From Maridesulfovibrio ferrireducens (GTDB lineage: Bacteria; Desulfobacterota; Desulfovibrionia; Desulfovibrionales; Desulfovibrionaceae): DNA of 64,000 nt. Where the stretch lies: contig NZ_JAEINN010000009.1 of the NCBI RefSeq assembly GCF_016342405.1, forward strand, positions 1 through 64,000. The letters are read 5' to 3'. Under the pieces are notes generated by a model that did not search any database, had not been told where the DNA came from, and worked only from the letters and a program-made list of their open reading frames with translations. A program made the translations under genes and the position numbers. Positions 1 through 64,000 of the stretch are shown piece after piece. Each line of letters opens with the position of its first letter. The stretch's first letter is position 1.

Positions 1-148
1 GGCGTTCAGCCGTTGCCGACCCGAGAAAGAGGTTCTATGAGAATCCAACCAAACAGTCAATAGGTTTTTGAATTATTATGGGCATCCCCTCATATTAGTT
101 CACTTAACGCCGTTAACCTTAGATTTTAAAGTAATGCAGAGCTCGTTG

Positions 149-1348
149 CTATCTATATATATAGGGGATGACCTTCCAGACCCAAAACGAAAGCAGAACA
201 GCTCCGCATATATTCAGAACCATTCCCAACCCCAACATAGACCGTAATGACACTCTCTTCATCTCTCCAAAGGCCAAACTGTTGCAGGGAGTGGCTATCG
301 GAGTCATGAACGCACAGGTTGAAGCTATAGAAACCAGTATCATAAGTAGCATAGGGCTGGTTTCGAATGAAAAAGCTGTGTGAACCACCACTGCGAAGAA
401 GGCCGTTGAAACTACCGTGTTGCTGAGTATCTCTGTAAGTAGAATCACAACCGCTGCTGTTACCAGATAGAGCAGGTATCCTCTTTGTCCATCCACAGCC
501 ATCAAGGTTAAAAGGTCTTTGAACTCTTCTGCCGCATACTCGTCAAGATTTAAAAGCTTCACTGCGACAATGAATACCCCTAAAATTAAAAGCAATAAGA
601 GTCCCCGCTTTGGTACCCCTTCGAGTAAGCTCCCCCAGCTCATCAACTTCCCTTTCCCAAATATCAACTTAAGAAACACAACCGTAAAGATCAGAGCGAC
701 GACAGGTTCGAACTCCGCATAAAACGGAAGGAACTCTCTTATAACCGAACTGACCAGCCAGAACCCCAGGAATATTCCGAAGATGCTCAGTCCCCGCTTT
801 TGCTTTATGGTTATCCGTTCCACTTTATTTAAAAATTTTGACGGGATTGCCTGCTCTCCCTTTGGAATAGCAAAACGGACTACAAACCATGAAAGCAAGA
901 GGAACAGAATAACCAGCGGCAATGCCCATATGAACCAGTTGAAAAAGGTAATCTGCTCTCTGCCCGCAACTTTGAAGAAATCCATCGCACCGATAAGCAG
1001 TATATTTGCAGGACTTCCAATAAGCGACCCCATCCCTCCGATATTTGCTCCATATATAATAGATAGAGTTAGAGGTGTGGTCATGGATTCAAGTTCTGCG
1101 TCCAGTTTACGGATGACAGGAATCATGGCCAGCACTGTTACAGCATTTGGAATGAACATGGACATTCCCGCTGAAACGAATATCAATGACAATAACAGAT
1201 AGTCAGCTCTTCCACGGCTGAAGCTGACGGCTTTTGCAGAAAAATATTCGGGCAGCCTCACAGAGGCCATCACCTGGTACAGAATGTACCCGGTAACGAA
1301 AAGTAACAGGAGCGGTGCTCTTTCATATATATATAGTAGGAAGCTCAT
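149..1348 (-). CDS. SLC13/DASS-family anion (dicarboxylate- or sulfate-type) permease
   Basis: This is an inner-membrane transporter of 399 residues that is almost entirely hydrophobic, with about ten to eleven membrane segments. It has the internal duplication of the SLC13/DASS fold: a first half with the hairpin motif GSLIGSPAN near residue 110 and a second half with the LSNTVVST motif near residue 308, which corresponds to the SNT sodium/carboxylate site of the family. The first repeat has PNAV in place of SNT. Substrate cannot be read from the sequence; Na+-coupled dicarboxylate or inorganic anion uptake is the family role. It diverges from dnaE across a 216-bp gap. A weak AGG lies about ten bases before the ATG. 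No partner gene is adjacent. Confidence 0.75.
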   Translation of the reverse strand: MSFLLYIYERAPLLLLFVTGYILYQVMASVRLPEYFSAKAVSFSRGRADYLLLSLIFVSAGMSMFIPNAVTVLAMIPVIRKLDAELESMTTPLTLSIIYGANIGGMGSLIGSPANILLIGAMDFFKVAGREQITFFNWFIWALPLVILFLLLSWFVVRFAIPKGEQAIPSKFLNKVERITIKQKRGLSIFGIFLGFWLVSSVIREFLPFYAEFEPVVALIFTVVFLKLIFGKGKLMSWGSLLEGVPKRGLLLLLILGVFIVAVKLLNLDEYAAEEFKDLLTLMAVDGQRGYLLYLVTAAVVILLTEILSNTVVSTAFFAVVVHTAFSFETSPMLLMILVSIASTCAFMTPIATPCNSLAFGEMKRVSLRSMLGLGMVLNICGAVLLSFWVWKVIPYIYR

Positions 1349-1488
1349 TCAGAAATTCTACCTGTGCAGTTATTATTAGTTGAGACAACGCTCGGCATCC
1401 ACTCCGTTCAACGTCCCGACAAATTTATATATTTTAAACTCAAACTCAAACTTTATGAAAACTGATTTTATAAATTGCCCAAATCGTG

Positions 1489-1518
1489 TTGACTAGTCCA
1501 GCTTAATACAAATACTAC
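1489..1518 (+). promoter_or_regulatory. possible sigma-70 promoter of dnaE
   Basis: TTGACT at 1489-1494 and TACTAC at 1513-1518 are separated by 18 bases, about 46 bases before the dnaE start. The -35 is good and the -10 is weak, so this is tentative. Confidence 0.35.
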
Positions 1519-1564
1519 CACTTCAAGCAACTTTAGAAAACTATCCCATTATCAGGAATAATAA

Positions 1565-4500
1565 ATGTCAGAATTTGTCCATTTACATGTTCACACCGAG
1601 TACAGCCTGCTGGACGGTGCCATCCGCATCAAAGATTTATGTCAAAGGGCTAAAGATCTCGGAATGCCGGCAGTTTCCATAACCGACCACGGAACCATGT
1701 TCGGAGCCGTGGCATTCTATATGACTGCGCTCGACATGGGCATTAAGCCGATCATAGGCTGTGAAGTGTATGTGGCTCCCGGCGACGTAGATGATGAGGA
1801 TGCACACACAAAAAAAGATCGCAGAGAAAGGTTTCACCTTATACTTCTGGCAAAAAATCAACAAGGATACAAAAATCTTATCAAGCTTGTATCCCTCGGA
1901 TACCTTGAAGGCTTTCACTATAAACCACGCGTAAGTAAATACCTGCTAAACAAATACAGCGAAGGGCTTATTTGCCTTTCGGCCTGCCTTGCCGGTGAGC
2001 TCAGTAAATCTCTAATGAACGAAGGGATCGATGCGGGCGTTGAAATGGCGCAGACATACGCCAAAATGTTCCCCGACAACTTCTACATCGAAGTTCAAGC
2101 CAACGGCCTTGATATACAGGAAGATGCTAACAAGCTGCTCATTGAATGCGCCAACCGCACAGGCTTACCGCTTGTTGCCACCAATGACTGCCATTACCTG
2201 ACTCAAGATGACTATGAAGCTCATGACCTGCTGCTCTGTATTCAGACCCAGACAACTGTGGATGCTGAGAAAAGAATGCGCATGGACACCAATGAACTTT
2301 ACTTTAAAACGCCTGAGGAAATTGAACAATATTTCGCGCATGTACCGGAAGCTGTAGCCAATACTCAGCGCATAGCCGAGATGTGTAATCTTGAAATTGA
2401 ACTCGGCAACTACTACTTCCCGGAATATGACCTCCCCGAAGGCATGACCATCAACACCGAATTCGAAAAGCTTTGCCGCGAAGGTCTGAAAAAAAAACTG
2501 GAAAATGTTCCCTACGAAGTTGATGAAAAGAAATATTGGGACAGGCTTGATTACGAGCTGGGTATCATTATCGAGATGGGCTTTCCTGCATACTTTCTTA
2601 TTGTTCAGGACTTCATCAACTGGGCCAAGGACAACAGAATTCCAGTAGGCCCGGGTCGAGGCTCGGCGGCGGGTTCTATAGTTGCATGGTCCTTGCGAAT
2701 CACAAACATCGACCCGCTCCCCTATGATCTGCTCTTTGAAAGATTCCTCAACGTTGAACGTATTTCCATGCCTGATATCGACGTCGACTTTTGCGAGCGT
2801 AGAAGACTTGAGGTTGTTAAGTACTGTTCCGAAAAATACGGATGGGATCACGTAGCTCAGATCACCACATTCGGAACCATGAAAGCCAAAGCTGTAATCA
2901 AGGATGTTGGCCGTGCAATGGGCATGGCTTTTGCTGAAACGGACAAGATCGCAAAACTTATACCTGATGATCCGGGCCTGCTGGCAAAAATGCTCGGTGT
3001 AAATAAAGCTAAAATCAATGTTGCAAATGCAGTTAAGGCCATCCCTGAATTGCAGAACATGGTGGATTTCGATCCGAAAATTGCCAAGCTGATAGATATC
3101 GCCAACCGTTTGGAAGGAATGTCCCGCCATGCCTCCACTCACGCGGCAGGTGTTGTTATCTCCGACAAACCCATGACTGACTACCTTCCCCTTTATCGTG
3201 GTAAAAAGGGCGAAGTTGTTACCCAGTACGACATGAAAAAGGTCGAAAAAGTCGGCCTGATTAAGTTTGACTTTCTTGGCCTGAGAACCATGACCGTTGT
3301 TGAAGACTGTCTTGATATTATACGGGAACAAGGCAAAGAAGCTCCAGACCTCGACAACCTTATTCTGGACGATCAGGCCACTTATGATATTTTTTGTAAA
3401 GGGGATACTGACGGAGTTTTTCAGGTTGAATCTTCGGGGATGCGTAAATATCTGCGCATGCTCAAACCGAACTGCTTTGAAGATATTATCGCAATGCTCG
3501 CCCTGTACCGCCCGGGTCCACTCGGTTCGGGAATGGTTGACGAGTTTATTAAACGTAAGCACGGTGAAATAGAAGTCAGCTACCTCTATCCCACCCTTGA
3601 AGACAGTTTGTCCCCTACTTACGGAGTTATTGTTTATCAGGAACAGGTTATGGCGGCAGCCATGATCATCGCCAACTATTCACTCGGAGAAGGTGACTTG
3701 CTCCGACGTGCAATGGGTAAAAAAGACCCTGAAGAAATGTCCAAACAGCGGGTTAGATTTCTCGAGGGGGCACGGGAAAATGAGATTCCGGAAAAAACAG
3801 CTAACGCGATTTTTGACCTTATGGAAGAATTCGCGGCTTACGGTTTCAACAAATCCCACTCCGCAGCTTACGCACTTATTTCATACTATACGGCCTTCCT
3901 TAAGGCGCATTTCCCTGTAGAATTCATGGCAGCTCTGATGAGTACTGAAATGAATAATACCGAAAAAACCATCATGTACATCAATGCCTGTCGCGACATG
4001 GAAGTTACTGTCCGTCAGCCGGATATCAACTTAGGTAAAGCAAGGTTCTCTGTTCATCACGGGGACATTCTTTACGGCATGGCCGGAATTAAGAACGTTG
4101 GGGAAGAGGCTATCGATGAAATTGTTATCGAACGCGAAAAGAACGGATCTTTTTCCAGCCTGATTGATTTCTGCTCACGGGTAAACCTGCGCAGAGTTAC
4201 GAAAAGAGTAATCGAATATCTGATCCGGGCAGGAGCTATGGACTGCCTCGACGTTACGCGTGCCGGTCTCATGGCTGGTCTTGATAAGGCTGTTTCCTAC
4301 GGTCAAAGAAAAACTAAAGAGAAAGAATCCGGCATGCTCAATATGCTTGATATGCTCGGAGGTTCAAAAGAATCAGACAGCGCACCTACCCCCGTAACTT
4401 TTGAAGAATTCAATACAGAAGAATGGGATGACGACGAAAAGCTTAAACTTGAGAAAGAAGCTCTCGGGTTCTTTTTAACAAGCCACCCGCTTCTCGCCTA

Positions 4501-5077
4501 CCATCACGAAATGAAAAGACTGGGCCTCGTCACAATTGATGAGTGCAAGCAGATGTCCAACGGAGCACAGGTCAGACTCGGTATAATAATTCCGACCTAT
4601 AAAGAATATGTCACCAAAAAAGGCGACAAAATGGCCTTCTGTCAGATGGAAGATATGACCGGCTCCGGTGAACTGACCATGCTGCCCAACACTTTTGCCG
4701 TTGCCGAACATTTTTTATCGGAGGATCAACCTCTGTTGATAAAGGGCAAGATAGATCTCCGCGATCAGGAAGACGGAGACTCAGATGCACCGAAGCAGGC
4801 AAAAGTTCTGGCGGAAGAAGTTTCTCTATTAGCCAATGCTCAAGCGGGATGTCAGGAAGCTGTTCCTCTTCCGGTTCACCACAAGCTCTGCTCCGAAGAA
4901 GGAATAACAGAACTTAAAGCCATCCTTGGCGGATATCCCGGATCGGCGCCCGTAACTCTTCAACTTTTCCTGGAAGAAGCAGTATGCTCTTTGCGACTTG
5001 GACCATCTTATATGATAAGACCCAATGGAGATTTCTGGAAAGAATTCAATATGTGGCGCAAAAAAGCTTCTGCGTAA
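1565..5077 (+). CDS. dnaE: DNA polymerase III alpha subunit
   Basis: This is the replicative polymerase catalytic subunit, 1170 residues, the normal length for DnaE. An N-terminal PHP domain begins FVHLHVHTEYS, the palm domain carries the catalytic aspartates in PDIDVDF (about residue 403), and GPGRGSAAGS precedes it. The finger and beta-binding regions follow (CRPGPLGSGM-like segment near 655), then a helix-hairpin-helix region and a C-terminal OB fold near 1000. The ATG follows AGGA by about seven bases. The gene is followed by queD after 57 bases. A long antisense open frame over 2165-3562 is a codon-bias shadow. Confidence 0.98.
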   Translation: MSEFVHLHVHTEYSLLDGAIRIKDLCQRAKDLGMPAVSITDHGTMFGAVAFYMTALDMGIKPIIGCEVYVAPGDVDDEDAHTKKDRRERFHLILLAKNQQGYKNLIKLVSLGYLEGFHYKPRVSKYLLNKYSEGLICLSACLAGELSKSLMNEGIDAGVEMAQTYAKMFPDNFYIEVQANGLDIQEDANKLLIECANRTGLPLVATNDCHYLTQDDYEAHDLLLCIQTQTTVDAEKRMRMDTNELYFKTPEEIEQYFAHVPEAVANTQRIAEMCNLEIELGNYYFPEYDLPEGMTINTEFEKLCREGLKKKLENVPYEVDEKKYWDRLDYELGIIIEMGFPAYFLIVQDFINWAKDNRIPVGPGRGSAAGSIVAWSLRITNIDPLPYDLLFERFLNVERISMPDIDVDFCERRRLEVVKYCSEKYGWDHVAQITTFGTMKAKAVIKDVGRAMGMAFAETDKIAKLIPDDPGLLAKMLGVNKAKINVANAVKAIPELQNMVDFDPKIAKLIDIANRLEGMSRHASTHAAGVVISDKPMTDYLPLYRGKKGEVVTQYDMKKVEKVGLIKFDFLGLRTMTVVEDCLDIIREQGKEAPDLDNLILDDQATYDIFCKGDTDGVFQVESSGMRKYLRMLKPNCFEDIIAMLALYRPGPLGSGMVDEFIKRKHGEIEVSYLYPTLEDSLSPTYGVIVYQEQVMAAAMIIANYSLGEGDLLRRAMGKKDPEEMSKQRVRFLEGARENEIPEKTANAIFDLMEEFAAYGFNKSHSAAYALISYYTAFLKAHFPVEFMAALMSTEMNNTEKTIMYINACRDMEVTVRQPDINLGKARFSVHHGDILYGMAGIKNVGEEAIDEIVIEREKNGSFSSLIDFCSRVNLRRVTKRVIEYLIRAGAMDCLDVTRAGLMAGLDKAVSYGQRKTKEKESGMLNMLDMLGGSKESDSAPTPVTFEEFNTEEWDDDEKLKLEKEALGFFLTSHPLLAYHHEMKRLGLVTIDECKQMSNGAQVRLGIIIPTYKEYVTKKGDKMAFCQMEDMTGSGELTMLPNTFAVAEHFLSEDQPLLIKGKIDLRDQEDGDSDAPKQAKVLAEEVSLLANAQAGCQEAVPLPVHHKLCSEEGITELKAILGGYPGSAPVTLQLFLEEAVCSLRLGPSYMIRPNGDFWKEFNMWRKKASA

Positions 5078-5134
5078 AAGACTAAACAACGATCAATAAA
5101 TAAAGACAATAAGATTAGACTCAAGGAGAACATA

Positions 5135-5521
5135 ATGAACAAAGGGACATGGAGACTTAAAGTAAAAAAAGATTTCGCTGCAGCGCACCAGTTAAGAAAC
5201 TACGGTGGAAAATGCGAAAATATACATGGTCATAATTTTGGGGTTGAAGTTGAGATTGAAGGAAACAAACTTGATTCCAAGATCGAAATACTCATGGACT
5301 TCAAAGTACTTAAGAATGAACTTTCCGCAGTATTGGAAACACTGGACCACAAGCATCTCAACGAGATTGAATACTTTAAGCACAGAAACCCCTCGTCAGA
5401 AAATCTGGCCCGTTATGTTTATGAAGAAATGAAAAAAAGAGTCGAAACAGACGGGATTAAACTTGTCTACGCCTCTGTCTCAGAAAATGACTCTTCCGTA
5501 GCGACATACAGCGAAGCTTAG
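5135..5521 (+). CDS. queD: 6-carboxytetrahydropterin synthase (QueD / PTPS family)
   Basis: A 128-residue protein that converts 7,8-dihydroneopterin triphosphate to 6-carboxy-tetrahydropterin in queuosine/7-deazapurine synthesis. The zinc ligands are H18, H31 and H33 (motif CENIHGHN) and the nucleophile is C27; the LDHKHLN motif supplies the catalytic Asp-His pair. Presence of C27 rather than Glu argues for QueD/PTPS over the folate-type PTPS-III. A strong AAGGAG lies seven bases before the ATG. It sits between dnaE and dtd, which starts four bases after its stop. No other queuosine genes are in the window, so the pathway assignment is by family. Confidence 0.88.
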
Positions 5522-5525
5522 TCCT

Positions 5526-5993
5526 ATGCGCTTAGTGATACAAAGAACCAGTAGAGCAAAAGTTGATGTTGCGGAACGTACTGTCGGGTCCATCGGGCCG
5601 GGGATAATGGTACTGGTCGGATTCGGAAAAGAAGATACAGCAAAGCTTCCGGTTTCAAAATCATGGGAAACAATCATTAATAAAATGATAGGTCTCAGAA
5701 TTTTTGAAGACACCGAAGGACGCATGAATCATTCACTGAAAGACTTCGAAGGAGACATCCTTCTTATTTCGCAGTTCACTCTCTACGCCTCCTGCCGCAA
5801 GGGAAGAAGACCCTCTTTTACAGACGCGGCTGCGCCTGCTCTTGCAAACAGTTTATTTGAAAAGTTTACTGAAACAGTCAGGACCAAAGCGCCGGGAAAA
5901 GTCGAAACAGGTGAATTCGGAGCCCTTATGAATATCGACTTTGTTAACTGGGGGCCTGTTACAATCTTTTTGGATTCCAAAGATTTCGCCTAA
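5526..5993 (+). CDS. dtd: D-aminoacyl-tRNA deacylase
   Basis: A 155-residue protein that hydrolyses D-amino acids from mischarged tRNA. The family signatures are visible: the SQFTLYA motif near residue 79 (active-site Thr) and the C-terminal NWGPVT motif near 143, which corresponds to the cross-subunit Gly-Pro motif. Length is near the usual 145-155. It begins four bases after the queD stop, so it is probably co-transcribed and translationally coupled; no independent strong ribosome binding site is visible. Confidence 0.95.
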
Positions 5994-6128
5994 AAATTCA
6001 GCTTTTAGCTTGACTTATTTTGCGAAAAAGGGAGGATTAGGTTTATTAAATCAGTCACTCATATCGACAACACTTGCAACAACTGACCGGAATTATACTT
6101 CCTATCAGTAAGGACATCCGGAGCATTC

Positions 6129-6560
6129 ATGCATAGCTTTGTGCTGGAAGCGGTTCCCAACCCTGAAGAAAGTAGAGAAATTGCCAGAAGAGCAATTCTT
6201 ATACTTAAAAAGTTCATCTCGAATGAAGGCATACTTCATGACATAGACCTAGTCTTAACAGAAGCATGCTCCAATGTAGCCAGACACGCTTATGAAAAAG
6301 TAGCTGACTGCAACAGGCTGGAACTGAAAATATCAATCTTTCCGCCAGAATACATTGTCCTTGAAATTGCGGACTGGGGAAAAGGACTTTGTTCTGAAAC
6401 CATTGATTTCTCAATGCCTTCGCCAGAAGCGGTTGGAGGACGCGGCATGTTTATTATGTCCAAACTAATGGATTCTTTCGAACTTATTAAAGAAAATGAT
6501 AAGAACATAATCAGGTTAACTCGCAGGATAGAGGAAGATCAATGGCAGACGAAAGAATAA
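6129..6560 (+). CDS. RsbW/SpoIIAB-type anti-sigma factor serine kinase
   Basis: A 143-residue HATPase_c_2 protein. The N box is visible as LTEACSNVARHAYE (about residues 44-57), followed by the G1 box DWGKGL (about 85) and the G2 box GGRGMFIM (about 104). Proteins of this kind bind a target regulator and phosphorylate a STAS antagonist. The ATG is preceded by GGAG ten bases upstream. The next gene is a STAS protein overlapping its last 19 bases, the expected partner. It heads an operon running through FapA, MotA, MotB and a glycosyltransferase. The sigma factor or other target is not in the window. Confidence 0.85.
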   Translation: MHSFVLEAVPNPEESREIARRAILILKKFISNEGILHDIDLVLTEACSNVARHAYEKVADCNRLELKISIFPPEYIVLEIADWGKGLCSETIDFSMPSPEAVGGRGMFIMSKLMDSFELIKENDKNIIRLTRRIEEDQWQTKE

Positions 6561-6871
6561 CCATTTCCGACGGAGTGCTTACTCTTAAATTCGGAAAAGA
6601 AATCACCATCGAATCTATCTATGATTTCAAAAATGAAGTCGAAAAGCAAAGCAACTCTTCTGAAATAAAAATTGTTATTGCCAATCTTTCAGAAGCCCTC
6701 TTTTTAGACAGTTCAGGAATAGGCTTCCTCGTGTCCTTGAATTCCAGACTGAAAAGCCTCAATAAGAATATGTATCTATTACGCCCAAGCGAGCACATAC
6801 GTAAAACATTGGAACTCGTCAGGCTGATTTCTTTTTTCGATATAATTGAAGACGAAAGAGAAATTTCTTAG
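6542..6871 (+). CDS. STAS-domain anti-sigma factor antagonist
   Basis: A 109-residue single-domain SpoIIAA/RsbV-like protein. The conserved phospho-acceptor loop is DSSGIGFL near residue 59, in which the serine is normally phosphorylated by the cognate kinase. The start overlaps the end of the upstream kinase gene by 19 bases in another frame and has its own AGAGGAAG binding site, so the pair is translationally coupled. In partner switching, the unphosphorylated STAS protein sequesters the kinase. Its direct link to the mot genes downstream is inferred from position only. Confidence 0.88.
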   Translation: MADERITISDGVLTLKFGKEITIESIYDFKNEVEKQSNSSEIKIVIANLSEALFLDSSGIGFLVSLNSRLKSLNKNMYLLRPSEHIRKTLELVRLISFFDIIEDEREIS

Positions 6872-6897
6872 TTTTTCAGCTACCTACGGAGCCTGCC

Positions 6898-8010
6898 ATG
6901 CCCTGCCTGAAGCACTTCTTCGACCCGGACTTTAATCATCAGAACCTGAAACCAACTCAGAAAAATGACGGAAGTACCGATTTCTATAATATGGGATACG
7001 TTCAAAGCGTTGTCATAGGGCAAATTCTTGCCCAGTGGCAGGAAGAGGAAGAAGAGGGAAAGTGTGCAAATGGATACAGGCACTATTCTGAAAAAAAATT
7101 TCCAAAAGGCCCAAACACAAAAATCAATCCAGACGACTCAGATCAATTAATTGCGACTCGCAACGGCTACGTTTTTTATAACGAAGACGGTCTGATCATG
7201 GTCAAGGAACTGCTCAACATCAGAGGAGATGTGGGTTTGTCCACTGGTAATATTTTTTTCATTGGAGATTTGGTTGTACATGGTTCAATCAAATCCGGAT
7301 TGGAGGTAAATGCCTTTAACGTTAATGTAAAAGGTATTATTGAGCAGGCTTATGTCAAGGCTGGTGGATTTTTGAAATGTGACGGAGGCATCAAAGGACA
7401 TGGTCGGGCTCAGATTGAAGCAAAAGAAAGTCTACGGGCAAACTTCTGTGAAAATGCAACAATTGTAAGCGGTAAAAATATTATCATTGATAAAAGTTGC
7501 ATGCACAGTAAAGTTTATTCCGAAGGTAAATTTGCAGTTAAAGGCAGACTATGCGGCGGCCCTTGCTACAGTAGCCAGTACATCTATGTAGGGGAACAAC
7601 TCGGTGGCGGACTTAGCACCCCGGCTCAATTAATAGTTGGATACAGTCCTTTGGTACTGCTGCACATAGACAAAATATCTGGACAAATAGACAAGCTGAA
7701 CGACCTTATAGCAGAATTGACAGGTAAACTGTCAAACGATGCAAGCAATGCGATTGAATACAGAGAAAAAATTGATAAGTATGAGATAAAAGTCCGTTTC
7801 TTAAAAAACAAAAAGAAAGAGCTGTGGAACACACTGGAACAGACTGCAAAACTTGAATCTTGCAGAATAATGGTTTCAGGTATTGTCAAAGCAGGTGTAG
7901 AAATAAGTATCGGACAAGCTTTTTTACAGGTTAATGAACCCTTGGAAGATGTTTTCTTCTATTATGAAAACCATGAAATTAAAGTGGGATCTCCCGCGCT
8001 AAAGAAATAG
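6898..8010 (+). CDS. FapA-family (DUF342) polymer-forming protein
   Basis: A 370-residue soluble protein. The middle (about 95-225) has the beta-helical, glycine- and valine-rich texture of FapA/DUF342 proteins (runs such as GDLVVHGSIKSG and GHGRAQIEAKESL), and residues 255-330 form a lysine/glutamate-rich coiled coil, followed by a short beta-rich tail. The family is found near chemotaxis and flagellar genes in many proteobacteria but its biochemical role is unclear. A CGGAG site precedes the ATG. It lies between the STAS gene and motA, with only eight bases to motA. Confidence 0.72.
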   Translation: MPCLKHFFDPDFNHQNLKPTQKNDGSTDFYNMGYVQSVVIGQILAQWQEEEEEGKCANGYRHYSEKKFPKGPNTKINPDDSDQLIATRNGYVFYNEDGLIMVKELLNIRGDVGLSTGNIFFIGDLVVHGSIKSGLEVNAFNVNVKGIIEQAYVKAGGFLKCDGGIKGHGRAQIEAKESLRANFCENATIVSGKNIIIDKSCMHSKVYSEGKFAVKGRLCGGPCYSSQYIYVGEQLGGGLSTPAQLIVGYSPLVLLHIDKISGQIDKLNDLIAELTGKLSNDASNAIEYREKIDKYEIKVRFLKNKKKELWNTLEQTAKLESCRIMVSGIVKAGVEISIGQAFLQVNEPLEDVFFYYENHEIKVGSPALKK

Positions 8011-8018
8011 ATACATAT

Positions 8019-8774
8019 ATGGATATTGCAACTTTAATAGGTATTGTCGGCGGATTTGGTCTTATTGTCGCAACGATTATGATGGGGGGTAATGCTGCAG
8101 GTTTTCTTGACGCTCCTTCTGCTATTGTTGTTCTCGGAGGTACTTTTGCCTCTGTCTTTATTATGTTCCCCATGAGCGTAGTTCTGAAAGCATTCAAAAT
8201 AGCTCTTAAAGGATTCTTCTCAAAATCAAGAGACCCCAAAGCTATTATTGATCAAATCGTAGCGCTTGCTGAAACAGCAAGGAAAGAAAGTCTAGTGGCC
8301 CTTGAAAAAGTTGCAATAGATGATCCTTATCTAAAAAAAGGTGTCATCCTTGTCGCAGATGGTACTGACTCCACGATAGTTCGGGCTATCATGGAGATTG
8401 AAATTGATTTCATGAAAAAAAGACACTTTCAAGGCCAGTCAGTTATGAAAGGCATGGGAGCAATGGCCCCTGCATTCGGTATGATCGGTACACTCATCGG
8501 CCTGGTTAACATGCTTTCCAACCTCAGTGATCCTGACGCAATCGGACCTGCAATGGCGATTGCATTGCTCACAACTCTTTACGGATCAGTTCTTGCCAAC
8601 GTCGTTTTCCTTCCTCTCGCTAAAAAGCTTGAAGAACGCTCATTTGAAGAGTCACTGTATATGGAAATCATGGTTGAAGGAATTGTCGCTATTCAGAAAG
8701 GGGAACACCCATCGATTGTAAAAGAAAAGCTTCAATCATTCCTTGCACCGGCAATGCGCGACGCGGCAGCCTAG
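8019..8774 (+). CDS. motA: flagellar motor stator protein MotA (PomA-like)
   Basis: A 251-residue inner-membrane stator subunit. Two N-terminal membrane segments (1-20, 30-50), a cytoplasmic loop of about 100 residues, and two more segments (about 150-172, 182-202) are seen. The signature MGAMAPAFGMIGTLIGLVNML lies at the start of the third segment (first residues GMGAMAPAFG near 147). The short form without the E. coli insertion resembles PomA-type stators, so sodium or proton coupling is open. motB follows after 14 bases. The ribosome binding site is poor, consistent with coupling to the FapA-like gene. Confidence 0.93.
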   Translation: MDIATLIGIVGGFGLIVATIMMGGNAAGFLDAPSAIVVLGGTFASVFIMFPMSVVLKAFKIALKGFFSKSRDPKAIIDQIVALAETARKESLVALEKVAIDDPYLKKGVILVADGTDSTIVRAIMEIEIDFMKKRHFQGQSVMKGMGAMAPAFGMIGTLIGLVNMLSNLSDPDAIGPAMAIALLTTLYGSVLANVVFLPLAKKLEERSFEESLYMEIMVEGIVAIQKGEHPSIVKEKLQSFLAPAMRDAAA

Positions 8775-8788
8775 CATAAAGGTCTGTC

Positions 8789-9535
8789 ATGGCAAAAATA
8801 GTAATTCTTAAGCCGAAAAATAATGATCCACCTCCAGAGGAAGGGTTACCTCCGTGGATGGCGACATTTGCGGACATGGTTACTCTTTTGCTCTGCTTTT
8901 TCGTGCTTCTTTTATCTTTTGCATCCAATGACGCTGAAAAATTTAAAGAACTCTTAGGCTCAATTAAAGACGCATTCGGAGTTAAAATTGAAAGGCCCGA
9001 AGCGGATCACCTTGCACTTGCTCCGTCGGACCTACAGCGCAAAGAAATAAAAATGGACAGCAATGATAAAAGACTACTTGGTCTTGTCCTGCGTATTAAA
9101 GCCCTTCTGGATGATGACGAGTCCACCCGAAAATCCTCCGGCGTAAATGCTGATCAGGACGGCGTAATCATGAGCACCGACAGCGCGTCACTATTTGAGC
9201 CCGGAACAGCGAAGTTAAAACCGGGTGCGAACAAGGTTCTAAACAAGGTCATCAGTATCCTTAAAGAAAATAATTACAACCTTGTTGTTCGAGGACACAC
9301 CGACAACATAGAAACCAGCTCGAAAAAATTTCCAACAAACTGGGAGCTTTCAGCCGCAAGAGCGGCCAGAGCTTTACGCTACATCGCAGAACATGGCGGA
9401 ATTTCGACCAAAAGACTCAAAGCTGTCGGATATGCAGACACTCAGCCACTAGTAAAAAATGACACCCCCGCCAACAGAGCAAAAAACAGAAGGATTGAAT
9501 TTTTCTATCACAAACCTGCACGCGACTCATGGTAG
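8789..9535 (+). CDS. motB: flagellar motor stator protein MotB
   Basis: A 248-residue stator subunit. The single N-terminal membrane helix carries the ion-binding aspartate in MATFADMVTLL (residue about 29). A plug/linker follows and residues 125-245 form an OmpA-type peptidoglycan-binding domain with the RGHTDN motif and NRRIEFF end. It forms A5B2 stators with the MotA encoded upstream (14-base gap). A paralog with the same N-terminal signature is at 56415-57170, so the organism has at least two MotB proteins. Confidence 0.93.
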   Translation: MAKIVILKPKNNDPPPEEGLPPWMATFADMVTLLLCFFVLLLSFASNDAEKFKELLGSIKDAFGVKIERPEADHLALAPSDLQRKEIKMDSNDKRLLGLVLRIKALLDDDESTRKSSGVNADQDGVIMSTDSASLFEPGTAKLKPGANKVLNKVISILKENNYNLVVRGHTDNIETSSKKFPTNWELSAARAARALRYIAEHGGISTKRLKAVGYADTQPLVKNDTPANRAKNRRIEFFYHKPARDSW

Positions 9536-9544
9536 GACATTTAA

Positions 9545-11215
9545 ATGACTGAAAAATACATTGCTCAGGTTATTAAGAAAGATTCAAGATTGCAGGATAT
9601 ATGCATTTCCTCCGACAACAAAACAAAGCATATGTGGGGAAAATACGGCCCCCGCAATGAAACGAAGCTTTCATCAGAAGCTGATCCCCAAAAAATGATT
9701 CTACTCATAGGGTCCGGAATAGGGGTTACCGCAGAAATTTTACTGGAACAGACAAACCGTCCTCTGCTCATACTGGACTGCGAAGAACCTATTCTCGCCG
9801 TGACCGACTTAAAAAGAAAATTTCAAAATCATCAGAATGTCTGCTGGATAAACACATCCTCCCCGACCACAGCAGTCCGCCATATTTTAGAACTCAAACG
9901 GCAATATAAACTTGATATTCAACTGCTGACCATACCTTTTTACCTCAGACTTTCCCCTTTTTATACAGAAGTAACTCAGCTACTTCTGAACGAAGCAACT
10001 ACTAAGCCGCAACATCCGTCATGGCCGAAATTTCAATCTGAAAATCCCAGAATACTGCTTCTGACCAGCCAATACTTTTTGATGGGTGAAATTGTCGCGG
10101 CATGCGAAAGACAATCCATTCCGCATATGTTCATAAATATGGATGCCAAAGAAATGAACCTTGATATCTTTGTCTCCAGAATATCTTCAGCAATAAATAT
10201 TTTCAGGCCAGACTTTGTGCTGACGGTAAATCATCTGGGAGTCGATCAGGAAGGAGTCTTAAACACCTTACTCCATAAATTTGATGTCCCTATGGCTTCA
10301 TGGTTTGTCGACAATCCGCTACTTCTGCTCCCCCTTTACAAAGCTCAGGCCGACAGCAACACCACTCTCTTTACATGGGATGCCGACCGCATGGATTCTC
10401 TTAAGGACTTGGGGTTCCAAAACATATTTCATCTTCCGCTTGGAACAGATCAAACCAGATTCAACCCCGGTAATGGTTGCAGCAATCCCGAATGGGCCAG
10501 AGATATTTCTTTTGTCGGCAATTCAATGGTTCACAAAACAGCGCGCCGCTTAGAAGCAGCAGGACTTTCCGGCCCGCTAAGACTTCGCTGGAAAGAAATC
10601 GCGCATGAATTTGGAAAAAGATCAGAGCCCTCAGTCTTTAATTTTTTAAAAACTGATTACCCGGAATTAATTCCACATTATGATAATCTCAATTCCCCAT
10701 ACCGCAAACTTGCTTTTGAAACTCTTATCATCTGGCAGGCAACACTTGAATACCGCCTCGCATGTGTAAAACAAACGCTGAATTATTTACCTATGATAGT
10801 AGGGGATAGCGGTTGGAATGAACTACTGAAAGATGAAGAGACATGGGAATATCATTCTGAACTTTCATACTATGAAGATCTCCCTCGCTTCTACCCTTGT
10901 TCAAAAATAAATTTCAATTGCACCAGCCAGCAAATGAAAGGTGCAGTAAATCAACGAGTCTTCGACGTTCCGGCCTGTAACGGTTTTATTCTTACAGACC
11001 ATAGATATCAGATGGAAAATTTATTTGAACCCGGCAAAGAAATCGCTGTCTATTACAACACCGAAGAAATACCAGAGATGATAGAAAAATACTCTGCAGA
11101 GCCGGATTCAAGGACGAAAATAATAAAAGCAGCGCGAAAAAGAATCATGGCCGAACACACATACGACTGCCGTATCAAAACTCTTATTAAATACATGCGC
11201 AAAGCATATACCTAG
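9545..11215 (+). CDS. CgeB-like glycosyltransferase (GT-B fold)
   Basis: A 556-residue cytoplasmic protein. The last third resembles CgeB/Glyco_trans_1_2 proteins: HLPLGTD near 298 marks the nucleotide-sugar domain, and the VPACNGFILTD segment near 475 with a following EPGKE is the family's sugar-nucleotide binding end. The N-terminal 150 residues form a separate Rossmann-like part containing LLIGSGIGV. It starts nine bases after motB, at the end of the motility operon, so flagellar or envelope protein glycosylation is a reasonable inference, not proven. Acceptor and donor are unknown. Confidence 0.7.
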   Translation: MTEKYIAQVIKKDSRLQDICISSDNKTKHMWGKYGPRNETKLSSEADPQKMILLIGSGIGVTAEILLEQTNRPLLILDCEEPILAVTDLKRKFQNHQNVCWINTSSPTTAVRHILELKRQYKLDIQLLTIPFYLRLSPFYTEVTQLLLNEATTKPQHPSWPKFQSENPRILLLTSQYFLMGEIVAACERQSIPHMFINMDAKEMNLDIFVSRISSAINIFRPDFVLTVNHLGVDQEGVLNTLLHKFDVPMASWFVDNPLLLLPLYKAQADSNTTLFTWDADRMDSLKDLGFQNIFHLPLGTDQTRFNPGNGCSNPEWARDISFVGNSMVHKTARRLEAAGLSGPLRLRWKEIAHEFGKRSEPSVFNFLKTDYPELIPHYDNLNSPYRKLAFETLIIWQATLEYRLACVKQTLNYLPMIVGDSGWNELLKDEETWEYHSELSYYEDLPRFYPCSKINFNCTSQQMKGAVNQRVFDVPACNGFILTDHRYQMENLFEPGKEIAVYYNTEEIPEMIEKYSAEPDSRTKIIKAARKRIMAEHTYDCRIKTLIKYMRKAYT

Positions 11216-11216
11216 A

Positions 11217-11248
11217 TAAAAAAAAACCCCTGAACAAAATTCAAGGGC
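11217..11248 (-). terminator. terminator of the fmdB-type operon
   Basis: CCCTGAA/TTCAAGGG pair across a short loop, and the A-run at 11219-11226 gives a U tract on the minus strand after the hairpin. The convergent glycosyltransferase gene ends just before it, so it may work both ways. Confidence 0.7.
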
Positions 11249-11292
11249 TTAAATTACATTTTTGCTTTCCGCCCGGAAAGCTTAGTCTAACC

Positions 11293-11523
11293 TCATGAAA
11301 ATCCGCCAGCCCCACATCCCCCCGCTCCGGAACCTCCGGATGGCGAAGAATATGAACCGTTTCCGGAACTTCCGTCAGACAAATGACCAATGCAAGCCGA
11401 AATCAATTTGATAGTATCCTGACTTCCGCAGGATAAACATTCAGGAGATTCAGAATTTGAAACTGAAACCAACTCCTCAAAAATATGCCCGCATTTATTG
11501 CATTTATATTCATAAATAGGCAT
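11293..11523 (-). CDS. FmdB-family zinc-ribbon protein
   Basis: A 76-residue protein beginning MPIYEYKCNKCG, the hallmark of the FmdB/CxxC-CxxC regulatory zinc ribbon. The four ligands are C8, C11, C29 and C32. A Gly/Ser-rich tail holds one further cysteine (GGCGAGG). The molecular role of the family is not established. The start follows AGGGA at good spacing and lies three bases after the stop of the TGA-containing gene at 11527-11682, so the two are one operon. A terminator lies 45 bases after its stop. Confidence 0.88.
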   Translation of the reverse strand: MPIYEYKCNKCGHIFEELVSVSNSESPECLSCGSQDTIKLISACIGHLSDGSSGNGSYSSPSGGSGAGGCGAGGFS

Positions 11524-11526
11524 AAA

Positions 11527-11682
11527 CTATTTTCCCTTACGTCCTGTCTTCTTTTTTACATCAGACTGCGCACGGCAGCCTCCAGCAGGACGTCACGGCT
11601 GAATTCCAAGTTTAGGCATAACAAACTTAAGTAAAATAAAGACTCCACCGACAACGGCAAGAAGACCTAGTAAATCCATCAT
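11527..11682 (-). CDS. probable 51-residue membrane selenoprotein with in-frame UGA
   Basis: Read with TGA (11593-11595) as selenocysteine, the gene gives 51 residues: a membrane helix (about residues 3-22), then MPKLGIQP, Sec30, then RPAGGC and a basic tail KKKTGRKGK ending at TAG. GAGGT lies six bases before the first of two adjacent ATGs (11682 or 11679). Immediately after the TGA, GGCUGC (11580-11575) pairs with GCAGUC (11569-11564) around a five-base CGUGC loop whose second base is G, 18 bases from the UGA; this matches the known bacterial SECIS layout. CGUCCUG and CAGGACG (11592-11586 / 11546-11540) add an outer stem. Without readthrough a 29-residue helix remains and 21 open codons ending three bases before fmdB would be unexplained. 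Sec30 and Cys36 could form a selenenylsulfide pair. Function is unknown. Confidence 0.78.
11540..11592 (-). promoter_or_regulatory. SECIS-like hairpin following the UGA codon
   Basis: The apical stem is six pairs including one G-U (11580-11575 with 11569-11564) with loop CGUGC; the distance from UGA to loop is 18 bases, within the 16-37 known for bacterial elements, and one of the first two loop bases is G. A perfect seven-pair outer stem begins at the base directly after the UGA. Confidence 0.7.
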
Positions 11683-11785
11683 ATCAGACCTCACAAGATT
11701 ATTTCTGGTTCATATACCAAGTAACGATTGCATCGAAAAAGTCAATCGCAAGACAAAGAACCAATCTCGAATAATGATACCATTC

Positions 11786-13516
11786 TTAATATTCTAGATC
11801 TACATAAAATGAAAAAGTTGACCCCTCACCCATCAGACTTTCTACCGAAAGGACCCCACCCATCATTCCAACCAACTTACGTGAAATAGGAAGACCTAAA
11901 CCGGTTCCACCATATTTTCGAGAAGTTGACGAATCCGCTTGAGTAAAACTTTCAAAAATAGTGCTAATCTTATCCTGCGGTATCCCTATCCCTGTATCTG
12001 AAACAGAAAAAACAATTCTTGCTGCATCATCTACAGCAACACAAACTTCAACAATTCCTTCGCCGGTAAATTTTATGGAATTACTGATTAAATTTGTCAA
12101 AACCTGCCGGATGCGTGTCGGGTCCCCGATCACTTTTTCAGGAACTGCATCTGTCACCTTGCAGAGAATTGTAAGCCCTTTTTTAGCGGCTTCTACATTA
12201 AGCACAGACACAACCCTTTCTATCATTTCACGAAGAATAAATTGATGCTTCTCAATTTCTAAATATCCCGCTTCTATCTTAGAAATTTCAAGAACATCAT
12301 TTATAACTTCAAGCAGCGACTCCCCCGCAGTCCCTGTCACTTCCAAAAAATATTTTTGATCGTTGTCCAGCTTTGTCTCTTTAAGCAATTCAACCATTCC
12401 AATAATCGAGTGCATAGGTGTACGTATCTCATGACTCATGTTCGCCAAAAATTCACTTTTAACTCTATTGGCAACTTCAGCCCGTTCTTTCTCTTCCTGC
12501 ACGAGGTCCAAAGTAGCATTTATTGAATCCGAAAGATCAGTCAATTCGTCATCACCATTTAGTCTCACCTGCAAACGCCTCTCTCCTCCGGTAATACCTT
12601 CAGTAACGCCTTCGGTCCCGTCCGCAAAAAGTTGAGCTTTAAGATTTTCAACACGTGATACAAAAAAATAATTCACAAAAAAATAAGTACAAGCCCCGAT
12701 AACAATCAAAATTGCCAAAGAAAAATACATAAAATTAAAGGTCATAGACGAGCATATGGCATAAATATCCTGTCCCATTTTCAACTTAAGCGAAACAAGA
12801 GGTTTACCGAGAACATCCTTCAAAACCTTATAGCCTACAGCGGGAACGCCCACAAAAGAAGAAGAATCAAAAAAGACTCCGTCTTCCTTATTATCCTGCA
12901 ACTCAGTTAATGAAAGCTGCATATGAAGATTTTTTCCTAATTCTACGATATCTTCGTCTCCAAAAAAACGGCCCATGACCAACGTTCCGCGTGGCTCTTT
13001 ATCCATTAAGCTGTTCATTATTTTATGAGAAGAAATCATAACAATTGAGTGAGAAATTCTAAGCAGACCGCTTTTACCTTCTTTTCCTGTAGCCTCAATT
13101 AAAGCCTTTCCATTGCCTCCCTCGTGAATGAAACATCGTTGAACATCATCAGTACTAACAGTGGAGTGTGCGTCAAAGATCTTCCCGTCATTATCGATAA
13201 ATAAGACAAAATCCACATTCAAAGTATTAAATACTTCTGGAACGAGATTCGAGCTGATAAATTTTTCATTATGATCTTTCATAAATTGGAAAGATCCATC
13301 CCACCATGCCCAGTCACTACATGAACGACCTAGCTCTTCTATTGATTTTGATACCGCATAAAAAACACGATCAAAATTTTCTTCAACCAAAGACTTCTCG
13401 ATCAGATATGAACTGTGCTTCATAAACTGAGAAATGCCGCCCCATGATCCTATCAGCATAGTTGCGCACATAAGCAAAACGCCAACCATAGTCTTAGTTT
13501 TTAAACTAACTCTCAT
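11786..13516 (-). CDS. CHASE4-domain sensor histidine kinase
   Basis: A 576-residue membrane sensor. An N-terminal helix (about 10-30) and a second helix (about 258-285) bracket a periplasmic CHASE4 domain with the typical DWAWWD motif near residue 68. A HAMP-like linker follows, then a HisKA domain with phospho-acceptor H362 in NMSHEIRTP, and an HATPase domain with the DTGIGIP and GGTGLGLPISRKL boxes. It ends shortly after the catalytic domain, with no receiver, so a separate response regulator is needed; none is adjacent. AAGGAG lies seven bases before the ATG. It lies upstream of the selenoprotein gene with a 103-base gap. Confidence 0.9.
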   Translation of the reverse strand: MRVSLKTKTMVGVLLMCATMLIGSWGGISQFMKHSSYLIEKSLVEENFDRVFYAVSKSIEELGRSCSDWAWWDGSFQFMKDHNEKFISSNLVPEVFNTLNVDFVLFIDNDGKIFDAHSTVSTDDVQRCFIHEGGNGKALIEATGKEGKSGLLRISHSIVMISSHKIMNSLMDKEPRGTLVMGRFFGDEDIVELGKNLHMQLSLTELQDNKEDGVFFDSSSFVGVPAVGYKVLKDVLGKPLVSLKLKMGQDIYAICSSMTFNFMYFSLAILIVIGACTYFFVNYFFVSRVENLKAQLFADGTEGVTEGITGGERRLQVRLNGDDELTDLSDSINATLDLVQEEKERAEVANRVKSEFLANMSHEIRTPMHSIIGMVELLKETKLDNDQKYFLEVTGTAGESLLEVINDVLEISKIEAGYLEIEKHQFILREMIERVVSVLNVEAAKKGLTILCKVTDAVPEKVIGDPTRIRQVLTNLISNSIKFTGEGIVEVCVAVDDAARIVFSVSDTGIGIPQDKISTIFESFTQADSSTSRKYGGTGLGLPISRKLVGMMGGVLSVESLMGEGSTFSFYVDLEY

Positions 13517-13564
13517 TCATAACTCCTTAGAATATGAAACGTTCCTACTCACGTACTAACTATA

Positions 13565-13599
13565 TAAAAAAAAAGAAACCGGATTAATACCCGGTTTCT
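13565..13599 (-). terminator. terminator of cysS
   Basis: GAAACCGG (13575-13582) pairs with CCGGTTTC (13591-13598), followed on the minus strand by a U tract of about nine. It lies 31 bases after the cysS stop. Confidence 0.85.
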
Positions 13600-13629
13600 T
13601 TAATAACTGATTTATGTCGTGTTGTTATT

Positions 13630-15087
13630 TCAAATTACGTCCCAAACTGGGCCTTGAGGAGTGTCTTTAACCTCAACCCCAAGCTCAGTAAGAGCATCTC
13701 TGATCTTATCAGATTCCGCAAAATCTTTATTTTTTCTAGCATCTTGACGTGCAGCAACAAGCTCGTCCACTTTTGAAACTTCAATTCCCTTGCGTTCAAG
13801 CATGCAGAGCTTAAGCCCGGCTAAAAAAGTCTCAGGTTTTTCAGTGAAAATTCCTAAAACTTCGCCCCATTTCTTCATATCAGCAAGGATACGAGTCCAA
13901 GCATCGCGTCCACCTTCACTTTTACGCCATGCCTTATCTTCGGCAATGCGCCCGGCAAGACGGACAAGTGTGAAAATATACCCCATTGCTCCGGCTGTAT
14001 TCACATCGTCTTCCATAGCGGCGTCCCAACCCTTTTCTGCATCCTCAAGCTCGGTAAGAACTTCGGCAGGTAAAGCAGCTTTGGACCATTTAGCCTTTTG
14101 AAGAGCTTCTTCCATCTGCTCCATGGCAGAATAGACGCGGCGAATACCTTTTTCAGCTTCTTCGAGAGCTTCAAATGAAAAATCAAGTGGACTTCGGTAA
14201 TGCATTGTCAGCAAGAAATAACGCAGTGTTTCAGGGAGAAATTTTGCAATGATATCTCTGATGGTAAAAAAGTTACCAAGAGATTTAGACATTTTTTCTG
14301 AATTAATTTGAACAAAGCCGTTATGCACCCAGAAACGAGCCATAGGCTTTCCTGTCGCAGCTTCACTCTGAGCAATCTCATTTTCATGATGAGGAAAACT
14401 CAAATCCTGCCCGCCACCATGAATATCAAATGGAAGTGACAAATATTTTTCACTCATGGCTGAACATTCAAGATGCCAACCGGGACGACCTTGTCCCCAA
14501 GGACTTTCCCATGAAGGTTCACCCGGTTTTGCAGCCTTCCAAAGTGCAAAATCAAGAGGATCTTTTTTCTCTTCGCCCGGTTTAATACGTGCTCCGGATT
14601 GCAAATCTTCAATATTTCTACCGGAAAGTTTGCCGTATCCTTCAAAAGAACGGACTTTGAAATATACATCACCGGAAGGAGTGGAATAAGCGTGCCCTTT
14701 ATCAATGAGAGTTTGAGTCAGAGTCAACATCTCAGGGATATGCTCGGTACATTTCGGCTCAATATCGGCTCTGAGAATGTTAAGCTTATCCATATCCACA
14801 TAAAACTCACCGATGAATTTTTCAGCAAGTTCAGCAGCAGAAACGCCGGATTCATTTGCGCGATTGATAATCTTATCATCAATATCGGTAAAATTGCGTA
14901 CAAATGTTACATCATACCCTTTGTAACGCAGGTAACGAACCAAAACATCGAAAACAACAGAGGAGCGGGCATGCCCTATATGGCAAAGATCATAAGCAGT
15001 AATACCGCAGGCATACAAACTAACCTTATTGCCGTTAGAAGGAACAAATTCCTCTTTTTTACGTTCAAGTGTATTATAAAGGCGCAT
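13630..15087 (-). CDS. cysS: cysteinyl-tRNA synthetase
   Basis: A 485-residue class I synthetase that charges tRNA-Cys. The HIGH box appears as CHIGHARS near residue 36 and the KMSKS box as SEKMSKSLGNF near residue 266. Zinc ligands are the cysteine in YACGIT (C26), the cysteine in LECSAMS and the HHENE motif. The ATG at 15087 is chosen over a GTG six bases upstream because the AAGGAG site overlaps the GTG and is spaced five bases from the ATG. It ends with a clear terminator and lies downstream of an anchored hypothetical protein. Confidence 0.97.
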   Translation of the reverse strand: MRLYNTLERKKEEFVPSNGNKVSLYACGITAYDLCHIGHARSSVVFDVLVRYLRYKGYDVTFVRNFTDIDDKIINRANESGVSAAELAEKFIGEFYVDMDKLNILRADIEPKCTEHIPEMLTLTQTLIDKGHAYSTPSGDVYFKVRSFEGYGKLSGRNIEDLQSGARIKPGEEKKDPLDFALWKAAKPGEPSWESPWGQGRPGWHLECSAMSEKYLSLPFDIHGGGQDLSFPHHENEIAQSEAATGKPMARFWVHNGFVQINSEKMSKSLGNFFTIRDIIAKFLPETLRYFLLTMHYRSPLDFSFEALEEAEKGIRRVYSAMEQMEEALQKAKWSKAALPAEVLTELEDAEKGWDAAMEDDVNTAGAMGYIFTLVRLAGRIAEDKAWRKSEGGRDAWTRILADMKKWGEVLGIFTEKPETFLAGLKLCMLERKGIEVSKVDELVAARQDARKNKDFAESDKIRDALTELGVEVKDTPQGPVWDVI

Positions 15088-15177
15088 AGCCACTCCTTAT
15101 TCTCTTTGCTGATCCTAAAATTTCAATTTATGTAATTGCCGATTAAAAACTTCAATCATAACTCATAAACATGCCGA

Positions 15178-16080
15178 TCAGTTAGTTTGCGTTAACAGCT
15201 CGGTTGAAGCCGTAACCTCATATAAACTAAGCAGCTCCTCAAAACTGTTACCCATAAAAAGATAGAGAAGGGGAACAGATTTCACAGGCTCAACCCGAAC
15301 AACCAAGTGCTCGGGATTATCAATAAATTTTATCATTTCTCCATAAAAATCTTCGGCATAGCCATTTCCAAGACTTCTGGATTTTTGCATTTTGAGTTGA
15401 AGGTCTTCAAGCATCCCATCGCGGTATGCTGAAGGACTGATCTCCGCTGAAGAAGCAGAAGAATCAATCATTCTGGTAACCAGGGTGTTGTCATGCAAAA
15501 CAACCCCTCCGTCTAAAACTTTAACTCCGATTAAACCGCTTAGCCCGAAGCTGTCCAGCTTAACATCACCAAGATTAAAGCCTACATCCAGCCTGCAAAT
15601 ATCCTTACCGTCGAAGCGGAGTTTACGCACTGACATCCGTTTTGCTTCATCTTCATATATATAGTCGGCGGAGAGGTCAAAAGACAGGGCCTCATAGCCC
15701 ATTTTACGAAAATCACGAGTGAGAGTCCCCATGCTCATAAAATCAACAGGAACTGTTATACCTTTGGCTTCTCCCACGAAAAAATATGGAAACCGGTGAG
15801 TGTCATCAAATTTTTTAACTGAAACGCTCTCTACCGAGCAAGTTCCGCCAAGAGCAAAGTCGCATTGAACATTCCAGACTTTTATACTGCGGTCAAACGG
15901 GTTAATCATAGCCCGCTCAAAATCAATATTAACAATACTTGAATATTTATCAGTGACTTCTCTTACTTTTTGCGCGGAATAATCTTGAAGTTTAAAATAT
16001 CCTGCGACTGCGGCAATAACGATTACCGAGACACTCAAGATAAAAACTTTAAAATATGACTTTGTGCTCTTTCCTCTCAT
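15178..16080 (-). CDS. membrane-anchored hypothetical protein between ispDF and cysS
   Basis: Not recognised. The 300-residue protein has a lysine-rich N-terminus, one membrane helix (about 12-28), and a long predicted periplasmic domain rich in alternating beta segments, with two cysteine pairs' worth of residues only (CDFALGGTCS near 75-84 and one more at about 152). The texture resembles AsmA- or DUF945-like membrane-anchored periplasmic proteins, but no specific motif is seen. It starts four bases after ispDF and precedes cysS by about 90 bases, so it is probably co-transcribed with both. Confidence 0.6.
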   Translation of the reverse strand: MRGKSTKSYFKVFILSVSVIVIAAVAGYFKLQDYSAQKVREVTDKYSSIVNIDFERAMINPFDRSIKVWNVQCDFALGGTCSVESVSVKKFDDTHRFPYFFVGEAKGITVPVDFMSMGTLTRDFRKMGYEALSFDLSADYIYEDEAKRMSVRKLRFDGKDICRLDVGFNLGDVKLDSFGLSGLIGVKVLDGGVVLHDNTLVTRMIDSSASSAEISPSAYRDGMLEDLQLKMQKSRSLGNGYAEDFYGEMIKFIDNPEHLVVRVEPVKSVPLLYLFMGNSFEELLSLYEVTASTELLTQTN

Positions 16081-16084
16081 AATC

Positions 16085-17314
16085 TCAGCCTTTAATTACT
16101 CTCTTAAGACCAGTCACAGCAGCAACAGCTTTAATTCCTTTCTTTTCGCCGGTAAAGCCGAGCTTTTCTTCGGTGGTAGCTTTGACATTAACCTGAGATT
16201 TATCAAGCCCCATAAGTGAAGCAATATTCTTTTGAATAAGGTTCCTATGAGGAGAAAGTTTCGGTATTTGGGCGATTACGGTCAAATCAACATGAACTAT
16301 TTCTACTCCGGCCTCATCAGCCTTGGCGAGCACTTCTGTAACGATTATGCCGCTGGACATGTTTTCACAGGCTGCACTCGTATCAGGAAAATGAAATCCG
16401 ATATCTCCGCCACCGAAAAGACCTAATATAGCGTCCGCAAGAGCGTGTAAAAGAACATCGCCGTCTGAGTGAGCGACAACTTCAGGTCCGCCGGGAATAG
16501 GAACCCCACCAATTACCATAGGTCTACCGGGACCGTACCTGTGTACGTCATATCCCCAGCCGACACAGGGAACAGGCTGAATTTTTTCTTCAAGCTTTGC
16601 CAAATCTTCGGGATTTGTGATCTTCACGTTTGTCTCCTCTCCGGCACAAATATGGACCTTAACTTTTGACATTTCAGCCCCGAGCATTTCAACCCCAAAC
16701 ATCTCAACCATAGACGCGTCATCCGTAACATCCCACTTATTCTCATCCGCCATCTTATGTGCGGCAATAAGAACAGGCAGCGAGAAACCTTGCGGAGTCT
16801 GAACAGCTCGAAGATTAGATCTGACCAAAGTCTGTTTAACGATATCACCGTCAACTTCTTTAATTGTATCCGTTACTTCAACAGCCGGAATAACTGCGGG
16901 AAGTCCGTCTTTAAGCATATCTATAATATTGGAAACAAGAGGGCCGGAAGCAAAAGGACGAGCGGAATCATGAACCAGAACATGTTCACATCTGGCAGAC
17001 AAAACGCTAAGTCCGTTAAAAACGGAATCCTGCCGTCTTGCTCCACCGGCTACAACCTTAAAAGGCAAGCCGAGTGAATCTGATCCGTCAAGTTCGGAGA
17101 CAACTGTTTTCATTTCTTCAACCTGATCAGGCGGAAAAACAAAAACAATCCCTGAAATACGAGGTGTATTTGAAAAAGTAATGGCAGAATGCCAAAAGAG
17201 CGGAAAGCCCTTCCATAAAAGAAACTGTTTTTTAACCCCGCCGACAGTTGCAGCAAGGCGTGTACCGCTGCCTGCGGCTAAAATAACAGCCCAGACTTCA
17301 CCGGATGCGCTCAT
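16085..17314 (-). CDS. ispDF: bifunctional IspD/IspF isoprenoid enzyme
   Basis: A 409-residue fusion of two non-mevalonate pathway enzymes. Residues 1-235 are the IspD cytidylyltransferase (AVILAAGSGTRL near 9, VLVHDSARPF near 110, TPQGF near 175). Residues 245-405 are IspF (GWGYDVHRYGPGRP near 252 with zinc ligands Asp and His, AHSDGDVLLHALADA near 285, and the TTEEKLGFTG end). The ATG at 17314 has AGGGAG eight bases upstream; the GTG eight codons earlier lies on top of the upstream purine tract and is less likely. Fusion of the two is known in several alpha-, delta- and epsilonproteobacteria. Confidence 0.96.
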   Translation of the reverse strand: MSASGEVWAVILAAGSGTRLAATVGGVKKQFLLWKGFPLFWHSAITFSNTPRISGIVFVFPPDQVEEMKTVVSELDGSDSLGLPFKVVAGGARRQDSVFNGLSVLSARCEHVLVHDSARPFASGPLVSNIIDMLKDGLPAVIPAVEVTDTIKEVDGDIVKQTLVRSNLRAVQTPQGFSLPVLIAAHKMADENKWDVTDDASMVEMFGVEMLGAEMSKVKVHICAGEETNVKITNPEDLAKLEEKIQPVPCVGWGYDVHRYGPGRPMVIGGVPIPGGPEVVAHSDGDVLLHALADAILGLFGGGDIGFHFPDTSAACENMSSGIIVTEVLAKADEAGVEIVHVDLTVIAQIPKLSPHRNLIQKNIASLMGLDKSQVNVKATTEEKLGFTGEKKGIKAVAAVTGLKRVIKG

Positions 17315-17397
17315 AAAAATACTCCCTTCAACCCACACTCCTCCCGCGACCGCAGGATAAAATCAAAATATGGCCAGGGGAAGAGTCAAAAAAAAAA

Positions 17398-17770
17398 GAT
17401 GGAGTCGGACTGTAAGCCGGGTCTTGTTCCCGATAAAAATCGGGATGATCATCATTCCTCTAGGACGCATGTTACCATACGCCTCAAGCAACCTACCCGA
17501 AAGCTTCAGCCGGGCCGGCCTCAAACGCTTCCCTATTTGGTCTTGCTCCGGACGGGGTTTACCTAGCCGACCATGTCACCATGGCCGCTGGTGGGCTCTT
17601 ACTCCACCGTTTCACCCTTACTCCGGTGTATAAAACACCGGGGCGGTCTGTTTTCTGTGGCACTTTTCCCGGAATCACTTCCGCTGGGAGTTACCCAGCG
17701 TCCTGCCCTGCGGAGCCCGGACTTTCCTCCCCGGTTTTACAACCGCGGCGATGATCCGTCCAACTCCATC
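17398..17770 (-). ncRNA. rnpB: RNase P RNA (type A)
   Basis: The minus strand contains the conserved GAGGAAAGUCCGGGCUCC segment (near 17735-17715) and the 3' conserved part with GUAGGUUGCUUGAGGC-like sequence near 17505. The ends pair as the P1 helix: GAUGGAGUUGGAC at the 5' end with GUCCGACUCCAUC at the 3' end, one G-U. About 373 nt. The U-run directly after P1 (A-run at 17388-17397 on the plus strand) serves as the 3' terminator. It processes the 5' ends of tRNAs. Open frames in this stretch on the plus strand are spurious. Confidence 0.95.
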
Positions 17771-17796
17771 AAAAAAAAGGGGAGCGAAACTCCCCT
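17771..17796 (-). terminator. terminator of the C4 zinc-ribbon gene, abutting rnpB
   Basis: GGGGAG (17779-17784) and CTCCCC (17790-17795) with an eight-base U tract on the minus strand. The U tract touches the 5' end of rnpB. Confidence 0.85.
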
Positions 17797-17823
17797 GTAC
17801 TTTATTCAAATATCAAAACTTTA

Positions 17824-18606
17824 TTATTTTTTAACAGCTTTTTTCGCCTTTGAAGCTCTTTTAGGCTTTTCAGGCTTAACAGGTTCAGGCTCAGGCTCAC
17901 TAGGTATCCAGTAAGTCAAGCGCTGACAGTTAGGGCAGCTGATAATCTGTTTTCCTTCTTGCAGGCTATTGTAAACCTGAGGAGGAATCATGATATTACA
18001 CCCGGTACAAAAGGAATCAATAACGGGAACAATTACCGGATGAGCAAGGCGTGAGCGGATAAATTCATATCTGCCGAGGATAGGCGCCGGTACAACCAGT
18101 CCGCACTTGCCTCTCTGCCTGTTCAGCTTATCAAGCTTACTCTGAGCACTTGTGAGCTTAGCTTTGAGTCCAACACGTTTCTCGCCAAGCTCAACATTCA
18201 AAGCTTCGATCTTCGTATTGTTTTCTTCATACATTTCGTTCTGACGAGTTGTTTCTTCAAGAACGGTTATCTTTTCTTCTTCGCGCAATCTGTTGAGCTT
18301 TTCGAGGCTGTCCATTTCACGCATCATTGCATGATATTCTTTAGTTGTGCCAACCAGCATCAACTTACTTTTGCTCTTCTTAACTTTTACGCCGTCTTCT
18401 TCGATTTCAAATTCGAGCTTTTTCTGCTGCTCTTTAAGAAGGGCAAGTTTCTCTTCAAGCTGTTCTTTACGCTTTTCAAGCGAAGCATGACGAGATTCTA
18501 AAGCTGCCACATCCTTGGGAGCCTGGTCGATTTCTGCTTCAAGAAGAAGAATGTCATCATCAACCTTCTGCAAAACTACAAGCTGTTCTACCTGTTTTTC
18601 ATACAT
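17824..18606 (-). CDS. C4-type zinc-ribbon coiled-coil protein (DUF164 / CdsZ-like)
   Basis: A 260-residue protein. Residues 5-170 are a long antiparallel coiled coil rich in Glu, Lys and Leu, and residues 190-225 hold the zinc ribbon with CTGC and CPNC pairs (FCTGCNIMIPPQ and IISCPNCQRL). The tail is Pro/Glu/Lys rich. Such proteins occur widely with Nif3 and are of uncertain function, possibly nucleic-acid binding. ATG at 18606 is preferred because AAGGGGA lies seven bases upstream; a longer frame to 18651 lacks such a site. Nif3 is encoded upstream and rnpB downstream. Confidence 0.85.
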   Translation of the reverse strand: MYEKQVEQLVVLQKVDDDILLLEAEIDQAPKDVAALESRHASLEKRKEQLEEKLALLKEQQKKLEFEIEEDGVKVKKSKSKLMLVGTTKEYHAMMREMDSLEKLNRLREEEKITVLEETTRQNEMYEENNTKIEALNVELGEKRVGLKAKLTSAQSKLDKLNRQRGKCGLVVPAPILGRYEFIRSRLAHPVIVPVIDSFCTGCNIMIPPQVYNSLQEGKQIISCPNCQRLTYWIPSEPEPEPVKPEKPKRASKAKKAVKK

Positions 18607-18710
18607 TATGGGTCCCCTTTTGCGAATGATTCTTAAAAATCTACACCGCATCGATGTTCGGAAACTATGAGCCGGCTATGCTGGTCTGTCCCGTAATAAA
18701 AACACATTCT

Positions 18711-18735
18711 GGTTTCGTAAGGCCTATACGAAACC
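18711..18735. promoter_or_regulatory. palindromic hairpin between Nif3 and zinc-ribbon genes
   Basis: A perfect nine-base inverted repeat, GGTTTCGTA and TACGAAACC, around AGGCCTA. It lies 16 bases after the Nif3 stop on the minus strand. T-rich bases flank it on both sides but not as a clean U tract, so it may be a terminator, a processing site or an operator. Confidence 0.5.
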
Positions 18736-18750
18736 TTAATTTTTCTTGCG

Positions 18751-19575
18751 CTATAAAAGTCCTGCCGAGGACTTACAGACACCCTTCCCCAGCAAATGAT
18801 ATGCAAAAGGATTGTGCCCGTTAAAAAATTTTACTTCAATTCCGTTTTCTAACTTCTGCCCTAAAACCACAGAAAAGCGACGCATCATCTCCTCTTCAAG
18901 AGAAAAATGCCCCACATCGAGAACGGCTCCGACACTTTCCTGTGCCGGATGATATTTAACATCGCCGGTAATAAAAACATCCGCACCCTGTGCAAAAGCC
19001 TTACTCATAAACGATGACCCTGAACCGGGGCACATGGCAACTCTTCTGACTTTTTCAGGAGCAGGCCCGCAAAGAGCGACAACCTCACATCCCGTAGCCT
19101 GAGCTACCCGCTCTACAAAATCTTCAAAAGGCAAAGCAGATTCAAGATCACCTATGCAACCATACCCGAGAATTTCACCCGAATCATCTTTTGCAACAGG
19201 ATCAAGAACCTTTAGTTCCGAAAGCTCAAGTTCACGTCCAAGCCATGAAACAACTCCACGAAACTGCACATCAAGTGATGTGTGTGCGGCACAAAGAGTT
19301 ACATCTGCGCAAAGCACCTGTTTCATCACATCACGAAACCAGCCAAGTTCAGCAGGAAGCTTCTGGTCTATAGCCAATGGATGATGCGTCAAAATAAAAT
19401 CCGCGCCCCATTCCAAGGCATCAGAAACAACCTGCGGCAGAGGATCAAGAGCCACTGCCACCTTTCTGATTTCTTTCTCAGGCCCGGCAACCTGCACACC
19501 GCAGTTGTCCCACGATGCAGCAAAGCCTGAGGGTGCAAGCGTTTCGATAAGACTGATGACATTCGATGTTTTCAT
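18751..19575 (-). CDS. Nif3-like dinuclear metal centre protein (GTP cyclohydrolase 1 type 2 family)
   Basis: A 274-residue protein of the Nif3/YqfO family. Metal-site motifs are visible: LTHHPLA near residue 65 (paired histidines), AAHTSLD near 97 and, near the C-terminus, a GHFSLEEE motif (about 226) with conserved His and Glu. WDNCGVQVG-like text near residue 22 is typical of the N-terminus. The physiological substrate is unknown. The start at 19575 follows GGTGG at correct spacing; the longer frame to 19623 is not supported. It precedes the C4 zinc-ribbon gene, a common arrangement. Confidence 0.88.
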   Translation of the reverse strand: MKTSNVISLIETLAPSGFAASWDNCGVQVAGPEKEIRKVAVALDPLPQVVSDALEWGADFILTHHPLAIDQKLPAELGWFRDVMKQVLCADVTLCAAHTSLDVQFRGVVSWLGRELELSELKVLDPVAKDDSGEILGYGCIGDLESALPFEDFVERVAQATGCEVVALCGPAPEKVRRVAMCPGSGSSFMSKAFAQGADVFITGDVKYHPAQESVGAVLDVGHFSLEEEMMRRFSVVLGQKLENGIEVKFFNGHNPFAYHLLGKGVCKSSAGLL

Positions 19576-19669
19576 AAAAACCACCGTACACTCTCGCGCC
19601 GTTACTAACAAATGCACTTTCAAGATGAAAAGGTCTCTCGCTTACAAATACCACAAAATATCAATTTTG

Positions 19670-19711
19670 AAGAAAAGAAGATGCTCCCTCGGGGCTACCC
19701 CCTGGGAGCAC
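19670..19711 (-). terminator. terminator of the CAT-anticodon tRNA gene
   Basis: TGCTCCC (19682-19688) pairs with GGGAGCA (19704-19710), with an inner GGGG/CCCC stem. On the minus strand it is followed by a pyrimidine-rich, U-rich tail (19670-19681) and lies about 70 bases after the tRNA. Confidence 0.7.
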
Positions 19712-19781
19712 AACATCTTTCTAAAAAAGAAAGTCGTAAAATTCTGGATATTTTTTGAGATGCATCCATATGATATTTTGA

Positions 19782-19857
19782 TGGTGGGCCAACCAGGACT
19801 TGAACCTGGGACCATCCGGTTATGAGCCGGGGGCTCTACCAACTGAGCTATTGGCCC
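19782..19857 (-). tRNA. tRNA with CAT anticodon (tRNA-Ile2 or elongator tRNA-Met)
   Basis: A 76-nt cloverleaf with GGGCCAA/TTGGCCC acceptor stem, D arm AGCTCAGTTGGTAGAGC, anticodon loop CTCATAA, T arm GGTTCAAGTCC and an encoded CCA end. CAT is read by Met, or by Ile if the C is converted to lysidine. The acceptor pairs C4-G69 and C5-G68 match those known to favour the lysidine synthetase TilS in E. coli, which leans toward Ile2. It is not the initiator type, as the first pair is G-C. Confidence 0.95.
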
Positions 19858-19879
19858 TTTTTTCCCAAGAGAGGCGAGC

Positions 19880-19909
19880 TAAATAGCCCAACTTCGACAA
19901 CCTTGTCAA
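19880..19909 (-). promoter_or_regulatory. sigma-70 promoter of the tRNA gene
   Basis: TTGACA (19909-19904) and TATTTA (19885-19880) on the minus strand, 18 bases apart. The start would fall about 15 bases before the mature tRNA 5' end. Confidence 0.65.
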
Positions 19910-19987
19910 GTGTTCAGAAAGATTAAACCAACAAAAAACGTAATAACTACCTAACACAATTACTCAAAGACTTAAACAAGAGACTGT

Positions 19988-20500
19988 CTATTCAACCTCA
20001 TTCTCTCTGATAAAGCGGATGACAGAGGTAGTAGAATATCCGGGAAGCAAGGGAAGACTAAGCACAACGCCGCCCCGTCCTTCAACTATATCCCGCCCGA
20101 CAATATTATCAACAGTCCAGTCGCCGCCTTTAACAAGCACATCGGGCTGAACTTTTTTAATTAATTCATAGGGAGTATCTTCGTCAAAAAATATTACAAA
20201 ATCAAGGCTGGCAAGCCCGGCTAAAACAAACGCCCTTTGCTGCTGAGAAATAACAGGCCTTTTTTCACCTTTAATGGAATGTACAGATTGGTCACTGTTC
20301 AACCCCAAAACAAGAATATCACCTTGCTCTTTTGCCCGTGCAAGCAGGTCAACATGTCCGGCATGAAGGATATCAAAACACCCGTTGGTGAAAACTATTT
20401 TTTGATCCGCACCAATGTTTGATCTGATCTTTTCAAACTCATCAACAGAGAGTATCTTCGGGCTGTTAAGATCAATATTTAATTTTTCCGGCAATGCCAT
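19988..20500 (-). CDS. rfaE2: D-glycero-beta-D-manno-heptose 1-phosphate adenylyltransferase
   Basis: A 170-residue nucleotidyltransferase with the FTNGCFDILHAGHV signature (residues about 35-48), the family's HxGH-type site. LVKGGDW near 127, and RGGVVLSLPLLPGYSTTS near 147, are diagnostic of the cytidylyltransferase-like half of HldE/RfaE, which makes ADP-heptose for lipopolysaccharide inner core. It is encoded as a separate protein; the kinase half is elsewhere. It is upstream of the tRNA on the minus strand and diverges from the CPBP protease gene. The ATG has AGAT only, so the binding site is weak. Confidence 0.9.
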   Translation of the reverse strand: MALPEKLNIDLNSPKILSVDEFEKIRSNIGADQKIVFTNGCFDILHAGHVDLLARAKEQGDILVLGLNSDQSVHSIKGEKRPVISQQQRAFVLAGLASLDFVIFFDEDTPYELIKKVQPDVLVKGGDWTVDNIVGRDIVEGRGGVVLSLPLLPGYSTTSVIRFIRENEVE

Positions 20501-20610
20501 ATCTCCGATTTACTTCTAAAAAATATAAATTCAGTTTTAATGCATAAAAAACAAACTCTCAAGAACACAGATAATAATCAGCTTAACGAGGTTGGCAAGG
20601 AGAATTTTTT

Positions 20611-21264
20611 GTGAATATCAAAAACAAATCTCTCATTTTCATTATCACAGCTATCCCGTTCTATCTTAACGACTTTTCAAATATTTTTATTAATGCCGAA
20701 CTGCCGTGGCTTCTCATCGATTATTCACTTAAATTAATCCCGCTGTGTTTAATTTTCTACATGATCGTAAAAAAAAATCTGAGCCTGAAAGATTTAGGTT
20801 TAACTGCCCTTTCACCAATAAAATTTATTTTATGGACCATAGGAATTACACTTCTTGGACTTTGCCTTGATGAACCGGGATTTGCAATCTGGAGCAAAAT
20901 ACTGCCATCCTTCAAACTTGGTACAATCCCCATAGGACCGGGTTCTCCGCTATACACGCTTGATATGACGGTTGGCCTCATGCTTGTGGCGATTGCAGAA
21001 GAAATAATATTTCGTGGACTAGCCTTCACTATGCTCAAAGAAAAAGGATTTTCACCCGCCGCAATATTCATAATTTCCGGCATAGCCTTCGGTTTAATCC
21101 ATTGGTCCGCCGGACCTGTTGCAGTTGTTGCCACCGCCCTCACAGGGACTGGACTTATGATCTGCATGTGGAAAACTAAATCAATCCTGCCTACCATCGT
21201 TGCTCATTATATTATAAACTATCTGTCCTTTTCAGGGCTGGCTTCGAACTTATGGGGAATATAA
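20611..21264 (+). CDS. CPBP-family intramembrane metalloprotease
   Basis: A 217-residue multi-pass membrane protein with about seven hydrophobic segments. The Abi/CPBP signatures are EEIIFRGLA near residue 130 and GLIHWSAG near 163, which contain the Glu-Glu-x3-Arg and His residues of the active site. The family includes type II CAAX proteases and bacteriocin-immunity proteins. Translation starts at GTG with AAGGAG nine bases upstream. The stop codon directly abuts the ATG of a small exported Cys-rich protein, so the two are translationally coupled. Confidence 0.87.
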   Translation: MNIKNKSLIFIITAIPFYLNDFSNIFINAELPWLLIDYSLKLIPLCLIFYMIVKKNLSLKDLGLTALSPIKFILWTIGITLLGLCLDEPGFAIWSKILPSFKLGTIPIGPGSPLYTLDMTVGLMLVAIAEEIIFRGLAFTMLKEKGFSPAAIFIISGIAFGLIHWSAGPVAVVATALTGTGLMICMWKTKSILPTIVAHYIINYLSFSGLASNLWGI

Positions 21265-21588
21265 ATGTACAAAATAATCCTTGCTGCAATTCTACTTTTA
21301 TTAATTACTGCCCGAACAGGATTATGTGAAGATTACTGCAACCAGATAATCGATTCAGATCTTTATCACCTTTGCAATAAAGAGCCTGAGCTTATTAAGA
21401 ATGCGGACTTACGCTATCTGGCAAAAGGACAGTGCAGCTTAATAGAAAATGAAAACATGTATTATTACTGCACCGGAGAAAATGATCAAATCATAGATCG
21501 TAACTGGCGGGCGCTCGCAGACGGGAATTGTCACTTAATTTCAGAGGATCAGAACTTATATTACTATTGTAAGAAAATAAAAAAATAA
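21265..21588 (+). CDS. small exported Cys-repeat protein coupled to CPBP protease
   Basis: Not recognised as a known family. The 107-residue protein has a signal peptide (about 1-21, ending LCEDYC) and then two and a half repeats of about 32 residues. Each begins with a Cys, has a hydrophobic I/LI at +3, and ends its first half with an aromatic pair and another Cys 12 to 13 residues later (C-x11/12-C), such as CSLIENENMYYYC. Six cysteines fall in matched pairs, suggesting disulfides in the periplasm. The start abuts the CPBP stop with GGGGAAT before it. A bidirectional terminator follows. Confidence 0.75.
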   Translation: MYKIILAAILLLLITARTGLCEDYCNQIIDSDLYHLCNKEPELIKNADLRYLAKGQCSLIENENMYYYCTGENDQIIDRNWRALADGNCHLISEDQNLYYYCKKIKK

Positions 21589-21590
21589 AA

Positions 21591-21620
21591 CCCCGGCAAC
21601 AGCCTTTGCCATTACCGGGG
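21591..21620. terminator. bidirectional terminator
   Basis: CCCCGG (21591-21596) and CCGGGG (21615-21620), with A-rich sequence on the left and T-rich on the right. It lies between convergent genes: the Cys-repeat protein and the YkgJ-type protein. Confidence 0.75.
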
Positions 21621-21646
21621 TCGTCAAAATCATTTTTGCTTTAAAA

Positions 21647-22417
21647 CTATTTCTTAGGCTGTAAATTCTCAGAAGAACCGAGAACAATAAGTTCCACCCA
21701 GTCGAGGGCGAAATTAAGACATTCTTCCTCATCGCTGAGAATGGCAGCCTGTCTTTCTTCAGAGACTTCAAGTCTGGCAAATACATTCATATCTCTTACA
21801 AAATTCGTAAAATTATCAACCTGATACAGTGCAAGAAAAACCATATTCAGTTTTTTATCATCAAGAACAACTCCGGCCTTGCGGGCACGGGTCATGATGC
21901 GCATGTAGCGGTCATTAACTTCGTTGTAATCTTCAAGGCCCTGATCTTTCAGCCACTCATCGCTGGTCCATTCTTTTTCTTCTTCAAACCCGCGACAGTG
22001 TGGTTCTTTTACAATAAAAAACTGCTCGATCATCTCGCCTTCTTCACCCATTCTGGAAGCTCTGCCCAGTGGATAAGTACGGCATGCACCGGGTCTGTTC
22101 GGATAAACAGAACAACCTTCATCACGCACAAAAGGACAACTGCGCTTTGAATTATCCAGCATACGGAGCTTAGTCATGGGAAAACCAATACCGGGAGTGC
22201 GGCTGATATCTACGTGGTTATGAATAAATTTTTTGCTATCATGACCAAGTTCCTTACGCAGTCTGAGCACGTCATAGGGAGTGAGCATCAAGTTCAAGTC
22301 GCCGCAACAAGCGTTGAAACAGGAAATTCCGGGATGACATGAAAAAGCAAAAGTTTTGCCGGCTTCAAGTTCTGGCAAATTATTCAAAAAATCTTGGGTC
22401 TTATCGTGATCAGACAT
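21647..22417 (-). CDS. YkgJ-family cysteine-cluster protein
   Basis: A 256-residue protein with the conserved N-terminal cluster CHPGISCFNACCGDLN (about 27-42) and later cysteines in RSCPF, GCSVYPNRPGACRTYPLG and HCRGF. The pattern is that of the YkgJ/UPF0153 putative zinc or iron-sulfur chelating family; function is unknown, with reports of flagellin N-methylase-type members (FliB). Its ATG overlaps the stop of the upstream glycosyltransferase gene by one base (TAATG) and has GGAGG before it, so the two are co-translated. Confidence 0.8.
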   Translation of the reverse strand: MSDHDKTQDFLNNLPELEAGKTFAFSCHPGISCFNACCGDLNLMLTPYDVLRLRKELGHDSKKFIHNHVDISRTPGIGFPMTKLRMLDNSKRSCPFVRDEGCSVYPNRPGACRTYPLGRASRMGEEGEMIEQFFIVKEPHCRGFEEEKEWTSDEWLKDQGLEDYNEVNDRYMRIMTRARKAGVVLDDKKLNMVFLALYQVDNFTNFVRDMNVFARLEVSEERQAAILSDEEECLNFALDWVELIVLGSSENLQPKK

Positions 22418-24102
22418 TATTCCTCCGTATCGGATTCCGGCAACAGGCTTTCTAAAAAGCCATTCTCTGCCAGATATTTAATCTTTTTCTCAAGGTCACG
22501 CTGAAGAAGCCTTTCTTCATCAGCCATAATTCCCAATATTTCACTTCGTGGGTGCATGGCCTGCATTTTATATTTATTACCAAGTGCATTTCCTTCCTGC
22601 ATAACGGAAACACGGCTTGCCGCGCCGGTATTTTTCCGATGCAGTATACGAAGATGCCCTTGATACACGGCAAACTCGCCTTTAAGACAACTTCGCAGAT
22701 CATGTTCCATATCATCGTATTGAGACGGAGAAAGGAACAGGGAAAAGCCCCCGTTGTCAAGAAGCTTCTCGGTTCTGAACATGTGGCAGCACCCCGTGAC
22801 GGAAGCACAGGGACGCATGTAATCGAAATACCCACCATCAAGCACTTGGTGGTGAAGATCGGAAACTTTAAACGGATTAGGAGCAATTCTGGTCAAATCA
22901 ACTTCCGGTCCGGCTCCTTCCTCTCCCGGCGGCTGAATAAGATGCAAATCAACGGACTGCATTACCGCAGGCGAAATATAATCAACAACCTTGCAACCCC
23001 AGACTCCGGCATCAGGATATTCCTGAACAGCGGACCCGAGATACATAAGCCAGTCCGGCTGAACTTCCACATCATCATCAAGATAAACCGCAAAGTCGCA
23101 TTCTTTGACTTCAGGCTCATTCATCAGCCAGTTCCGCGCAGCAGCGGCTCCGACATTAACAGGCAGATCAATACGGACCATCCGGTCCCCGAATTCCTGT
23201 TGCCAGCGATCAAGAACTTCAGCAGTGGAATCGCTTGAGCCGTTATCAAGCATAAAAATTTTGGAATCATTTAATTCAGAGCGATGCAAAGACCCAAGGG
23301 TTGCATCCAGCTCCTCAAATTTATTGAAAGAATATAAAAGTATTGCAACACTGCCGGCAAGTTGCACCTTTTGAACATCTAAACCGCGCACCAGATCGTG
23401 CAAACGCAAAGTCTCGGAACTTCGCCAAGGCTGAACCTGCACAGAACCGGAAAGAAGGCTCACGGCAGACTCCCGGTCATCAAGAGCCAAAGCAACGGAA
23501 GCGGCTAAGTTTGCAAAATTTTCAATACCGAAGGACTCGGAAGCGGAACGCAAGGACTTGAAGGACTGAACATTATCCCCGGACATAAAAAGAAAAAATG
23601 ATTTGGCCGCATTAACAGCAGGCTTAAGTTCAGAACTGAATTCCGCGGAAAGTAATTTTACGCCGAAATCAAAATCAGAACTGGCTCCGGCATAGATAAG
23701 GCCCTGCTGAATCCAGAATAAATTATGCGGTTCTTTCTCAATACAGGAAAGAATATAAGAGCTGATTTTCCGGTTGTCTCGCTTGGAAGTGATTCGTAAA
23801 AAATAAGAAATATTATCCGGTCGTGCCCAGTTTTCAGCAACAGCTGAAATACATCGAGCAACAGACATAGGAAAAAAAGAAACAAGCGTTTCAATATTCA
23901 AAAGCTGCTGCGCAGTATTACCGTCAAAAGGGTTCGCAGCATATGCCGCGAGCAGAATTTCAACCGCAAGCTGTGGATCTGATTCCAGACACCGTATTCC
24001 GGTTTCTAATAAATGTTTTCCACCGACTGAACCTAAAAGCAACTTCGGCCGGACGGAACAGTCTATTCCGTCCCAATAATTTTCAATAGCGGATACTTCC
24101 AT
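22417..24102 (-). CDS. GT2-type glycosyltransferase with large N-terminal domain
   Basis: A 561-residue protein. The first 250 residues are helix-rich with repeat-like blocks of leucine/alanine, resembling TPR-like scaffolds. The catalytic GT-A domain is at about 255-500: AILLYSFNK opens it, LDNGSSD is the nucleotide-sugar loop, and YLDDDVEVQ carries the DXD metal site. ATG at 24102 is chosen because GAGGAG sits eleven bases upstream; a GTG at 24114 is too close to that site. Substrate unknown; capsule or LPS-like glycan or flagellin modification is possible. It overlaps the YkgJ-type gene by one base. Confidence 0.75.
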   Translation of the reverse strand: MEVSAIENYWDGIDCSVRPKLLLGSVGGKHLLETGIRCLESDPQLAVEILLAAYAANPFDGNTAQQLLNIETLVSFFPMSVARCISAVAENWARPDNISYFLRITSKRDNRKISSYILSCIEKEPHNLFWIQQGLIYAGASSDFDFGVKLLSAEFSSELKPAVNAAKSFFLFMSGDNVQSFKSLRSASESFGIENFANLAASVALALDDRESAVSLLSGSVQVQPWRSSETLRLHDLVRGLDVQKVQLAGSVAILLYSFNKFEELDATLGSLHRSELNDSKIFMLDNGSSDSTAEVLDRWQQEFGDRMVRIDLPVNVGAAAARNWLMNEPEVKECDFAVYLDDDVEVQPDWLMYLGSAVQEYPDAGVWGCKVVDYISPAVMQSVDLHLIQPPGEEGAGPEVDLTRIAPNPFKVSDLHHQVLDGGYFDYMRPCASVTGCCHMFRTEKLLDNGGFSLFLSPSQYDDMEHDLRSCLKGEFAVYQGHLRILHRKNTGAASRVSVMQEGNALGNKYKMQAMHPRSEILGIMADEERLLQRDLEKKIKYLAENGFLESLLPESDTEE

Positions 24103-24200
24103 TACTAATGCCACTCCTCACTTATTACGAACTGCCGCATGCTGACCATAAAGGCATACAGCACGCATCATAAAAGTGTCAAAACAGCTTTAAATCGAGC

Positions 24201-26276
24201 CTATTCTTCCATAATAGTGTCAATATCAAGAGGGTCGGTCTTCGGCTCATCCTTAGTGTAAGAACTGTAAACACCGAGTAGAGCGCGTGACTTTGCGGAG
24301 TTACTCATAAGGATTCTGACAATTTTACGATTCAGTCTGCCCATGTTTTTGCGGAGATCGCCATCCTCTATCAATTTTTTAATTGCGTCAGAAATGGCAG
24401 AAACATCTTCGACAGGACACATAAAACCGTTCACCCCGTCACGGATAAGCTCGGAAGTTCCACCGGCATCAGTACACACCGTGGCAAGTCCTGCGTCAAA
24501 AGCTTCAATGAGCGTATTCGGCATTGATTCCTGACGGGAACTCATAACGTAAATATGAGAAGTAGCGAGTAAACGAACCGTATCGTCATGACTGACGTAG
24601 CCCGGACATTCAATACGCTCAAGCGTCGCAGGCGAAACGATATCTTTATAAGCTGAAAGGTCTTCTAGGCCTACAGCTACAAAACGCACGCCTTCGCACG
24701 AATCTTGTGAAAGGAGAGTATCAACAGCTTTGATGAAAACGTCAGGCCCTTTTGCGTACCCTGAGTTACCTACATAGATAACAGATGTAGTAACGGAACG
24801 ACGGGGCTTACGCCCACCTCCAGTAAAGGAGTTGTACACAACATGCGCCCTTTTGGAAGGAACTCCATGTTTCAAAAGCACATCACGGCATTTCACGGAA
24901 TTACAAATATATCCGTTACCTATCATTGAAAAAATAGGAGCGAGCGGATTCGGCTTATAAATTACGCCCCGATTAAAAAAGAGTTTGAACTTCTTCCTTC
25001 CGAACAGAGACAACCCTTTTGCAATACACGCAATTTTAACAGCCCGATTATGATAAGTGTGAACGACATCTATATTCTTTTCAGAAATAAGATCAGAGAG
25101 GAAGTTCGCCGCTGTAAACAGATTCTTAAAGTCATCAAGTACAACGACTTCGGCTCCGATATTTTCCAGTTCAGCAATAAGAGCGGACTCTGGCGGCAAC
25201 ACTGCCACAACGTCCATACCTGCCGAGCGCATTGCTTTGGCACTATTGATAAGCTGTCTGCTGCCGCCGGAAAGTTTTCCGGTATCAGTAATATATAAAA
25301 CCCGGCCGATATCGTTTTTCTTGCTGAAAAATTTAAAACATCCCAGAGCAACCGCTTCGTTCGAATACATGAGAAGACGTTTGCGAATCCACGCAGCGTC
25401 TTTACTTGATCCGACACCTATGCGGTTAATACGCATGGGATCAGTTCCAAGCATGTTAGCAGACCGCTCTAGCGTGAAAGTTCCTTCAAAACCGCAAGCC
25501 GAAGCTTCCTGCATGGAAAGAGAATCAAAGTGTCCCCAAGGCCAGCACAAAAATTGACGCTTTGCCCCATTTATTTCTTTAATTTTTTCCATACAACGGC
25601 TGAAATCTTCTCGACAGAACTGTCTTCTTTCCTCATCGGTGCGCTTTTTGAAAAGCACACGCCCTTTACGGAAAATAGGCCAGAAACCATTGTACGCAAA
25701 AGCACTGCCATTATCAAAAACAGAAAGTTTTGGATTAAATCTGCGATAAATACCCCAAGTGGACCAATGGGAATCAGCAGAAAAATTACCGCAGGACCGA
25801 AAATCTTTAAAGCATCCCTGATGATTGCAGGTATGAGCATAAACTTCCATTCCCTTGTCGTGGACAAGAGATTTAAGTTCAGCTTCATTCATGAATTGTG
25901 AGGTGTCTTTTTCGGATAAGGCTTTGATGAAAGCTTCGCGTATAGGCAGGATTTCAGGAACATCCGATTTTGATCGAATTTTTCCCTCACCGATAAAATC
26001 ACTGACAGCAAAAAAGACTCCGGTCATTCCACGCTCTTCGAGCATAGGAACAACATTCAGCCAATTACTGATGTGGCAGTCATCAAAAGTAAGAACTACA
26101 TATTTTTTATCGAGCTTACGCCGACCCAAACATATGTCATACAGGTGACTCGCACTGATAGTTTTAAATCCCATCTCAACAATAGTATCGAGATGAGCAG
26201 CAAAGGTTTCAGGCGAATGACCGTCTTCTTCGCAGACGGCATGATAACAAAAAACAGGTATACTCTTACCAAACAT
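24201..26276 (-). CDS. fusion of polysaccharide deacetylase (NodB) and GT4 glycosyltransferase
   Basis: A 691-residue fusion. Residues 1-300 are a NodB-type deacetylase: VLTFDD near 60 is the TFDD catalytic site and VYAHTCNHQG near 145 the zinc-ligand His motif; a CWPWG segment lies near 257. Residues 325-670 are a GT4 glycosyltransferase with LSGGSRQLI, VIYVGNSGYAKG near 505 and the ESMPNTLIEAFDAGLATVCTD block near 600. ATG at 26276 follows GGAG by six bases; an upstream TTG is not needed. The two halves would act on the same envelope glycan. It lies 98 bases upstream of the GT2 gene. Confidence 0.85.
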   Translation of the reverse strand: MFGKSIPVFCYHAVCEEDGHSPETFAAHLDTIVEMGFKTISASHLYDICLGRRKLDKKYVVLTFDDCHISNWLNVVPMLEERGMTGVFFAVSDFIGEGKIRSKSDVPEILPIREAFIKALSEKDTSQFMNEAELKSLVHDKGMEVYAHTCNHQGCFKDFRSCGNFSADSHWSTWGIYRRFNPKLSVFDNGSAFAYNGFWPIFRKGRVLFKKRTDEERRQFCREDFSRCMEKIKEINGAKRQFLCWPWGHFDSLSMQEASACGFEGTFTLERSANMLGTDPMRINRIGVGSSKDAAWIRKRLLMYSNEAVALGCFKFFSKKNDIGRVLYITDTGKLSGGSRQLINSAKAMRSAGMDVVAVLPPESALIAELENIGAEVVVLDDFKNLFTAANFLSDLISEKNIDVVHTYHNRAVKIACIAKGLSLFGRKKFKLFFNRGVIYKPNPLAPIFSMIGNGYICNSVKCRDVLLKHGVPSKRAHVVYNSFTGGGRKPRRSVTTSVIYVGNSGYAKGPDVFIKAVDTLLSQDSCEGVRFVAVGLEDLSAYKDIVSPATLERIECPGYVSHDDTVRLLATSHIYVMSSRQESMPNTLIEAFDAGLATVCTDAGGTSELIRDGVNGFMCPVEDVSAISDAIKKLIEDGDLRKNMGRLNRKIVRILMSNSAKSRALLGVYSSYTKDEPKTDPLDIDTIMEE

Positions 26277-26344
26277 GAGCTTCTCCGGACGCTTCAATTA
26301 AGAATCCCCCCTGCAAACAACAAACACAAGGGGGAGGAAATCAA

Positions 26345-28126
26345 TTACATCTGCAACCGGAAGGTATCCGTTGACAACTTCCGCTCAAGGCGTCTTGCCA
26401 CGATGCTCATCATGTAGCAACAGATAAAATACAAAGCTGCCACGGTTGTGTATATCTCAAAAGGATAAATCATAAGCCTGTTATTAAGCCCCTGTGCGAC
26501 AAAAGTAAGCTCAAGGACTCCGATAACAAAGGCCAGAGAAGAATCTTTAAAAATCGCAATAAACTGTCCGACAATAGCGGGAAGCATCTGTTTCAAGGCT
26601 TGTGGAAGAATAATTTTACGCATGGCCTGAAGATAGGTCAGCCCGGTACTCACGGCGGCTTCAAGCTGCCCCGGAGGAATATTCTGAATACCGCTTCGCA
26701 CAATTTCAGCGAGATAAGCTCCGGTAAAAACAGTCAGAGCAATAGTCGCACTCCAGAAAACATTCAAAAATGTTCCAGTCAAAATGGGAATAAAGAAATA
26801 AATCCAGAAGATAACCATGATCAGCGGGTTACCGCGGATAAGTTCAATATAAAGAGTGCTGGGTATAAAAAACAATTTATTCTTGGAAGTTCTGCCGACG
26901 CCGACAATAAGCCCAATAAAGAAACTTACTGAAATAGCGATGACAGACATAAGGATCGAGAAGGATAATCCGCCGAGTCCCCATAAAACTTCGTTAGGAC
27001 CGCCGTTAGGAAATCTCCAGTAAATGAGTGTTCCGAGATTGTCCCATATAACCTGAAAATTAAATCCGGATAAACCGACTCCCGCCATAATAACTACAAA
27101 TAACAAAAATGAAACAAAAGTAGCTTTCCATATCAGAGAGAAAATCTTTTTAATTTTATTCAACAAAGCTTTTCTGGCAGCCTGAGCACGGGTAAGATTG
27201 AAATCTTCTGAACGTCTGCGGAAACAGCAACTGCTGAGCGCTGATAATAAGGAAAGAGAAGCCAGGAAAGGCCAGAAAAAGATATCCGCAAAAGCGTGAC
27301 CGATTGTTTTGTCTTTTTTAGGAATAATTTGAAGCTTAAGATTCACCAGATTCAAAATTCCGGCAATAATCAGTGAAAGTGAAAGGTACACAATCGTCGC
27401 CGCGGTAGTCGCTTCAAAGCCTTTAAATGTAAGAGATTCTATCTGCTGAGAAGCCCAGCAAAGCTCTGTAACACCAACAACCATAGCAAGTGAGGAGTTC
27501 TTCATATTGTTTAAGAACTCACTGCCGAGCGGCGGAATAATAGCTCTGAAAGCCAGAGGCAGAACGATCTTGCTAAGGGTCTGGAACGGCGTAAGGCCGG
27601 ATGAATATGATGCTTCCAGAAGCCCTTTAGGAATGGACTGAATACCCGCGCGAATAACCTCAGCCATGAAGGCACTGGTGTATATACCGAGAGCAAGAGT
27701 CGCCGCGACCATCTCATAGTTATAATCGAAAAGTTTATTACGTAATTCTTCCGGCAGCCCCATAGGAAGCGCAAAATACCAAAAGAAAAGTTGAATCAAA
27801 AGTGGTGTATTTCTAAAAAACTCAACATATGCGGATGCGAACCAATTAACAGGCTTAAACTGTGACAACCGGCCTAGACCGAACAAAACACCCAGTCCCA
27901 ACGCAATTCCCGAACTGATAAGGGAGATGGTTATGGTGTTTCCCAGTCCGGTGATGAGCATGTCGCCCAGCACAACGCCATAAGACGCATCCTTTTTATA
28001 AAGAACACTCCAGTCAAACTTATAGCCGAAGTCAAAAACCCAGCCGAAATAATAAACCAGCAGAGCTGTCAGTGTTGCAAGACACAGGTACTGCACCCAA
28101 GCTTTTTCAAGATAACGATTAATCAT
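26345..28126 (-). CDS. fused polar amino-acid ABC transporter permease (two permease domains)
   Basis: A 593-residue inner-membrane protein made of two HisM/GlnP-type permease units, residues about 1-270 and 340-590. Each has its EAA loop (EASYSSGLTPFQTL near 193 and EAAVSTGLTYLQAM near 497) and its own N-terminal hydrophobic start. The linker around 280-330 is charged. In most bacteria these are two separate genes, so this single chain would form the complete transmembrane pair. It follows the binding protein, with a strong hairpin between the two genes. Substrate (glutamate/glutamine or other polar amino acid) cannot be read. Confidence 0.9.
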   Translation of the reverse strand: MINRYLEKAWVQYLCLATLTALLVYYFGWVFDFGYKFDWSVLYKKDASYGVVLGDMLITGLGNTITISLISSGIALGLGVLFGLGRLSQFKPVNWFASAYVEFFRNTPLLIQLFFWYFALPMGLPEELRNKLFDYNYEMVAATLALGIYTSAFMAEVIRAGIQSIPKGLLEASYSSGLTPFQTLSKIVLPLAFRAIIPPLGSEFLNNMKNSSLAMVVGVTELCWASQQIESLTFKGFEATTAATIVYLSLSLIIAGILNLVNLKLQIIPKKDKTIGHAFADIFFWPFLASLSLLSALSSCCFRRRSEDFNLTRAQAARKALLNKIKKIFSLIWKATFVSFLLFVVIMAGVGLSGFNFQVIWDNLGTLIYWRFPNGGPNEVLWGLGGLSFSILMSVIAISVSFFIGLIVGVGRTSKNKLFFIPSTLYIELIRGNPLIMVIFWIYFFIPILTGTFLNVFWSATIALTVFTGAYLAEIVRSGIQNIPPGQLEAAVSTGLTYLQAMRKIILPQALKQMLPAIVGQFIAIFKDSSLAFVIGVLELTFVAQGLNNRLMIYPFEIYTTVAALYFICCYMMSIVARRLERKLSTDTFRLQM

Positions 28127-28152
28127 TGCTGAATTTTCTCATTGATTCGATT

Positions 28153-28193
28153 TTTAAAAAAAATGGCGGGACCGATAACTTGCATCGGTCCCG
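28153..28193 (-). terminator. intercistronic hairpin/terminator between binding protein and permease
   Basis: CGGGACCGAT (28167-28176) and ATCGGTCCCG (28184-28193), perfect ten-base stem, followed on the minus strand by CCA and an eight-base U tract. It would attenuate transcription into the permease gene. Confidence 0.75.
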
Positions 28194-28228
28194 TCTGATC
28201 TCGCGATTAAGTGAGATTTATGTGTCCG

Positions 28229-29050
28229 CTAAGGCCACATTTCAATTTTATCAGTCATAGGGAAATAATATTTGGTGTCAGGACCGTACCATTTGTCATA
28301 GATCTTCTGGTAAGTTCCGTCGTTCCACATATCCTGCAAAGTGAAGTTAACTGAATCACGCCATTTGGAATCATCTTCAGGAAGACCGATACCGTAAGGC
28401 TCGTTGGAGAAGAATTCACCTACAAGTTCAAACTTGCCGGGAACCTGTGCAGCGTAGCCGAGCAGGATGGTGGAGTCAGTAGACCATGCGTCAACACGTC
28501 CCATCTGCAAAGCCTGAAAACACTCAGATTCTTTCTGGAAAGAAATAACTTTAGGAGCTGGATCACCAAGTTTTTTGAGTGCTGCGACAACGTTCAGCTC
28601 AGAAGTTGTACCCTGCATGGTAGCAATTCTTTTGCCTACGAAATCTTTAAGACTGCTGAACTTGCCCTTAGGAGCAAGCATTTTCTGTCCGTCGAAAAAG
28701 TAAGTAATGGAAAAGTCGATGGAATTGTCGCGTGAGCGTTTGTGGGTCATGTTGGAAAGAGACATGTCGATACGGCCCTGCTGCAGGAATCCGATACGAG
28801 TCTTGTTGTTAACAGGAACCATTTCAAGCTTAAGACCCATTTTGTCTGCAATAGCTTTAGCTATATCAACGTCAAATCCAACCCATTCTTTCTTTGCGTT
28901 GTAGAAAGCTCCGGGGATAGAGTCTGTCATGATACCGGCGCGAACAACTTTGTCTTTCATTACCTGATCATAAGTTGCTCCGGCGAAAGCAGAAGCCGCA
29001 AAAGCCAAAACCAGAGAAGCCGCAAGAGCCATAATCATCAATCTTTTCAT
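28229..29050 (-). CDS. periplasmic amino-acid binding protein of ABC transporter
   Basis: A 273-residue family 3 solute-binding protein with a signal peptide (MKRLMIMALAASLVLAFAASAFA, cut about residue 23). The core motif GFDVDIAKAIADKMGL near 57 and the RIGFLQQGRIDMS block near 85, followed by the RIATMQGTT segment near 142, are typical of the glutamate/polar amino-acid subfamily. It is encoded between the ATPase and fused permease genes of the same operon. A GGAGG site precedes the ATG. Confidence 0.92.
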   Translation of the reverse strand: MKRLMIMALAASLVLAFAASAFAGATYDQVMKDKVVRAGIMTDSIPGAFYNAKKEWVGFDVDIAKAIADKMGLKLEMVPVNNKTRIGFLQQGRIDMSLSNMTHKRSRDNSIDFSITYFFDGQKMLAPKGKFSSLKDFVGKRIATMQGTTSELNVVAALKKLGDPAPKVISFQKESECFQALQMGRVDAWSTDSTILLGYAAQVPGKFELVGEFFSNEPYGIGLPEDDSKWRDSVNFTLQDMWNDGTYQKIYDKWYGPDTKYYFPMTDKIEMWP

Positions 29051-29080
29051 TTTTTCCTCCAGATATAAAAATAAAAAAAC

Positions 29081-29117
29081 AAAAAAAGAGCGGCTTCCCC
29101 TACAAGAGGAAACCGCT
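29081..29117 (-). terminator. intercistronic hairpin between ATPase and binding protein
   Basis: AGCGG (29089-29093) pairs with CCGCT (29113-29117), extended by TTCC/GGAA pairs, followed on the minus strand by seven U. It is a likely partial terminator or mRNA stabiliser. Confidence 0.65.
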
Positions 29118-29122
29118 TTCAG

Positions 29123-29851
29123 CTAATGTGAGAGAATCTTACTCAGGAACAATTTAGAACGTTCATGCTGCGGATTATTAAAAAATTCATCCGGAGTATT
29201 TTGTTCTATGAGAGCGCCTTCGTCCATAAATATAACCCTGTCCGCAACTTCACGGGCAAAACCCATTTCATGCGTAACACAAACCATGGTCATGCCCTCA
29301 CGGGCAAGAGCCTTCATAACGTCCAGAACTTCATTAATCATTTCAGGATCAAGAGCAGAAGTAGGCTCATCAAAAAGCATGATATTAGGACGCATGGCAA
29401 GACCGCGCGCAATGGCCACACGCTGCTGCTGTCCACCGGAAAGCTGTGCAGGATAATCGCTGGCTTTATCTGGAATATTGACCTTGGACAGCAATTCCAT
29501 AGCAAGATCTTCTGCATCCTTGCGTTTCATATTGCGCACCATGGTCGGCGCTAACATTATATTTTCTAAAACAGTCATATGCGGGTACAAGTTGAACGAC
29601 TGAAAAACAAACCCGATTTCTGCTCGAAGCAAAGGAAGGTTTACTCTCGGCCCGTTGACATCAATCCCTTCTACAATAATCTCGCCTTCCTGAATCGGCT
29701 CGAGACGATTAATGCAACGGATCATGGTACTTTTACCAGACCCGGAAGGCCCGCAGACAACAACGACTTCACCCTGCTTAATATGAATATTAAGATCACG
29801 CAGGGCGTGATACTCACCATAGTATTTATTAACATTATTAAACTTTATCAC
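29123..29851 (-). CDS. polar amino-acid ABC transporter ATPase (GlnQ type)
   Basis: A 242-residue ATPase with Walker [10 protein letters not shown] near residue 34, the [16 protein letters not shown] signature near 133, Walker [15 protein letters not shown] near 155 and the switch His in CVTHEM near 192. This is the GlnQ/HisP class. Translation probably starts at GTG. It is first in the minus-strand operon ATPase, binding protein, fused permease, and its 5' end faces the divergently transcribed sigma-54 activator gene. Confidence 0.93.
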
Positions 29852-30219
29852 TTTTGTATAAACCCGTTGTAAATTTTATTCTTGAAAAGAGCTTGAGCAA
29901 TTATCAAATGGACAAAAATTCGGCAAGCCCTCTCCCTTTTTAACTGAAAACTCTTCTTTTGACGTTTTTAGGAATTATTTCACGCAAAAAATACTGAATA
30001 ATCAAAAGATGCCTAACTTTTTACTTAAACCATCATTTCTGACAATTTTGTCCATTTCGAAAAAAGAAATTTAATTACATTTTTTTACGTTTTCTTTAAA
30101 ATACTTCATCACAATAGACATGATGGCTATATTTTTTACAGTAAACAAGAGATGTTAGCCTCTTCGAAACTATCTTTGTCACTGTTTTCAACTCAATTTT
30201 TATTCATATCTATAATATA
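29852..30219. other. intergenic region between ABC operon and sigma-54 activator
   Basis: This 368-base AT-rich gap holds no gene. AAATGGACAAAAATT at 29906-29920 recurs in inverted form at 30044-30057, a candidate operator pair. No good TGGCAC-N5-TTGC sigma-54 promoter was found by eye. Confidence 0.5.
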
Positions 30220-31710
30220 ATGGAGTTGAAAAGGTTGCCAGTTACGGATATGAGTTCAAACATGCCTGATAATACTTTACTATTCATCGCCGAACCACAA
30301 TCCGTGACTTCCGTCTTCTCTCCACTAAAAGAAGCGGGGTTTCAGGCTGGACTTGCTGACAACCTCGCAGGCGCAATAAATTTTATAAAAAAATCAAAAC
30401 CGTGTCTGATTTTCACCAGACCGGTTATGCAGGGATATTCAGCTCAGGCCCTTTTGGCAGAAGCAGTCAATATTGAAAATTTCCCTCCTGTAATTATTTT
30501 TTCCCGTAACGGTTCTGCGGATGAAGCTCAGAAATTTCTAGAACTTGGAGCACGCGACTACTGGCTTGAGCCTCTTTCATGGGAAAAAATCAAGCTCATG
30601 CTTCCTGAAAAAAAACATCCGGCTCAGTTACCTGACGAAATTGTCCCTCCCGCAAAAAGCGGCTCACAAGGAACTCAAGGCCGCTATCAGGTTATCGGAA
30701 ACCATCCGGCAATGCAGCGGGTCCTCGGCCTTGCCAAACAGGTTGCTAAATCAAAGGCGACAGTTCTTATTTCCGGCGAATCCGGTACCGGTAAAGAAAT
30801 GTTCGCCAGATTTCTACATCATCATTCAGACCGGAGTGACCGTGCATTTGTAGCCATCAACTGCGCAGCCCTTCCCGAACATCTCTTGGAATCTGAGCTT
30901 TTCGGACACGAAAAAGGTTCCTTCACGGGGGCAATAAGCCGAAAGCTGGGTAAATTTGAACTGGCCTCGGGCGGAACAATACTTCTTGATGAAATCACTG
31001 AAATGGAACTCGGCCTTCAAGCCAAACTTCTAAGAGTTTTACAAGAAGGTGAAATTGACCGTGTAGGCGGAGTAGAAACAGTAAAAGTAGACGTAAGAGT
31101 TCTTGCCACCACCAACCGCAATATTGAAGGTGCAGTAAAAGAAGGATCTTTCAGGCAGGACCTTTTTTACAGATTAAATGTCATCCCGCTAAAACTTCCG
31201 GCCCTTGCCCAGCGCGGTGACGACATAATGCTGCTTGCAAAATTTTTCGTTGATAAATACTGCCGGGAATATGGAATAACCCCGCTTGCTTTTTCAGATG
31301 AATCTGTGAAATGGCTCCTTGGATATGAATGGCCCGGTAATGTCCGTGAACTGCAAAACCTTATGGAACGCGCCGTTCTCCTCTCTGGAGCAGGCCCTAT
31401 AGAATCCAAACACTTCCTGAATGACCCGGATGCATGGATGCCGGAAGACTCGTTCCAACCTATATCTGAAACCTCAGAACCGGGAGCATCTGCCACCGGA
31501 TCAGAGCAGACAGCGAACACGGCGATACCCGTCGGGGATTCAGCGCATTCAGGAGTTGTGACTATTTCAGAAATGGAAAAACAGCTCATAATACGAAGTC
31601 TGGATCAAACCAGCGGGAACAGAACCAAAGCAGCCGACCTGCTCGGGATTTCAGTCCGCACACTGCGAAACAAGCTGAACGACTACAAGAAAACAGGGCT
31701 CAATCTCTAA
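30220..31710 (+). CDS. sigma-54-dependent transcriptional activator with degenerate receiver
   Basis: A 496-residue NtrC-type activator. The N-terminal receiver-like domain (about 15-130) has LIFTRPVM where the phospho-acceptor aspartate is normally found, so no phosphorylation site is visible. The AAA+ domain (about 163-395) has Walker A GESGTGKE, the sigma-54 contact loop EKGSFTGA (GSFTGA variant of GAFTGA) and the Walker B GGTILLDE. A Fis-type helix-turn-helix ends the protein (RTKAADLLGISVRTLRNKL). The start is uncertain: ATG at 30220 has no clear binding site, and TTG at 30235 after GGAG or ATG at 30250 are alternatives. It is divergent from the amino-acid ABC operon, a possible target. 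Confidence 0.85.
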   Translation: MELKRLPVTDMSSNMPDNTLLFIAEPQSVTSVFSPLKEAGFQAGLADNLAGAINFIKKSKPCLIFTRPVMQGYSAQALLAEAVNIENFPPVIIFSRNGSADEAQKFLELGARDYWLEPLSWEKIKLMLPEKKHPAQLPDEIVPPAKSGSQGTQGRYQVIGNHPAMQRVLGLAKQVAKSKATVLISGESGTGKEMFARFLHHHSDRSDRAFVAINCAALPEHLLESELFGHEKGSFTGAISRKLGKFELASGGTILLDEITEMELGLQAKLLRVLQEGEIDRVGGVETVKVDVRVLATTNRNIEGAVKEGSFRQDLFYRLNVIPLKLPALAQRGDDIMLLAKFFVDKYCREYGITPLAFSDESVKWLLGYEWPGNVRELQNLMERAVLLSGAGPIESKHFLNDPDAWMPEDSFQPISETSEPGASATGSEQTANTAIPVGDSAHSGVVTISEMEKQLIIRSLDQTSGNRTKAADLLGISVRTLRNKLNDYKKTGLNL

Positions 31711-31739
31711 AAACGCCCCAGCCTTACAAATAAAAAAAC

Positions 31740-31768
31740 GGTCCACCTGCATATTGAGCAGATGGACC
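31740..31768. terminator. terminator between sigma-54 activator and serS
   Basis: GGTCCACCTGC (31740-31750) and GCAGATGGACC (31758-31768), one mismatch, with T-rich sequence on the plus side and A-rich on the other, suiting both convergent genes. Confidence 0.85.
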
Positions 31769-31800
31769 ATTTTTATTTTTATAAAATAAAACAAAATTAA

Positions 31801-33078
31801 CTATTCAGGCTTAATGACATCAAGTCCGCCCATATAAGGTTTCAAAGCTTCAGGTATTAAAATAGTACCGTCTTTCTGCTGATAGTTTTCAACCACCGCA
31901 ACAAAAGTACGCCCTACAGCAAGTCCCGACCCGTTTAATGTATGTACATACTGTGCTTTTTTGGAATCTTTGGGCTTAAATTTAATATTTGCTCTGCGGG
32001 CCTGAAAATCACCGCAGTTTGAACAGGACGAAATCTCACGATATTTATCCTGACCGGGAAGCCAGACTTCGAGATCATAAGTTTTCTTTGCGCCGAACCC
32101 TATATCTCCGGTGCAAAGAGTGATTACCCTATAGTGAAGATTAAGACGTTTAAGAATCTCTTCTGCATGAGAAGTCATCAACTCAAGCTCTTCAAAAGAT
32201 TTATCAGGATGTGCAAAGCGAACCATTTCAACTTTATGGAACTGGTGCTGACGAATCAGCCCTTTTGTATCTTTACCGTATGAGCCGGCTTCTGATCTGA
32301 AACAAGGAGTAGGGGCACAGTAGGCAACGGAAAGCTCCGCTTCGTCCAGCACTTCATCCCTGTGCAGATTAGTCAACGGAACTTCCGCTGTAGGAATCAA
32401 AAAGTATTCTGAATTTTCAAGCTTGAACAGATCTTCCGCAAATTTGGGAAGCTGTCCTGTTCCGTAAAGAGAATCACGGTTAACAATATATGGAGGAATT
32501 ATTTCAGTGTAACCGTGCTCCATAGTCTGAATATCGACCATAAGAGATGTCAAAGCTCTTTCAAGCCTTGCACCCCATTTACGCAGAACGGCAAAACGCG
32601 CCCCGGTAAGCTTTGCGGCACGCTCAAAATCAACTCCGCCAAGCTCAACAGCAAGATCCCAATGCTCACGCGGTTCAAAATCGAGTACAGGCTTTTCGCC
32701 CCACACCCTTATGACGGGGTTATCATCTTCACTCGCTCCCACAGGAACGGAGTCGTCGGGAATATTAGGAACAGATACAAGCCAGTCATGTTCTGCGACT
32801 TCAATATCTTTTAAATCTTCATCGAGAGCCTTGATTTTGCCGGCAAGTTCACCCATGCGGGCAATAATTTCATCAGCATTTCCGCCTTCGCGTTTAATCT
32901 TGGCAATATCAGCGGAAGTGGTGTTGCGCTCAGCTTTCAAGACTTCTACTTCCTGAACAAGCTCTCTGCGACGTCCATCAAGCTCATTGAACTCTTCAAC
33001 GTTCAGCTTGGAATTTCTGTTTTTCAGACTTTCGCGAACAACATCCAAATTATTACGAACAAATTTTAAATCGAGCAT
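31801..33078 (-). CDS. serS: seryl-tRNA synthetase
   Basis: A 425-residue class II synthetase. The N-terminal 105 residues form the long antiparallel coiled coil that binds tRNA-Ser. Motif 2 is [22 protein letters not shown] near 263 and motif 3 is [16 protein letters not shown] near 390. GAGGAG lies eight bases before the ATG. It ends in a terminator shared with the convergent activator gene. No tRNA gene or T-box leader is attached. Confidence 0.97.
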
Positions 33079-33182
33079 TTAGTTCTCCTCATATTCTCCC
33101 CATATTGGTCATTGCCTTTGCTGTAACCAATGTCAGCACAGTAATAAAGGGGATTTTTTAAACATCGGCGGAAAAACCCAAC

Positions 33183-33590
33183 CTACAAATCATCAATGCC
33201 CATAAGTTTATTGTCATGAACACACCATATATTAACACAAAGCCCGATAAACAGAAGTAATGACATTAAACTTCCTGACCAGCAGGCAACTAATACAAAA
33301 ATAAACCCGGCAACAATCCCGAAAACCTGAAATCCTTTTTTCCATCCCCAAGGTTTAGCAATCCATGACCTTTCAGTGTCAATAATTTTTTCAATATAGG
33401 CAAAAGGCGGCGTAGGATCAGGAAGTTTTATCAGTGATCCCCACAAGCCGCCCATTGAAATAAAAAAAATAAAAAAAGAACGATGCCACAAAGCCATAAG
33501 AAAAACACCAAACCCGAGAACTCCAAGTATCCAGTTCCAATGGCTCTGATGTCTCTGCCAATAAAAATTTATATGTTTTCTAAAGTTCAT
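33183..33590 (-). CDS. hypothetical membrane protein
   Basis: Not recognised. A 135-residue protein with tryptophan-rich N-terminal segment and four hydrophobic helices in two pairs (about 18-34, 38-52, 85-105, 107-124), with a hydrophilic loop of about 30 residues (IEKIIDTERSW) between the pairs. It lies upstream of serS on the same strand by about 100 bases and diverges from a binding-protein gene. No ribosome binding site of note. Confidence 0.55.
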   Translation of the reverse strand: MNFRKHINFYWQRHQSHWNWILGVLGFGVFLMALWHRSFFIFFISMGGLWGSLIKLPDPTPPFAYIEKIIDTERSWIAKPWGWKKGFQVFGIVAGFIFVLVACWSGSLMSLLLFIGLCVNIWCVHDNKLMGIDDL

Positions 33591-33751
33591 TTGTTTATTA
33601 TAATAATACCAAGGTTAACCATTTTACTACAAAATAATAAATGATTCACAACACAACTTTCTAGTAAGTAAGCCCTATCACTTTCTCTGGCAAGCTCCCC
33701 ATTAGAGAGAAAACAAACCAACTTGTTACCCATTTAGGAGGAAATTAAGTC

Positions 33752-34474
33752 ATGCGTTATTTAGCTATACTCATTATTTTTAATTTACTCTTAGCAGTGC
33801 CGGTAGCAAATGCAGAAAACAAATCCCTGACTTTCACAACGGGAGATGCCAGAGATGACGCCCGTACCAAAGCAATGAAAGAAATACTGACTCGTTGTTT
33901 CAATCGCATGGATATAAAAATAAACATCATCCCCATGCCATCTGAACGCTCTCTATATAATGCAAATGCCGGCACTCAAGATGGCAATTTTCTACGAACT
34001 GAAGGTATTTCTAAAACCTACCCTAATTTAATCATGGTTCCAGAGCCTTTTTATGTAAACACAATCGTAGCCTTTTCACACAATAAAAATATCAAAATAG
34101 ACGGGTGGAAAAGTTTACTTCCTTACAGCGTGGCATGGGTTAGCGGCTGGAAAAATTGTGATCGTGAGCTGAGCAAGGCTAAAACTGTAACCAGAGTCAG
34201 GAGTGAAAAAGCACTATTTTCTTTCTTAGCAAAAAAACGGGCTGATGTAGGTGTTTTTGGCCTGAATACAGGATCAGCAATGCTTAAAAAATTAGGCATC
34301 ACCAATGTTTATCCTTTATCTCCCCCAATAGTTTTAAGTAATTTATACCTTTACATTCATAAAATTCATATCTCTATAATCCCGCAGATAGTAAAAACAC
34401 TTCAAGAAATGAAACATGACGGGACATACGAAAAAATTACAAATAAGTACAAATTCATAAAACCGATTAAATAA
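33752..34474 (+). CDS. periplasmic family-3-type solute-binding protein
   Basis: A 240-residue exported protein with a signal peptide (about 1-20, ending VANAEN). The rest has the fold pattern of small SBP_bac_3-like proteins, including the DARTKAMKEILTRCF segment near 34, DVGVFGLNTGSAM near 162 and a KNCDR segment. It is not attached to any ABC transporter gene, so it may be an orphan receptor for a sensor system or an enzyme-like relative. The ATG follows TAGGAGG with good spacing. Confidence 0.7.
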   Translation: MRYLAILIIFNLLLAVPVANAENKSLTFTTGDARDDARTKAMKEILTRCFNRMDIKINIIPMPSERSLYNANAGTQDGNFLRTEGISKTYPNLIMVPEPFYVNTIVAFSHNKNIKIDGWKSLLPYSVAWVSGWKNCDRELSKAKTVTRVRSEKALFSFLAKKRADVGVFGLNTGSAMLKKLGITNVYPLSPPIVLSNLYLYIHKIHISIIPQIVKTLQEMKHDGTYEKITNKYKFIKPIK

Positions 34475-34536
34475 CTGAAATCACCCCTATCTCTTTCCCT
34501 CTTCAAATATCATTAAATAAAGTATAGAGTTCCTGC

Positions 34537-35013
34537 ATGATAAATACAGTACCCTCAATCGGAAATATTCTTGTTGATAAAAAGTGGACCATGGCAACGG
34601 CGGAATCATGCACCGGCGGACTTGTTTCAGCAACTCTTACAGACTTTTCCGGTAGCTCATCCTGGTTCACAGGAGCTATCGTAGCCTATTCAAATGAAGT
34701 CAAAATATCCCTTCTAAACGTCCCGGAATCAATTATAATAGAACATGGAGCAGTCAGCGAACCGACAGTTAGAGCTATGGCTGAGGGAGTCTGCAAAACG
34801 GTTGGCACAAACGTAGGAGTATCCCTTTCAGGCGTTGCAGGACCAACCGGCGGTACCCCGGAAAAACCTGTCGGCACGGTATGGATGGGCTGGCATGTTA
34901 ACGGAACTACCTATTCAAAAAAATTTATTTTCCCCGGAGACCGCATGAGTGTTAAACAGCAAAGCCTGCATAAGGTACTTGAACGACTCCTCGAAATCCT
35001 TAAAAAAAGCTGA
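34537..35013 (+). CDS. pncC: CinA C-terminal-type nicotinamide-nucleotide amidase
   Basis: A 158-residue protein equal to the C-terminal domain of CinA, which deamidates NMN to nicotinate mononucleotide. The family motif ATAESCTGGLVS lies near residue 20 and GVAGPTGGTPEKPVGTVW near 98, both active-site elements. The N-terminal MoCF domain of full-length CinA is absent, as in stand-alone PncC. The start context is weak. It is followed after 14 bases by a porin-like gene. Confidence 0.9.
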   Translation: MINTVPSIGNILVDKKWTMATAESCTGGLVSATLTDFSGSSSWFTGAIVAYSNEVKISLLNVPESIIIEHGAVSEPTVRAMAEGVCKTVGTNVGVSLSGVAGPTGGTPEKPVGTVWMGWHVNGTTYSKKFIFPGDRMSVKQQSLHKVLERLLEILKKS

Positions 35014-35027
35014 ACCTGGAACTTTCA

Positions 35028-36266
35028 ATGACAAGAATATTCTCCATACTGATACTGCTCATTCTCACTCCCGGAACATGTCTGGCTTACACCTCAAACA
35101 ACCTGCATAAACAACTCGACCTTTATGGACGCGCTGATGATCGGGAAATTGGTTTTATGAATCAGTTCCGCGAATCATGGGCGGAAGTGCAGAATGCAAC
35201 AGGCCCGCTGGTCATAGACGGGGATGTGCTCGGTTACTGGCAGGGCTATGCAGATTCAAAAATTGCCGGAGATAAAAAAGAAGGCAGAGACTACGGAGGA
35301 TTCAAGGCCCGCCTCAGGCTCAATTGGAAGCCTGTTGAAAATGGACAACTATTCATACAGCTGCAAGGCGGACAAGCCGATACAGGCAGCAACCCGTCAA
35401 GCCGCGGAATGGTTGCCACCCCTCTGAACTCGCTCGCCTCACGTACAACAGCAGGTGGACAGGCTTCCATCTCCGATGTCCTGTACACCCATCATTTTGC
35501 AAAAGATAAATTTTTCGTAACTCTAGGTTGGAGTGAACCTGAATCTTTTCTTGATGCCAACCGTTTTGCCGGAAACGGGCGAACACAGTTCACCAATACG
35601 ATATTCAACAACGAACCTATTTTTGACTTAGTTGATGAAAACCATCCTATCATTGCTGTGGGCTACAGCCCTGTTGAAAAGTTCAAATTCACATTCCTTG
35701 CCCAATCCATCAGCAGATCAGCTTTGCCACGCGATCAGCAAAAACAAGGATTTGATAACCTGTTAGACGATCCCTTTTTAGGCGGGCAACTGACCTACTC
35801 TCCATCATTTGGCAATTTACCGGGTAACTATCGTCTTTTCGGTTGGACCAATACATATAAACAAACTCGCCTTGATGGAAACGGCGACTCTGCAAACTGG
35901 GGATTCGCCTTCAACATGGACCAGAATCTGACCAAAGACTTCGGTATATTTGCCAGAGTAGGGAAGGGCAACAGCGCTGTTAACAACATCACATGGAGTT
36001 GGTCACTCGGCACGAACTGGCAAGCGTGTATTCCGGGCAGAGATGAAGATGTATGGGGAGTTGCAGCAGGCGGCGTGCAAGGAAACAAACACACCGCAAA
36101 CAGCGACATGGAATTCCACTATGAAACATTCTACCAGATCAAAATCAGCAACAATTTCTCAATCGTTCCGGATTTAACTTATGTATCGAACTCTCTGGCA
36201 ACTAATGGTAATGATGATATTGTGTTCGGAATGTTGAAATTTTTCTTCTCTTTTTCCACACCCTGA
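35028..36266 (+). CDS. OprB-like outer-membrane porin
   Basis: A 412-residue outer-membrane protein with a signal peptide (about 1-20, CLAYTS). The mature part has alternating hydrophobic/polar beta strands, glycine and aromatic-rich turns, and the pattern of carbohydrate-selective OprB porins (GQLFIQLQGGQA near 105, GGQASISDVLYTHHF near 145, SWSLGTNWQACIP near 330). It lacks a terminal phenylalanine, ending FSFSTP. Substrate cannot be deduced. It starts 14 bases after pncC. Confidence 0.7.
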   Translation: MTRIFSILILLILTPGTCLAYTSNNLHKQLDLYGRADDREIGFMNQFRESWAEVQNATGPLVIDGDVLGYWQGYADSKIAGDKKEGRDYGGFKARLRLNWKPVENGQLFIQLQGGQADTGSNPSSRGMVATPLNSLASRTTAGGQASISDVLYTHHFAKDKFFVTLGWSEPESFLDANRFAGNGRTQFTNTIFNNEPIFDLVDENHPIIAVGYSPVEKFKFTFLAQSISRSALPRDQQKQGFDNLLDDPFLGGQLTYSPSFGNLPGNYRLFGWTNTYKQTRLDGNGDSANWGFAFNMDQNLTKDFGIFARVGKGNSAVNNITWSWSLGTNWQACIPGRDEDVWGVAAGGVQGNKHTANSDMEFHYETFYQIKISNNFSIVPDLTYVSNSLATNGNDDIVFGMLKFFFSFSTP

Positions 36267-36295
36267 TCATAACTTTATTAAGAGGCTGTAATTAT

Positions 36296-36859
36296 ATGCA
36301 AAAGATACGAACATTTATTGCACATCCCGTTCCCGAAGAATGGAAAAATAAGTTTTTAGAAAGTGCTGAAACGTTAAATCAAAACTTGCAGTCCAAAATA
36401 GCATGGGTAAAACCTGAAAACATACATTTCACCTTGAAATTTATCGGAGAGATATCAGAAGAGTCTGTTCCACAAATAGATTCCGCGCTAAAAGAAATTC
36501 CATTTAAACCATTTGAAATAAGTGCCGGTCCGGCCGGATTTTTTCCTGACCCGCTAAATCCGCGCATTATCTGGATTGGTTTAACGAATGGTTCCAAAGA
36601 AATCTGTGACAATGCCATCACAATAGACAATAAGCTTGCAGAACTTGGCTTCGAAAAGAATACCAAGCCCTATCACGCTCATCTAACGCTGGGCAGAGTA
36701 AAAAAACGGGCAAAAGATAATTGGGCGGATCTTGCGGAAAGAATCAGCCGAATCCCCCTTCCTACATGCACTGTAACCGAATTTGCCTTGTACCAAAGCA
36801 CACTGATGCCTTCAGGCCCAATCTATACAAAACTTAAGGCATACAAAGGGCGCGACTAA
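36296..36859 (+). CDS. thpR: RNA 2',3'-cyclic phosphodiesterase
   Basis: A 187-residue 2H phosphoesterase. The two HxTx motifs are HFTLKFIGE near residue 43 and HAHLTLGRV near 128, about 85 residues apart, as in ThpR/LigT. It opens 2',3'-cyclic phosphates of RNA fragments; the older name 2'-5' RNA ligase is inherited. It lies downstream of the porin gene and is convergent with degP. Confidence 0.93.
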   Translation: MQKIRTFIAHPVPEEWKNKFLESAETLNQNLQSKIAWVKPENIHFTLKFIGEISEESVPQIDSALKEIPFKPFEISAGPAGFFPDPLNPRIIWIGLTNGSKEICDNAITIDNKLAELGFEKNTKPYHAHLTLGRVKKRAKDNWADLAERISRIPLPTCTVTEFALYQSTLMPSGPIYTKLKAYKGRD

Positions 36860-36875
36860 GATCCATATACAAGGG

Positions 36876-38240
36876 CTACGAATTCAATTTTACGTGATAG
36901 TAATTTCTACCACGCTGAACTTTCATCAGAACATTTCCGTTAAGTCGATAGCGCAGGAAAGAATCAAGAAAATCCTGCTGTGTATTAATGCGCCTATTCC
37001 CTATCTGATGAATTTTATCTCCGGGCTTGAGACCGAGCTTTGCGGCAGGACTATTCTTTTTAACCGCTGAAACCAGCAGCCCGTATCCGCGGCTGTCTTT
37101 TCCTGTAGCAATGCCCCACTTCGACCAGACAAAGTTTGTAACCTGTTGCGGAGCAAGGGTATCAGGGCGAACTTTGACCTTTACTTTCTTACCTCTATGC
37201 AAAACGTCCAGAACAACATCATCACTGTGAGTCTGTGCACGAAGCAAAGCTACGTAACTATCCTTATCTTCGACTTCTATACCATTCACGGTCAAAATAA
37301 CATCACCGGGAGCAAGGCCTGATTTTTCAGCAGGCATACCGCGGTAAACCTCACTGACAAGCAGTCCGGAAACACGGGGCAGTCCGAAATAGCTGGCTGA
37401 ACTCTGATCTAAATCCTGCCCACTGAGTCCCAGCCAGACAGGGGAAACTTTACCGGAAGCAAGCAGCTCCTTAACAACCCGTTTTGCCCTGTTAATGGGG
37501 ATGGCAAAACCAATACCTTCAGCTCGGGCCTGCATGGCAGTATTAATGCCGATTAATTCCCCCATGATATTTAACAGAGGACCGCCGCTGTTGCCCGGAT
37601 TAATCGCGGCATCGGTCTGAATAAAATCTGTGAACGCGCCGTCTTCGGACTTCACTGTCCGTTTAAGAGCAGAAACAACCCCGGTCGTAACGGTATGCGT
37701 ATAGCCGAAGGGATTACCGATTGCGATGACTGTTTCCCCTATGTAGATATCAGAGGAATCCCCCATCTCAACCTGCGGCAAGCCTTCCGCGCCTTTTATT
37801 TTCAGAACAGCCAGATCAAAATCAGCATCAGAACCGATGATTTCAGCTTCAAATTCATCGCCGTTAATCATCCTGACTTTTATATCGCTTCCGCCCGCAA
37901 TCACATGAGCATTAGTAAGCACAAACCCTTTCTGTCCATTAATAATCACGCCGGATCCGGTGCTTAAAGAACGGAACTTACGAGTCTGCCCGCCGACCCC
38001 TCCTTCAAAAAACATATCAAAAGAATCGTTTTTAAAAAACTGAGCAAATGGAGAAACGCCCCGTTCAACGATGCGTGTAACAGTTATATTCACAACCGCA
38101 GGTGACGTTTTTTGCACAGCGCGGACAACAGGCGTTACCCGCAGATTTTCACTGCGGGCATCACCTGCCGACAAAACTGAAATAACGACAGCAACTATGG
38201 CAAAAAAAGTAAACGGTATTTTTCTATACACAGGATTCAT
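36876..38240 (-). CDS. degP: periplasmic Do-family serine protease (DegP/HtrA)
   Basis: A 454-residue exported protease. A signal peptide covers about residues 1-30. The catalytic triad is H112 (LTNAHV), D142 (FDLAVL) and S218 (GNSGGPL). Two PDZ domains follow at about 260-350 and 360-450 (GLLVSEVYRGMPAEKSGL and GLLVSAVKKNSPAAKLGL). It degrades or refolds misfolded periplasmic proteins. It starts twelve bases downstream of htpX on the minus strand, a two-gene envelope quality-control unit. Confidence 0.93.
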   Translation of the reverse strand: MNPVYRKIPFTFFAIVAVVISVLSAGDARSENLRVTPVVRAVQKTSPAVVNITVTRIVERGVSPFAQFFKNDSFDMFFEGGVGGQTRKFRSLSTGSGVIINGQKGFVLTNAHVIAGGSDIKVRMINGDEFEAEIIGSDADFDLAVLKIKGAEGLPQVEMGDSSDIYIGETVIAIGNPFGYTHTVTTGVVSALKRTVKSEDGAFTDFIQTDAAINPGNSGGPLLNIMGELIGINTAMQARAEGIGFAIPINRAKRVVKELLASGKVSPVWLGLSGQDLDQSSASYFGLPRVSGLLVSEVYRGMPAEKSGLAPGDVILTVNGIEVEDKDSYVALLRAQTHSDDVVLDVLHRGKKVKVKVRPDTLAPQQVTNFVWSKWGIATGKDSRGYGLLVSAVKKNSPAAKLGLKPGDKIHQIGNRRINTQQDFLDSFLRYRLNGNVLMKVQRGRNYYHVKLNS

Positions 38241-38252
38241 ATCTTTTTTGAA

Positions 38253-39104
38253 TTAAAGATTACGGGACATATCCATCAATCTGGAAATACGGTCTTCAGT
38301 AGAAGGATGCGTGCTGAACCACTTAGCCATACTCGCGCCACTGAACGGATTGATAATAAACATGTTTTCAGTAGCAGGATTAGCATCCATAGGAATATTA
38401 CGGGCAGTTGCATCAAGCTTGTATAAAGCGGAAGCCAGTGCCTTGGGATCACGAGAAATTCTGGCACCGGTGGCATCCGCCAGATATTCTCTGGAACGCG
38501 AAATAGCCATTTGAATAACAGACGCGGCAATAGGTGCGATAATGGCAAGCGCAATAGCTGCCACTGGACTTGGTCCATCATCATCTTCACTGCCGCCGAA
38601 ACCGAAAAGAGTGGCCCACTGCAACATATTCGCAATCATCATGATTGCTCCTGCAAGCACTGCCGCAACCGACTGAATTAAAATATCGTGATTTGCGATA
38701 TGCCCTATTTCATGAGCGATAACACCACGCAACTCTTCCGGTGTAAGGATACGCATGATGCCACTGGTAACCGCAACCACGGCATTTTCAGGGTTTCTGC
38801 CTGTTGCGAAAGCGTTGGGTGAATCCTGATCAACGACATAAAGTCTGGGTGCGGGGATACCCGCATTGGCGGAAAGCTCTTCAACCATGGCAAAAACCTG
38901 CGGAGCATCATTTCTGGAAAGCTGTCTTGCTTTATACATTGAAAGCACAATCTTATCTGAATACCAATAGCTACCCACATTCATAAACATGGCTAACCCG
39001 AAAGCCAGAATCAGCCCGGTCCGGCCTCCCATCATGCCACCTAAAAAAAGAATAATTGCTGTAAGCGCAGCAAGAAGAAAAAAAGTTTTAATTTGACTGG
39101 TCAT
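38253..39104 (-). CDS. htpX: membrane zinc metalloprotease HtpX
   Basis: A 283-residue M48 protease. Two N-terminal membrane helices (about 5-25, 30-50) are followed by the zinc motif HEIGHIANHD near residue 130, two more membrane segments, and the third ligand region REYLADATGARIS near 205. ATG at 39104 follows GGAGGG with nine-base spacing; the longer frame to 39158 lacks this. It degrades damaged inner-membrane proteins and is co-directional with degP, twelve bases apart. Confidence 0.95.
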   Translation of the reverse strand: MTSQIKTFFLLAALTAIILFLGGMMGGRTGLILAFGLAMFMNVGSYWYSDKIVLSMYKARQLSRNDAPQVFAMVEELSANAGIPAPRLYVVDQDSPNAFATGRNPENAVVAVTSGIMRILTPEELRGVIAHEIGHIANHDILIQSVAAVLAGAIMMIANMLQWATLFGFGGSEDDDGPSPVAAIALAIIAPIAASVIQMAISRSREYLADATGARISRDPKALASALYKLDATARNIPMDANPATENMFIINPFSGASMAKWFSTHPSTEDRISRLMDMSRNL

Positions 39105-39189
39105 GTAAGAGAACCCTCCGATAATTATCGAATAAATATTATGAAAAAACGAAGCCAATGCGGCTTCTCCTATTAATTTTCTAACAACA

Positions 39190-39216
39190 AAGACCGCGTT
39201 AAATAAACGCGGTCTT
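39190..39216 (-). terminator. terminator of the Cache-PAS kinase
   Basis: AAGACCGCGTT (39190-39200) pairs with AACGCGGTCTT (39206-39216), perfect eleven-base stem. The minus-strand tail is only partly U-rich. Confidence 0.7.
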
Positions 39217-39267
39217 CAAAAGATATTTATTAATATCAAACCGTCAAGAGTGGAGAAGCGATCAATA

Positions 39268-41586
39268 TTATACTTCTACAATATCTAAAGGCAGACTGAT
39301 AATAAAAGCTGTCCCCTGTCCCGCGGCACTTGTACAGCTGATTGAGCCGCCGAGACGGCTGGTCACAAGATTATAAACAATGCTCATGCCAAGCCCGGTG
39401 CCGCCTTTTCCTCTACGGGTGGTAAAAAATGGCTCAAAAATTTTAGAAACGCTTTCTTCGGGCATGCCGTTACCATCGTCACTATACTGAAGCACAAGAG
39501 AATCCTCAGTCACTTCAGCTCTTATGGATATACTTCCAGCCTCTACTCCTTCAAATCCATGAAGCAACGAATTAATTATCAGATTTGAAAAAATCTGCAT
39601 AAACGCGCCGGGCCACGTATTAAGAACAAGATCGTCAGGACAGGTCACATTTATTTTGTGCTGAGTCCTCTTATATTTTGAGCGAAGACTGAGCAAAATC
39701 TCATCAAGATACTCATGCAAATTAATTTTGCGCTTTTGCCCGGAAGTCTGGTCAACAGCCACCTGCTTGAAATTACCGATCAACTCCGCAGCCCTGTGTA
39801 GGTTAAGCATACTGGACTTTGTAGCTTCTTGAGCAATTGATACAAATTTATCCAGATCTGATTTACGCAGTTCTCCATTTTTAACTTTCTCAACAAGAGC
39901 GTTCAGCTTTTCTTCCATATAACTGATGCTTGTTACGCTGATACCTATAGGCGTGTTAATTTCATGAGCAACTCCTGCCACAAGATCACCGAGAGCCGCC
40001 ATTTTTTCAGATTGAATCAACTGAGTTTGAGCACTCTCAAGACGCTCAACAGATTCGCGCAGCTCCTTGGTCCTGTCTTCAACTTTCTGCTCAAGCTCTG
40101 CATTTAAATCCTTCAACTGGTCCTGAACCATTTTGAGCTCGGTGATATCGCGTCCTTCCGCAATAAGAAAAAGCATTTCTCCGTTGGCCCCGAAGGCCGG
40201 TTTAAGTGAAAAATCAATGTATCTGGCTTCTCCTTCTTCTGAATGCGTCGCTATCTGACGACGAATAGTCTGCCCATCCGCTGCACGCCTGACGCCATCC
40301 TTTAACATTGGAATCAAAGCCTTTGGCTCCTGCCACCATGGACCTTCCCAGAAAGGTTTGCCAAGAACATCCGAAACCGACACATTTCTAATGAGTAGTG
40401 CGGCATTGTTGACTTCGAGAAGAGTTCCATCAACTGAAAGAACTCCCATAAAATGCAATGATTGATCAAAGACGCCCTTAAACATTGCTTCACTTATAGC
40501 AAGTTGTTCTTGAACTTCCTTCAAGGCTGTAACGTCATGTCCTTCCAGGATCATAAAGCGCACTTCCCCGACAGAATCGGATACAGGCGTAATAGAGAAA
40601 TCAATAAAAAATTGATTCCCCTCACTATCATAATGTATGACAACATCTTTACAAACTTCCCCAAGAGAAGCTTTCTGAATTAAAGTTTTCAAGTTAAGTT
40701 GAACGTCAGAAGAATAACTCCACCACGGTGTTTCCCAGCAATACTCTCCCAATACATCTTCAGCTTCAATTTCTGCAAGGTCTAAAGCTGTCTGGTTTAC
40801 CCTTTGCAAAATGCCATCAGAACTAAGCACACACATCAATTGGAAACTGTTATCAAAAACTCCTCTGAAAAGAGCTTCACTATCTTGAATTTGTTCGCCC
40901 GCCCTTCTGCTTTGATTTATTGAATACACCGACAGTAAGCTAATCACAGCAAGGACAGCCAGAGTCAACAAAACAAGTTCTCTGTTTCGAGCTTCTGCTT
41001 CCTCCTCAACATCTTTCAGGTAAAGGCCTGTTCCTACTATCCATCCCCACGGCTCGAATCTTTTTACATACGAAAGCTTTGGAGCCTCCGTTCCCAATTT
41101 GTCTTTCCATTGCCAATAATAAGTAATATAATTTTCGCCTGTTTTTTCAGTTGCATTCTTCATATCTTGAAAAAGATGGTTACCCCTGAGATCCACAAAA
41201 TCGGTTAAATCTTTACCTTCAAGATCCGGCCTGTATGGGTGCATAACCATTTGCATATCAACATTTGTAATCCAAAAATAATCTTTATCTTCAGGCCCAA
41301 AATGTAAAGAATGCAATAAATCTGATCCTTTTTTCCTGGCCTCTTCAGCAGTAAGCAAACCTTCTCTTTCCTGAGTGCGAATGTGCTCCAGCAAACTTAT
41401 TGCGACTTGCGTCATATGCTTTAAAGAAGCCTTCTTCTGAGAAACCATCGCTTCTTTCACGGCGGGCATATGCACAACAAACAAAACAAAAGTAAACAAC
41501 AGGAGAGAGGCAACTGTGGGAATTGCAATCCTGAGCCATACAGGGATTCCGCCCCCTGATGATGCACTATTTTTAAAAATCCCCAT
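39268..41586 (-). CDS. Cache-PAS-PAS sensor histidine kinase
   Basis: A 772-residue sensor. N-terminal membrane helix (about 15-38), periplasmic single-Cache domain (about 50-205) with DYFWITNVDMQMVMHPY, the typical Cache_2 text, then a helix near 215-235. Two cytoplasmic PAS domains (about 240-365, 370-490) carry near-identical texts (FRGVFDNS and FKGVFDQS) and both contain GEYCWETPWW/GKPFWEGPWW motifs. A coiled coil precedes the HisKA (AGVAHEINTP) and HATPase (GTGLGMSIVY). No receiver is attached. ATG at 41586 follows GGAGGG; the TTG frame to 41601 overlaps that site. Confidence 0.9.
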   Translation of the reverse strand: MGIFKNSASSGGGIPVWLRIAIPTVASLLLFTFVLFVVHMPAVKEAMVSQKKASLKHMTQVAISLLEHIRTQEREGLLTAEEARKKGSDLLHSLHFGPEDKDYFWITNVDMQMVMHPYRPDLEGKDLTDFVDLRGNHLFQDMKNATEKTGENYITYYWQWKDKLGTEAPKLSYVKRFEPWGWIVGTGLYLKDVEEEAEARNRELVLLTLAVLAVISLLSVYSINQSRRAGEQIQDSEALFRGVFDNSFQLMCVLSSDGILQRVNQTALDLAEIEAEDVLGEYCWETPWWSYSSDVQLNLKTLIQKASLGEVCKDVVIHYDSEGNQFFIDFSITPVSDSVGEVRFMILEGHDVTALKEVQEQLAISEAMFKGVFDQSLHFMGVLSVDGTLLEVNNAALLIRNVSVSDVLGKPFWEGPWWQEPKALIPMLKDGVRRAADGQTIRRQIATHSEEGEARYIDFSLKPAFGANGEMLFLIAEGRDITELKMVQDQLKDLNAELEQKVEDRTKELRESVERLESAQTQLIQSEKMAALGDLVAGVAHEINTPIGISVTSISYMEEKLNALVEKVKNGELRKSDLDKFVSIAQEATKSSMLNLHRAAELIGNFKQVAVDQTSGQKRKINLHEYLDEILLSLRSKYKRTQHKINVTCPDDLVLNTWPGAFMQIFSNLIINSLLHGFEGVEAGSISIRAEVTEDSLVLQYSDDGNGMPEESVSKIFEPFFTTRRGKGGTGLGMSIVYNLVTSRLGGSISCTSAAGQGTAFIISLPLDIVEV

Positions 41587-41873
41587 CACGCCCTCCAGCA
41601 AAGATATGTAGACGAAATTTAAACCGATAATAGAACTCTACACTATATTCACGTTCTTAGACAAGCTACATAGCGCAATCAAACAAACACAACCCCTTTT
41701 CATTTACGCACAAGTCATATTAAGTAAGTTACGTATAATATTAACTAGATATATGACATCTGTAGCCAATGCTTTAAAATCATTTAAGGATGACATCCGT
41801 TATAAAAAATGATAAAAAAATCAACTTGTATTAAATTAAATTTTATACTTTTCACACTATATTCGGAGCAGCA

Positions 41874-44543
41874 ATGCCAGATTCTCAGCCCTCAACAAAT
41901 GAAATAGGTGTCGTAACCGGATTAACAGGACAAGCTTACGCTGAGTCCGAATCAGGTTCGCGCGCTCTTGAACCTGGAAGCCCGATATTTGAAGGAGAGG
42001 ATCTGATCACCGGCCCTGCCGGGAATGTCGAAGTAAGATTTATCGACGATACGCTTTTATCGCAGGGTGCCAATTCCCGCATCACTCTTGATGACTACAT
42101 ATATGATACAAGCGACAGTTCTGCTTCCGAACTACTACTTCAAATCACCGAAGGCACATTCCGCGTAGTCACAGGTAAAATTGCCGAACAAAATCCTGAA
42201 AGATTTCAAGTAGGATCTCCGCTTGCCACCATCGGCATTCGCGGCACCATTACGGTTCATGAGGTTATTGCCGGAGGCGCTGAAAAACACGGGGTTGAAG
42301 AAATTCACAGCGGTAAGGCGCTTATTATTCAAAGTAATATCACAGGCGGAATACGCCAAATCGCACAGCCGCAAGGAATAGTAGAAATTTCCGCATCCGG
42401 CGCTCTTGGCTTAGTACGCCCTCTTTCTATGCAAGAATTACGTGAATTCCGCGAAATAGCCCCCGCCAACATCCGACAGGAGCAGGAAATCCTTGAACAG
42501 CAAGAAGAGGACGAAGACACTCCAGACGATGACCAGCAGGATGAAGGTGAAGGACAGGACGGCGACGCTCTTCCGGAAGATGTCACCCCCGGAGGCGGAG
42601 AGCCAGAGGGAGGCGAAGGTGGTCTGCAAGGAACTAATGGATTATTACCGGGACAAGGAATTGAGCCGATAGTAAGAGGACTTCCACACGGCGGAGAACC
42701 ACACGAAAGACCCGGACCCGACGGTCTTATACGCCTTGGGCCTCCAAAAGATCTGCCGGAAGACCCAAAAGACGACCCAATAGAAAAACCTAAACCCACC
42801 ACAGGTGGAGATGACAACGACAACACTCCCGACAATTCAAATTCCGGCACCATCACCGGAGATGATAACGCTAACACCCTCACAGGAACTTCCAACACAG
42901 ACATTATCTTAGGACTTGGCGCAGATGACGAACTTTATGGAATGGATGGCGCAGATTCCCTCTACGGTGGAACCGGAGAAGACCTGCTTCGCGGAGACCT
43001 TGGAAATGACTATCTGGATGGTGGGACCTCCGGTCACGATGTAGACTTCGCCTCATATTCAAGCGCCACAGCTTCTGTCACTGTAAATCTAGCCAACCAT
43101 ACTGCTACAGGCGCTGACGGAAATGATATTCTGGTTAATATCGAAGGTGTCATCGGGTCCAATTTTGATGACATACTGACCGGAGACGACGGCGACAATA
43201 GATTTGAAGGGTTACTTGGAAATGACGTTATTGATGGAGGCGGTGGCTCCAACTGGGTGCAATATGAAACACTTAGTAATGACTACAACTTGACCGTAAA
43301 CCTCGCTGATAAGATTGCAATCATAATGAAACCTGATGAAAGTGAGCAATATAATTCGTCTTTGAACAACATCGAAAATGTTCTCGGGTCCAAACACGCG
43401 GATAACATTACTGGTTCAGATGACGAAAATACCCTTTATGGTAACAGCGGCGATGATATTATTCACGGGCTGAACGGAGACGATACAATCTTCGGTCAAG
43501 GCGGGAACGATTTTCTCTTTGGCGAAAACGGGGATAACTCTATTGATGGCGGGGATGGATTCGATACGGTTTCTTATGCCCATTCAACAACCGACGTCAC
43601 AATAAATGCAGTAACAGGAGTTGCCACTCATTGCGGAGGAACGGACACAATCGCGCACATTGAAAGTTTCATTGGATCTGACCACAATGACGAGTTTATA
43701 GGAAGCACGAGAAGCGAACATTTCTTCGGTGGAAAGGGAGACAACGTAATTGACGGCGGAGGCGGAGACGGTATTGATACTGTTTCTTTTGCCGGATCTA
43801 CTTCAGGGGTAACATTCACAGTCGCTGCAGGAGATATATATGACGTCACCCACAGCGACGGTATAGACACTCTCTCAAACATCGAAGGTTTCACCGGAAC
43901 AGCTAAAGCCGACAACATCACGGGTAGTGAAGGAGATGAAATCTTCAATGGTAGTATGGGCAGCGATGTTTATGACGGAGGTGGCGGTAGCGGTCATGAT
44001 ATACTGAGCTATGCTTCGCTCAACAAAATCATGACCATTAATATGACAGCTGACGGCACAGGAAACGCTAATGATAATGGCTCGCAGACTTTCACAGATA
44101 ATTTCTCCAATATAAATCATGTTATCGGAACAGCAAACGGTGACACCTTCAATGGTCTGACTTGTTCCGGGTCTGAAACATTCCAAAGTGGCAAAGGAAT
44201 TGACACCATTAATCTCGATAATATCGCAGTATCGGAACTTGAATATACGTCTATTGCAAGTTCCGGCGAGAATAATTACGATCAAATCCAAAACTTCAAA
44301 AGCGGACAAGACTATTTTAAATTCAGTGGTGATTTTGACCCTTCTGCCAAAGGTGATCACTTAACTACCATTATATCTTCTTACGATGGGACTAACGGTT
44401 CATTCGGTGACGCAAACGCCCACTTTATTTTTGACGAAGAATGTAAGAAACTCTGGTATGATTCAAACGGTGATGAAGCCGGAGGAAATACGTTAATTGC
44501 AGATCTTGATACGAATGTAACTATTGATGACATTCACTTCTAA
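41874..44543 (+). CDS. secreted FecR-domain RTX (hemolysin-type calcium-binding) protein
   Basis: A very acidic 889-residue protein with no N-terminal signal peptide. Residues about 40-150 are a FecR domain (ITGPAGNVEVRFIDDT, FQVGSPLATIGIRGT). Residues 200-320 are a Pro/Glu/Asp/Gly-rich linker. From 330 to 830 come hemolysin-type repeats of GGxGxD form (GDDELYGMDGADSLYGGTG near 355) alternating with beta units (TVNLANHTATG, FVGSDHNDEF-like). The C-terminus (DLDTNVTIDDIHF) suits a type I secretion signal. Secretion would need an ABC/TolC system, which is not in the window. GGAGC lies before the ATG. Confidence 0.88.
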   Translation: MPDSQPSTNEIGVVTGLTGQAYAESESGSRALEPGSPIFEGEDLITGPAGNVEVRFIDDTLLSQGANSRITLDDYIYDTSDSSASELLLQITEGTFRVVTGKIAEQNPERFQVGSPLATIGIRGTITVHEVIAGGAEKHGVEEIHSGKALIIQSNITGGIRQIAQPQGIVEISASGALGLVRPLSMQELREFREIAPANIRQEQEILEQQEEDEDTPDDDQQDEGEGQDGDALPEDVTPGGGEPEGGEGGLQGTNGLLPGQGIEPIVRGLPHGGEPHERPGPDGLIRLGPPKDLPEDPKDDPIEKPKPTTGGDDNDNTPDNSNSGTITGDDNANTLTGTSNTDIILGLGADDELYGMDGADSLYGGTGEDLLRGDLGNDYLDGGTSGHDVDFASYSSATASVTVNLANHTATGADGNDILVNIEGVIGSNFDDILTGDDGDNRFEGLLGNDVIDGGGGSNWVQYETLSNDYNLTVNLADKIAIIMKPDESEQYNSSLNNIENVLGSKHADNITGSDDENTLYGNSGDDIIHGLNGDDTIFGQGGNDFLFGENGDNSIDGGDGFDTVSYAHSTTDVTINAVTGVATHCGGTDTIAHIESFIGSDHNDEFIGSTRSEHFFGGKGDNVIDGGGGDGIDTVSFAGSTSGVTFTVAAGDIYDVTHSDGIDTLSNIEGFTGTAKADNITGSEGDEIFNGSMGSDVYDGGGGSGHDILSYASLNKIMTINMTADGTGNANDNGSQTFTDNFSNINHVIGTANGDTFNGLTCSGSETFQSGKGIDTINLDNIAVSELEYTSIASSGENNYDQIQNFKSGQDYFKFSGDFDPSAKGDHLTTIISSYDGTNGSFGDANAHFIFDEECKKLWYDSNGDEAGGNTLIADLDTNVTIDDIHF

Positions 44544-44560
44544 CGACTTTCAACAAGAGA

Positions 44561-44590
44561 AGCCCCCTCAGACCAAAATCTGAGGGGGCT
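44561..44590 (+). terminator. strong terminator of the FecR-RTX gene
   Basis: AGCCCCCTCAGA (44561-44572) and TCTGAGGGGGCT (44579-44590), perfect twelve-base stem followed by TTT. It also lies 24 bases after the convergent small gene and could serve it. Confidence 0.85.
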
Positions 44591-44614
44591 TTAAAATGCT
44601 ATCTACCGAAATTT

Positions 44615-44863
44615 CTAATCAAAACCTTCATCCATATATTGGCTTTCTATCATATTCTCATAATTAATAATTTCAGACTTAATATTTCTAAGCTCAATCA
44701 AGACACTTCTCTGTCTGTCAATGGCCCCATCAAGTCGATTTCTCAAATTAACTTCTTCGATCTTAAAAGCTTTAAGCCTGTCGGCATGCCATGTCGTAAT
44801 CATATTGTTGATAATCAGCGCCAGAATCATAAACCCGCCTGAAAGAACGAGAAATATTATCAT
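44615..44863 (-). CDS. small membrane-anchored coiled-coil protein (second of a pair)
   Basis: Not recognised. An 82-residue protein with one N-terminal membrane helix (about 1-22) and a C-terminal region of heptad-like charge pattern (about 30-72, LRNRLDGAIDRQRSV). The ATG overlaps the TGA of the upstream small gene (ATGA), so the two are translationally coupled. It resembles the upstream protein in length and layout but not closely in sequence. No enzyme motif is visible. Confidence 0.6.
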   Translation of the reverse strand: MIIFLVLSGGFMILALIINNMITTWHADRLKAFKIEEVNLRNRLDGAIDRQRSVLIELRNIKSEIINYENMIESQYMDEGFD

Positions 44864-45105
44864 TTACTGCCACCGATATTTTTTAACTCGCTCTTCAAAT
44901 CTTCAAGCTTCTCACTCTCCAGAGCTATGTCTTCGTTTATCTGCCGCGTTCCGATTACGAGTCTCTTCACCCGGAATTCGACCTGATCACGAAAATTATC
45001 AAGCTGCATCTTGCGTCTGGCAATATCCCCACTGACATTCATGTAGCGGGCATAAATAATCATAAAGATTATGAATCCTAAAACAAGTGCAGAAATTAAA
45101 TACAT
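44860..45105 (-). CDS. small membrane-anchored coiled-coil protein (first of a pair)
   Basis: Not recognised. An 81-residue protein with an N-terminal membrane helix (about 2-20) followed by a coiled coil (about 28-75, RKMQLDNFRDQVEFRVKRL then ESEKLEDLKSEL). The topology is that of FtsB/FtsL- or phage-shock-like anchors, but no specific match is apparent. It is 92 bases downstream of the pseudo-receiver TPR gene and overlaps the next small gene by four bases. Confidence 0.6.
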   Translation of the reverse strand: MYLISALVLGFIIFMIIYARYMNVSGDIARRKMQLDNFRDQVEFRVKRLVIGTRQINEDIALESEKLEDLKSELKNIGGSK

Positions 45106-45196
45106 CTATAATTACCCCTGACACCGACTCAAGTATTTCAGCTAGAATCAGTAATTATTGATTTATTTTTTAACAAAACCGCCCAGATAATTAAAC

Positions 45197-46525
45197 TTAA
45201 GAAACCGCTTTTTTGAGTAACGTTTTTAACCCGGAATCATTAGGGAAAACCGTCAGCCCTTCTTCAATAATGATTCGCGCATCATCAGTCATACCTACTT
45301 TCAAAAAAATACCGGCTATATTCCGGGCAACAGCTGCCGAAGATTTATGAATATCCTGACCGGAATTAAGAGCTCTCTTAAAAGACTGCGCGCACTTAGC
45401 ATACTCTTTGCCGTCCGTATAAGCCATCCCTATATTGTAATATAGGCCAGCCTCTTTCGGTGCAACTCTGAGCGCTTCCTTGTAATTAGCAACAGCATTT
45501 TCCCACTTACCCTGTTTTCGCATGGCAATCCCGAGACGATTATAAGTCTCAAGATCCTCACTGGTAAGATTAGCAGATTTAACCGAAAGAAGCTTACTGT
45601 AATACTTTTCAGCCATTGAGGGGGAAACTTCAAAAAGAGATTCAGCAATACCGCTCATAACTTGCGAAAGATAACTATGAGCCTCTTTTACTGCACATTT
45701 TACTGCCTGATCAAAAAAGACTTCAGCATCGTCAAGCTCTTCGCGCTCAAGATGAACTCGACCTATTTCGCACTTGCGCTCAGTATTGAGAGGACTGATT
45801 TTATCGAGCTTCTTTAAGTATAATAGATACTGGTTGTCGTCGCTGTCTTTATAGAATTCAGCCAACTTTTTAATCGGCTCCATAAACACAGTCGACTGTT
45901 CGTGAGCCTTCATGAAAGCCTTGAGAGCCTCGTCCCGCCTCCCGAGACCACTTAAAGCATCACCAAGTAGCATTAACGCAGCGGGGCTGTCAGGCTTAAT
46001 TTCCAGGATCTTAGCGCTGACAAGCATGACCTTTTCGAGATCACCCTTTCGGAGTAATTCCTTACCGACCTGAACCAGCTGATTCAATTTACCTTGCGGC
46101 TTAATCGTAAAAGCAAGCTTCTGCACAAGACTGTCCACAGAAACAGGTTTGGTAATTATATTATTTGCACCGATTTCATGAAGATAAATAAGCTCATCTT
46201 CACCGATTTCTCCGGTCAAAATAACCAGTTTAACATCTGGAAAAAGCTTACGAACATTCAAAATAAAATCAGCAGACGGCCTGCCTTTTAAAATTCTCTC
46301 GACAAAAACGAGTACAGGAACTCCCTCTCCGGCCTTATCTTTAATCTCACTTAAAGCAGGTGCTTGCTCTTGAAAATAACTTAAACAATCTCTGCGAATT
46401 GCCAGAATTTTATATAAAGTTCCTCTCAGAAGCTTATAAAATGAAGGTTCATCACTTAAAAGGATTGTATATCCTGAACGTCCATCAAAATATTCGCGAA
46501 CAATTTGATCGTAATTTGTTGCCAC
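45197..46525 (-). CDS. pseudo-receiver TPR protein
   Basis: A 442-residue protein. Residues about 18-140 have a receiver fold (PVLVFVERILKG, LVILTGEIGED, NNIITKPVS), with Glu76 where the phospho-acceptor Asp would be, while T104 and K126 are kept. Residues 150-435 are tetratricopeptide repeats (PAALMLLGDALSGLGRRDEA, AGLYYNIGMAYTDGKEYAK). Glu in place of Asp can mimic the phosphorylated state. Start is GTG with AGGGA five bases upstream. It lies between an MBL-fold hydrolase gene and the twin small membrane proteins. Confidence 0.82.
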   Translation of the reverse strand: MATNYDQIVREYFDGRSGYTILLSDEPSFYKLLRGTLYKILAIRRDCLSYFQEQAPALSEIKDKAGEGVPVLVFVERILKGRPSADFILNVRKLFPDVKLVILTGEIGEDELIYLHEIGANNIITKPVSVDSLVQKLAFTIKPQGKLNQLVQVGKELLRKGDLEKVMLVSAKILEIKPDSPAALMLLGDALSGLGRRDEALKAFMKAHEQSTVFMEPIKKLAEFYKDSDDNQYLLYLKKLDKISPLNTERKCEIGRVHLEREELDDAEVFFDQAVKCAVKEAHSYLSQVMSGIAESLFEVSPSMAEKYYSKLLSVKSANLTSEDLETYNRLGIAMRKQGKWENAVANYKEALRVAPKEAGLYYNIGMAYTDGKEYAKCAQSFKRALNSGQDIHKSSAAVARNIAGIFLKVGMTDDARIIIEEGLTVFPNDSGLKTLLKKAVS

Positions 46526-46567
46526 TTATTCCCTCGCTTCAAAACGCAATGCGCCTAATGCTACTTC

Positions 46568-47338
46568 CTAATTGCCGGGAATTCGCAACAAATGCCCTTC
46601 CTCCGGAAGTAAGACGCTGACCACTTCAACATCTTTTATAAGCTTCAATATTTCGTCTAAATGGTAAGTTCTCACAAAATGATTAATATGCACAAGGGCT
46701 ACTTGATTGATTTTTGCCTTAAGAGCAAAATCAAGACACCCTTTAACTGACGAATGCCCATTCGCTGTTTCTTCAAGATAGTAGGCTTCAAAAACAGCCA
46801 GATCAACTCCGCTTGCCAGTGAAAGGCACTGCGAAGAAACGGCTCCATCACCACTATAAAAAAAAGAAAATCCTTCGTAATCAACCCGAACAGCAAGAGC
46901 GGGGCCTGCCATTTCAGTATGATCAGTCTCAAAAGAACTCAATTTTATTCCGCCAACATCCTGAATAGATTCAGGAGAACATTCTTGAAACTTCAGTTCA
47001 AATGAAAGTTTTGATAATAATCTAGGAAATGCAAGAGTTGTCAAAGCTCGAACTTTCTCTTCTATTCCCACCGGACCGCAAATAGTTAAGGGGTCTTTCC
47101 TATCAGAAGTATGAAAACTGCCCAAAAGCATTGGTAATCCGAAACAGTGATCTCCATGAAAATGAGAGATCCAAACGATATCTAAATCAAGAGCATTCGG
47201 GATAAGCTGAAAAAAGGAATGAGCTGAATTAAATCCGCAGTCAAATAATAAAGTTCTGTTTTTTATTTTGACGTACAGACTTGTATTAGTGTGTTTTCCA
47301 TCAAAAGCGTCACCTACCCCTATGAATTTACATTCCAT
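46568..47338 (-). CDS. metallo-beta-lactamase-fold hydrolase (RNase Z-like)
   Basis: A 256-residue MBL-fold protein with the SHFHGDH metal motif near residue 58 and further ligands in FETDHTE (about 136), YSGDGA (about 159) and the HINHF segment (about 220). It looks like RNase Z/ElaC-type proteins, but without the ElaC exosite arm, so tRNA 3' processing is not assured. It precedes the pseudo-receiver TPR gene by 42 bases. The ATG has GAGAGG upstream. Confidence 0.75.
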   Translation of the reverse strand: MECKFIGVGDAFDGKHTNTSLYVKIKNRTLLFDCGFNSAHSFFQLIPNALDLDIVWISHFHGDHCFGLPMLLGSFHTSDRKDPLTICGPVGIEEKVRALTTLAFPRLLSKLSFELKFQECSPESIQDVGGIKLSSFETDHTEMAGPALAVRVDYEGFSFFYSGDGAVSSQCLSLASGVDLAVFEAYYLEETANGHSSVKGCLDFALKAKINQVALVHINHFVRTYHLDEILKLIKDVEVVSVLLPEEGHLLRIPGN

Positions 47339-47420
47339 GGTAACCTCTCTGAGAACACACTGATCAATTACTTAAAAGTAACTCTCAGTCTGCTTATAAT
47401 ATAATTTACAAGTTGAATAA

Positions 47421-48305
47421 CTAATATGAAAAGGTAAAACCGTCGCCAGAAAAAGAGCCGGAAGGCTTAATACCTAACATGCCTAATATTTCTTTAAGAA
47501 ATGGCTCATCTTTTTCAGGGCCTTCCCTGACAGCAACGTCACCTTCTATACCGCAAAGAGCTTTTAAAACTGTGATCGAGTCTTCGAATCCGCCGATTCT
47601 GTCAACTAGACCTAACTCTTTTGCCTCCCGCCCGGTAATAGCTCTTCCGTCTGCAATTTTCTCAACTTCTTTTCGATCAAGTTTACGAGCTGTAGCAACA
47701 TCACTTACGAACTGATTGTGCATGTCCATAATGAGGCCCATGAGATATTTATGCTGCTCCGGAGTCAATTCAGTGAATGGAGATCCTGCACCTTTCAATG
47801 CTCCGCTGGTGATCATAATAGGCTTAATGCCGACTCTGTCCATCAACTGTCTGAAACTCGCATACTCAGCCTTAACACCTATACTTCCGGTAATTGAACC
47901 GGAGTTTGCAATAATCTGGGTTGCCGGGGCCGCAGCGTAATATCCGCCGGACGCCGCAACAGTTCCGAAAGACGCAACGATAGGCTTAACTTCTGCAAAA
48001 CGCTTTACCGCAAGATATAATTCCTGTGAAGGAGCAATGGTTCCACCCGGAGAATTGACCCTCAAAAGAACACCTTTAACTGAATCGTCTTTGCGAAGTT
48101 CACGCAAAAATTTTACCGTAGGCAATGAATCCGTAATAGTTCCCTGTACCGTGACAATCCCGATTGAATCAGCTCCCAGCATAAGCCCAGCTTTCCCATT
48201 AAAAAAGGCTGCGGCCCCCCATAGGAGGACCACAGCCATTATAACTAGGCTGAAACCGAATAAAAACGGATGCCTTACAGAGAAACTGAGCTTAGGATTC
48301 GTCAT
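47421..48305 (-). CDS. sppA: signal peptide peptidase SppA (36K type)
   Basis: A 294-residue inner-membrane serine protease that degrades leftover signal peptides. An N-terminal membrane helix (about 15-38) is followed by the S49 domain with the catalytic serine in SGGYYAA (near residue 120) and the likely catalytic lysine in EKIADGRAITG near 230. ATG at 48305 lies inside the last codons of rpsA (14-base overlap), with GAGGAT context, so it is coupled to rpsA. The longer frame reading through rpsA is rejected. Confidence 0.92.
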   Translation of the reverse strand: MTNPKLSFSVRHPFLFGFSLVIMAVVLLWGAAAFFNGKAGLMLGADSIGIVTVQGTITDSLPTVKFLRELRKDDSVKGVLLRVNSPGGTIAPSQELYLAVKRFAEVKPIVASFGTVAASGGYYAAAPATQIIANSGSITGSIGVKAEYASFRQLMDRVGIKPIMITSGALKGAGSPFTELTPEQHKYLMGLIMDMHNQFVSDVATARKLDRKEVEKIADGRAITGREAKELGLVDRIGGFEDSITVLKALCGIEGDVAVREGPEKDEPFLKEILGMLGIKPSGSFSGDGFTFSY

Positions 48306-50040
48306 CCTCAGTCTCTGCTGCAGCTTTAGCTTCGGTTGCATCTTCAAGCTTCTGTCTAAGAAGTTCGCCCAGAGTGTTACCTGCATCAGCAGGGCCTGAA
48401 CGGAATTCTTTAGGTTTACGCTTGTCGTCTTCTTCTTTCAGCTGTTTGATGGACAGACCGAGTCTGCGTTCATGAGCGCTGACGTGAATGACTTTCGCCT
48501 GGATAGTAACGCCTTCTTTAAACATCTCAGAAGGATTCTTGATCTTCTTATGAGAGATTTCAGAAACGTGAACCAAGCCTTCAATACCTTCTTCAACCTC
48601 AACAAAGAGACCGAAGTCAGTGATATTGGTGATAAGTCCTTCAAGGGTACAGCCGACGGGGTACTTAGAAGGTACCTGAGACCATGGGTCATCAGAAAGC
48701 TGTTTTACACCAAGAGTGAACTTTTCGTTTTCTTTATCAACAGTGAGGACTTTCGCCTGAACGGAATCGCCAACACTGTAAACTTCTGAAGGGTGACGTA
48801 CTTTTCTTGTCCAGGAGATATCAGAAACGTGGATAAGTCCGTCAATACCGTCTTCGATACCGATGAATACACCAAATTCAGTGATATTTTTGATCTGGCC
48901 TTCAAGAACAGTTCCTTCAGGGAACTTCTCTGCAACAACATCCCAAGGATTAGGCTTAACTTGCTTCATACCGAGAGAAATGCGCTTCTTGTCGGGATCA
49001 ACACCCAAAACAATAACGTCAACTTCGTCGCCTACACGTACCATCTGTGAAGGGTGACGGAGTTTGCGGGTCCAGGACATTTCAGAAATGTGAACAAGTC
49101 CTTCAACACCGGCTTCGAGTTCCACGAAAGCACCGTAATCAGCAAGGTTAGTAACTTTGCCGGAGAACTTGGAACCTTCAGGGTATTTACCGGAGATATC
49201 TTCCCAAGGATCTGGAACGAGCTGTTTGAGTCCAAGAGAGACTTTCTGTCCTTCCTGGTCAAAATTCAGAACTCTAAGCTCAAGTTCGTCACCGAGAGAT
49301 ACCATTTCTTTAGGATGCTTAATACGCTTCCAAGACATGTCGGTAATATGGAGAAGTCCGTCGAGACCGCCGAGGTCGATGAACACACCGTATTCAGTGA
49401 TGTTCTTAACCTTACCGATAATGGTCTGCTCTTCTTCGAGAGTTTCAAGCAGCTTGGAACGCATTTCATTACGCTGTTCTTCGAGAAGAACACGTCTTGA
49501 AACGATAACATTGCTGCGACGACGGTTGATCTTAAGGATCTTAAATTCGTATGTCTGATCAACGAGAGCGTCCATATCTGGGACGGGACGAAGATCAACG
49601 TGGGAACCAGGTAGGAATGCTTCAACGCCGTCGAGATCGACAGTGTAACCGCCTTTAATACGGCGAACAATTCTACCTTCGACAATGCCTTCATTTTCCT
49701 GAATTTCTTCGAGTTTGTCGAAGAGCTGCATGCGTTTGGCTTTGTCACGGGAAAGATTGATGGTTCCTTCGTTTTCGTTTTTGTTTGAAACAAAAACGTC
49801 AACTTTGTCACCGACCTTTACGGTCATCTCACCATCAACATCAAGGAATTCAGATGCAGCAATCTGTCCTTCAGATTTGAAGTTAACATCAATAAGAACG
49901 AAATTCTTATCAACCTTAACAACTTCTCCGACAACAATACTTCCTTCATCCAGGTTTCCGAAATCGGCATTCAGATAGTCTTCAAGGGCAGCCTCAAAGT
50001 CCATCTCCATTTCGGAGTTCAAGTTTTCATTATTTTCCAT
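48292..50040 (-). CDS. rpsA: 30S ribosomal protein S1
   Basis: A 582-residue protein with six S1 RNA-binding repeats. The last four are strongly conserved (GVFIDLGGLDGLLHITDMSW near 220, then KVTNLADYGAFVELEAGVEGLVHISEMSW, and two further units with the same texts). It recruits mRNA to the ribosome. A perfect TTGGAGGT binding site precedes the ATG. A 404-base leader with no gene lies upstream, a possible autoregulatory site. sppA overlaps its end. Confidence 0.97.
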   Translation of the reverse strand: MENNENLNSEMEMDFEAALEDYLNADFGNLDEGSIVVGEVVKVDKNFVLIDVNFKSEGQIAASEFLDVDGEMTVKVGDKVDVFVSNKNENEGTINLSRDKAKRMQLFDKLEEIQENEGIVEGRIVRRIKGGYTVDLDGVEAFLPGSHVDLRPVPDMDALVDQTYEFKILKINRRRSNVIVSRRVLLEEQRNEMRSKLLETLEEEQTIIGKVKNITEYGVFIDLGGLDGLLHITDMSWKRIKHPKEMVSLGDELELRVLNFDQEGQKVSLGLKQLVPDPWEDISGKYPEGSKFSGKVTNLADYGAFVELEAGVEGLVHISEMSWTRKLRHPSQMVRVGDEVDVIVLGVDPDKKRISLGMKQVKPNPWDVVAEKFPEGTVLEGQIKNITEFGVFIGIEDGIDGLIHVSDISWTRKVRHPSEVYSVGDSVQAKVLTVDKENEKFTLGVKQLSDDPWSQVPSKYPVGCTLEGLITNITDFGLFVEVEEGIEGLVHVSEISHKKIKNPSEMFKEGVTIQAKVIHVSAHERRLGLSIKQLKEEDDKRKPKEFRSGPADAGNTLGELLRQKLEDATEAKAAAETEDDES

Positions 50041-50444
50041 AAGTTACCTCCAACAACGATGTCCTCGGACAAAATTTCGGCATATATTAAAATGAGACAA
50101 GTGCATTGAAATCAACCTGAGCATGCGTTCCGAGGCAGCCGATACACAAATTGACCATTGGCTCTGAAGCCACACTTTATCCCTAATGCCCTAAAAGGGT
50201 CTCCCAAGAGCTGATCCAATCGGCAACAACGTTTTGTTCGCGGCTACCAACTATGCGGATTTTCCTCTTGAGATTAAGAGAACTGCTTCTATCTCAAAAA
50301 AATACATATGTAAACAAAATTCGCCTTCCTTTCATAATCCGCAGACTCAAATCTTAACAATGGCAATGCCAAAATGAAATAAGGCCGGAATAAATCCGGC
50401 CTTACTTTTAAAACGAAATAGACTCTGCGGTGAGCAGACGTAAG
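50041..50444 (-). other. rpsA leader / phoU-rpsA intergenic region
   Basis: No gene is seen in this 404-base stretch except the phoU terminator at its right end. In the leader the segment CCTCGGA (near 50144-50138) can pair with TCCGAGG (50069-50063) just upstream of the rpsA binding site. This could bear on S1 autoregulation. Confidence 0.45.
50380..50404 (-). terminator. terminator of the pstB-phoU operon
   Basis: TAAGGCCGGA (50380-50389) pairs with TCCGGCCTTA (50395-50404), ten-base perfect stem followed on the minus strand by a U-rich TTTCATTTT tail. Confidence 0.8.
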
Positions 50445-51110
50445 TCAGCCCCGGAAATGATGTTTTATGTCCACTCCCTGAGCAATAAATATCACAGATT
50501 CAGCAATGTTTGTTGCCTGATCAGCCACACGTTCAAGGTGGTTTGAAGCCATTATCAGATGAACTCCTCTTTCAACGAGTCTTGTCTCAGAAACCATGTC
50601 TTCAATAAGCCCTTTTAAAATTCTTAAGTTAAGACTGTCAGCATCATTATCCATACCGCAGACTTTTCCGGCAAGAACGGGATCTTCATCCGCAAATGCC
50701 TTTACAGCCAGCGTAACCATATCTCTCGCAATCACAGTCATCTGCTCAAGCTTATGATTAAAAGGAAGAAGAGGCCTAGTGCTTAAAAACACACTGCGCT
50801 GAGCAAGATTAACCGCTTCATCTCCGATTCTTTCAAGATTGCTGCTGATACGCATCGAACCGACAATGAATCTTAAATCTCTAGCCATAGGCTGATCTAA
50901 AGCCAGTAATCCGATATTGAATTTATCAAGTTCGCATTCCAGCTCATTAATTTTAATGTCATTCATTATGACTTCTTCAGCTAGCTCTGCATTATTCTCG
51001 AGAAGCGCTTTAACCGAATTATTCATCGCGGTTTCAGCCATGCTCGACATACGCAGAATCTGAACCTTAAGATCATCCATTTTTTTGGTGAAATGACCAC
51101 GCTGCTCCAT
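50445..51110 (-). CDS. phoU: phosphate transport system regulatory protein PhoU
   Basis: A 221-residue helical protein with the two PhoU repeats and their E/DxxxD-type metal motifs (for example NDIKINELECELD near 49 and RISSNLERIGDEAVNL near 84, repeated as NHLERVADQATNIAE near 193). PhoU relays the PstSCAB state to PhoR. ATG at 51110 follows GAGGAG at correct spacing; a TTG five codons before overlaps that site. It lies after pstB with 64 bases between. pstS, pstC and pstA are not in the window. Confidence 0.94.
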   Translation of the reverse strand: MEQRGHFTKKMDDLKVQILRMSSMAETAMNNSVKALLENNAELAEEVIMNDIKINELECELDKFNIGLLALDQPMARDLRFIVGSMRISSNLERIGDEAVNLAQRSVFLSTRPLLPFNHKLEQMTVIARDMVTLAVKAFADEDPVLAGKVCGMDNDADSLNLRILKGLIEDMVSETRLVERGVHLIMASNHLERVADQATNIAESVIFIAQGVDIKHHFRG

Positions 51111-51174
51111 ACTATATCTCCTCAAAATAACTTAAAATTAATACAACTCATCAAGCGCACACATGCTGCAATTA

Positions 51175-51936
51175 TCAACCGAAACGTCCGGTGATATAAT
51201 CTTCCGTCTGTTTATTTTTAGGCTTAGTAAACATTGTTTCAGTCTTGCCGGTTTCAATCAGACGGCCCATATAGAAAAAGGCTGTCCGGTCAGAAACTCT
51301 GGCCGCCTGCTGCATGCTGTGAGTGACAATAATAATAGTAAATTTCTTTTTAAGTTCGTGAATCAAATCCTCGATCTTCTGAGTAGCAATAGGATCAAGA
51401 GCAGACGCAGGTTCATCCATAAGCAGAATTTCAGGTTCCACAGCCAAGGCTCTTGCAATACAAAGCCTCTGCTGCTGCCCGCCTGAAAGCCCCAATGCGG
51501 AAGCATGAAGCCGATCTTTAACTTCATCCCAAAGAGCACTGCCTTTCAAACTTTCTTCGACTTTTACAGCCAGATATTCTTTATCTTTAATGCCGTTGAC
51601 ACGAAGCCCGTAAGCTACATTCTCAAAAATAGACTTCGGGAAAGGATTCGGTTTCTGAAAAACCATCCCCACGCGTCTCCTCAAAGTCACTACATCAAGA
51701 CCTTGCGCATATATATTTTCATCATCCAGAGTAAGCTCCCCGTCTACTTTTGTGCCGGGAATTAGATCATTCATTCTGTTTAGACAGCGTAAAAAAGTAC
51801 TCTTACCGCAACCGGAAGGCCCGATAAGCGAGGTAACTCTGTTTTCAACAAAATCCATGGTGATATCTTCAAGAGCTTTGAAGTCTCCATAATAAAAATC
51901 TAGATGTCTGGAAGCGATTTTAACAGCTTGCCCCAT
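51175..51936 (-). CDS. pstB: phosphate ABC transporter ATPase PstB
   Basis: A 253-residue ATPase with Walker [10 protein letters not shown] near 38, the signature [19 protein letters not shown] near 147, Walker [14 protein letters not shown], and the PstB-specific tail [20 protein letters not shown] at 51936 follows GGAG by nine bases; the ATG five codons upstream lacks a site. It powers high-affinity phosphate uptake. The gene is alone with phoU here, behind a four-unit Pho box, while the permease genes are absent. Confidence 0.96.
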
Positions 51937-52030
51937 TGGAACACTCTCCATTCTAAAAAGACTTTCTCACAATATGCGCCAAACAAAGACTTTCCGTAAC
52001 AGCGCGACAACAACTACCTAGCCGCTAAGC

Positions 52031-52068
52031 GTTACAAAGCAATGACTCGTTTGTTACATTTCAGTTAC
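52031..52068 (-). promoter_or_regulatory. Pho box: four 11-bp phased GTAAC/GTCAT repeats upstream of pstB
   Basis: On the minus strand GTAAC occurs at 52068, 52057 and 52035 and GTCAT at 52046, each exactly eleven bases apart, the PhoB direct-repeat period (TGTCA-like half with AT-rich spacer). The array ends 94 bases before the pstB ATG, and a TAGGTA -10-like element lies about ten bases after it. Expected mode: PhoB-P activates pstB-phoU under phosphate limitation. Confidence 0.75.
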
Positions 52069-52148
52069 GCGAGAATATTTGATCAAAAGGAGAGAGTATT
52101 GAGAGACAACAGAGAGGGAAAAAAGGGAGGAAAAATAAAATATTCAGA

Positions 52149-52919
52149 CTATAATTTGATTTTAATTTCTATCCCGTCAGAAAGCTTTTTAATTTCGGGA
52201 CGGATTCTAACAGGCAAATCTTTTTTATTAATATAAAAAACAAGACGAAATCTATCAGAATTCTCTCCGAGAACAACCTTATCAACAGCACAGTCTTTTA
52301 GTCTGTAAATTGATTTTGCATAGTTTTTCCAATGTCCACGAATATCCACAATTAATTTTTTGGGATCATTGAGATTAAACCATGTGATTCTGTCACTTGG
52401 CTGTGAGAGAGATATTTTCAAGGTTAAGGAATCACTCGAACAATCAAGCTTCACATTACTAAGAGTTCCGGCAACGACTTTTTCAACCTTGCTCTTTTTT
52501 GGGACGACATCTTTTTTGACAACTTCTGTAACAGCTATTGCCGCAACTTTTTTAACAGCAGAAACCTGCACAGGCTGAGTATCCCCTCCATTTTGAACCT
52601 CGATAACAACGTCGGTTCCGGCCTCAGTATCTGTTTCAGCACCAACCTCAAAATCAACTTCCGGTGCAGATTCTTTTTCGCCCGCAATCTCGGAAGAACC
52701 ACTCACGGACTGGGCAACCTGCTGTTTCGATGAAGGCAACGGCAAAACAAGATTACTCACCGGATGGCGAACAACCGGACCGGTATTCTCACTCTTGTCA
52801 CTGACCTCTGAATATCCGGAAAGAAAAGGATCAAGCACTCCGAAATGGAACAAAGCATAAGAAGCCGTCACCAGAAGGAGTATTACAAGCAAAGCGATAG
52901 TCAGAGGACGTACAGACAT
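52149..52919 (-). CDS. AMIN-domain membrane-anchored protein
   Basis: A 256-residue protein with an N-terminal membrane helix (about 8-25), a long acidic Glu/Val linker (about 40-140) and a C-terminal AMIN domain (about 160-255) with RITWFNLNDPKKLIVDIRG, typical of peptidoglycan-targeting AMIN modules from amidases and secretins. No catalytic domain follows. ATG at 52919 has AAAAGGA before it; the upstream frame is rejected. It lies about 200 bases upstream of the pst region on the same strand. Confidence 0.75.
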   Translation of the reverse strand: MSVRPLTIALLVILLLVTASYALFHFGVLDPFLSGYSEVSDKSENTGPVVRHPVSNLVLPLPSSKQQVAQSVSGSSEIAGEKESAPEVDFEVGAETDTEAGTDVVIEVQNGGDTQPVQVSAVKKVAAIAVTEVVKKDVVPKKSKVEKVVAGTLSNVKLDCSSDSLTLKISLSQPSDRITWFNLNDPKKLIVDIRGHWKNYAKSIYRLKDCAVDKVVLGENSDRFRLVFYINKKDLPVRIRPEIKKLSDGIEIKIKL

Positions 52920-53051
52920 TATTATCCTTTTAAGTTTCAATCTTATTTAATTCCGCAAACGCAATATATGAGAATTTTCTGTTGAACGCAAAGCTTCATG
53001 CGAATCAAGATTTTTTTCCCTGCAACGCAGCAGTTAACAATATTATTCCAT

Positions 53052-53098
53052 AAAAAAAGCTCGAAAATGAAACCGATAACGGACTTCACTTTCGAGCT
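53052..53098 (-). terminator. terminator of glgP
   Basis: AGCTCGAAA (53058-53066) and TTTCGAGCT (53090-53098) with inner paired GTGAA/TTCAT and a seven-base U tract on the minus strand. Confidence 0.85.
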
Positions 53099-53124
53099 CT
53101 AATTAACAAAACGATTATGTCCGC

Positions 53125-55605
53125 CTACGATTCTTTTTCCATAGGGTGAACACCCCATATACTTGTGGCATATTCCATTATAGCTCGGTCGCTGGAGAAA
53201 TGCCCCGAACCGGCAGTATTTAAAATGGACATTTTAAGCCACTTCTTACGGTCCAGCCAGATCTGCTCAAGTGCATCCTGAGCATCAACATAAGCTCTAT
53301 AATCTGCCAGAGTCATGTACTGATCTCCTTCGGCAAATAAAGAATCTAATATAGGAGCAAAGAAATCACGATCACCTTCAGAGAAAGTGCCATCGGCGAG
53401 CAGATTGAGGGCCTCGGCCAACTCTGAATCTCCCCCGACAACATCACCGGAAACATAACCTTCACGTTTACGCCTTTCAACATCGTCGGCATTCATGCCG
53501 AATATAAAGATATTCTCTCTACCGACTTCTTCCATAATTTCGATATTTGCCCCGTCCAAGGTTCCTATGGTCAAAGCCCCGTTAAGAGCAAATTTCATAT
53601 TCCCGGTTCCGGAAGCCTCTGTTCCTGCAAGCGAAATCTGCTCGGAAAGGTCTGTAGCCGGAATAATATACTCAGCCTGTGAAACCCTATAGTTGGGCAA
53701 AAAAGCAATGCGCAATTTATGATTCACTGCACTATCGGAATTAATAACAGCTCCGACAGAGTTAATCAGCCGAATAATCCGCTTGGCGAGAAAATATCCC
53801 GGAGCGGCCTTACCCGCAAAAATTTTAACTCTCGACACAGCCACACTCGACGGATCTTTTTTCAGACGACAGTACAAAGTAATCGCGTGAAGAACATTCA
53901 ACACCTGCCGCTTATACTCGTGAATTCTTTTTACTTGAACATCATACATCCAGTCGGCAGGCATATACAGCCCATATTCCTTCTGAGCATATTCTACGAG
54001 TTTCTTTTTCGCCTTCAATCTGCAATCATACCAGCGAATCTGAAACTCTTCATCTTCAGCCAAAGACTCAAGCTGATGCAGTCTTGATAAATCGGTTACC
54101 CAGCCTTTACCTATCTTTTCCGTTATCAATTCTGAAAGCGGGATATTACACTGTTTAAGCCATCTGCGTGGAGTAATTCCGTTGGTGACCGAAATAAATC
54201 TTCCCGGAAACATTTCAACAAAATCATAAAAAATATTTTTCTTAATCAATTCTCCATGCAGAGTCGAAACTCCGTTCACGGTAAAACTCCCCACCACAGC
54301 AAGCCAGGCCATACGAACCTGCGGATATTCTCCCTCTTCAATTATGGACATACGGGAAAGCCTTTCATCATCCCCCGGAAATCTGTTTTTTACTTCGTCG
54401 AGAAAACGGCGGTTAATTTCAAAAATGATCGAAACATGACGGGGAAGAACCTTGCGCATCATATCGAGAGACCATTTTTCAAGGGCCTCCGGCATTACTG
54501 TATGATTAGTATAAGCGAAAGTTCTCCGGCAGATTCTCCATGCCTGATCCCAGTTGAGCATATGTTCATCAATTAAAATACGCATCAATTCAGGTATTGC
54601 TATTGCCGGATGAGTTTCATTTAAATGAACAACCGCTCTGTTCGGAAGCTCTGAAAAGTCCAGTTTTATTTTCTCAAACCGACGAAGCATATCCTGAATA
54701 GTTGCCGAAACAAAGAAATATTGCTGAACCAAACGCAACTCACGTCCTTCACTGAGTTTGTCACTCGGATAAAGCACCTTGGAAATTGTTTCCGTCTTAA
54801 CGGCATCTTCCATTGAGCGGATGTAGTCACCGCTGTTGAAAAGATCGAGATTAAATCTTCTGGCAGGCTGAGCCTCCCAAAGTCTCATATTTATTACATT
54901 ACCGTTTTTATAGCCCGGAATAAGCATATCCACAGGCATTGCCATCACTTTTGCCGTATCTGTCCAGCGATGTCTCAAAGATCCATCGTCATGAGTATAC
55001 TTTTCTTCTCTGCCGTACAGTCCGATAGTAAAAACAAATCCCCTTCTGCGGAACTCCCACGGATTTCCCGAATGGAGCCAGTCATCGGGCAGTTCAACCT
55101 GTTCACCGTTTTCAATAGCTTGTTTAAAAATTCCGTACTCGTATCTTATGCCATATCCGTAACCCGGAATCCCGAGTGTAGCCATTGAATCGAGAAAACA
55201 TGAGGCGAGCCTTCCGAGTCCACCGTTACCGAGTCCGGCATCCACCTCTGCACTTTCGGCTTCTTCCAGAGTAACTCCGAATTTACCAAGAGCCTCCTCT
55301 GTTTCGTTTTCAATCCCGAGATTAATAGCATTACTTGTAAGAGATTTACCTACTAAAAATTCAAGTGAAAGATAGTAAACGCTTTTTGCACTGCGATTAT
55401 AGTAAGAGCGTTGCGTCTTTATCCAGTTACCCACCAGCCTATCCCGCAGAGAATACGCCAGAGCCTGATAGAGTGAAAACTTGTCAGATCTACCGTAATC
55501 CCTGCCAAGATTCGAAAGATGATGCTGGCAAATACTTTCAACTAATGATTCGGAATCCAGTCCGCCCATTTCTTCTAATACTACGTCGGAATCTTTTGTC
55601 GACAT
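53125..55605 (-). CDS. glgP: glycogen/alpha-glucan phosphorylase
   Basis: An 826-residue GT35 enzyme that releases glucose 1-phosphate from glycogen or maltodextrin. Diagnostic segments include the allosteric/active region EFLVGKSL near 80, GLGNGGLGRLASCFLDS near 125, HLNETHPAIAIPELMR near 330 and the pyridoxal-phosphate lysine block EASGTGNMKFALNG near 660. The length fits. GAGGTT precedes the ATG. No other glycogen gene is beside it. Confidence 0.96.
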   Translation of the reverse strand: MSTKDSDVVLEEMGGLDSESLVESICQHHLSNLGRDYGRSDKFSLYQALAYSLRDRLVGNWIKTQRSYYNRSAKSVYYLSLEFLVGKSLTSNAINLGIENETEEALGKFGVTLEEAESAEVDAGLGNGGLGRLASCFLDSMATLGIPGYGYGIRYEYGIFKQAIENGEQVELPDDWLHSGNPWEFRRRGFVFTIGLYGREEKYTHDDGSLRHRWTDTAKVMAMPVDMLIPGYKNGNVINMRLWEAQPARRFNLDLFNSGDYIRSMEDAVKTETISKVLYPSDKLSEGRELRLVQQYFFVSATIQDMLRRFEKIKLDFSELPNRAVVHLNETHPAIAIPELMRILIDEHMLNWDQAWRICRRTFAYTNHTVMPEALEKWSLDMMRKVLPRHVSIIFEINRRFLDEVKNRFPGDDERLSRMSIIEEGEYPQVRMAWLAVVGSFTVNGVSTLHGELIKKNIFYDFVEMFPGRFISVTNGITPRRWLKQCNIPLSELITEKIGKGWVTDLSRLHQLESLAEDEEFQIRWYDCRLKAKKKLVEYAQKEYGLYMPADWMYDVQVKRIHEYKRQVLNVLHAITLYCRLKKDPSSVAVSRVKIFAGKAAPGYFLAKRIIRLINSVGAVINSDSAVNHKLRIAFLPNYRVSQAEYIIPATDLSEQISLAGTEASGTGNMKFALNGALTIGTLDGANIEIMEEVGRENIFIFGMNADDVERRKREGYVSGDVVGGDSELAEALNLLADGTFSEGDRDFFAPILDSLFAEGDQYMTLADYRAYVDAQDALEQIWLDRKKWLKMSILNTAGSGHFSSDRAIMEYATSIWGVHPMEKES

Positions 55606-55919
55606 GATACAACCTCGCTGATTTCAAGAAATATAATTATTGTATCAATATAGCGCACAACTCATAAGAAAGTAATAAAAATTGTTTTTATATTTTCAAC
55701 GCAGTTAACTTTTTCATATTTACACATCATTCAATACAAATTGACATTTAGTTCAGCATACAAATCTTTTTTAACATTCTTCTTCACCTTTATGCGTATA
55801 TAATGCTAAACTGGTCTAATCTTTAAAATAGGCTAAAAGCTGTTTTATGTATTATTAAAACACTACAAAAAACGGAACCTTCTTGAATAACACAATTGAC
55901 AAACCATAGGGGGAGGAGA
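55606..55919. other. AT-rich intergenic region between glgP and mucR
   Basis: This 314-base stretch holds no gene. It is AT-rich and contains TTGACA-like elements (55741 and 55896) and a TATAAT (near 55798) but no clear promoter pairing was settled. Confidence 0.45.
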
Positions 55920-56324
55920 ATGGAAGACCATTTAAAAGCAGCTCTGGAAATTGTTAAAGCGCAAGCAAGTGTCAGAACCATGACCGAAGATGAAATCACT
56001 TCCATGGTTCAAAAACTGGCATTCGGCATCATGCAAATAGGGGAAGGACTGACAGAAAAGTCTTCTACTACTGCACAGGTTGCTCCGGTGGATCCCAAGA
56101 AGGCTATCAGAGAAAAAACTATCATCTGTCTGGAATCTGGAAAACCATTTAAAGTTCTCACCAAAAGACACCTTGCAAAATATGATATTACGCCTGAAGA
56201 ATACCGGGAAAAATGGGGATACGCAAAAAAAACGCCTTTAGTCTGTAAATCGCTTCAACGCGAACGTCGTAAAAAAATGAAAGAAATGCGGCTCTGGGAA
56301 AGGCGGAAAAAGGTAGAAAATTAA
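55920..56324 (+). CDS. Ros/MucR-family transcriptional regulator
   Basis: A 134-residue regulator. N-terminal acidic oligomerisation part, then the MucR zinc-finger region IICLESGKPFKVLTKRHLAKYDITPEEYREKWG near 68, whose second Cys is replaced by Ser (CLES) as seen in several family members. The tail is strongly basic (RERRKKMKEM). Such proteins act as nucleoid-like repressors of surface and motility genes. ATG at 55920 is fixed by GGGGGAGGAG directly upstream; a TTG frame to 55896 is not used. It is convergent with the second motB. Confidence 0.88.
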   Translation: MEDHLKAALEIVKAQASVRTMTEDEITSMVQKLAFGIMQIGEGLTEKSSTTAQVAPVDPKKAIREKTIICLESGKPFKVLTKRHLAKYDITPEEYREKWGYAKKTPLVCKSLQRERRKKMKEMRLWERRKKVEN

Positions 56325-56356
56325 ATCTTATATAGCTGAAAATATCAGTTATAATA

Positions 56357-56403
56357 AAAGCCCGAAATTCATGCCCGCTTATGCGAGTTGAATTTCGGGC
56401 TTT
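56357..56403. terminator. bidirectional terminator between mucR and motB paralog
   Basis: AAAGCCCGAAATTCA (56357-56371) pairs with TGAATTTCGGGCTTT (56389-56403), fifteen perfect pairs, U-rich on both sides. Confidence 0.88.
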
Positions 56404-56414
56404 TGAACACTTAA

Positions 56415-57170
56415 TTACCAAATTTTTGATGGTGGCTGATAATAATACTCAACCCTTCGATTAATTGCCCGGTTACGGTCGGAGGTATTTGGAACCAAAG
56501 GCTTTGTCCCGGCATAACCGACAGCCTTGACTCTAGTCGGAGAAACTCCTGATTTCTGCAAAACATACCTCAAACAAGATGCTGCTCTTGCAGAGGACAA
56601 TTCCCAGTTTGAATCATAAACATTATTGTGTGTAGCCCGGTCATCTGTATGTCCTCTGACTACCAGATTAAAATTTTTTGTCTTCATTATACTCGAAATT
56701 TTATCCAGAACTTTATAAATACGGGGGTCCAGTGTTGCCGTTCCGGGCTTAAAGATAGCACGGGAAGGGACACGAACTAAAACTCCCTGCTGATCAGTAT
56801 TTACCGACATCAGCTTTGAAACCTTACCGGCATTAATAAATGCTCTTATATCAAGTTCCAAAGCCGCCATATCTTTTTTAGCCGCTTTTTTTTCGGAACT
56901 GGCAGAAAAAGGACTTTCAGAGTAAGCAACCTTACGTCCTGTTCTGTCTTCAAACTGCACACCGAAAGCATCCCTCATTGAACCTTTCAGTTTTTCAAAG
57001 TTGGCAATATCCTGATTGGCAAAAGACAAAAGAAGAACAAAGAAACAAAGCAATAAAGTAACCATATCGGCAAAAGTGGCCATCCATGGAGGCAACCCCT
57101 CTTCATGCGGCGGTTCGGTGTCTGGTTTACCGATAACATATATAATATCTTCTTCTTTTTTCTTAGCCAC
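56415..57170 (-). CDS. second MotB-type stator protein (OmpA-domain)
   Basis: A 251-residue MotB paralog. It has the same N-terminal text PPWMATFADMVTLLLCFFVLLLSF with the ion-binding Asp near residue 35 and the peptidoglycan-binding OmpA domain (RGHTDDRATH, NRAINRRVEYYY). No MotA is beside it. It follows a PAS kinase gene by 90 bases, so the two may share a transcript. It may pair with the MotA of the first operon or one elsewhere. Confidence 0.87.
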   Translation of the reverse strand: MAKKKEEDIIYVIGKPDTEPPHEEGLPPWMATFADMVTLLLCFFVLLLSFANQDIANFEKLKGSMRDAFGVQFEDRTGRKVAYSESPFSASSEKKAAKKDMAALELDIRAFINAGKVSKLMSVNTDQQGVLVRVPSRAIFKPGTATLDPRIYKVLDKISSIMKTKNFNLVVRGHTDDRATHNNVYDSNWELSSARAASCLRYVLQKSGVSPTRVKAVGYAGTKPLVPNTSDRNRAINRRVEYYYQPPSKIW

Positions 57171-57260
57171 TGTCTCTCCCCGAGTATCTCAAAATAAAGG
57201 AAGATCATAAATATGCTAATAAACACGAAGCCGCAAGACTGTATAAAAACGACAAAAGAA

Positions 57261-59078
57261 CTACACCTCAACGGCTAACGGCAGTTTAATAATAAAACGT
57301 GCCCAGCTTCCGGGCAAAGAATGTGCTTCCATGCTTCCATTGTGCTGATCGGTTACAACAAAATATGAGACAGACAACCCGAGACCGGAACTCCGCCCCA
57401 ATTTTTTGGTAGAATAAAAAGGCTCAAAAATCCGTTTAATAACATTTTCATCCATACCTAGACCATTGTCTTCTATTTCAACTACAGCCACATCCTCTTC
57501 TTTCCGAACTCTGAGAATAAACCGGGGATGCTCACCGCGATACTCTTTTTCCATCATAGACTGTGCGCCATTCTTGAGAATATTCAAAAATACCTGCTGA
57601 ATTTCACTCCCTTCGCAATAAAGAGAAGGAACGGTATTGTCATACTCGCGAACAATTTCTATCTTGCGAAAATCATAATGCATCTTCAAATCATAATCAT
57701 TTGCTGCCAACTCCAACGTATCTTCCAACAGTTCAGAAAGGTGGTGTCGCCCCATATTACTTTCCGTCTTACGGCTGAACCTGATCATATCACTGACAAT
57801 TTTTGCAGCGTGACTGCTTGATGAATAAATTCCATCCAGCATCCTAGGGACTCCCCGTTTTTCTAAGTACTCCCTAACCTTATGAAGAGAAACATCACAT
57901 GCTAGAGCAATCTCCTCATTTTTCTCAAGATCTCCGAAAACCCGATTATTAATATTCTGGGTATGCCCTAATATTGCAGCCAGAGGATTATTTATTTCGT
58001 GAGCCATTCCTGCCGCCAACCCGCCGACAGACATCATCTTCTCATTCTGAATCATAGCCTGTTCCAACCTGATAAGCTCTGTCACGTCATCGATCCGGAC
58101 CACAGCCCCTTCCGCTCCTTCAGCCCCATTGGACGCCAAAGGAAAGATTGTCACATCCTCATAGCAAACCCCTGTCTCCGAATGACGAATCTTTTTTTGC
58201 TCCCGGCTTATTTCCTTAGACCTGATACTTTCAAAAATTCTGCCCATCTCCTTTTCCATTCGGGGGAAAATCTCTAACAATTTTTTATCCTGCGCAACTT
58301 CAGCAGAAATACCGGTTGCCTGCTCTGCGGCCCGGTTCCACAAAGTCACTTGCCCATCACCGCTAACTCCAAGCAAAACTGACGGCATAGAATCAATGAT
58401 ATTAAAAAGATAATTACGCAAACTGCGAAGCTCTGCCTCATTTTTATATCGTTCAGTGACATTTCTGAAAACAAAAACAGCTCCGGACATTTCCCCGTCA
58501 TCCCGCCTGATCGGGGCAGCGGAATCAGCTATATGAAATTTCTTTCCCTGCTTAGAAATCAAGATTGTATGATTTGAAAGCCCTCGGGCTTCTCCATCCC
58601 GCAGGACTCCCTCAAGCGGATTATCGGACAGCCCCTTTGTGCTGGAATTCATCATCTTAACTACATCTGTCAGAGCAGAACCTTCAGCTTGCGCAAAATC
58701 CCATCCGGTTAATGTTTCCGCGACCGGATTCATTCGCACAATATTTCCTTCAACATCGGTTGCAATGACAGCATCCCCGATTGAATCAAATGTTATCCGT
58801 AAATTATTCTCACTCTCCCGAGCCTGACTTTCTGAATCGGCAAGATTGGTATACATCCTTGAAACAACAAATCCGCATACTAAGAATGTAAAGGAAGTCG
58901 TTATCCGCATAAACATTTCATGAGAATCATGAAGTGGAACTAACTGTGAAATAAAACTTGTCCCTTCGGGGTTAAACCAAATAAACTCAAAAAGACTTTC
59001 ACCAATCCAAAATAAAAATATTACCAAAGCAAAGGCATACAACAAATGTTTTCCAGTAACCCCTGTCCGTATGGTCAT
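57261..59078 (-). CDS. PAS-containing sensor histidine kinase
   Basis: A 605-residue kinase with two N-terminal membrane helices (about 10-30, 52-72), two PAS domains (about 85-205, with VIATDVEGNIVRMNPVAETLTGW; and about 220-340), HisKA with AGMAHEINNPLAAI near 364 and HATPase with SGLGLSVSYFV near 580. No receiver. ATG at 59078 has GGAGGAAGG before it and the earlier ATG (59090) lies on the same purines. It lies upstream of the second motB and is co-directional. Confidence 0.9.
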   Translation of the reverse strand: MTIRTGVTGKHLLYAFALVIFLFWIGESLFEFIWFNPEGTSFISQLVPLHDSHEMFMRITTSFTFLVCGFVVSRMYTNLADSESQARESENNLRITFDSIGDAVIATDVEGNIVRMNPVAETLTGWDFAQAEGSALTDVVKMMNSSTKGLSDNPLEGVLRDGEARGLSNHTILISKQGKKFHIADSAAPIRRDDGEMSGAVFVFRNVTERYKNEAELRSLRNYLFNIIDSMPSVLLGVSGDGQVTLWNRAAEQATGISAEVAQDKKLLEIFPRMEKEMGRIFESIRSKEISREQKKIRHSETGVCYEDVTIFPLASNGAEGAEGAVVRIDDVTELIRLEQAMIQNEKMMSVGGLAAGMAHEINNPLAAILGHTQNINNRVFGDLEKNEEIALACDVSLHKVREYLEKRGVPRMLDGIYSSSSHAAKIVSDMIRFSRKTESNMGRHHLSELLEDTLELAANDYDLKMHYDFRKIEIVREYDNTVPSLYCEGSEIQQVFLNILKNGAQSMMEKEYRGEHPRFILRVRKEEDVAVVEIEDNGLGMDENVIKRIFEPFYSTKKLGRSSGLGLSVSYFVVTDQHNGSMEAHSLPGSWARFIIKLPLAVEV

Positions 59079-59216
59079 GCCTTCCTCCATATTTCTGCCA
59101 ATATAAAGAATCTAAAACTCAAAAATATAGTTAAAGTTATCATCCATACAAATAAAACAAAAGACTTCTAATTAAATTTGTTCAACTGAATTTAATCTTT
59201 CCAAATTTAAAAGGAC

Positions 59217-59250
59217 AAAAAAAAGAGGTGAAAGCATCTGCTTTCACCTC
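59217..59250 (-). terminator. terminator of ald
   Basis: GAGGTGAAAGC (59225-59235) and GCTTTCACCTC (59240-59250), perfect eleven-base stem with an eight-base U tract on the minus strand. Confidence 0.9.
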
Positions 59251-59300
59251 CAGTTCCGCGTAATCCCTAAAGATCACTAAAAACATATTAATCAATAAAA

Positions 59301-60407
59301 TTAAGCAAGAGCCTCATCAGGAGTAATTGTTTCCAGCCCGAAAGCCTCGCCAACCGCTGCAAAGGTAAGCTTACCATTTATAGTATTAAGGCCGAGTTTT
59401 AATGAATTATTGGCACGCAAAGCATCAAGCCCCTTATCAGCAAGCAGCATTGCATAAGGAAGTGTCTGATTAACCAGAGCAAAGGTAGAAGTTCTGGGAA
59501 CAGCTCCGGGCATATTTGCTACGCCGTAATGAATAACACCATCGACCACATAAGTGGGATCAGTGTGAGTCGTAGCCTTGATGGTTTCAACACATCCGCC
59601 CTGATCAACTGCCACGTCAACAATCACGGCCCCTTCTTTCATTGTTGAAAGCATACCGCGGGTAATCAGATTAGGAGCCTTGGCCCCCGGAATCAAAACA
59701 GCACCGATTATGAGGTCCGCCTGCATAACCGCAGCACGAATATTAGGCTCGGTAGAAGTCATGGTTGTAACTCTGCCGTTAAATATATCATCAAGATACT
59801 GAAGTCTTGAATGGCTTACGTCAAAAATAGTAACTCTTGCACCCATGCCCGCAGCAATTTTAGCAGCATTTGTTCCGACAACACCCCCACCGAGAATCAT
59901 TACATTTGCAGGAGCAACTCCCGGAACCCCACCCAAAAGAACGCCTCTGCCTCCTTTGGGTTTTTCAAGATGTAAAGCGCCTTCCTGAGCAGCCATACGC
60001 CCTGCAACTTCACTCATAGGAGTAAGCAAAGGGAGCGAACGATCGGGAAGCTGAACTGTTTCGTATGCAATGCCGGTGGTTCCGCTTTCAAGAAGAATAT
60101 CGGTAAGAGCTCTGTCCGCAGCGAGGTGGAGATATGTGAAAAGCAAAAGACCTTTTCGGAGATATTTATATTCGGAAGCAATTGGTTCTTTAACTTTGAT
60201 GACCATTTCAGCAGCCCAGGCTTCATCGGCCGTTACCATCTTAGCACCGGCAGAAAGATACTCGTCATCCGGAAGCCCACTTCCAATGCCGGCTTCTTTT
60301 TCAACAACAACGGTATGACCGCGACGGACAAGACTTTCAACTGCTCCAGGAGTCATTGAGACCCTGTTTTCCATAGTTTTAACTTCTTTAGGAATACCAA
60401 TAAGCAT
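59301..60407 (-). CDS. ald: alanine dehydrogenase
   Basis: A 368-residue NAD-dependent enzyme interconverting alanine and pyruvate plus ammonia. Start MLIGIPKEVK and the catalytic KVKEP (about residue 74) and LHLAADRALTD (His about 95) are visible, with the NAD domain VMILGGGVVGTNAAKIA near 168 and the DVAVDQGGCVET block near 268. ATG at 60407 follows GGGGAG by nine bases; the frame to 60464 is not used. It is divergent from the response regulator gene. Confidence 0.96.
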   Translation of the reverse strand: MLIGIPKEVKTMENRVSMTPGAVESLVRRGHTVVVEKEAGIGSGLPDDEYLSAGAKMVTADEAWAAEMVIKVKEPIASEYKYLRKGLLLFTYLHLAADRALTDILLESGTTGIAYETVQLPDRSLPLLTPMSEVAGRMAAQEGALHLEKPKGGRGVLLGGVPGVAPANVMILGGGVVGTNAAKIAAGMGARVTIFDVSHSRLQYLDDIFNGRVTTMTSTEPNIRAAVMQADLIIGAVLIPGAKAPNLITRGMLSTMKEGAVIVDVAVDQGGCVETIKATTHTDPTYVVDGVIHYGVANMPGAVPRTSTFALVNQTLPYAMLLADKGLDALRANNSLKLGLNTINGKLTFAAVGEAFGLETITPDEALA

Positions 60408-60805
60408 TTCATCAACTCCCGGGGAATATACGTTATGATAAAATCTTATGCAGCATGACTCCATAAGTCATTATGCACCAATGAACCATGCAACGAAAGA
60501 AACTCCGTACAACAAAAGTATCAAACCCGTTGCGCTCGAATTTTCACATAAATCTTTCTGCAAACCTAAGCTTTATTGATGTACTGTTACCGTGTAAACT
60601 GAATTGATTACCATGCAACGTACAAAACTCTAAAGACAGCACTCACAGAGTAAACACATACTTACCCTGATGGGGTTTTCTGGCAACAAAGAATTGAAAA
60701 TAATGTACTATTTCAAAGCTGTTTAAAGATTTTTATTCTATTTTTTATTGTTATATAGAATAACAACCTTAACATCAAACAAATATCCGCAAAGGGTTCA
60801 CAACA
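60408..60805. other. divergent intergenic region ald / response regulator
   Basis: This 398-base gap has no gene. The 11-base direct repeat ACCATGCAACG occurs at 60485-60495 and 60610-60620; its role is unknown. Confidence 0.45.
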
Positions 60806-61918
60806 ATGTCCTTAAAGCCAAACTATATACCGAAAATTTTGATCATTGATGACGAGCCTTTCAATCTGGAATTTCTCGAATTGGTTCTTCGTCAGCAGGG
60901 CTACAAAATTGTTACAGCAAACAACGGGAGAACAGGCATTGAGTGCGCCGTAAAAAATCAACCAGACCTTATATTACTGGATATCATGATGCCGGGGGAA
61001 ACAGGTTTCGAATGCGCAACCATTTTGCGCCTGTCGCCTGAAACTTCTGAGATTCCGATTATTTTTTTAACTGCTCTGGATGATGCAAAAAGTACCCAAA
61101 AAGGATTTGATGCCGGAGCCGTAGATTTTATTACAAAACCTTTCGAATATAGAGAAGTTTTACACCGAATAAGACTACACTTGAAAATAGCAGCAAGCGA
61201 TAAGTTCATGATGAATAATCAAGTAGAACTTTTAGAGCAGAACTCAGCCTTACCTGCTCACGACGACACCTCCCCGCAAAGAAAAAACAAGTCTATATTC
61301 CCGGCAAAACAAGAAGAAGCACAAACATATATTTATGAATCTGTCATTCTGCCCAATAAATCTGAAAGTATTCTGTTGCTGAATTTCACGCCTCCGCAAC
61401 TGGACAACAGAACAGCAAACAACATCAGAAAGGCTTTAACGCTTAACACAGGGCCACTCTATACTCCTGCTGAAACTTTCAGAAATGTCGGGACTGCACT
61501 ACGCGAAACATTCCGGTCAGACATTGATCAAATGATGGAAATTGACGGGATATATGCTCATATAAATCGTGAAACCGACACACTTACTCTGGTAAATGCG
61601 GGATCACTTCCGGCTATATTGCTGCAACCTGACGGATCAACTGTTTTCATTGAACCCCAAAGCGGACCGCTTGGCGAACTGGGAAAAGGTTTACTCCCCT
61701 GCTCAACGTTTGAAATGAAAAAAAACAGCCGACTGTTCATATATAGTAGAGAGATGCTGTCCGCGTTCGATTCCACGGGTAAAGGAATAAAAGAGCTGAA
61801 AGAAGCGTGCGAACTTTCTGCGGGGGTAGATATTGAAACCGCATGTCAGGCCGCGGGAGAAATGCTGCTGAAAGGCAAGGCTACACTGGAGGGGATACTT
61901 ATTGCTGTTGAAGCTTAA
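60806..61918 (+). CDS. response regulator with degenerate SpoIIE/PP2C-type domain
   Basis: A 370-residue protein. The receiver (about 10-125) has the phospho-acceptor D59 (LILLDIMM), LTALDD and K111. A linker of 50 residues leads to a domain (about 170-370) with the texture of SpoIIE phosphatases (GIYAHINRETDTLTLVNAGSLPAILL; SGPLGELGKG), but the metal-binding motifs DYYD and GDVSGHG and the terminal Asp motif are not found (text there is LLNFTPPQ and ATLEGILI), so phosphatase activity is doubtful. It may switch a partner by binding. GGGTTC precedes the ATG; the end overlaps the broken RHS gene. Confidence 0.8.
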   Translation: MSLKPNYIPKILIIDDEPFNLEFLELVLRQQGYKIVTANNGRTGIECAVKNQPDLILLDIMMPGETGFECATILRLSPETSEIPIIFLTALDDAKSTQKGFDAGAVDFITKPFEYREVLHRIRLHLKIAASDKFMMNNQVELLEQNSALPAHDDTSPQRKNKSIFPAKQEEAQTYIYESVILPNKSESILLLNFTPPQLDNRTANNIRKALTLNTGPLYTPAETFRNVGTALRETFRSDIDQMMEIDGIYAHINRETDTLTLVNAGSLPAILLQPDGSTVFIEPQSGPLGELGKGLLPCSTFEMKKNSRLFIYSREMLSAFDSTGKGIKELKEACELSAGVDIETACQAAGEMLLKGKATLEGILIAVEA

Positions 61919-62769
61919 ATAAAAAAAGGCCCGCCAGCGAAGCCGATTGGGTCGGGGGTTATGAATCTGCCGATGGCTGGATCGTATTCACAATATCCGA
62001 AGTGAATTAATCCCGTGTCTTTATCGGTCAATCCTGCGGAGAAGCCCACGCAAGTATCAAATTTTTCATTACTATCGAACAATAAATTGCCAAACGAATC
62101 ATATATAATCCGCTTTACCTCATTACCCCTTTCATCCGCAACCATGAAAATTGAACCGACCTGATCGGTTGCGAAATAAAAGGTTTTTCCTTCGTAAGTC
62201 ATTGCAACGGGATCGCCTTCTTCGTCATAAGTGAAAACTTTGGGACGTAGCCCTTCGGCATCCGTGACAGCAACTAAAGTAGTCAAATCCTGCCAGAGAT
62301 ATTTTTCTACAGTTTTACCGTTGATAGATTTGGAAATCCTTTTTCCCGCAGGATCAGAGGTATATTCAACCCTGCGCCCATCCGACAAAACAACTTCATG
62401 CAACGGTCCTGACTCCAAGTATGAATAACGAGTAATCTTTCCAAACTCGTTTTTTTCGATCATACGGCCTTGCTTGTCGTAGAAATATTTTACATTGCCA
62501 ACTGCGATAAGTTATAATCTGCTGTTATACTTTAACAGTTGCGGTTTTGTGTGCCGATTTTCCAAGGTAAGTCTTTCACCGTATTTGCCGTACTGATATT
62601 GCTCGATGATGGATTCATCACAAAGAACTTTGCTGAGTCTACCACCATTCTCGTATTCATATTCGCGCATTATGGCTTTAGGGGCGAGTGCTAATGCTTT
62701 TTGAATAATTCTGCCGTCCTCAGTTTTCCGAAGTTCCTGAGCAAGTGGAAGCTTAGGATTCTTCATCAT
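61915..62769 (-). pseudogene. broken RHS-repeat core fragment
   Basis: RHS-type YD repeats (YEYENGGRLSKVL, YEYDPAIGRFITPDPIGFAGG) run in one frame across 62769-61915 apart from a TAA at 62512-62514 that interrupts them. The conserved core end DPIGFAGG is cut off after GGPFFI by a stop formed from the poly-T after GGCGGGCC, so the variable toxin tip and its immunity gene are gone. No ATG is needed at the middle; the second piece begins in-frame after the stop. The last base triplet overlaps the stop of the convergent response regulator gene. Confidence 0.75.
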
Positions 62770-62784
62770 GAACTGCGCATGAAG

Positions 62785-63087
62785 CTAACGCTTAGCTTTT
62801 TTCTGTCTTTCCTGAATCTGCTCCATCTGTCTTTTTCTTTGTTCCCAAAGGTTTCGGCGTTCAGGTGGCATCATGCTTGGGTACATTTTTTCATCATTGG
62901 AGAATTCTGCAAAAAGACTAGACATGTCTTCAGGATCAAGCTCTTCACCAAGTCCTACGTTTTGCATAACCTCATACATTTCTTCGAGCTGCGCTTCCGG
63001 CTTCATAGATTTGCCATACAAGCGAGCACCTGCTGATAATTCTCCGCGATCTTTTTTACGTAAGCAATAAGAGTTTAATCTGTTCAC
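62785..63087 (-). CDS. hypothetical protein upstream of the RHS remnant
   Basis: Not recognised. A 100-residue charged protein starting at GTG with GGAGG six bases upstream. It is Met/Glu rich with a Gln/Arg/Lys C-terminal helix (RRNLWEQRKRQMEQIQERQKKAKR region, kept short here). It ends 15 bases before the RHS remnant and may have belonged to it. No membrane or signal segment is seen. Confidence 0.5.
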   Translation of the reverse strand: MNRLNSYCLRKKDRGELSAGARLYGKSMKPEAQLEEMYEVMQNVGLGEELDPEDMSSLFAEFSNDEKMYPSMMPPERRNLWEQRKRQMEQIQERQKKAKR

Positions 63088-63243
63088 AAGGTCCTCCCGT
63101 TCTTTATTGCCCCTCTACAAAGCATAGACCTATTCTACGCTTAAAAGACAAGGCATTAACTGTCGTTTATAAAGATAAGGATATGAAACAAAGCGGACAT
63201 GAATAAGCCGACTCAGGTCCGGCTTGAAAAAAGATCAAAAAAA

Positions 63244-63270
63244 AGCCCCTACACATAATGCGTCGGGGCT
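63244..63270 (-). terminator. terminator of the rhodanese lipoprotein gene
   Basis: AGCCCC (63244-63249) pairs with GGGGCT (63265-63270) with partial inner pairing, and an eight-base U tract on the minus strand (A-run at 63237-63244). Confidence 0.75.
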
Positions 63271-63295
63271 ATAAAACAATTCAGACTAAAGGATG

Positions 63296-63823
63296 TTATT
63301 TAACAGAACCAACTGGATACTTAGCTCCCTTCCATGCAAAAATACCGCCGGGGTATCTTTTCACGTTGGTGTAACCGAGCTTTCTCGCCCATGCTGCACC
63401 ATTATGACTGCGGGAACATTTAACGAATCCACAATAAACAATGATTTCTTTATCTTTATCAGGTCCGAGCATTTCGACAAACTGTTCCTGAGTTTTGCCG
63501 TCAGTTTTGGTCACGTCCCATTCATCCATATCAGGAATCGGGAAGAGGAACTGTTTTGCTCCGGGAACATGTTCTTTTTTATAGCTGGCTTCATACGGCA
63601 TGGTGTCGATAACGAGCACTTCCGCTTTACTGTCCAGAAGAGCCTTAAGTTCGGCAGTTGAGATCACATCGTAATCACCGCGCTGTATTTCGCGAACAAG
63701 TTTGATTGCGCCTGTTTCTTTTGAAACTTCCTGCTCAAATTTGTCACTGCCTAGACAGCCGACCAGTGAAAACATCAATGCGCATACTGCGGCAAGTGAG
63801 AAAACATTTCTTACAAATTTCAT
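63296..63823 (-). CDS. rhodanese-domain lipoprotein
   Basis: A 175-residue exported lipoprotein: signal peptide with lipobox LVGC near residue 23. The rhodanese domain (about 50-165) includes VLVIDTMPYEASYKKEHVPGA near 70 and the putative active-site text IVYCGFVKCSRS near 128, with Cys at the catalytic position (YCGF) and another five residues on. It would bind or transfer sulfane sulfur in the periplasm, or be a structural relative. AGGTTTTTC-type context before the ATG (GGAGG at 63826-63830). No gene after it to the window edge. Confidence 0.85.
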   Translation of the reverse strand: MKFVRNVFSLAAVCALMFSLVGCLGSDKFEQEVSKETGAIKLVREIQRGDYDVISTAELKALLDSKAEVLVIDTMPYEASYKKEHVPGAKQFLFPIPDMDEWDVTKTDGKTQEQFVEMLGPDKDKEIIVYCGFVKCSRSHNGAAWARKLGYTNVKRYPGGIFAWKGAKYPVGSVK

Positions 63824-64000
63824 TGAAAAACCTCCAAAAACAAATTTTATTTTTTTGAAATAAAAGCAAAAATCGATCTAGGTCTGTAATCTTTCGCTCC
63901 CCTAAGCCAATAAAGATATACACAGCCGGAAAATAAAAACAGATCTCTAAAAAGAGCTTCGCGAAGTGAATGATACGCTTCGCCTTCTGCATCCCCCGGA
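63824..64000. other. window-end intergenic stretch
   Basis: This stretch upstream of the rhodanese gene has GGAGG before its start and no convincing gene; a short minus-strand frame overlapping 63744-63992 looks spurious. Confidence 0.4.

Follow-up and report, generated by a model that had tools for sequence, protein, structure and literature searches.

The window, by which we mean the whole 64,000-nucleotide stretch of Maridesulfovibrio ferrireducens DNA analyzed here, contains on its minus strand a gene that, on comparison with its relatives, almost certainly encodes a genuine selenoprotein, with selenocysteine (Sec) at an in-frame TGA. The preliminary description of the locus had proposed a small membrane selenoprotein at this place, and the reading is supported by the presence of sel genes, by homologs with Sec or Cys at the same column, and by a hairpin with the layout of a bacterial SECIS (bSECIS) element. 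Judged from sequence matches, the gene has relatives throughout the phylum and is one member of a larger family, which that description had not foreseen.

The selenoprotein gene and its surroundings

The features of the locus are the following.

11527..11682, minus strand: selenoprotein gene, 51 amino acids, Sec at codon 30, stop codon TAG at 11527-11529, assigned with the help of its relatives
11593..11595, minus strand: Sec-encoding TGA, codon 30, with TGA in 161 of 163 relatives' entries
11688..11694, minus strand: Shine-Dalgarno-like GTGAGGT, purine-rich, ahead of ATG ATG
11611..11679, minus strand: predicted single membrane helix, residues 2-24, from the AlphaFold2 model
11563..11581, minus strand: bSECIS-like hairpin core, 7-bp stem, 5-nt loop CGTGC at 11574-11570
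11293..11523, minus strand: fmdB-family zinc-ribbon gene (TIGR02605, 61.6 bits; PF09723, 60 bits)
11786..13516, minus strand: sensor histidine kinase gene, ∼100 bp upstream of the selenoprotein start
11224..11250, minus strand: terminator-like site past fmdB, consensus match only
13572..13601, minus strand: terminator-like site upstream of the kinase gene, consensus match only

On the minus strand, positions 11682-11527 read MMDLLGLLAVVGGVFILLKFVMPKLGIQP-TGA-RPAGGCRAQSDVKKKTGRKGK-TAG. The purine-rich binding site (11694-11688) followed by ATG ATG, the membrane helix, the TGA at codon 30 (11595-11593) with its open tail, the TAG three bases ahead of the fmdB ATG (11523), and the hairpin, whose loop begins 18 nt past the TGA and has G in its second position, were all found as the preliminary description had placed them. 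A purine-rich 4-mer also precedes 132 of 157 distinct relatives, whose starts were partly chosen by that 4-mer. The window kinase was most similar to TorS and BarA, in their kinase cores, with both matches below the respective cut-offs. Because the sensor kinase gene, the selenoprotein gene, and fmdB lie between two terminator-like sites, the three could form one transcription unit. The Rfam matches obtained in the window at the gathering threshold were RNase P RNA class A (17397-17767, minus strand) and a tRNA gene (19785-19857, minus strand), and no SECIS family was reported among them.

Conservation of the TGA, the downstream codons, and the hairpin

All 16 genomes sampled from the window's genus, the window's own included, carry the gene with its in-frame TGA. 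In the window's family, a 20-row profile (E ≤ 0.01) matched 80 of 199 genomes and 24 of 44 genera, and a looser tblastn search with the window protein reached 138 of 199 genomes at E ≤ 1, much of which is chance; among the 80 genomes, G036 has a Cys form and G131 gave a doubtful partial match without the stop and had no selB match. Across the phylum, 168 of 395 genomes and 112 of 246 genera were matched by a 40-row profile (E ≤ 0.001), and among the phylum matches listed, two without the stop (G513 and G498) end ahead of the Sec column. Relatives were encoded by 115 of 126 pattern-matched stretches from a collection of named species, and the best 80 of these 115 all have TGA at the Sec column. 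Isolates bearing the family include Desulfacinum infernum, Desulfacinum hydrothermale, Desulfuromusa kysingii, and Malonomonas rubra, and relatives also occur in bins labelled Planctomycetota, Spirochaetota, and KSB1. Locus L168 is on a contig labelled Chloroflexi, but the end of its gene is identical over 100 bases to that of L194 and its neighbors match those of L179 and L194; we take it to be of Desulfuromonadales type and the bin to be, in all likelihood, contaminated. Three loci of one genus, g29 (L064, L065, and L066), contain two tandem selenoprotein genes, the second being of the GMRGUMPRPPDVWETP type with no Cys past Sec, and L078 and L079 diverge from the other members, having LPSUGQ and a greater distance between Sec and Cys.

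The Sec column was read in 163 entries, made up of 43 genes from 40 loci, 80 named-species loci, and 40 phylum loci, the two 40-locus sets having been picked for diversity from the 80-genome family matches and from the 168-genome phylum matches. TGA was present in 41, 80, and 40 of the entries of these three sets, respectively; the exceptions were one Cys form (L087) and one doubtful entry lacking TGA (L080), the latter dropped from later counts, and neither TAA nor TAG was found at the column in any of the 163 entries. With repeats removed (five entries that represented the same place as another), TGA occupied the column in 156 of 158 distinct cases, and the counts that follow are given either as entries or as distinct places. 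Genes read in addition, such as those of the window's genus and of Planctomycetota, are outside these totals. The open reading frames of L156 and L177 had been called too short and were read on, that of L177 having begun just past the in-frame TGA. The family was also found in 27 of 294 Planctomycetota genomes, with TGA in 23, Cys forms in three (motifs PTCMSGGC, QTCLSGMC, and QTCLSGLC), and a partial match without the stop, outside both classes, in one (G690); the ten Planctomycetota loci that were read, of 15, comprised eight clear TGA forms and two Cys forms. The preliminary description had pointed to Sec- or Cys-containing homologs and to sel genes as the evidence that would bear on its reading. 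Sec-type homologs are present in the window's family and across the phylum, Cys replaces Sec once in the window's family (L087) and three times in Planctomycetota, and the sel genes of the window's genome are described below.

To compare the coding signal on the two sides of the TGA, pN/pS values were calculated; they were 0.32 ahead of the TGA, 0.62 for the first 12 codons past it, and 0.97 past the stop, the first two figures deriving from 1373 non-independent pairs of 155 genes and the control pairs being unfiltered by Sec-Cys spacing. By this measure, the codons past the TGA are under purifying selection. The loci L156, L177, L197, and L087 were left out of this set and of the hairpin-shuffle set. 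The window hairpin has the 7-bp stem AGGCTGC/GCAGTCT, and the part of the gene that runs from the TGA up to the stop has a folding energy of −22.8 kcal/mol (z = −3.4), with 0 of 200 shuffles as low. For the family as a whole, the bSECIS rule (G in the first two loop positions, 16-37 nt from the UGA, ≤ −7.5 kcal/mol; PMC13188914) was used with our own hairpin scan (loops of 4-9 nt, two closing pairs forced) rather than bSECISearch, and the best hairpin was picked per gene, with real and shuffled sequences treated alike. A hairpin of ≤ −7.5 kcal/mol was obtained for 88% of 155 genes versus 40% of synonymous shuffles, the mean best hairpin was −10.7 versus −6.8 kcal/mol, the loop was 5 nt long in 120 of the 155 genes, and the real hairpin was better than all 20 shuffles in 39 of the 155 where approximately seven were expected. 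As far as such comparisons tell, the SECIS-like hairpin is kept beyond synonymous shuffles.

Within the window's genus, the stem is rebuilt from other bases as the residues change (GGCRAQ versus GKGSRGD), and both sides were altered at four of seven pairs in eight full stems versus zero or one when the alignment was slid. These eight rows are the distinct ones among nine full 7-bp stems of 16 genus rows; because they were selected for a full stem, their 100% pairing is by selection, and the evidence lies in the compensatory changes. Seven of the 16 hairpins of the genus have only 3-6 pairs in a simple scan. No fixed hairpin register was found across the family, as the position of the hairpin shifts by codons, and the family-wide signal at fixed registers is diffuse for that reason. 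If the UGA were a plain stop, the product would be a 29-residue membrane peptide and the remainder would be coincidental; a standard gene caller would indeed end there, and a start, a binding site, and a helix are all in place for such a peptide. Against this reading stand the conservation of the downstream codons across several phyla, the purifying selection, the conservation and covariation of the hairpin, and the Cys replacement, and we regard it as highly improbable, a plain stop or pseudogene being ruled out by pN/pS, by the hairpin in comparison to shuffles, and by Cys replacement.

The window's genome contains selA (608 bits, cut-off 268) near selB (375 bits, cut-off 242), as well as a tRNA-Sec (80 bits) to which ARAGORN assigned the anticodon TCA. 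In the phylum sample, selB was matched (E ≤ 1e-60) in 160 of 168 family-bearing genomes versus 193 of 227 family-free genomes (p 0.0009, the sets having been compared by hand from two lists). All eight family-bearing phylum genomes without a selB match have a tRNA-Sec above the gathering score; when G022, G077, G109, and G174 of the family sample are included, this is true of 11 of 12, and the sole one under the score is G022, whose genome is 67% complete. Among family-bearing genomes from outside Desulfobacterota, tRNA-Sec was found in nine of ten tested. In Planctomycetota (E ≤ 1e-9, stricter filters), tRNA-Sec was detected in 19 of 23 TGA-bearing genomes, the remaining four being without a match, and in G690 (1 of 1), in comparison to none of the three Cys-form genomes (Fisher p 0.013 for Cys-form versus TGA-bearing genomes). 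It was also detected in 14 of 20 family-free Planctomycetota (the first listed of 267), so that family presence alone is not tightly tied to tRNA-Sec. The Cys form L087 occurs in a genome that retains selB, and machinery loss therefore does not explain it. Coding evidence alone does not name the residue, and the UGA might instead be read through as another amino acid by a suppressor tRNA, a reading that the linkage to SelB or tRNA-Sec disfavors and that, with the bSECIS-type hairpin and the Cys replacement, is left with very little probability. In the selenoprotein reading, SelA, SelB, and tRNA-Sec would decode UGA codon 30 as selenocysteine, with the hairpin 18 nt downstream as the guide.

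Comparison with known families

Scans of 20 members (alignment A1) in Pfam and NCBIfam, of 38 members (alignment A5) in NCBIfam, and of a few further members gave no match over the cut-offs, the best E value in all of them, 0.016, being at chance level, and a profile search of the PDB returned zero matches at E ≤ 1. The deep-Sep hypothetical proteins DG, DW, and DF may have models in NCBIfam, where the scanned members had no match. The 119 families and subfamilies in Table 1 of PMC13188914, a table that holds no sequences, included no match by name or motif, and the portions of PMC5029168 and PMC1242214 available to us name nothing similar. We consider it very probable that the family is undescribed, an earlier mention elsewhere, such as in supplements, being conceivable. 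With the prokaryotic selenoproteins catalogued in PMC13188914 the family shares a Sec-UGA, a bSECIS-like hairpin, a redox-type Sec/Cys pair, and Cys-form homologs, and many of the catalogued motifs are UxxC or CxxU, most characterized selenoproteins having a thioredoxin-like fold; it differs in that none, in the portions of the catalogue available to us, is described as a 50-residue single-helix membrane protein with P[KR]xGxxU. Sec forms of FmdB (TIGR02605) are predicted from the GOS metagenome according to the accessible text of PMC2398784, and FmdB is a recurrent neighbor of the new family, but the window FmdB retains its cysteines and the Sec is in a separate small membrane protein.

The YgaP-like transmembrane domain (PF11127) has a C-terminal KLGxxxC that resembles PKLGxxU/C, and hhalign of alignment A5 against one PF11127 member aligned 14 columns with a probability of 59%. 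The PF11127 family has a longer membrane part, however, and no PF11127 match was found among the family members scanned; we rejected a kinship with YgaP, the likeness being weak and confined to these 14 columns. The eukaryotic selenoproteins K and S (SELENOK and SELENOS) are small single-pass membrane proteins with Sec in a charged tail. The bacterial family is like them in its small single-pass membrane architecture with Sec in a charged tail; it differs from them in having Sec just past the helix instead of at the end and in its bacterial SECIS. The two are likened by architecture alone, and by this analogy the likeness is likely convergent. SelS is described in the accessible text of PMC3628699 as a membrane protein of the unfolded-protein response, with a proposed Sec-Cys bond.

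Predicted architecture, neighboring genes, and possible function

The window protein has one membrane helix, followed by Sec30, by a Cys, and by a basic tail. The consensus of the 80 named loci comprises a short start, the helix, N[RK]W[VI]LP[KR][LM]G[VI]xTU[ML]SxSC, and a charged tail; the N-to-G stretch served as the search pattern for these loci, and its conservation there is thus by selection. The AlphaFold2 model (pTM 0.37) shows helix 2-24 and a flexible tail, its confident part being the helix only (block pLDDT of 89 for residues 1-20). The mean net charge in 159 entries is −0.7 for the first four residues versus +2.7 from the helix end on, a distribution that by the positive-inside rule indicates an N-out, C-in topology and suggests that the Sec end faces the cytoplasm. 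Of 154 distinct genes, 145 have a Cys at +5 to +8 from Sec and four have no Cys past Sec; among the 80 named loci, the Cys is at +5 in 77. The partner Cys can be absent from this place, and several species of the window's genus have a Cys near the C-terminus instead. In most members, P[KR]xGxxU with a Cys five to eight residues on would place a selenol at the membrane surface beside a thiol.

We infer a function as a membrane-anchored selenol/thiol relay, for redox equivalents or sulfane sulfur, and judge the chances that this is correct to be evenly balanced. The product would be a 51-residue single-pass inner-membrane protein in which Sec and Cys may alternate between the selenol/thiol and selenenylsulfide states or may hold sulfane sulfur as a selenopersulfide. 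Reducing power or sulfur would be relayed between thioredoxin-like cytoplasmic partners and membrane-bound targets, and the relay would act during envelope, redox, or sulfide stress.

The genes beside the family also allow a regulatory selenoprotein, in which a small membrane redox sensor uses its Sec/Cys pair to modulate the neighboring CpxA-like kinase or FmdB zinc ribbon, and we hold this to be possible though rather unlikely. In 17 of the 80 named loci (16 distinct), the gene is preceded at 50-83 bp by that of a CpxA-like kinase; in the window's genus, a different kinase is found ∼100 bp upstream. CpxR-like and CpxA-like genes are situated just upstream in 16 named loci (15 distinct), 12 of which also have a Spy/CpxP-like gene; the Cpx-bearing loci are mostly labelled Desulfuromonadales, Desulfuromonadaceae, Geobacteraceae, or genera of that group, and the best NCBIfam scores for one example each were 326 (CpxA), 241 (CpxR), and 43 bits (CpxP), all below the equivalog cut-offs. 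An FmdB zinc ribbon is encoded within 220 bp on the same strand, on either side, in 22 entries, corresponding to 21 of 154 distinct loci (16 with FmdB upstream and five with it downstream), one further locus has an FmdB domain in its flanks at 1085 bp, and fmdB follows 3-4 nt downstream in 10 of the 16 genomes of the window's genus by a simple motif test. Against a sensor that serves these partners, both FmdB and a kinase are missing beside the gene in most loci, many Desulfovibrionaceae-type copies are near what we take to be purC, hisD, and the run rpsF-rpsR-rplI-dnaB, presumably housekeeping genes, and the stress response could equally have the family among its targets.

We found no one partner gene that is conserved throughout, as no Pfam family, among the families listed (25 of 67), recurred in more than two of 78 further neighbor open reading frames, which had been picked by hand from 117 candidates. 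Open reading frames called at GC-rich loci include shadow frames (clusters 0 and 4 of the neighbor clustering), and the neighbor claims therefore rest on clusters common to several loci. A thioredoxin- or redoxin-like gene adjoins in four loci, two of them checked with Pfam. The Cys forms L270 and L271 (Planctomycetota G767 and G824) lie between genes for a metallo-beta-lactamase/rhodanese fusion and an SQR-like Pyr_redox_2 flavoprotein, which we take to be a persulfide dioxygenase-rhodanese and a sulfide:quinone reductase, with gene ends that overlap or are a few bases apart; the domains were checked with Pfam in L270, L271 being similar to it by sequence, and this sulfide-operon context is that of two closely similar Cys forms. 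The third Planctomycetota Cys form has a YgaP-like transmembrane gene 135 bp downstream. Neighborhoods of this range, housekeeping runs included, speak for a general relay at the membrane, for redox equivalents or sulfur, rather than for a dedicated subunit, the mechanism being our inference. A gene for what is presumably a MerR-like small regulator is present upstream in L135, L144, L147, L217, L235, and L239.

Selenium or metal handling, in which the Sec/Cys end and basic tail would bind selenide or a soft metal at the membrane in a process shared with FmdB, is a less likely function than the sensor. It is consistent with a soft-ligand pair near the membrane and with zinc-ribbon neighbors, namely FmdB at 21 loci and a small CxxC-rich protein downstream at six; the latter follows in L139, L140, L143, L146, L148, and L203, and one example had no NCBIfam match. 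No recurrent metal or selenium gene was seen beside the family, however, and a cluster that we take to be TRAP-permease-like, which recurs in seven loci, is 0.6-4.4 kb away.

Returning to the proposed relay, we tentatively suggest, as a reading less probable than the relay function itself, that these proteins are a previously unrecognized, nearly Sec-only family of micro-selenoproteins, present in about two of every five Desulfobacterota genomes sampled and reaching into Planctomycetota, Spirochaetota, and KSB1. They would be bacterial analogues of SELENOK and SELENOS that may move sulfane sulfur or electrons, in the form of a selenopersulfide or selenenylsulfide, on the inner side of the membrane and may be wired to envelope stress and sulfide metabolism. 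Bacterial selenoprotein searches lean on Cys homologs, as the deep-Sep authors state of their own method in the accessible text of PMC12013277, where Sec families without Cys homologs are said to be liable to being filtered out and all known families seemed to have such homologs. Such searches also favor proteins long enough to be called. The new family is weak on both counts, with Cys forms in one of 163 entries plus the three of Planctomycetota and with 29 codons ahead of the stop. Its occurrence in 168 of the 395 sampled phylum genomes suggests that current counts of selenoproteins in sulfate and metal reducers are too low, and very small selenoproteins may form a class of their own. The family offers a concrete, predicted membrane selenol with a possible role in sulfur or envelope stress, and, if true, the parallel use of a single-helix selenoprotein by bacteria and by the eukaryotic ER would represent a striking case of convergence.
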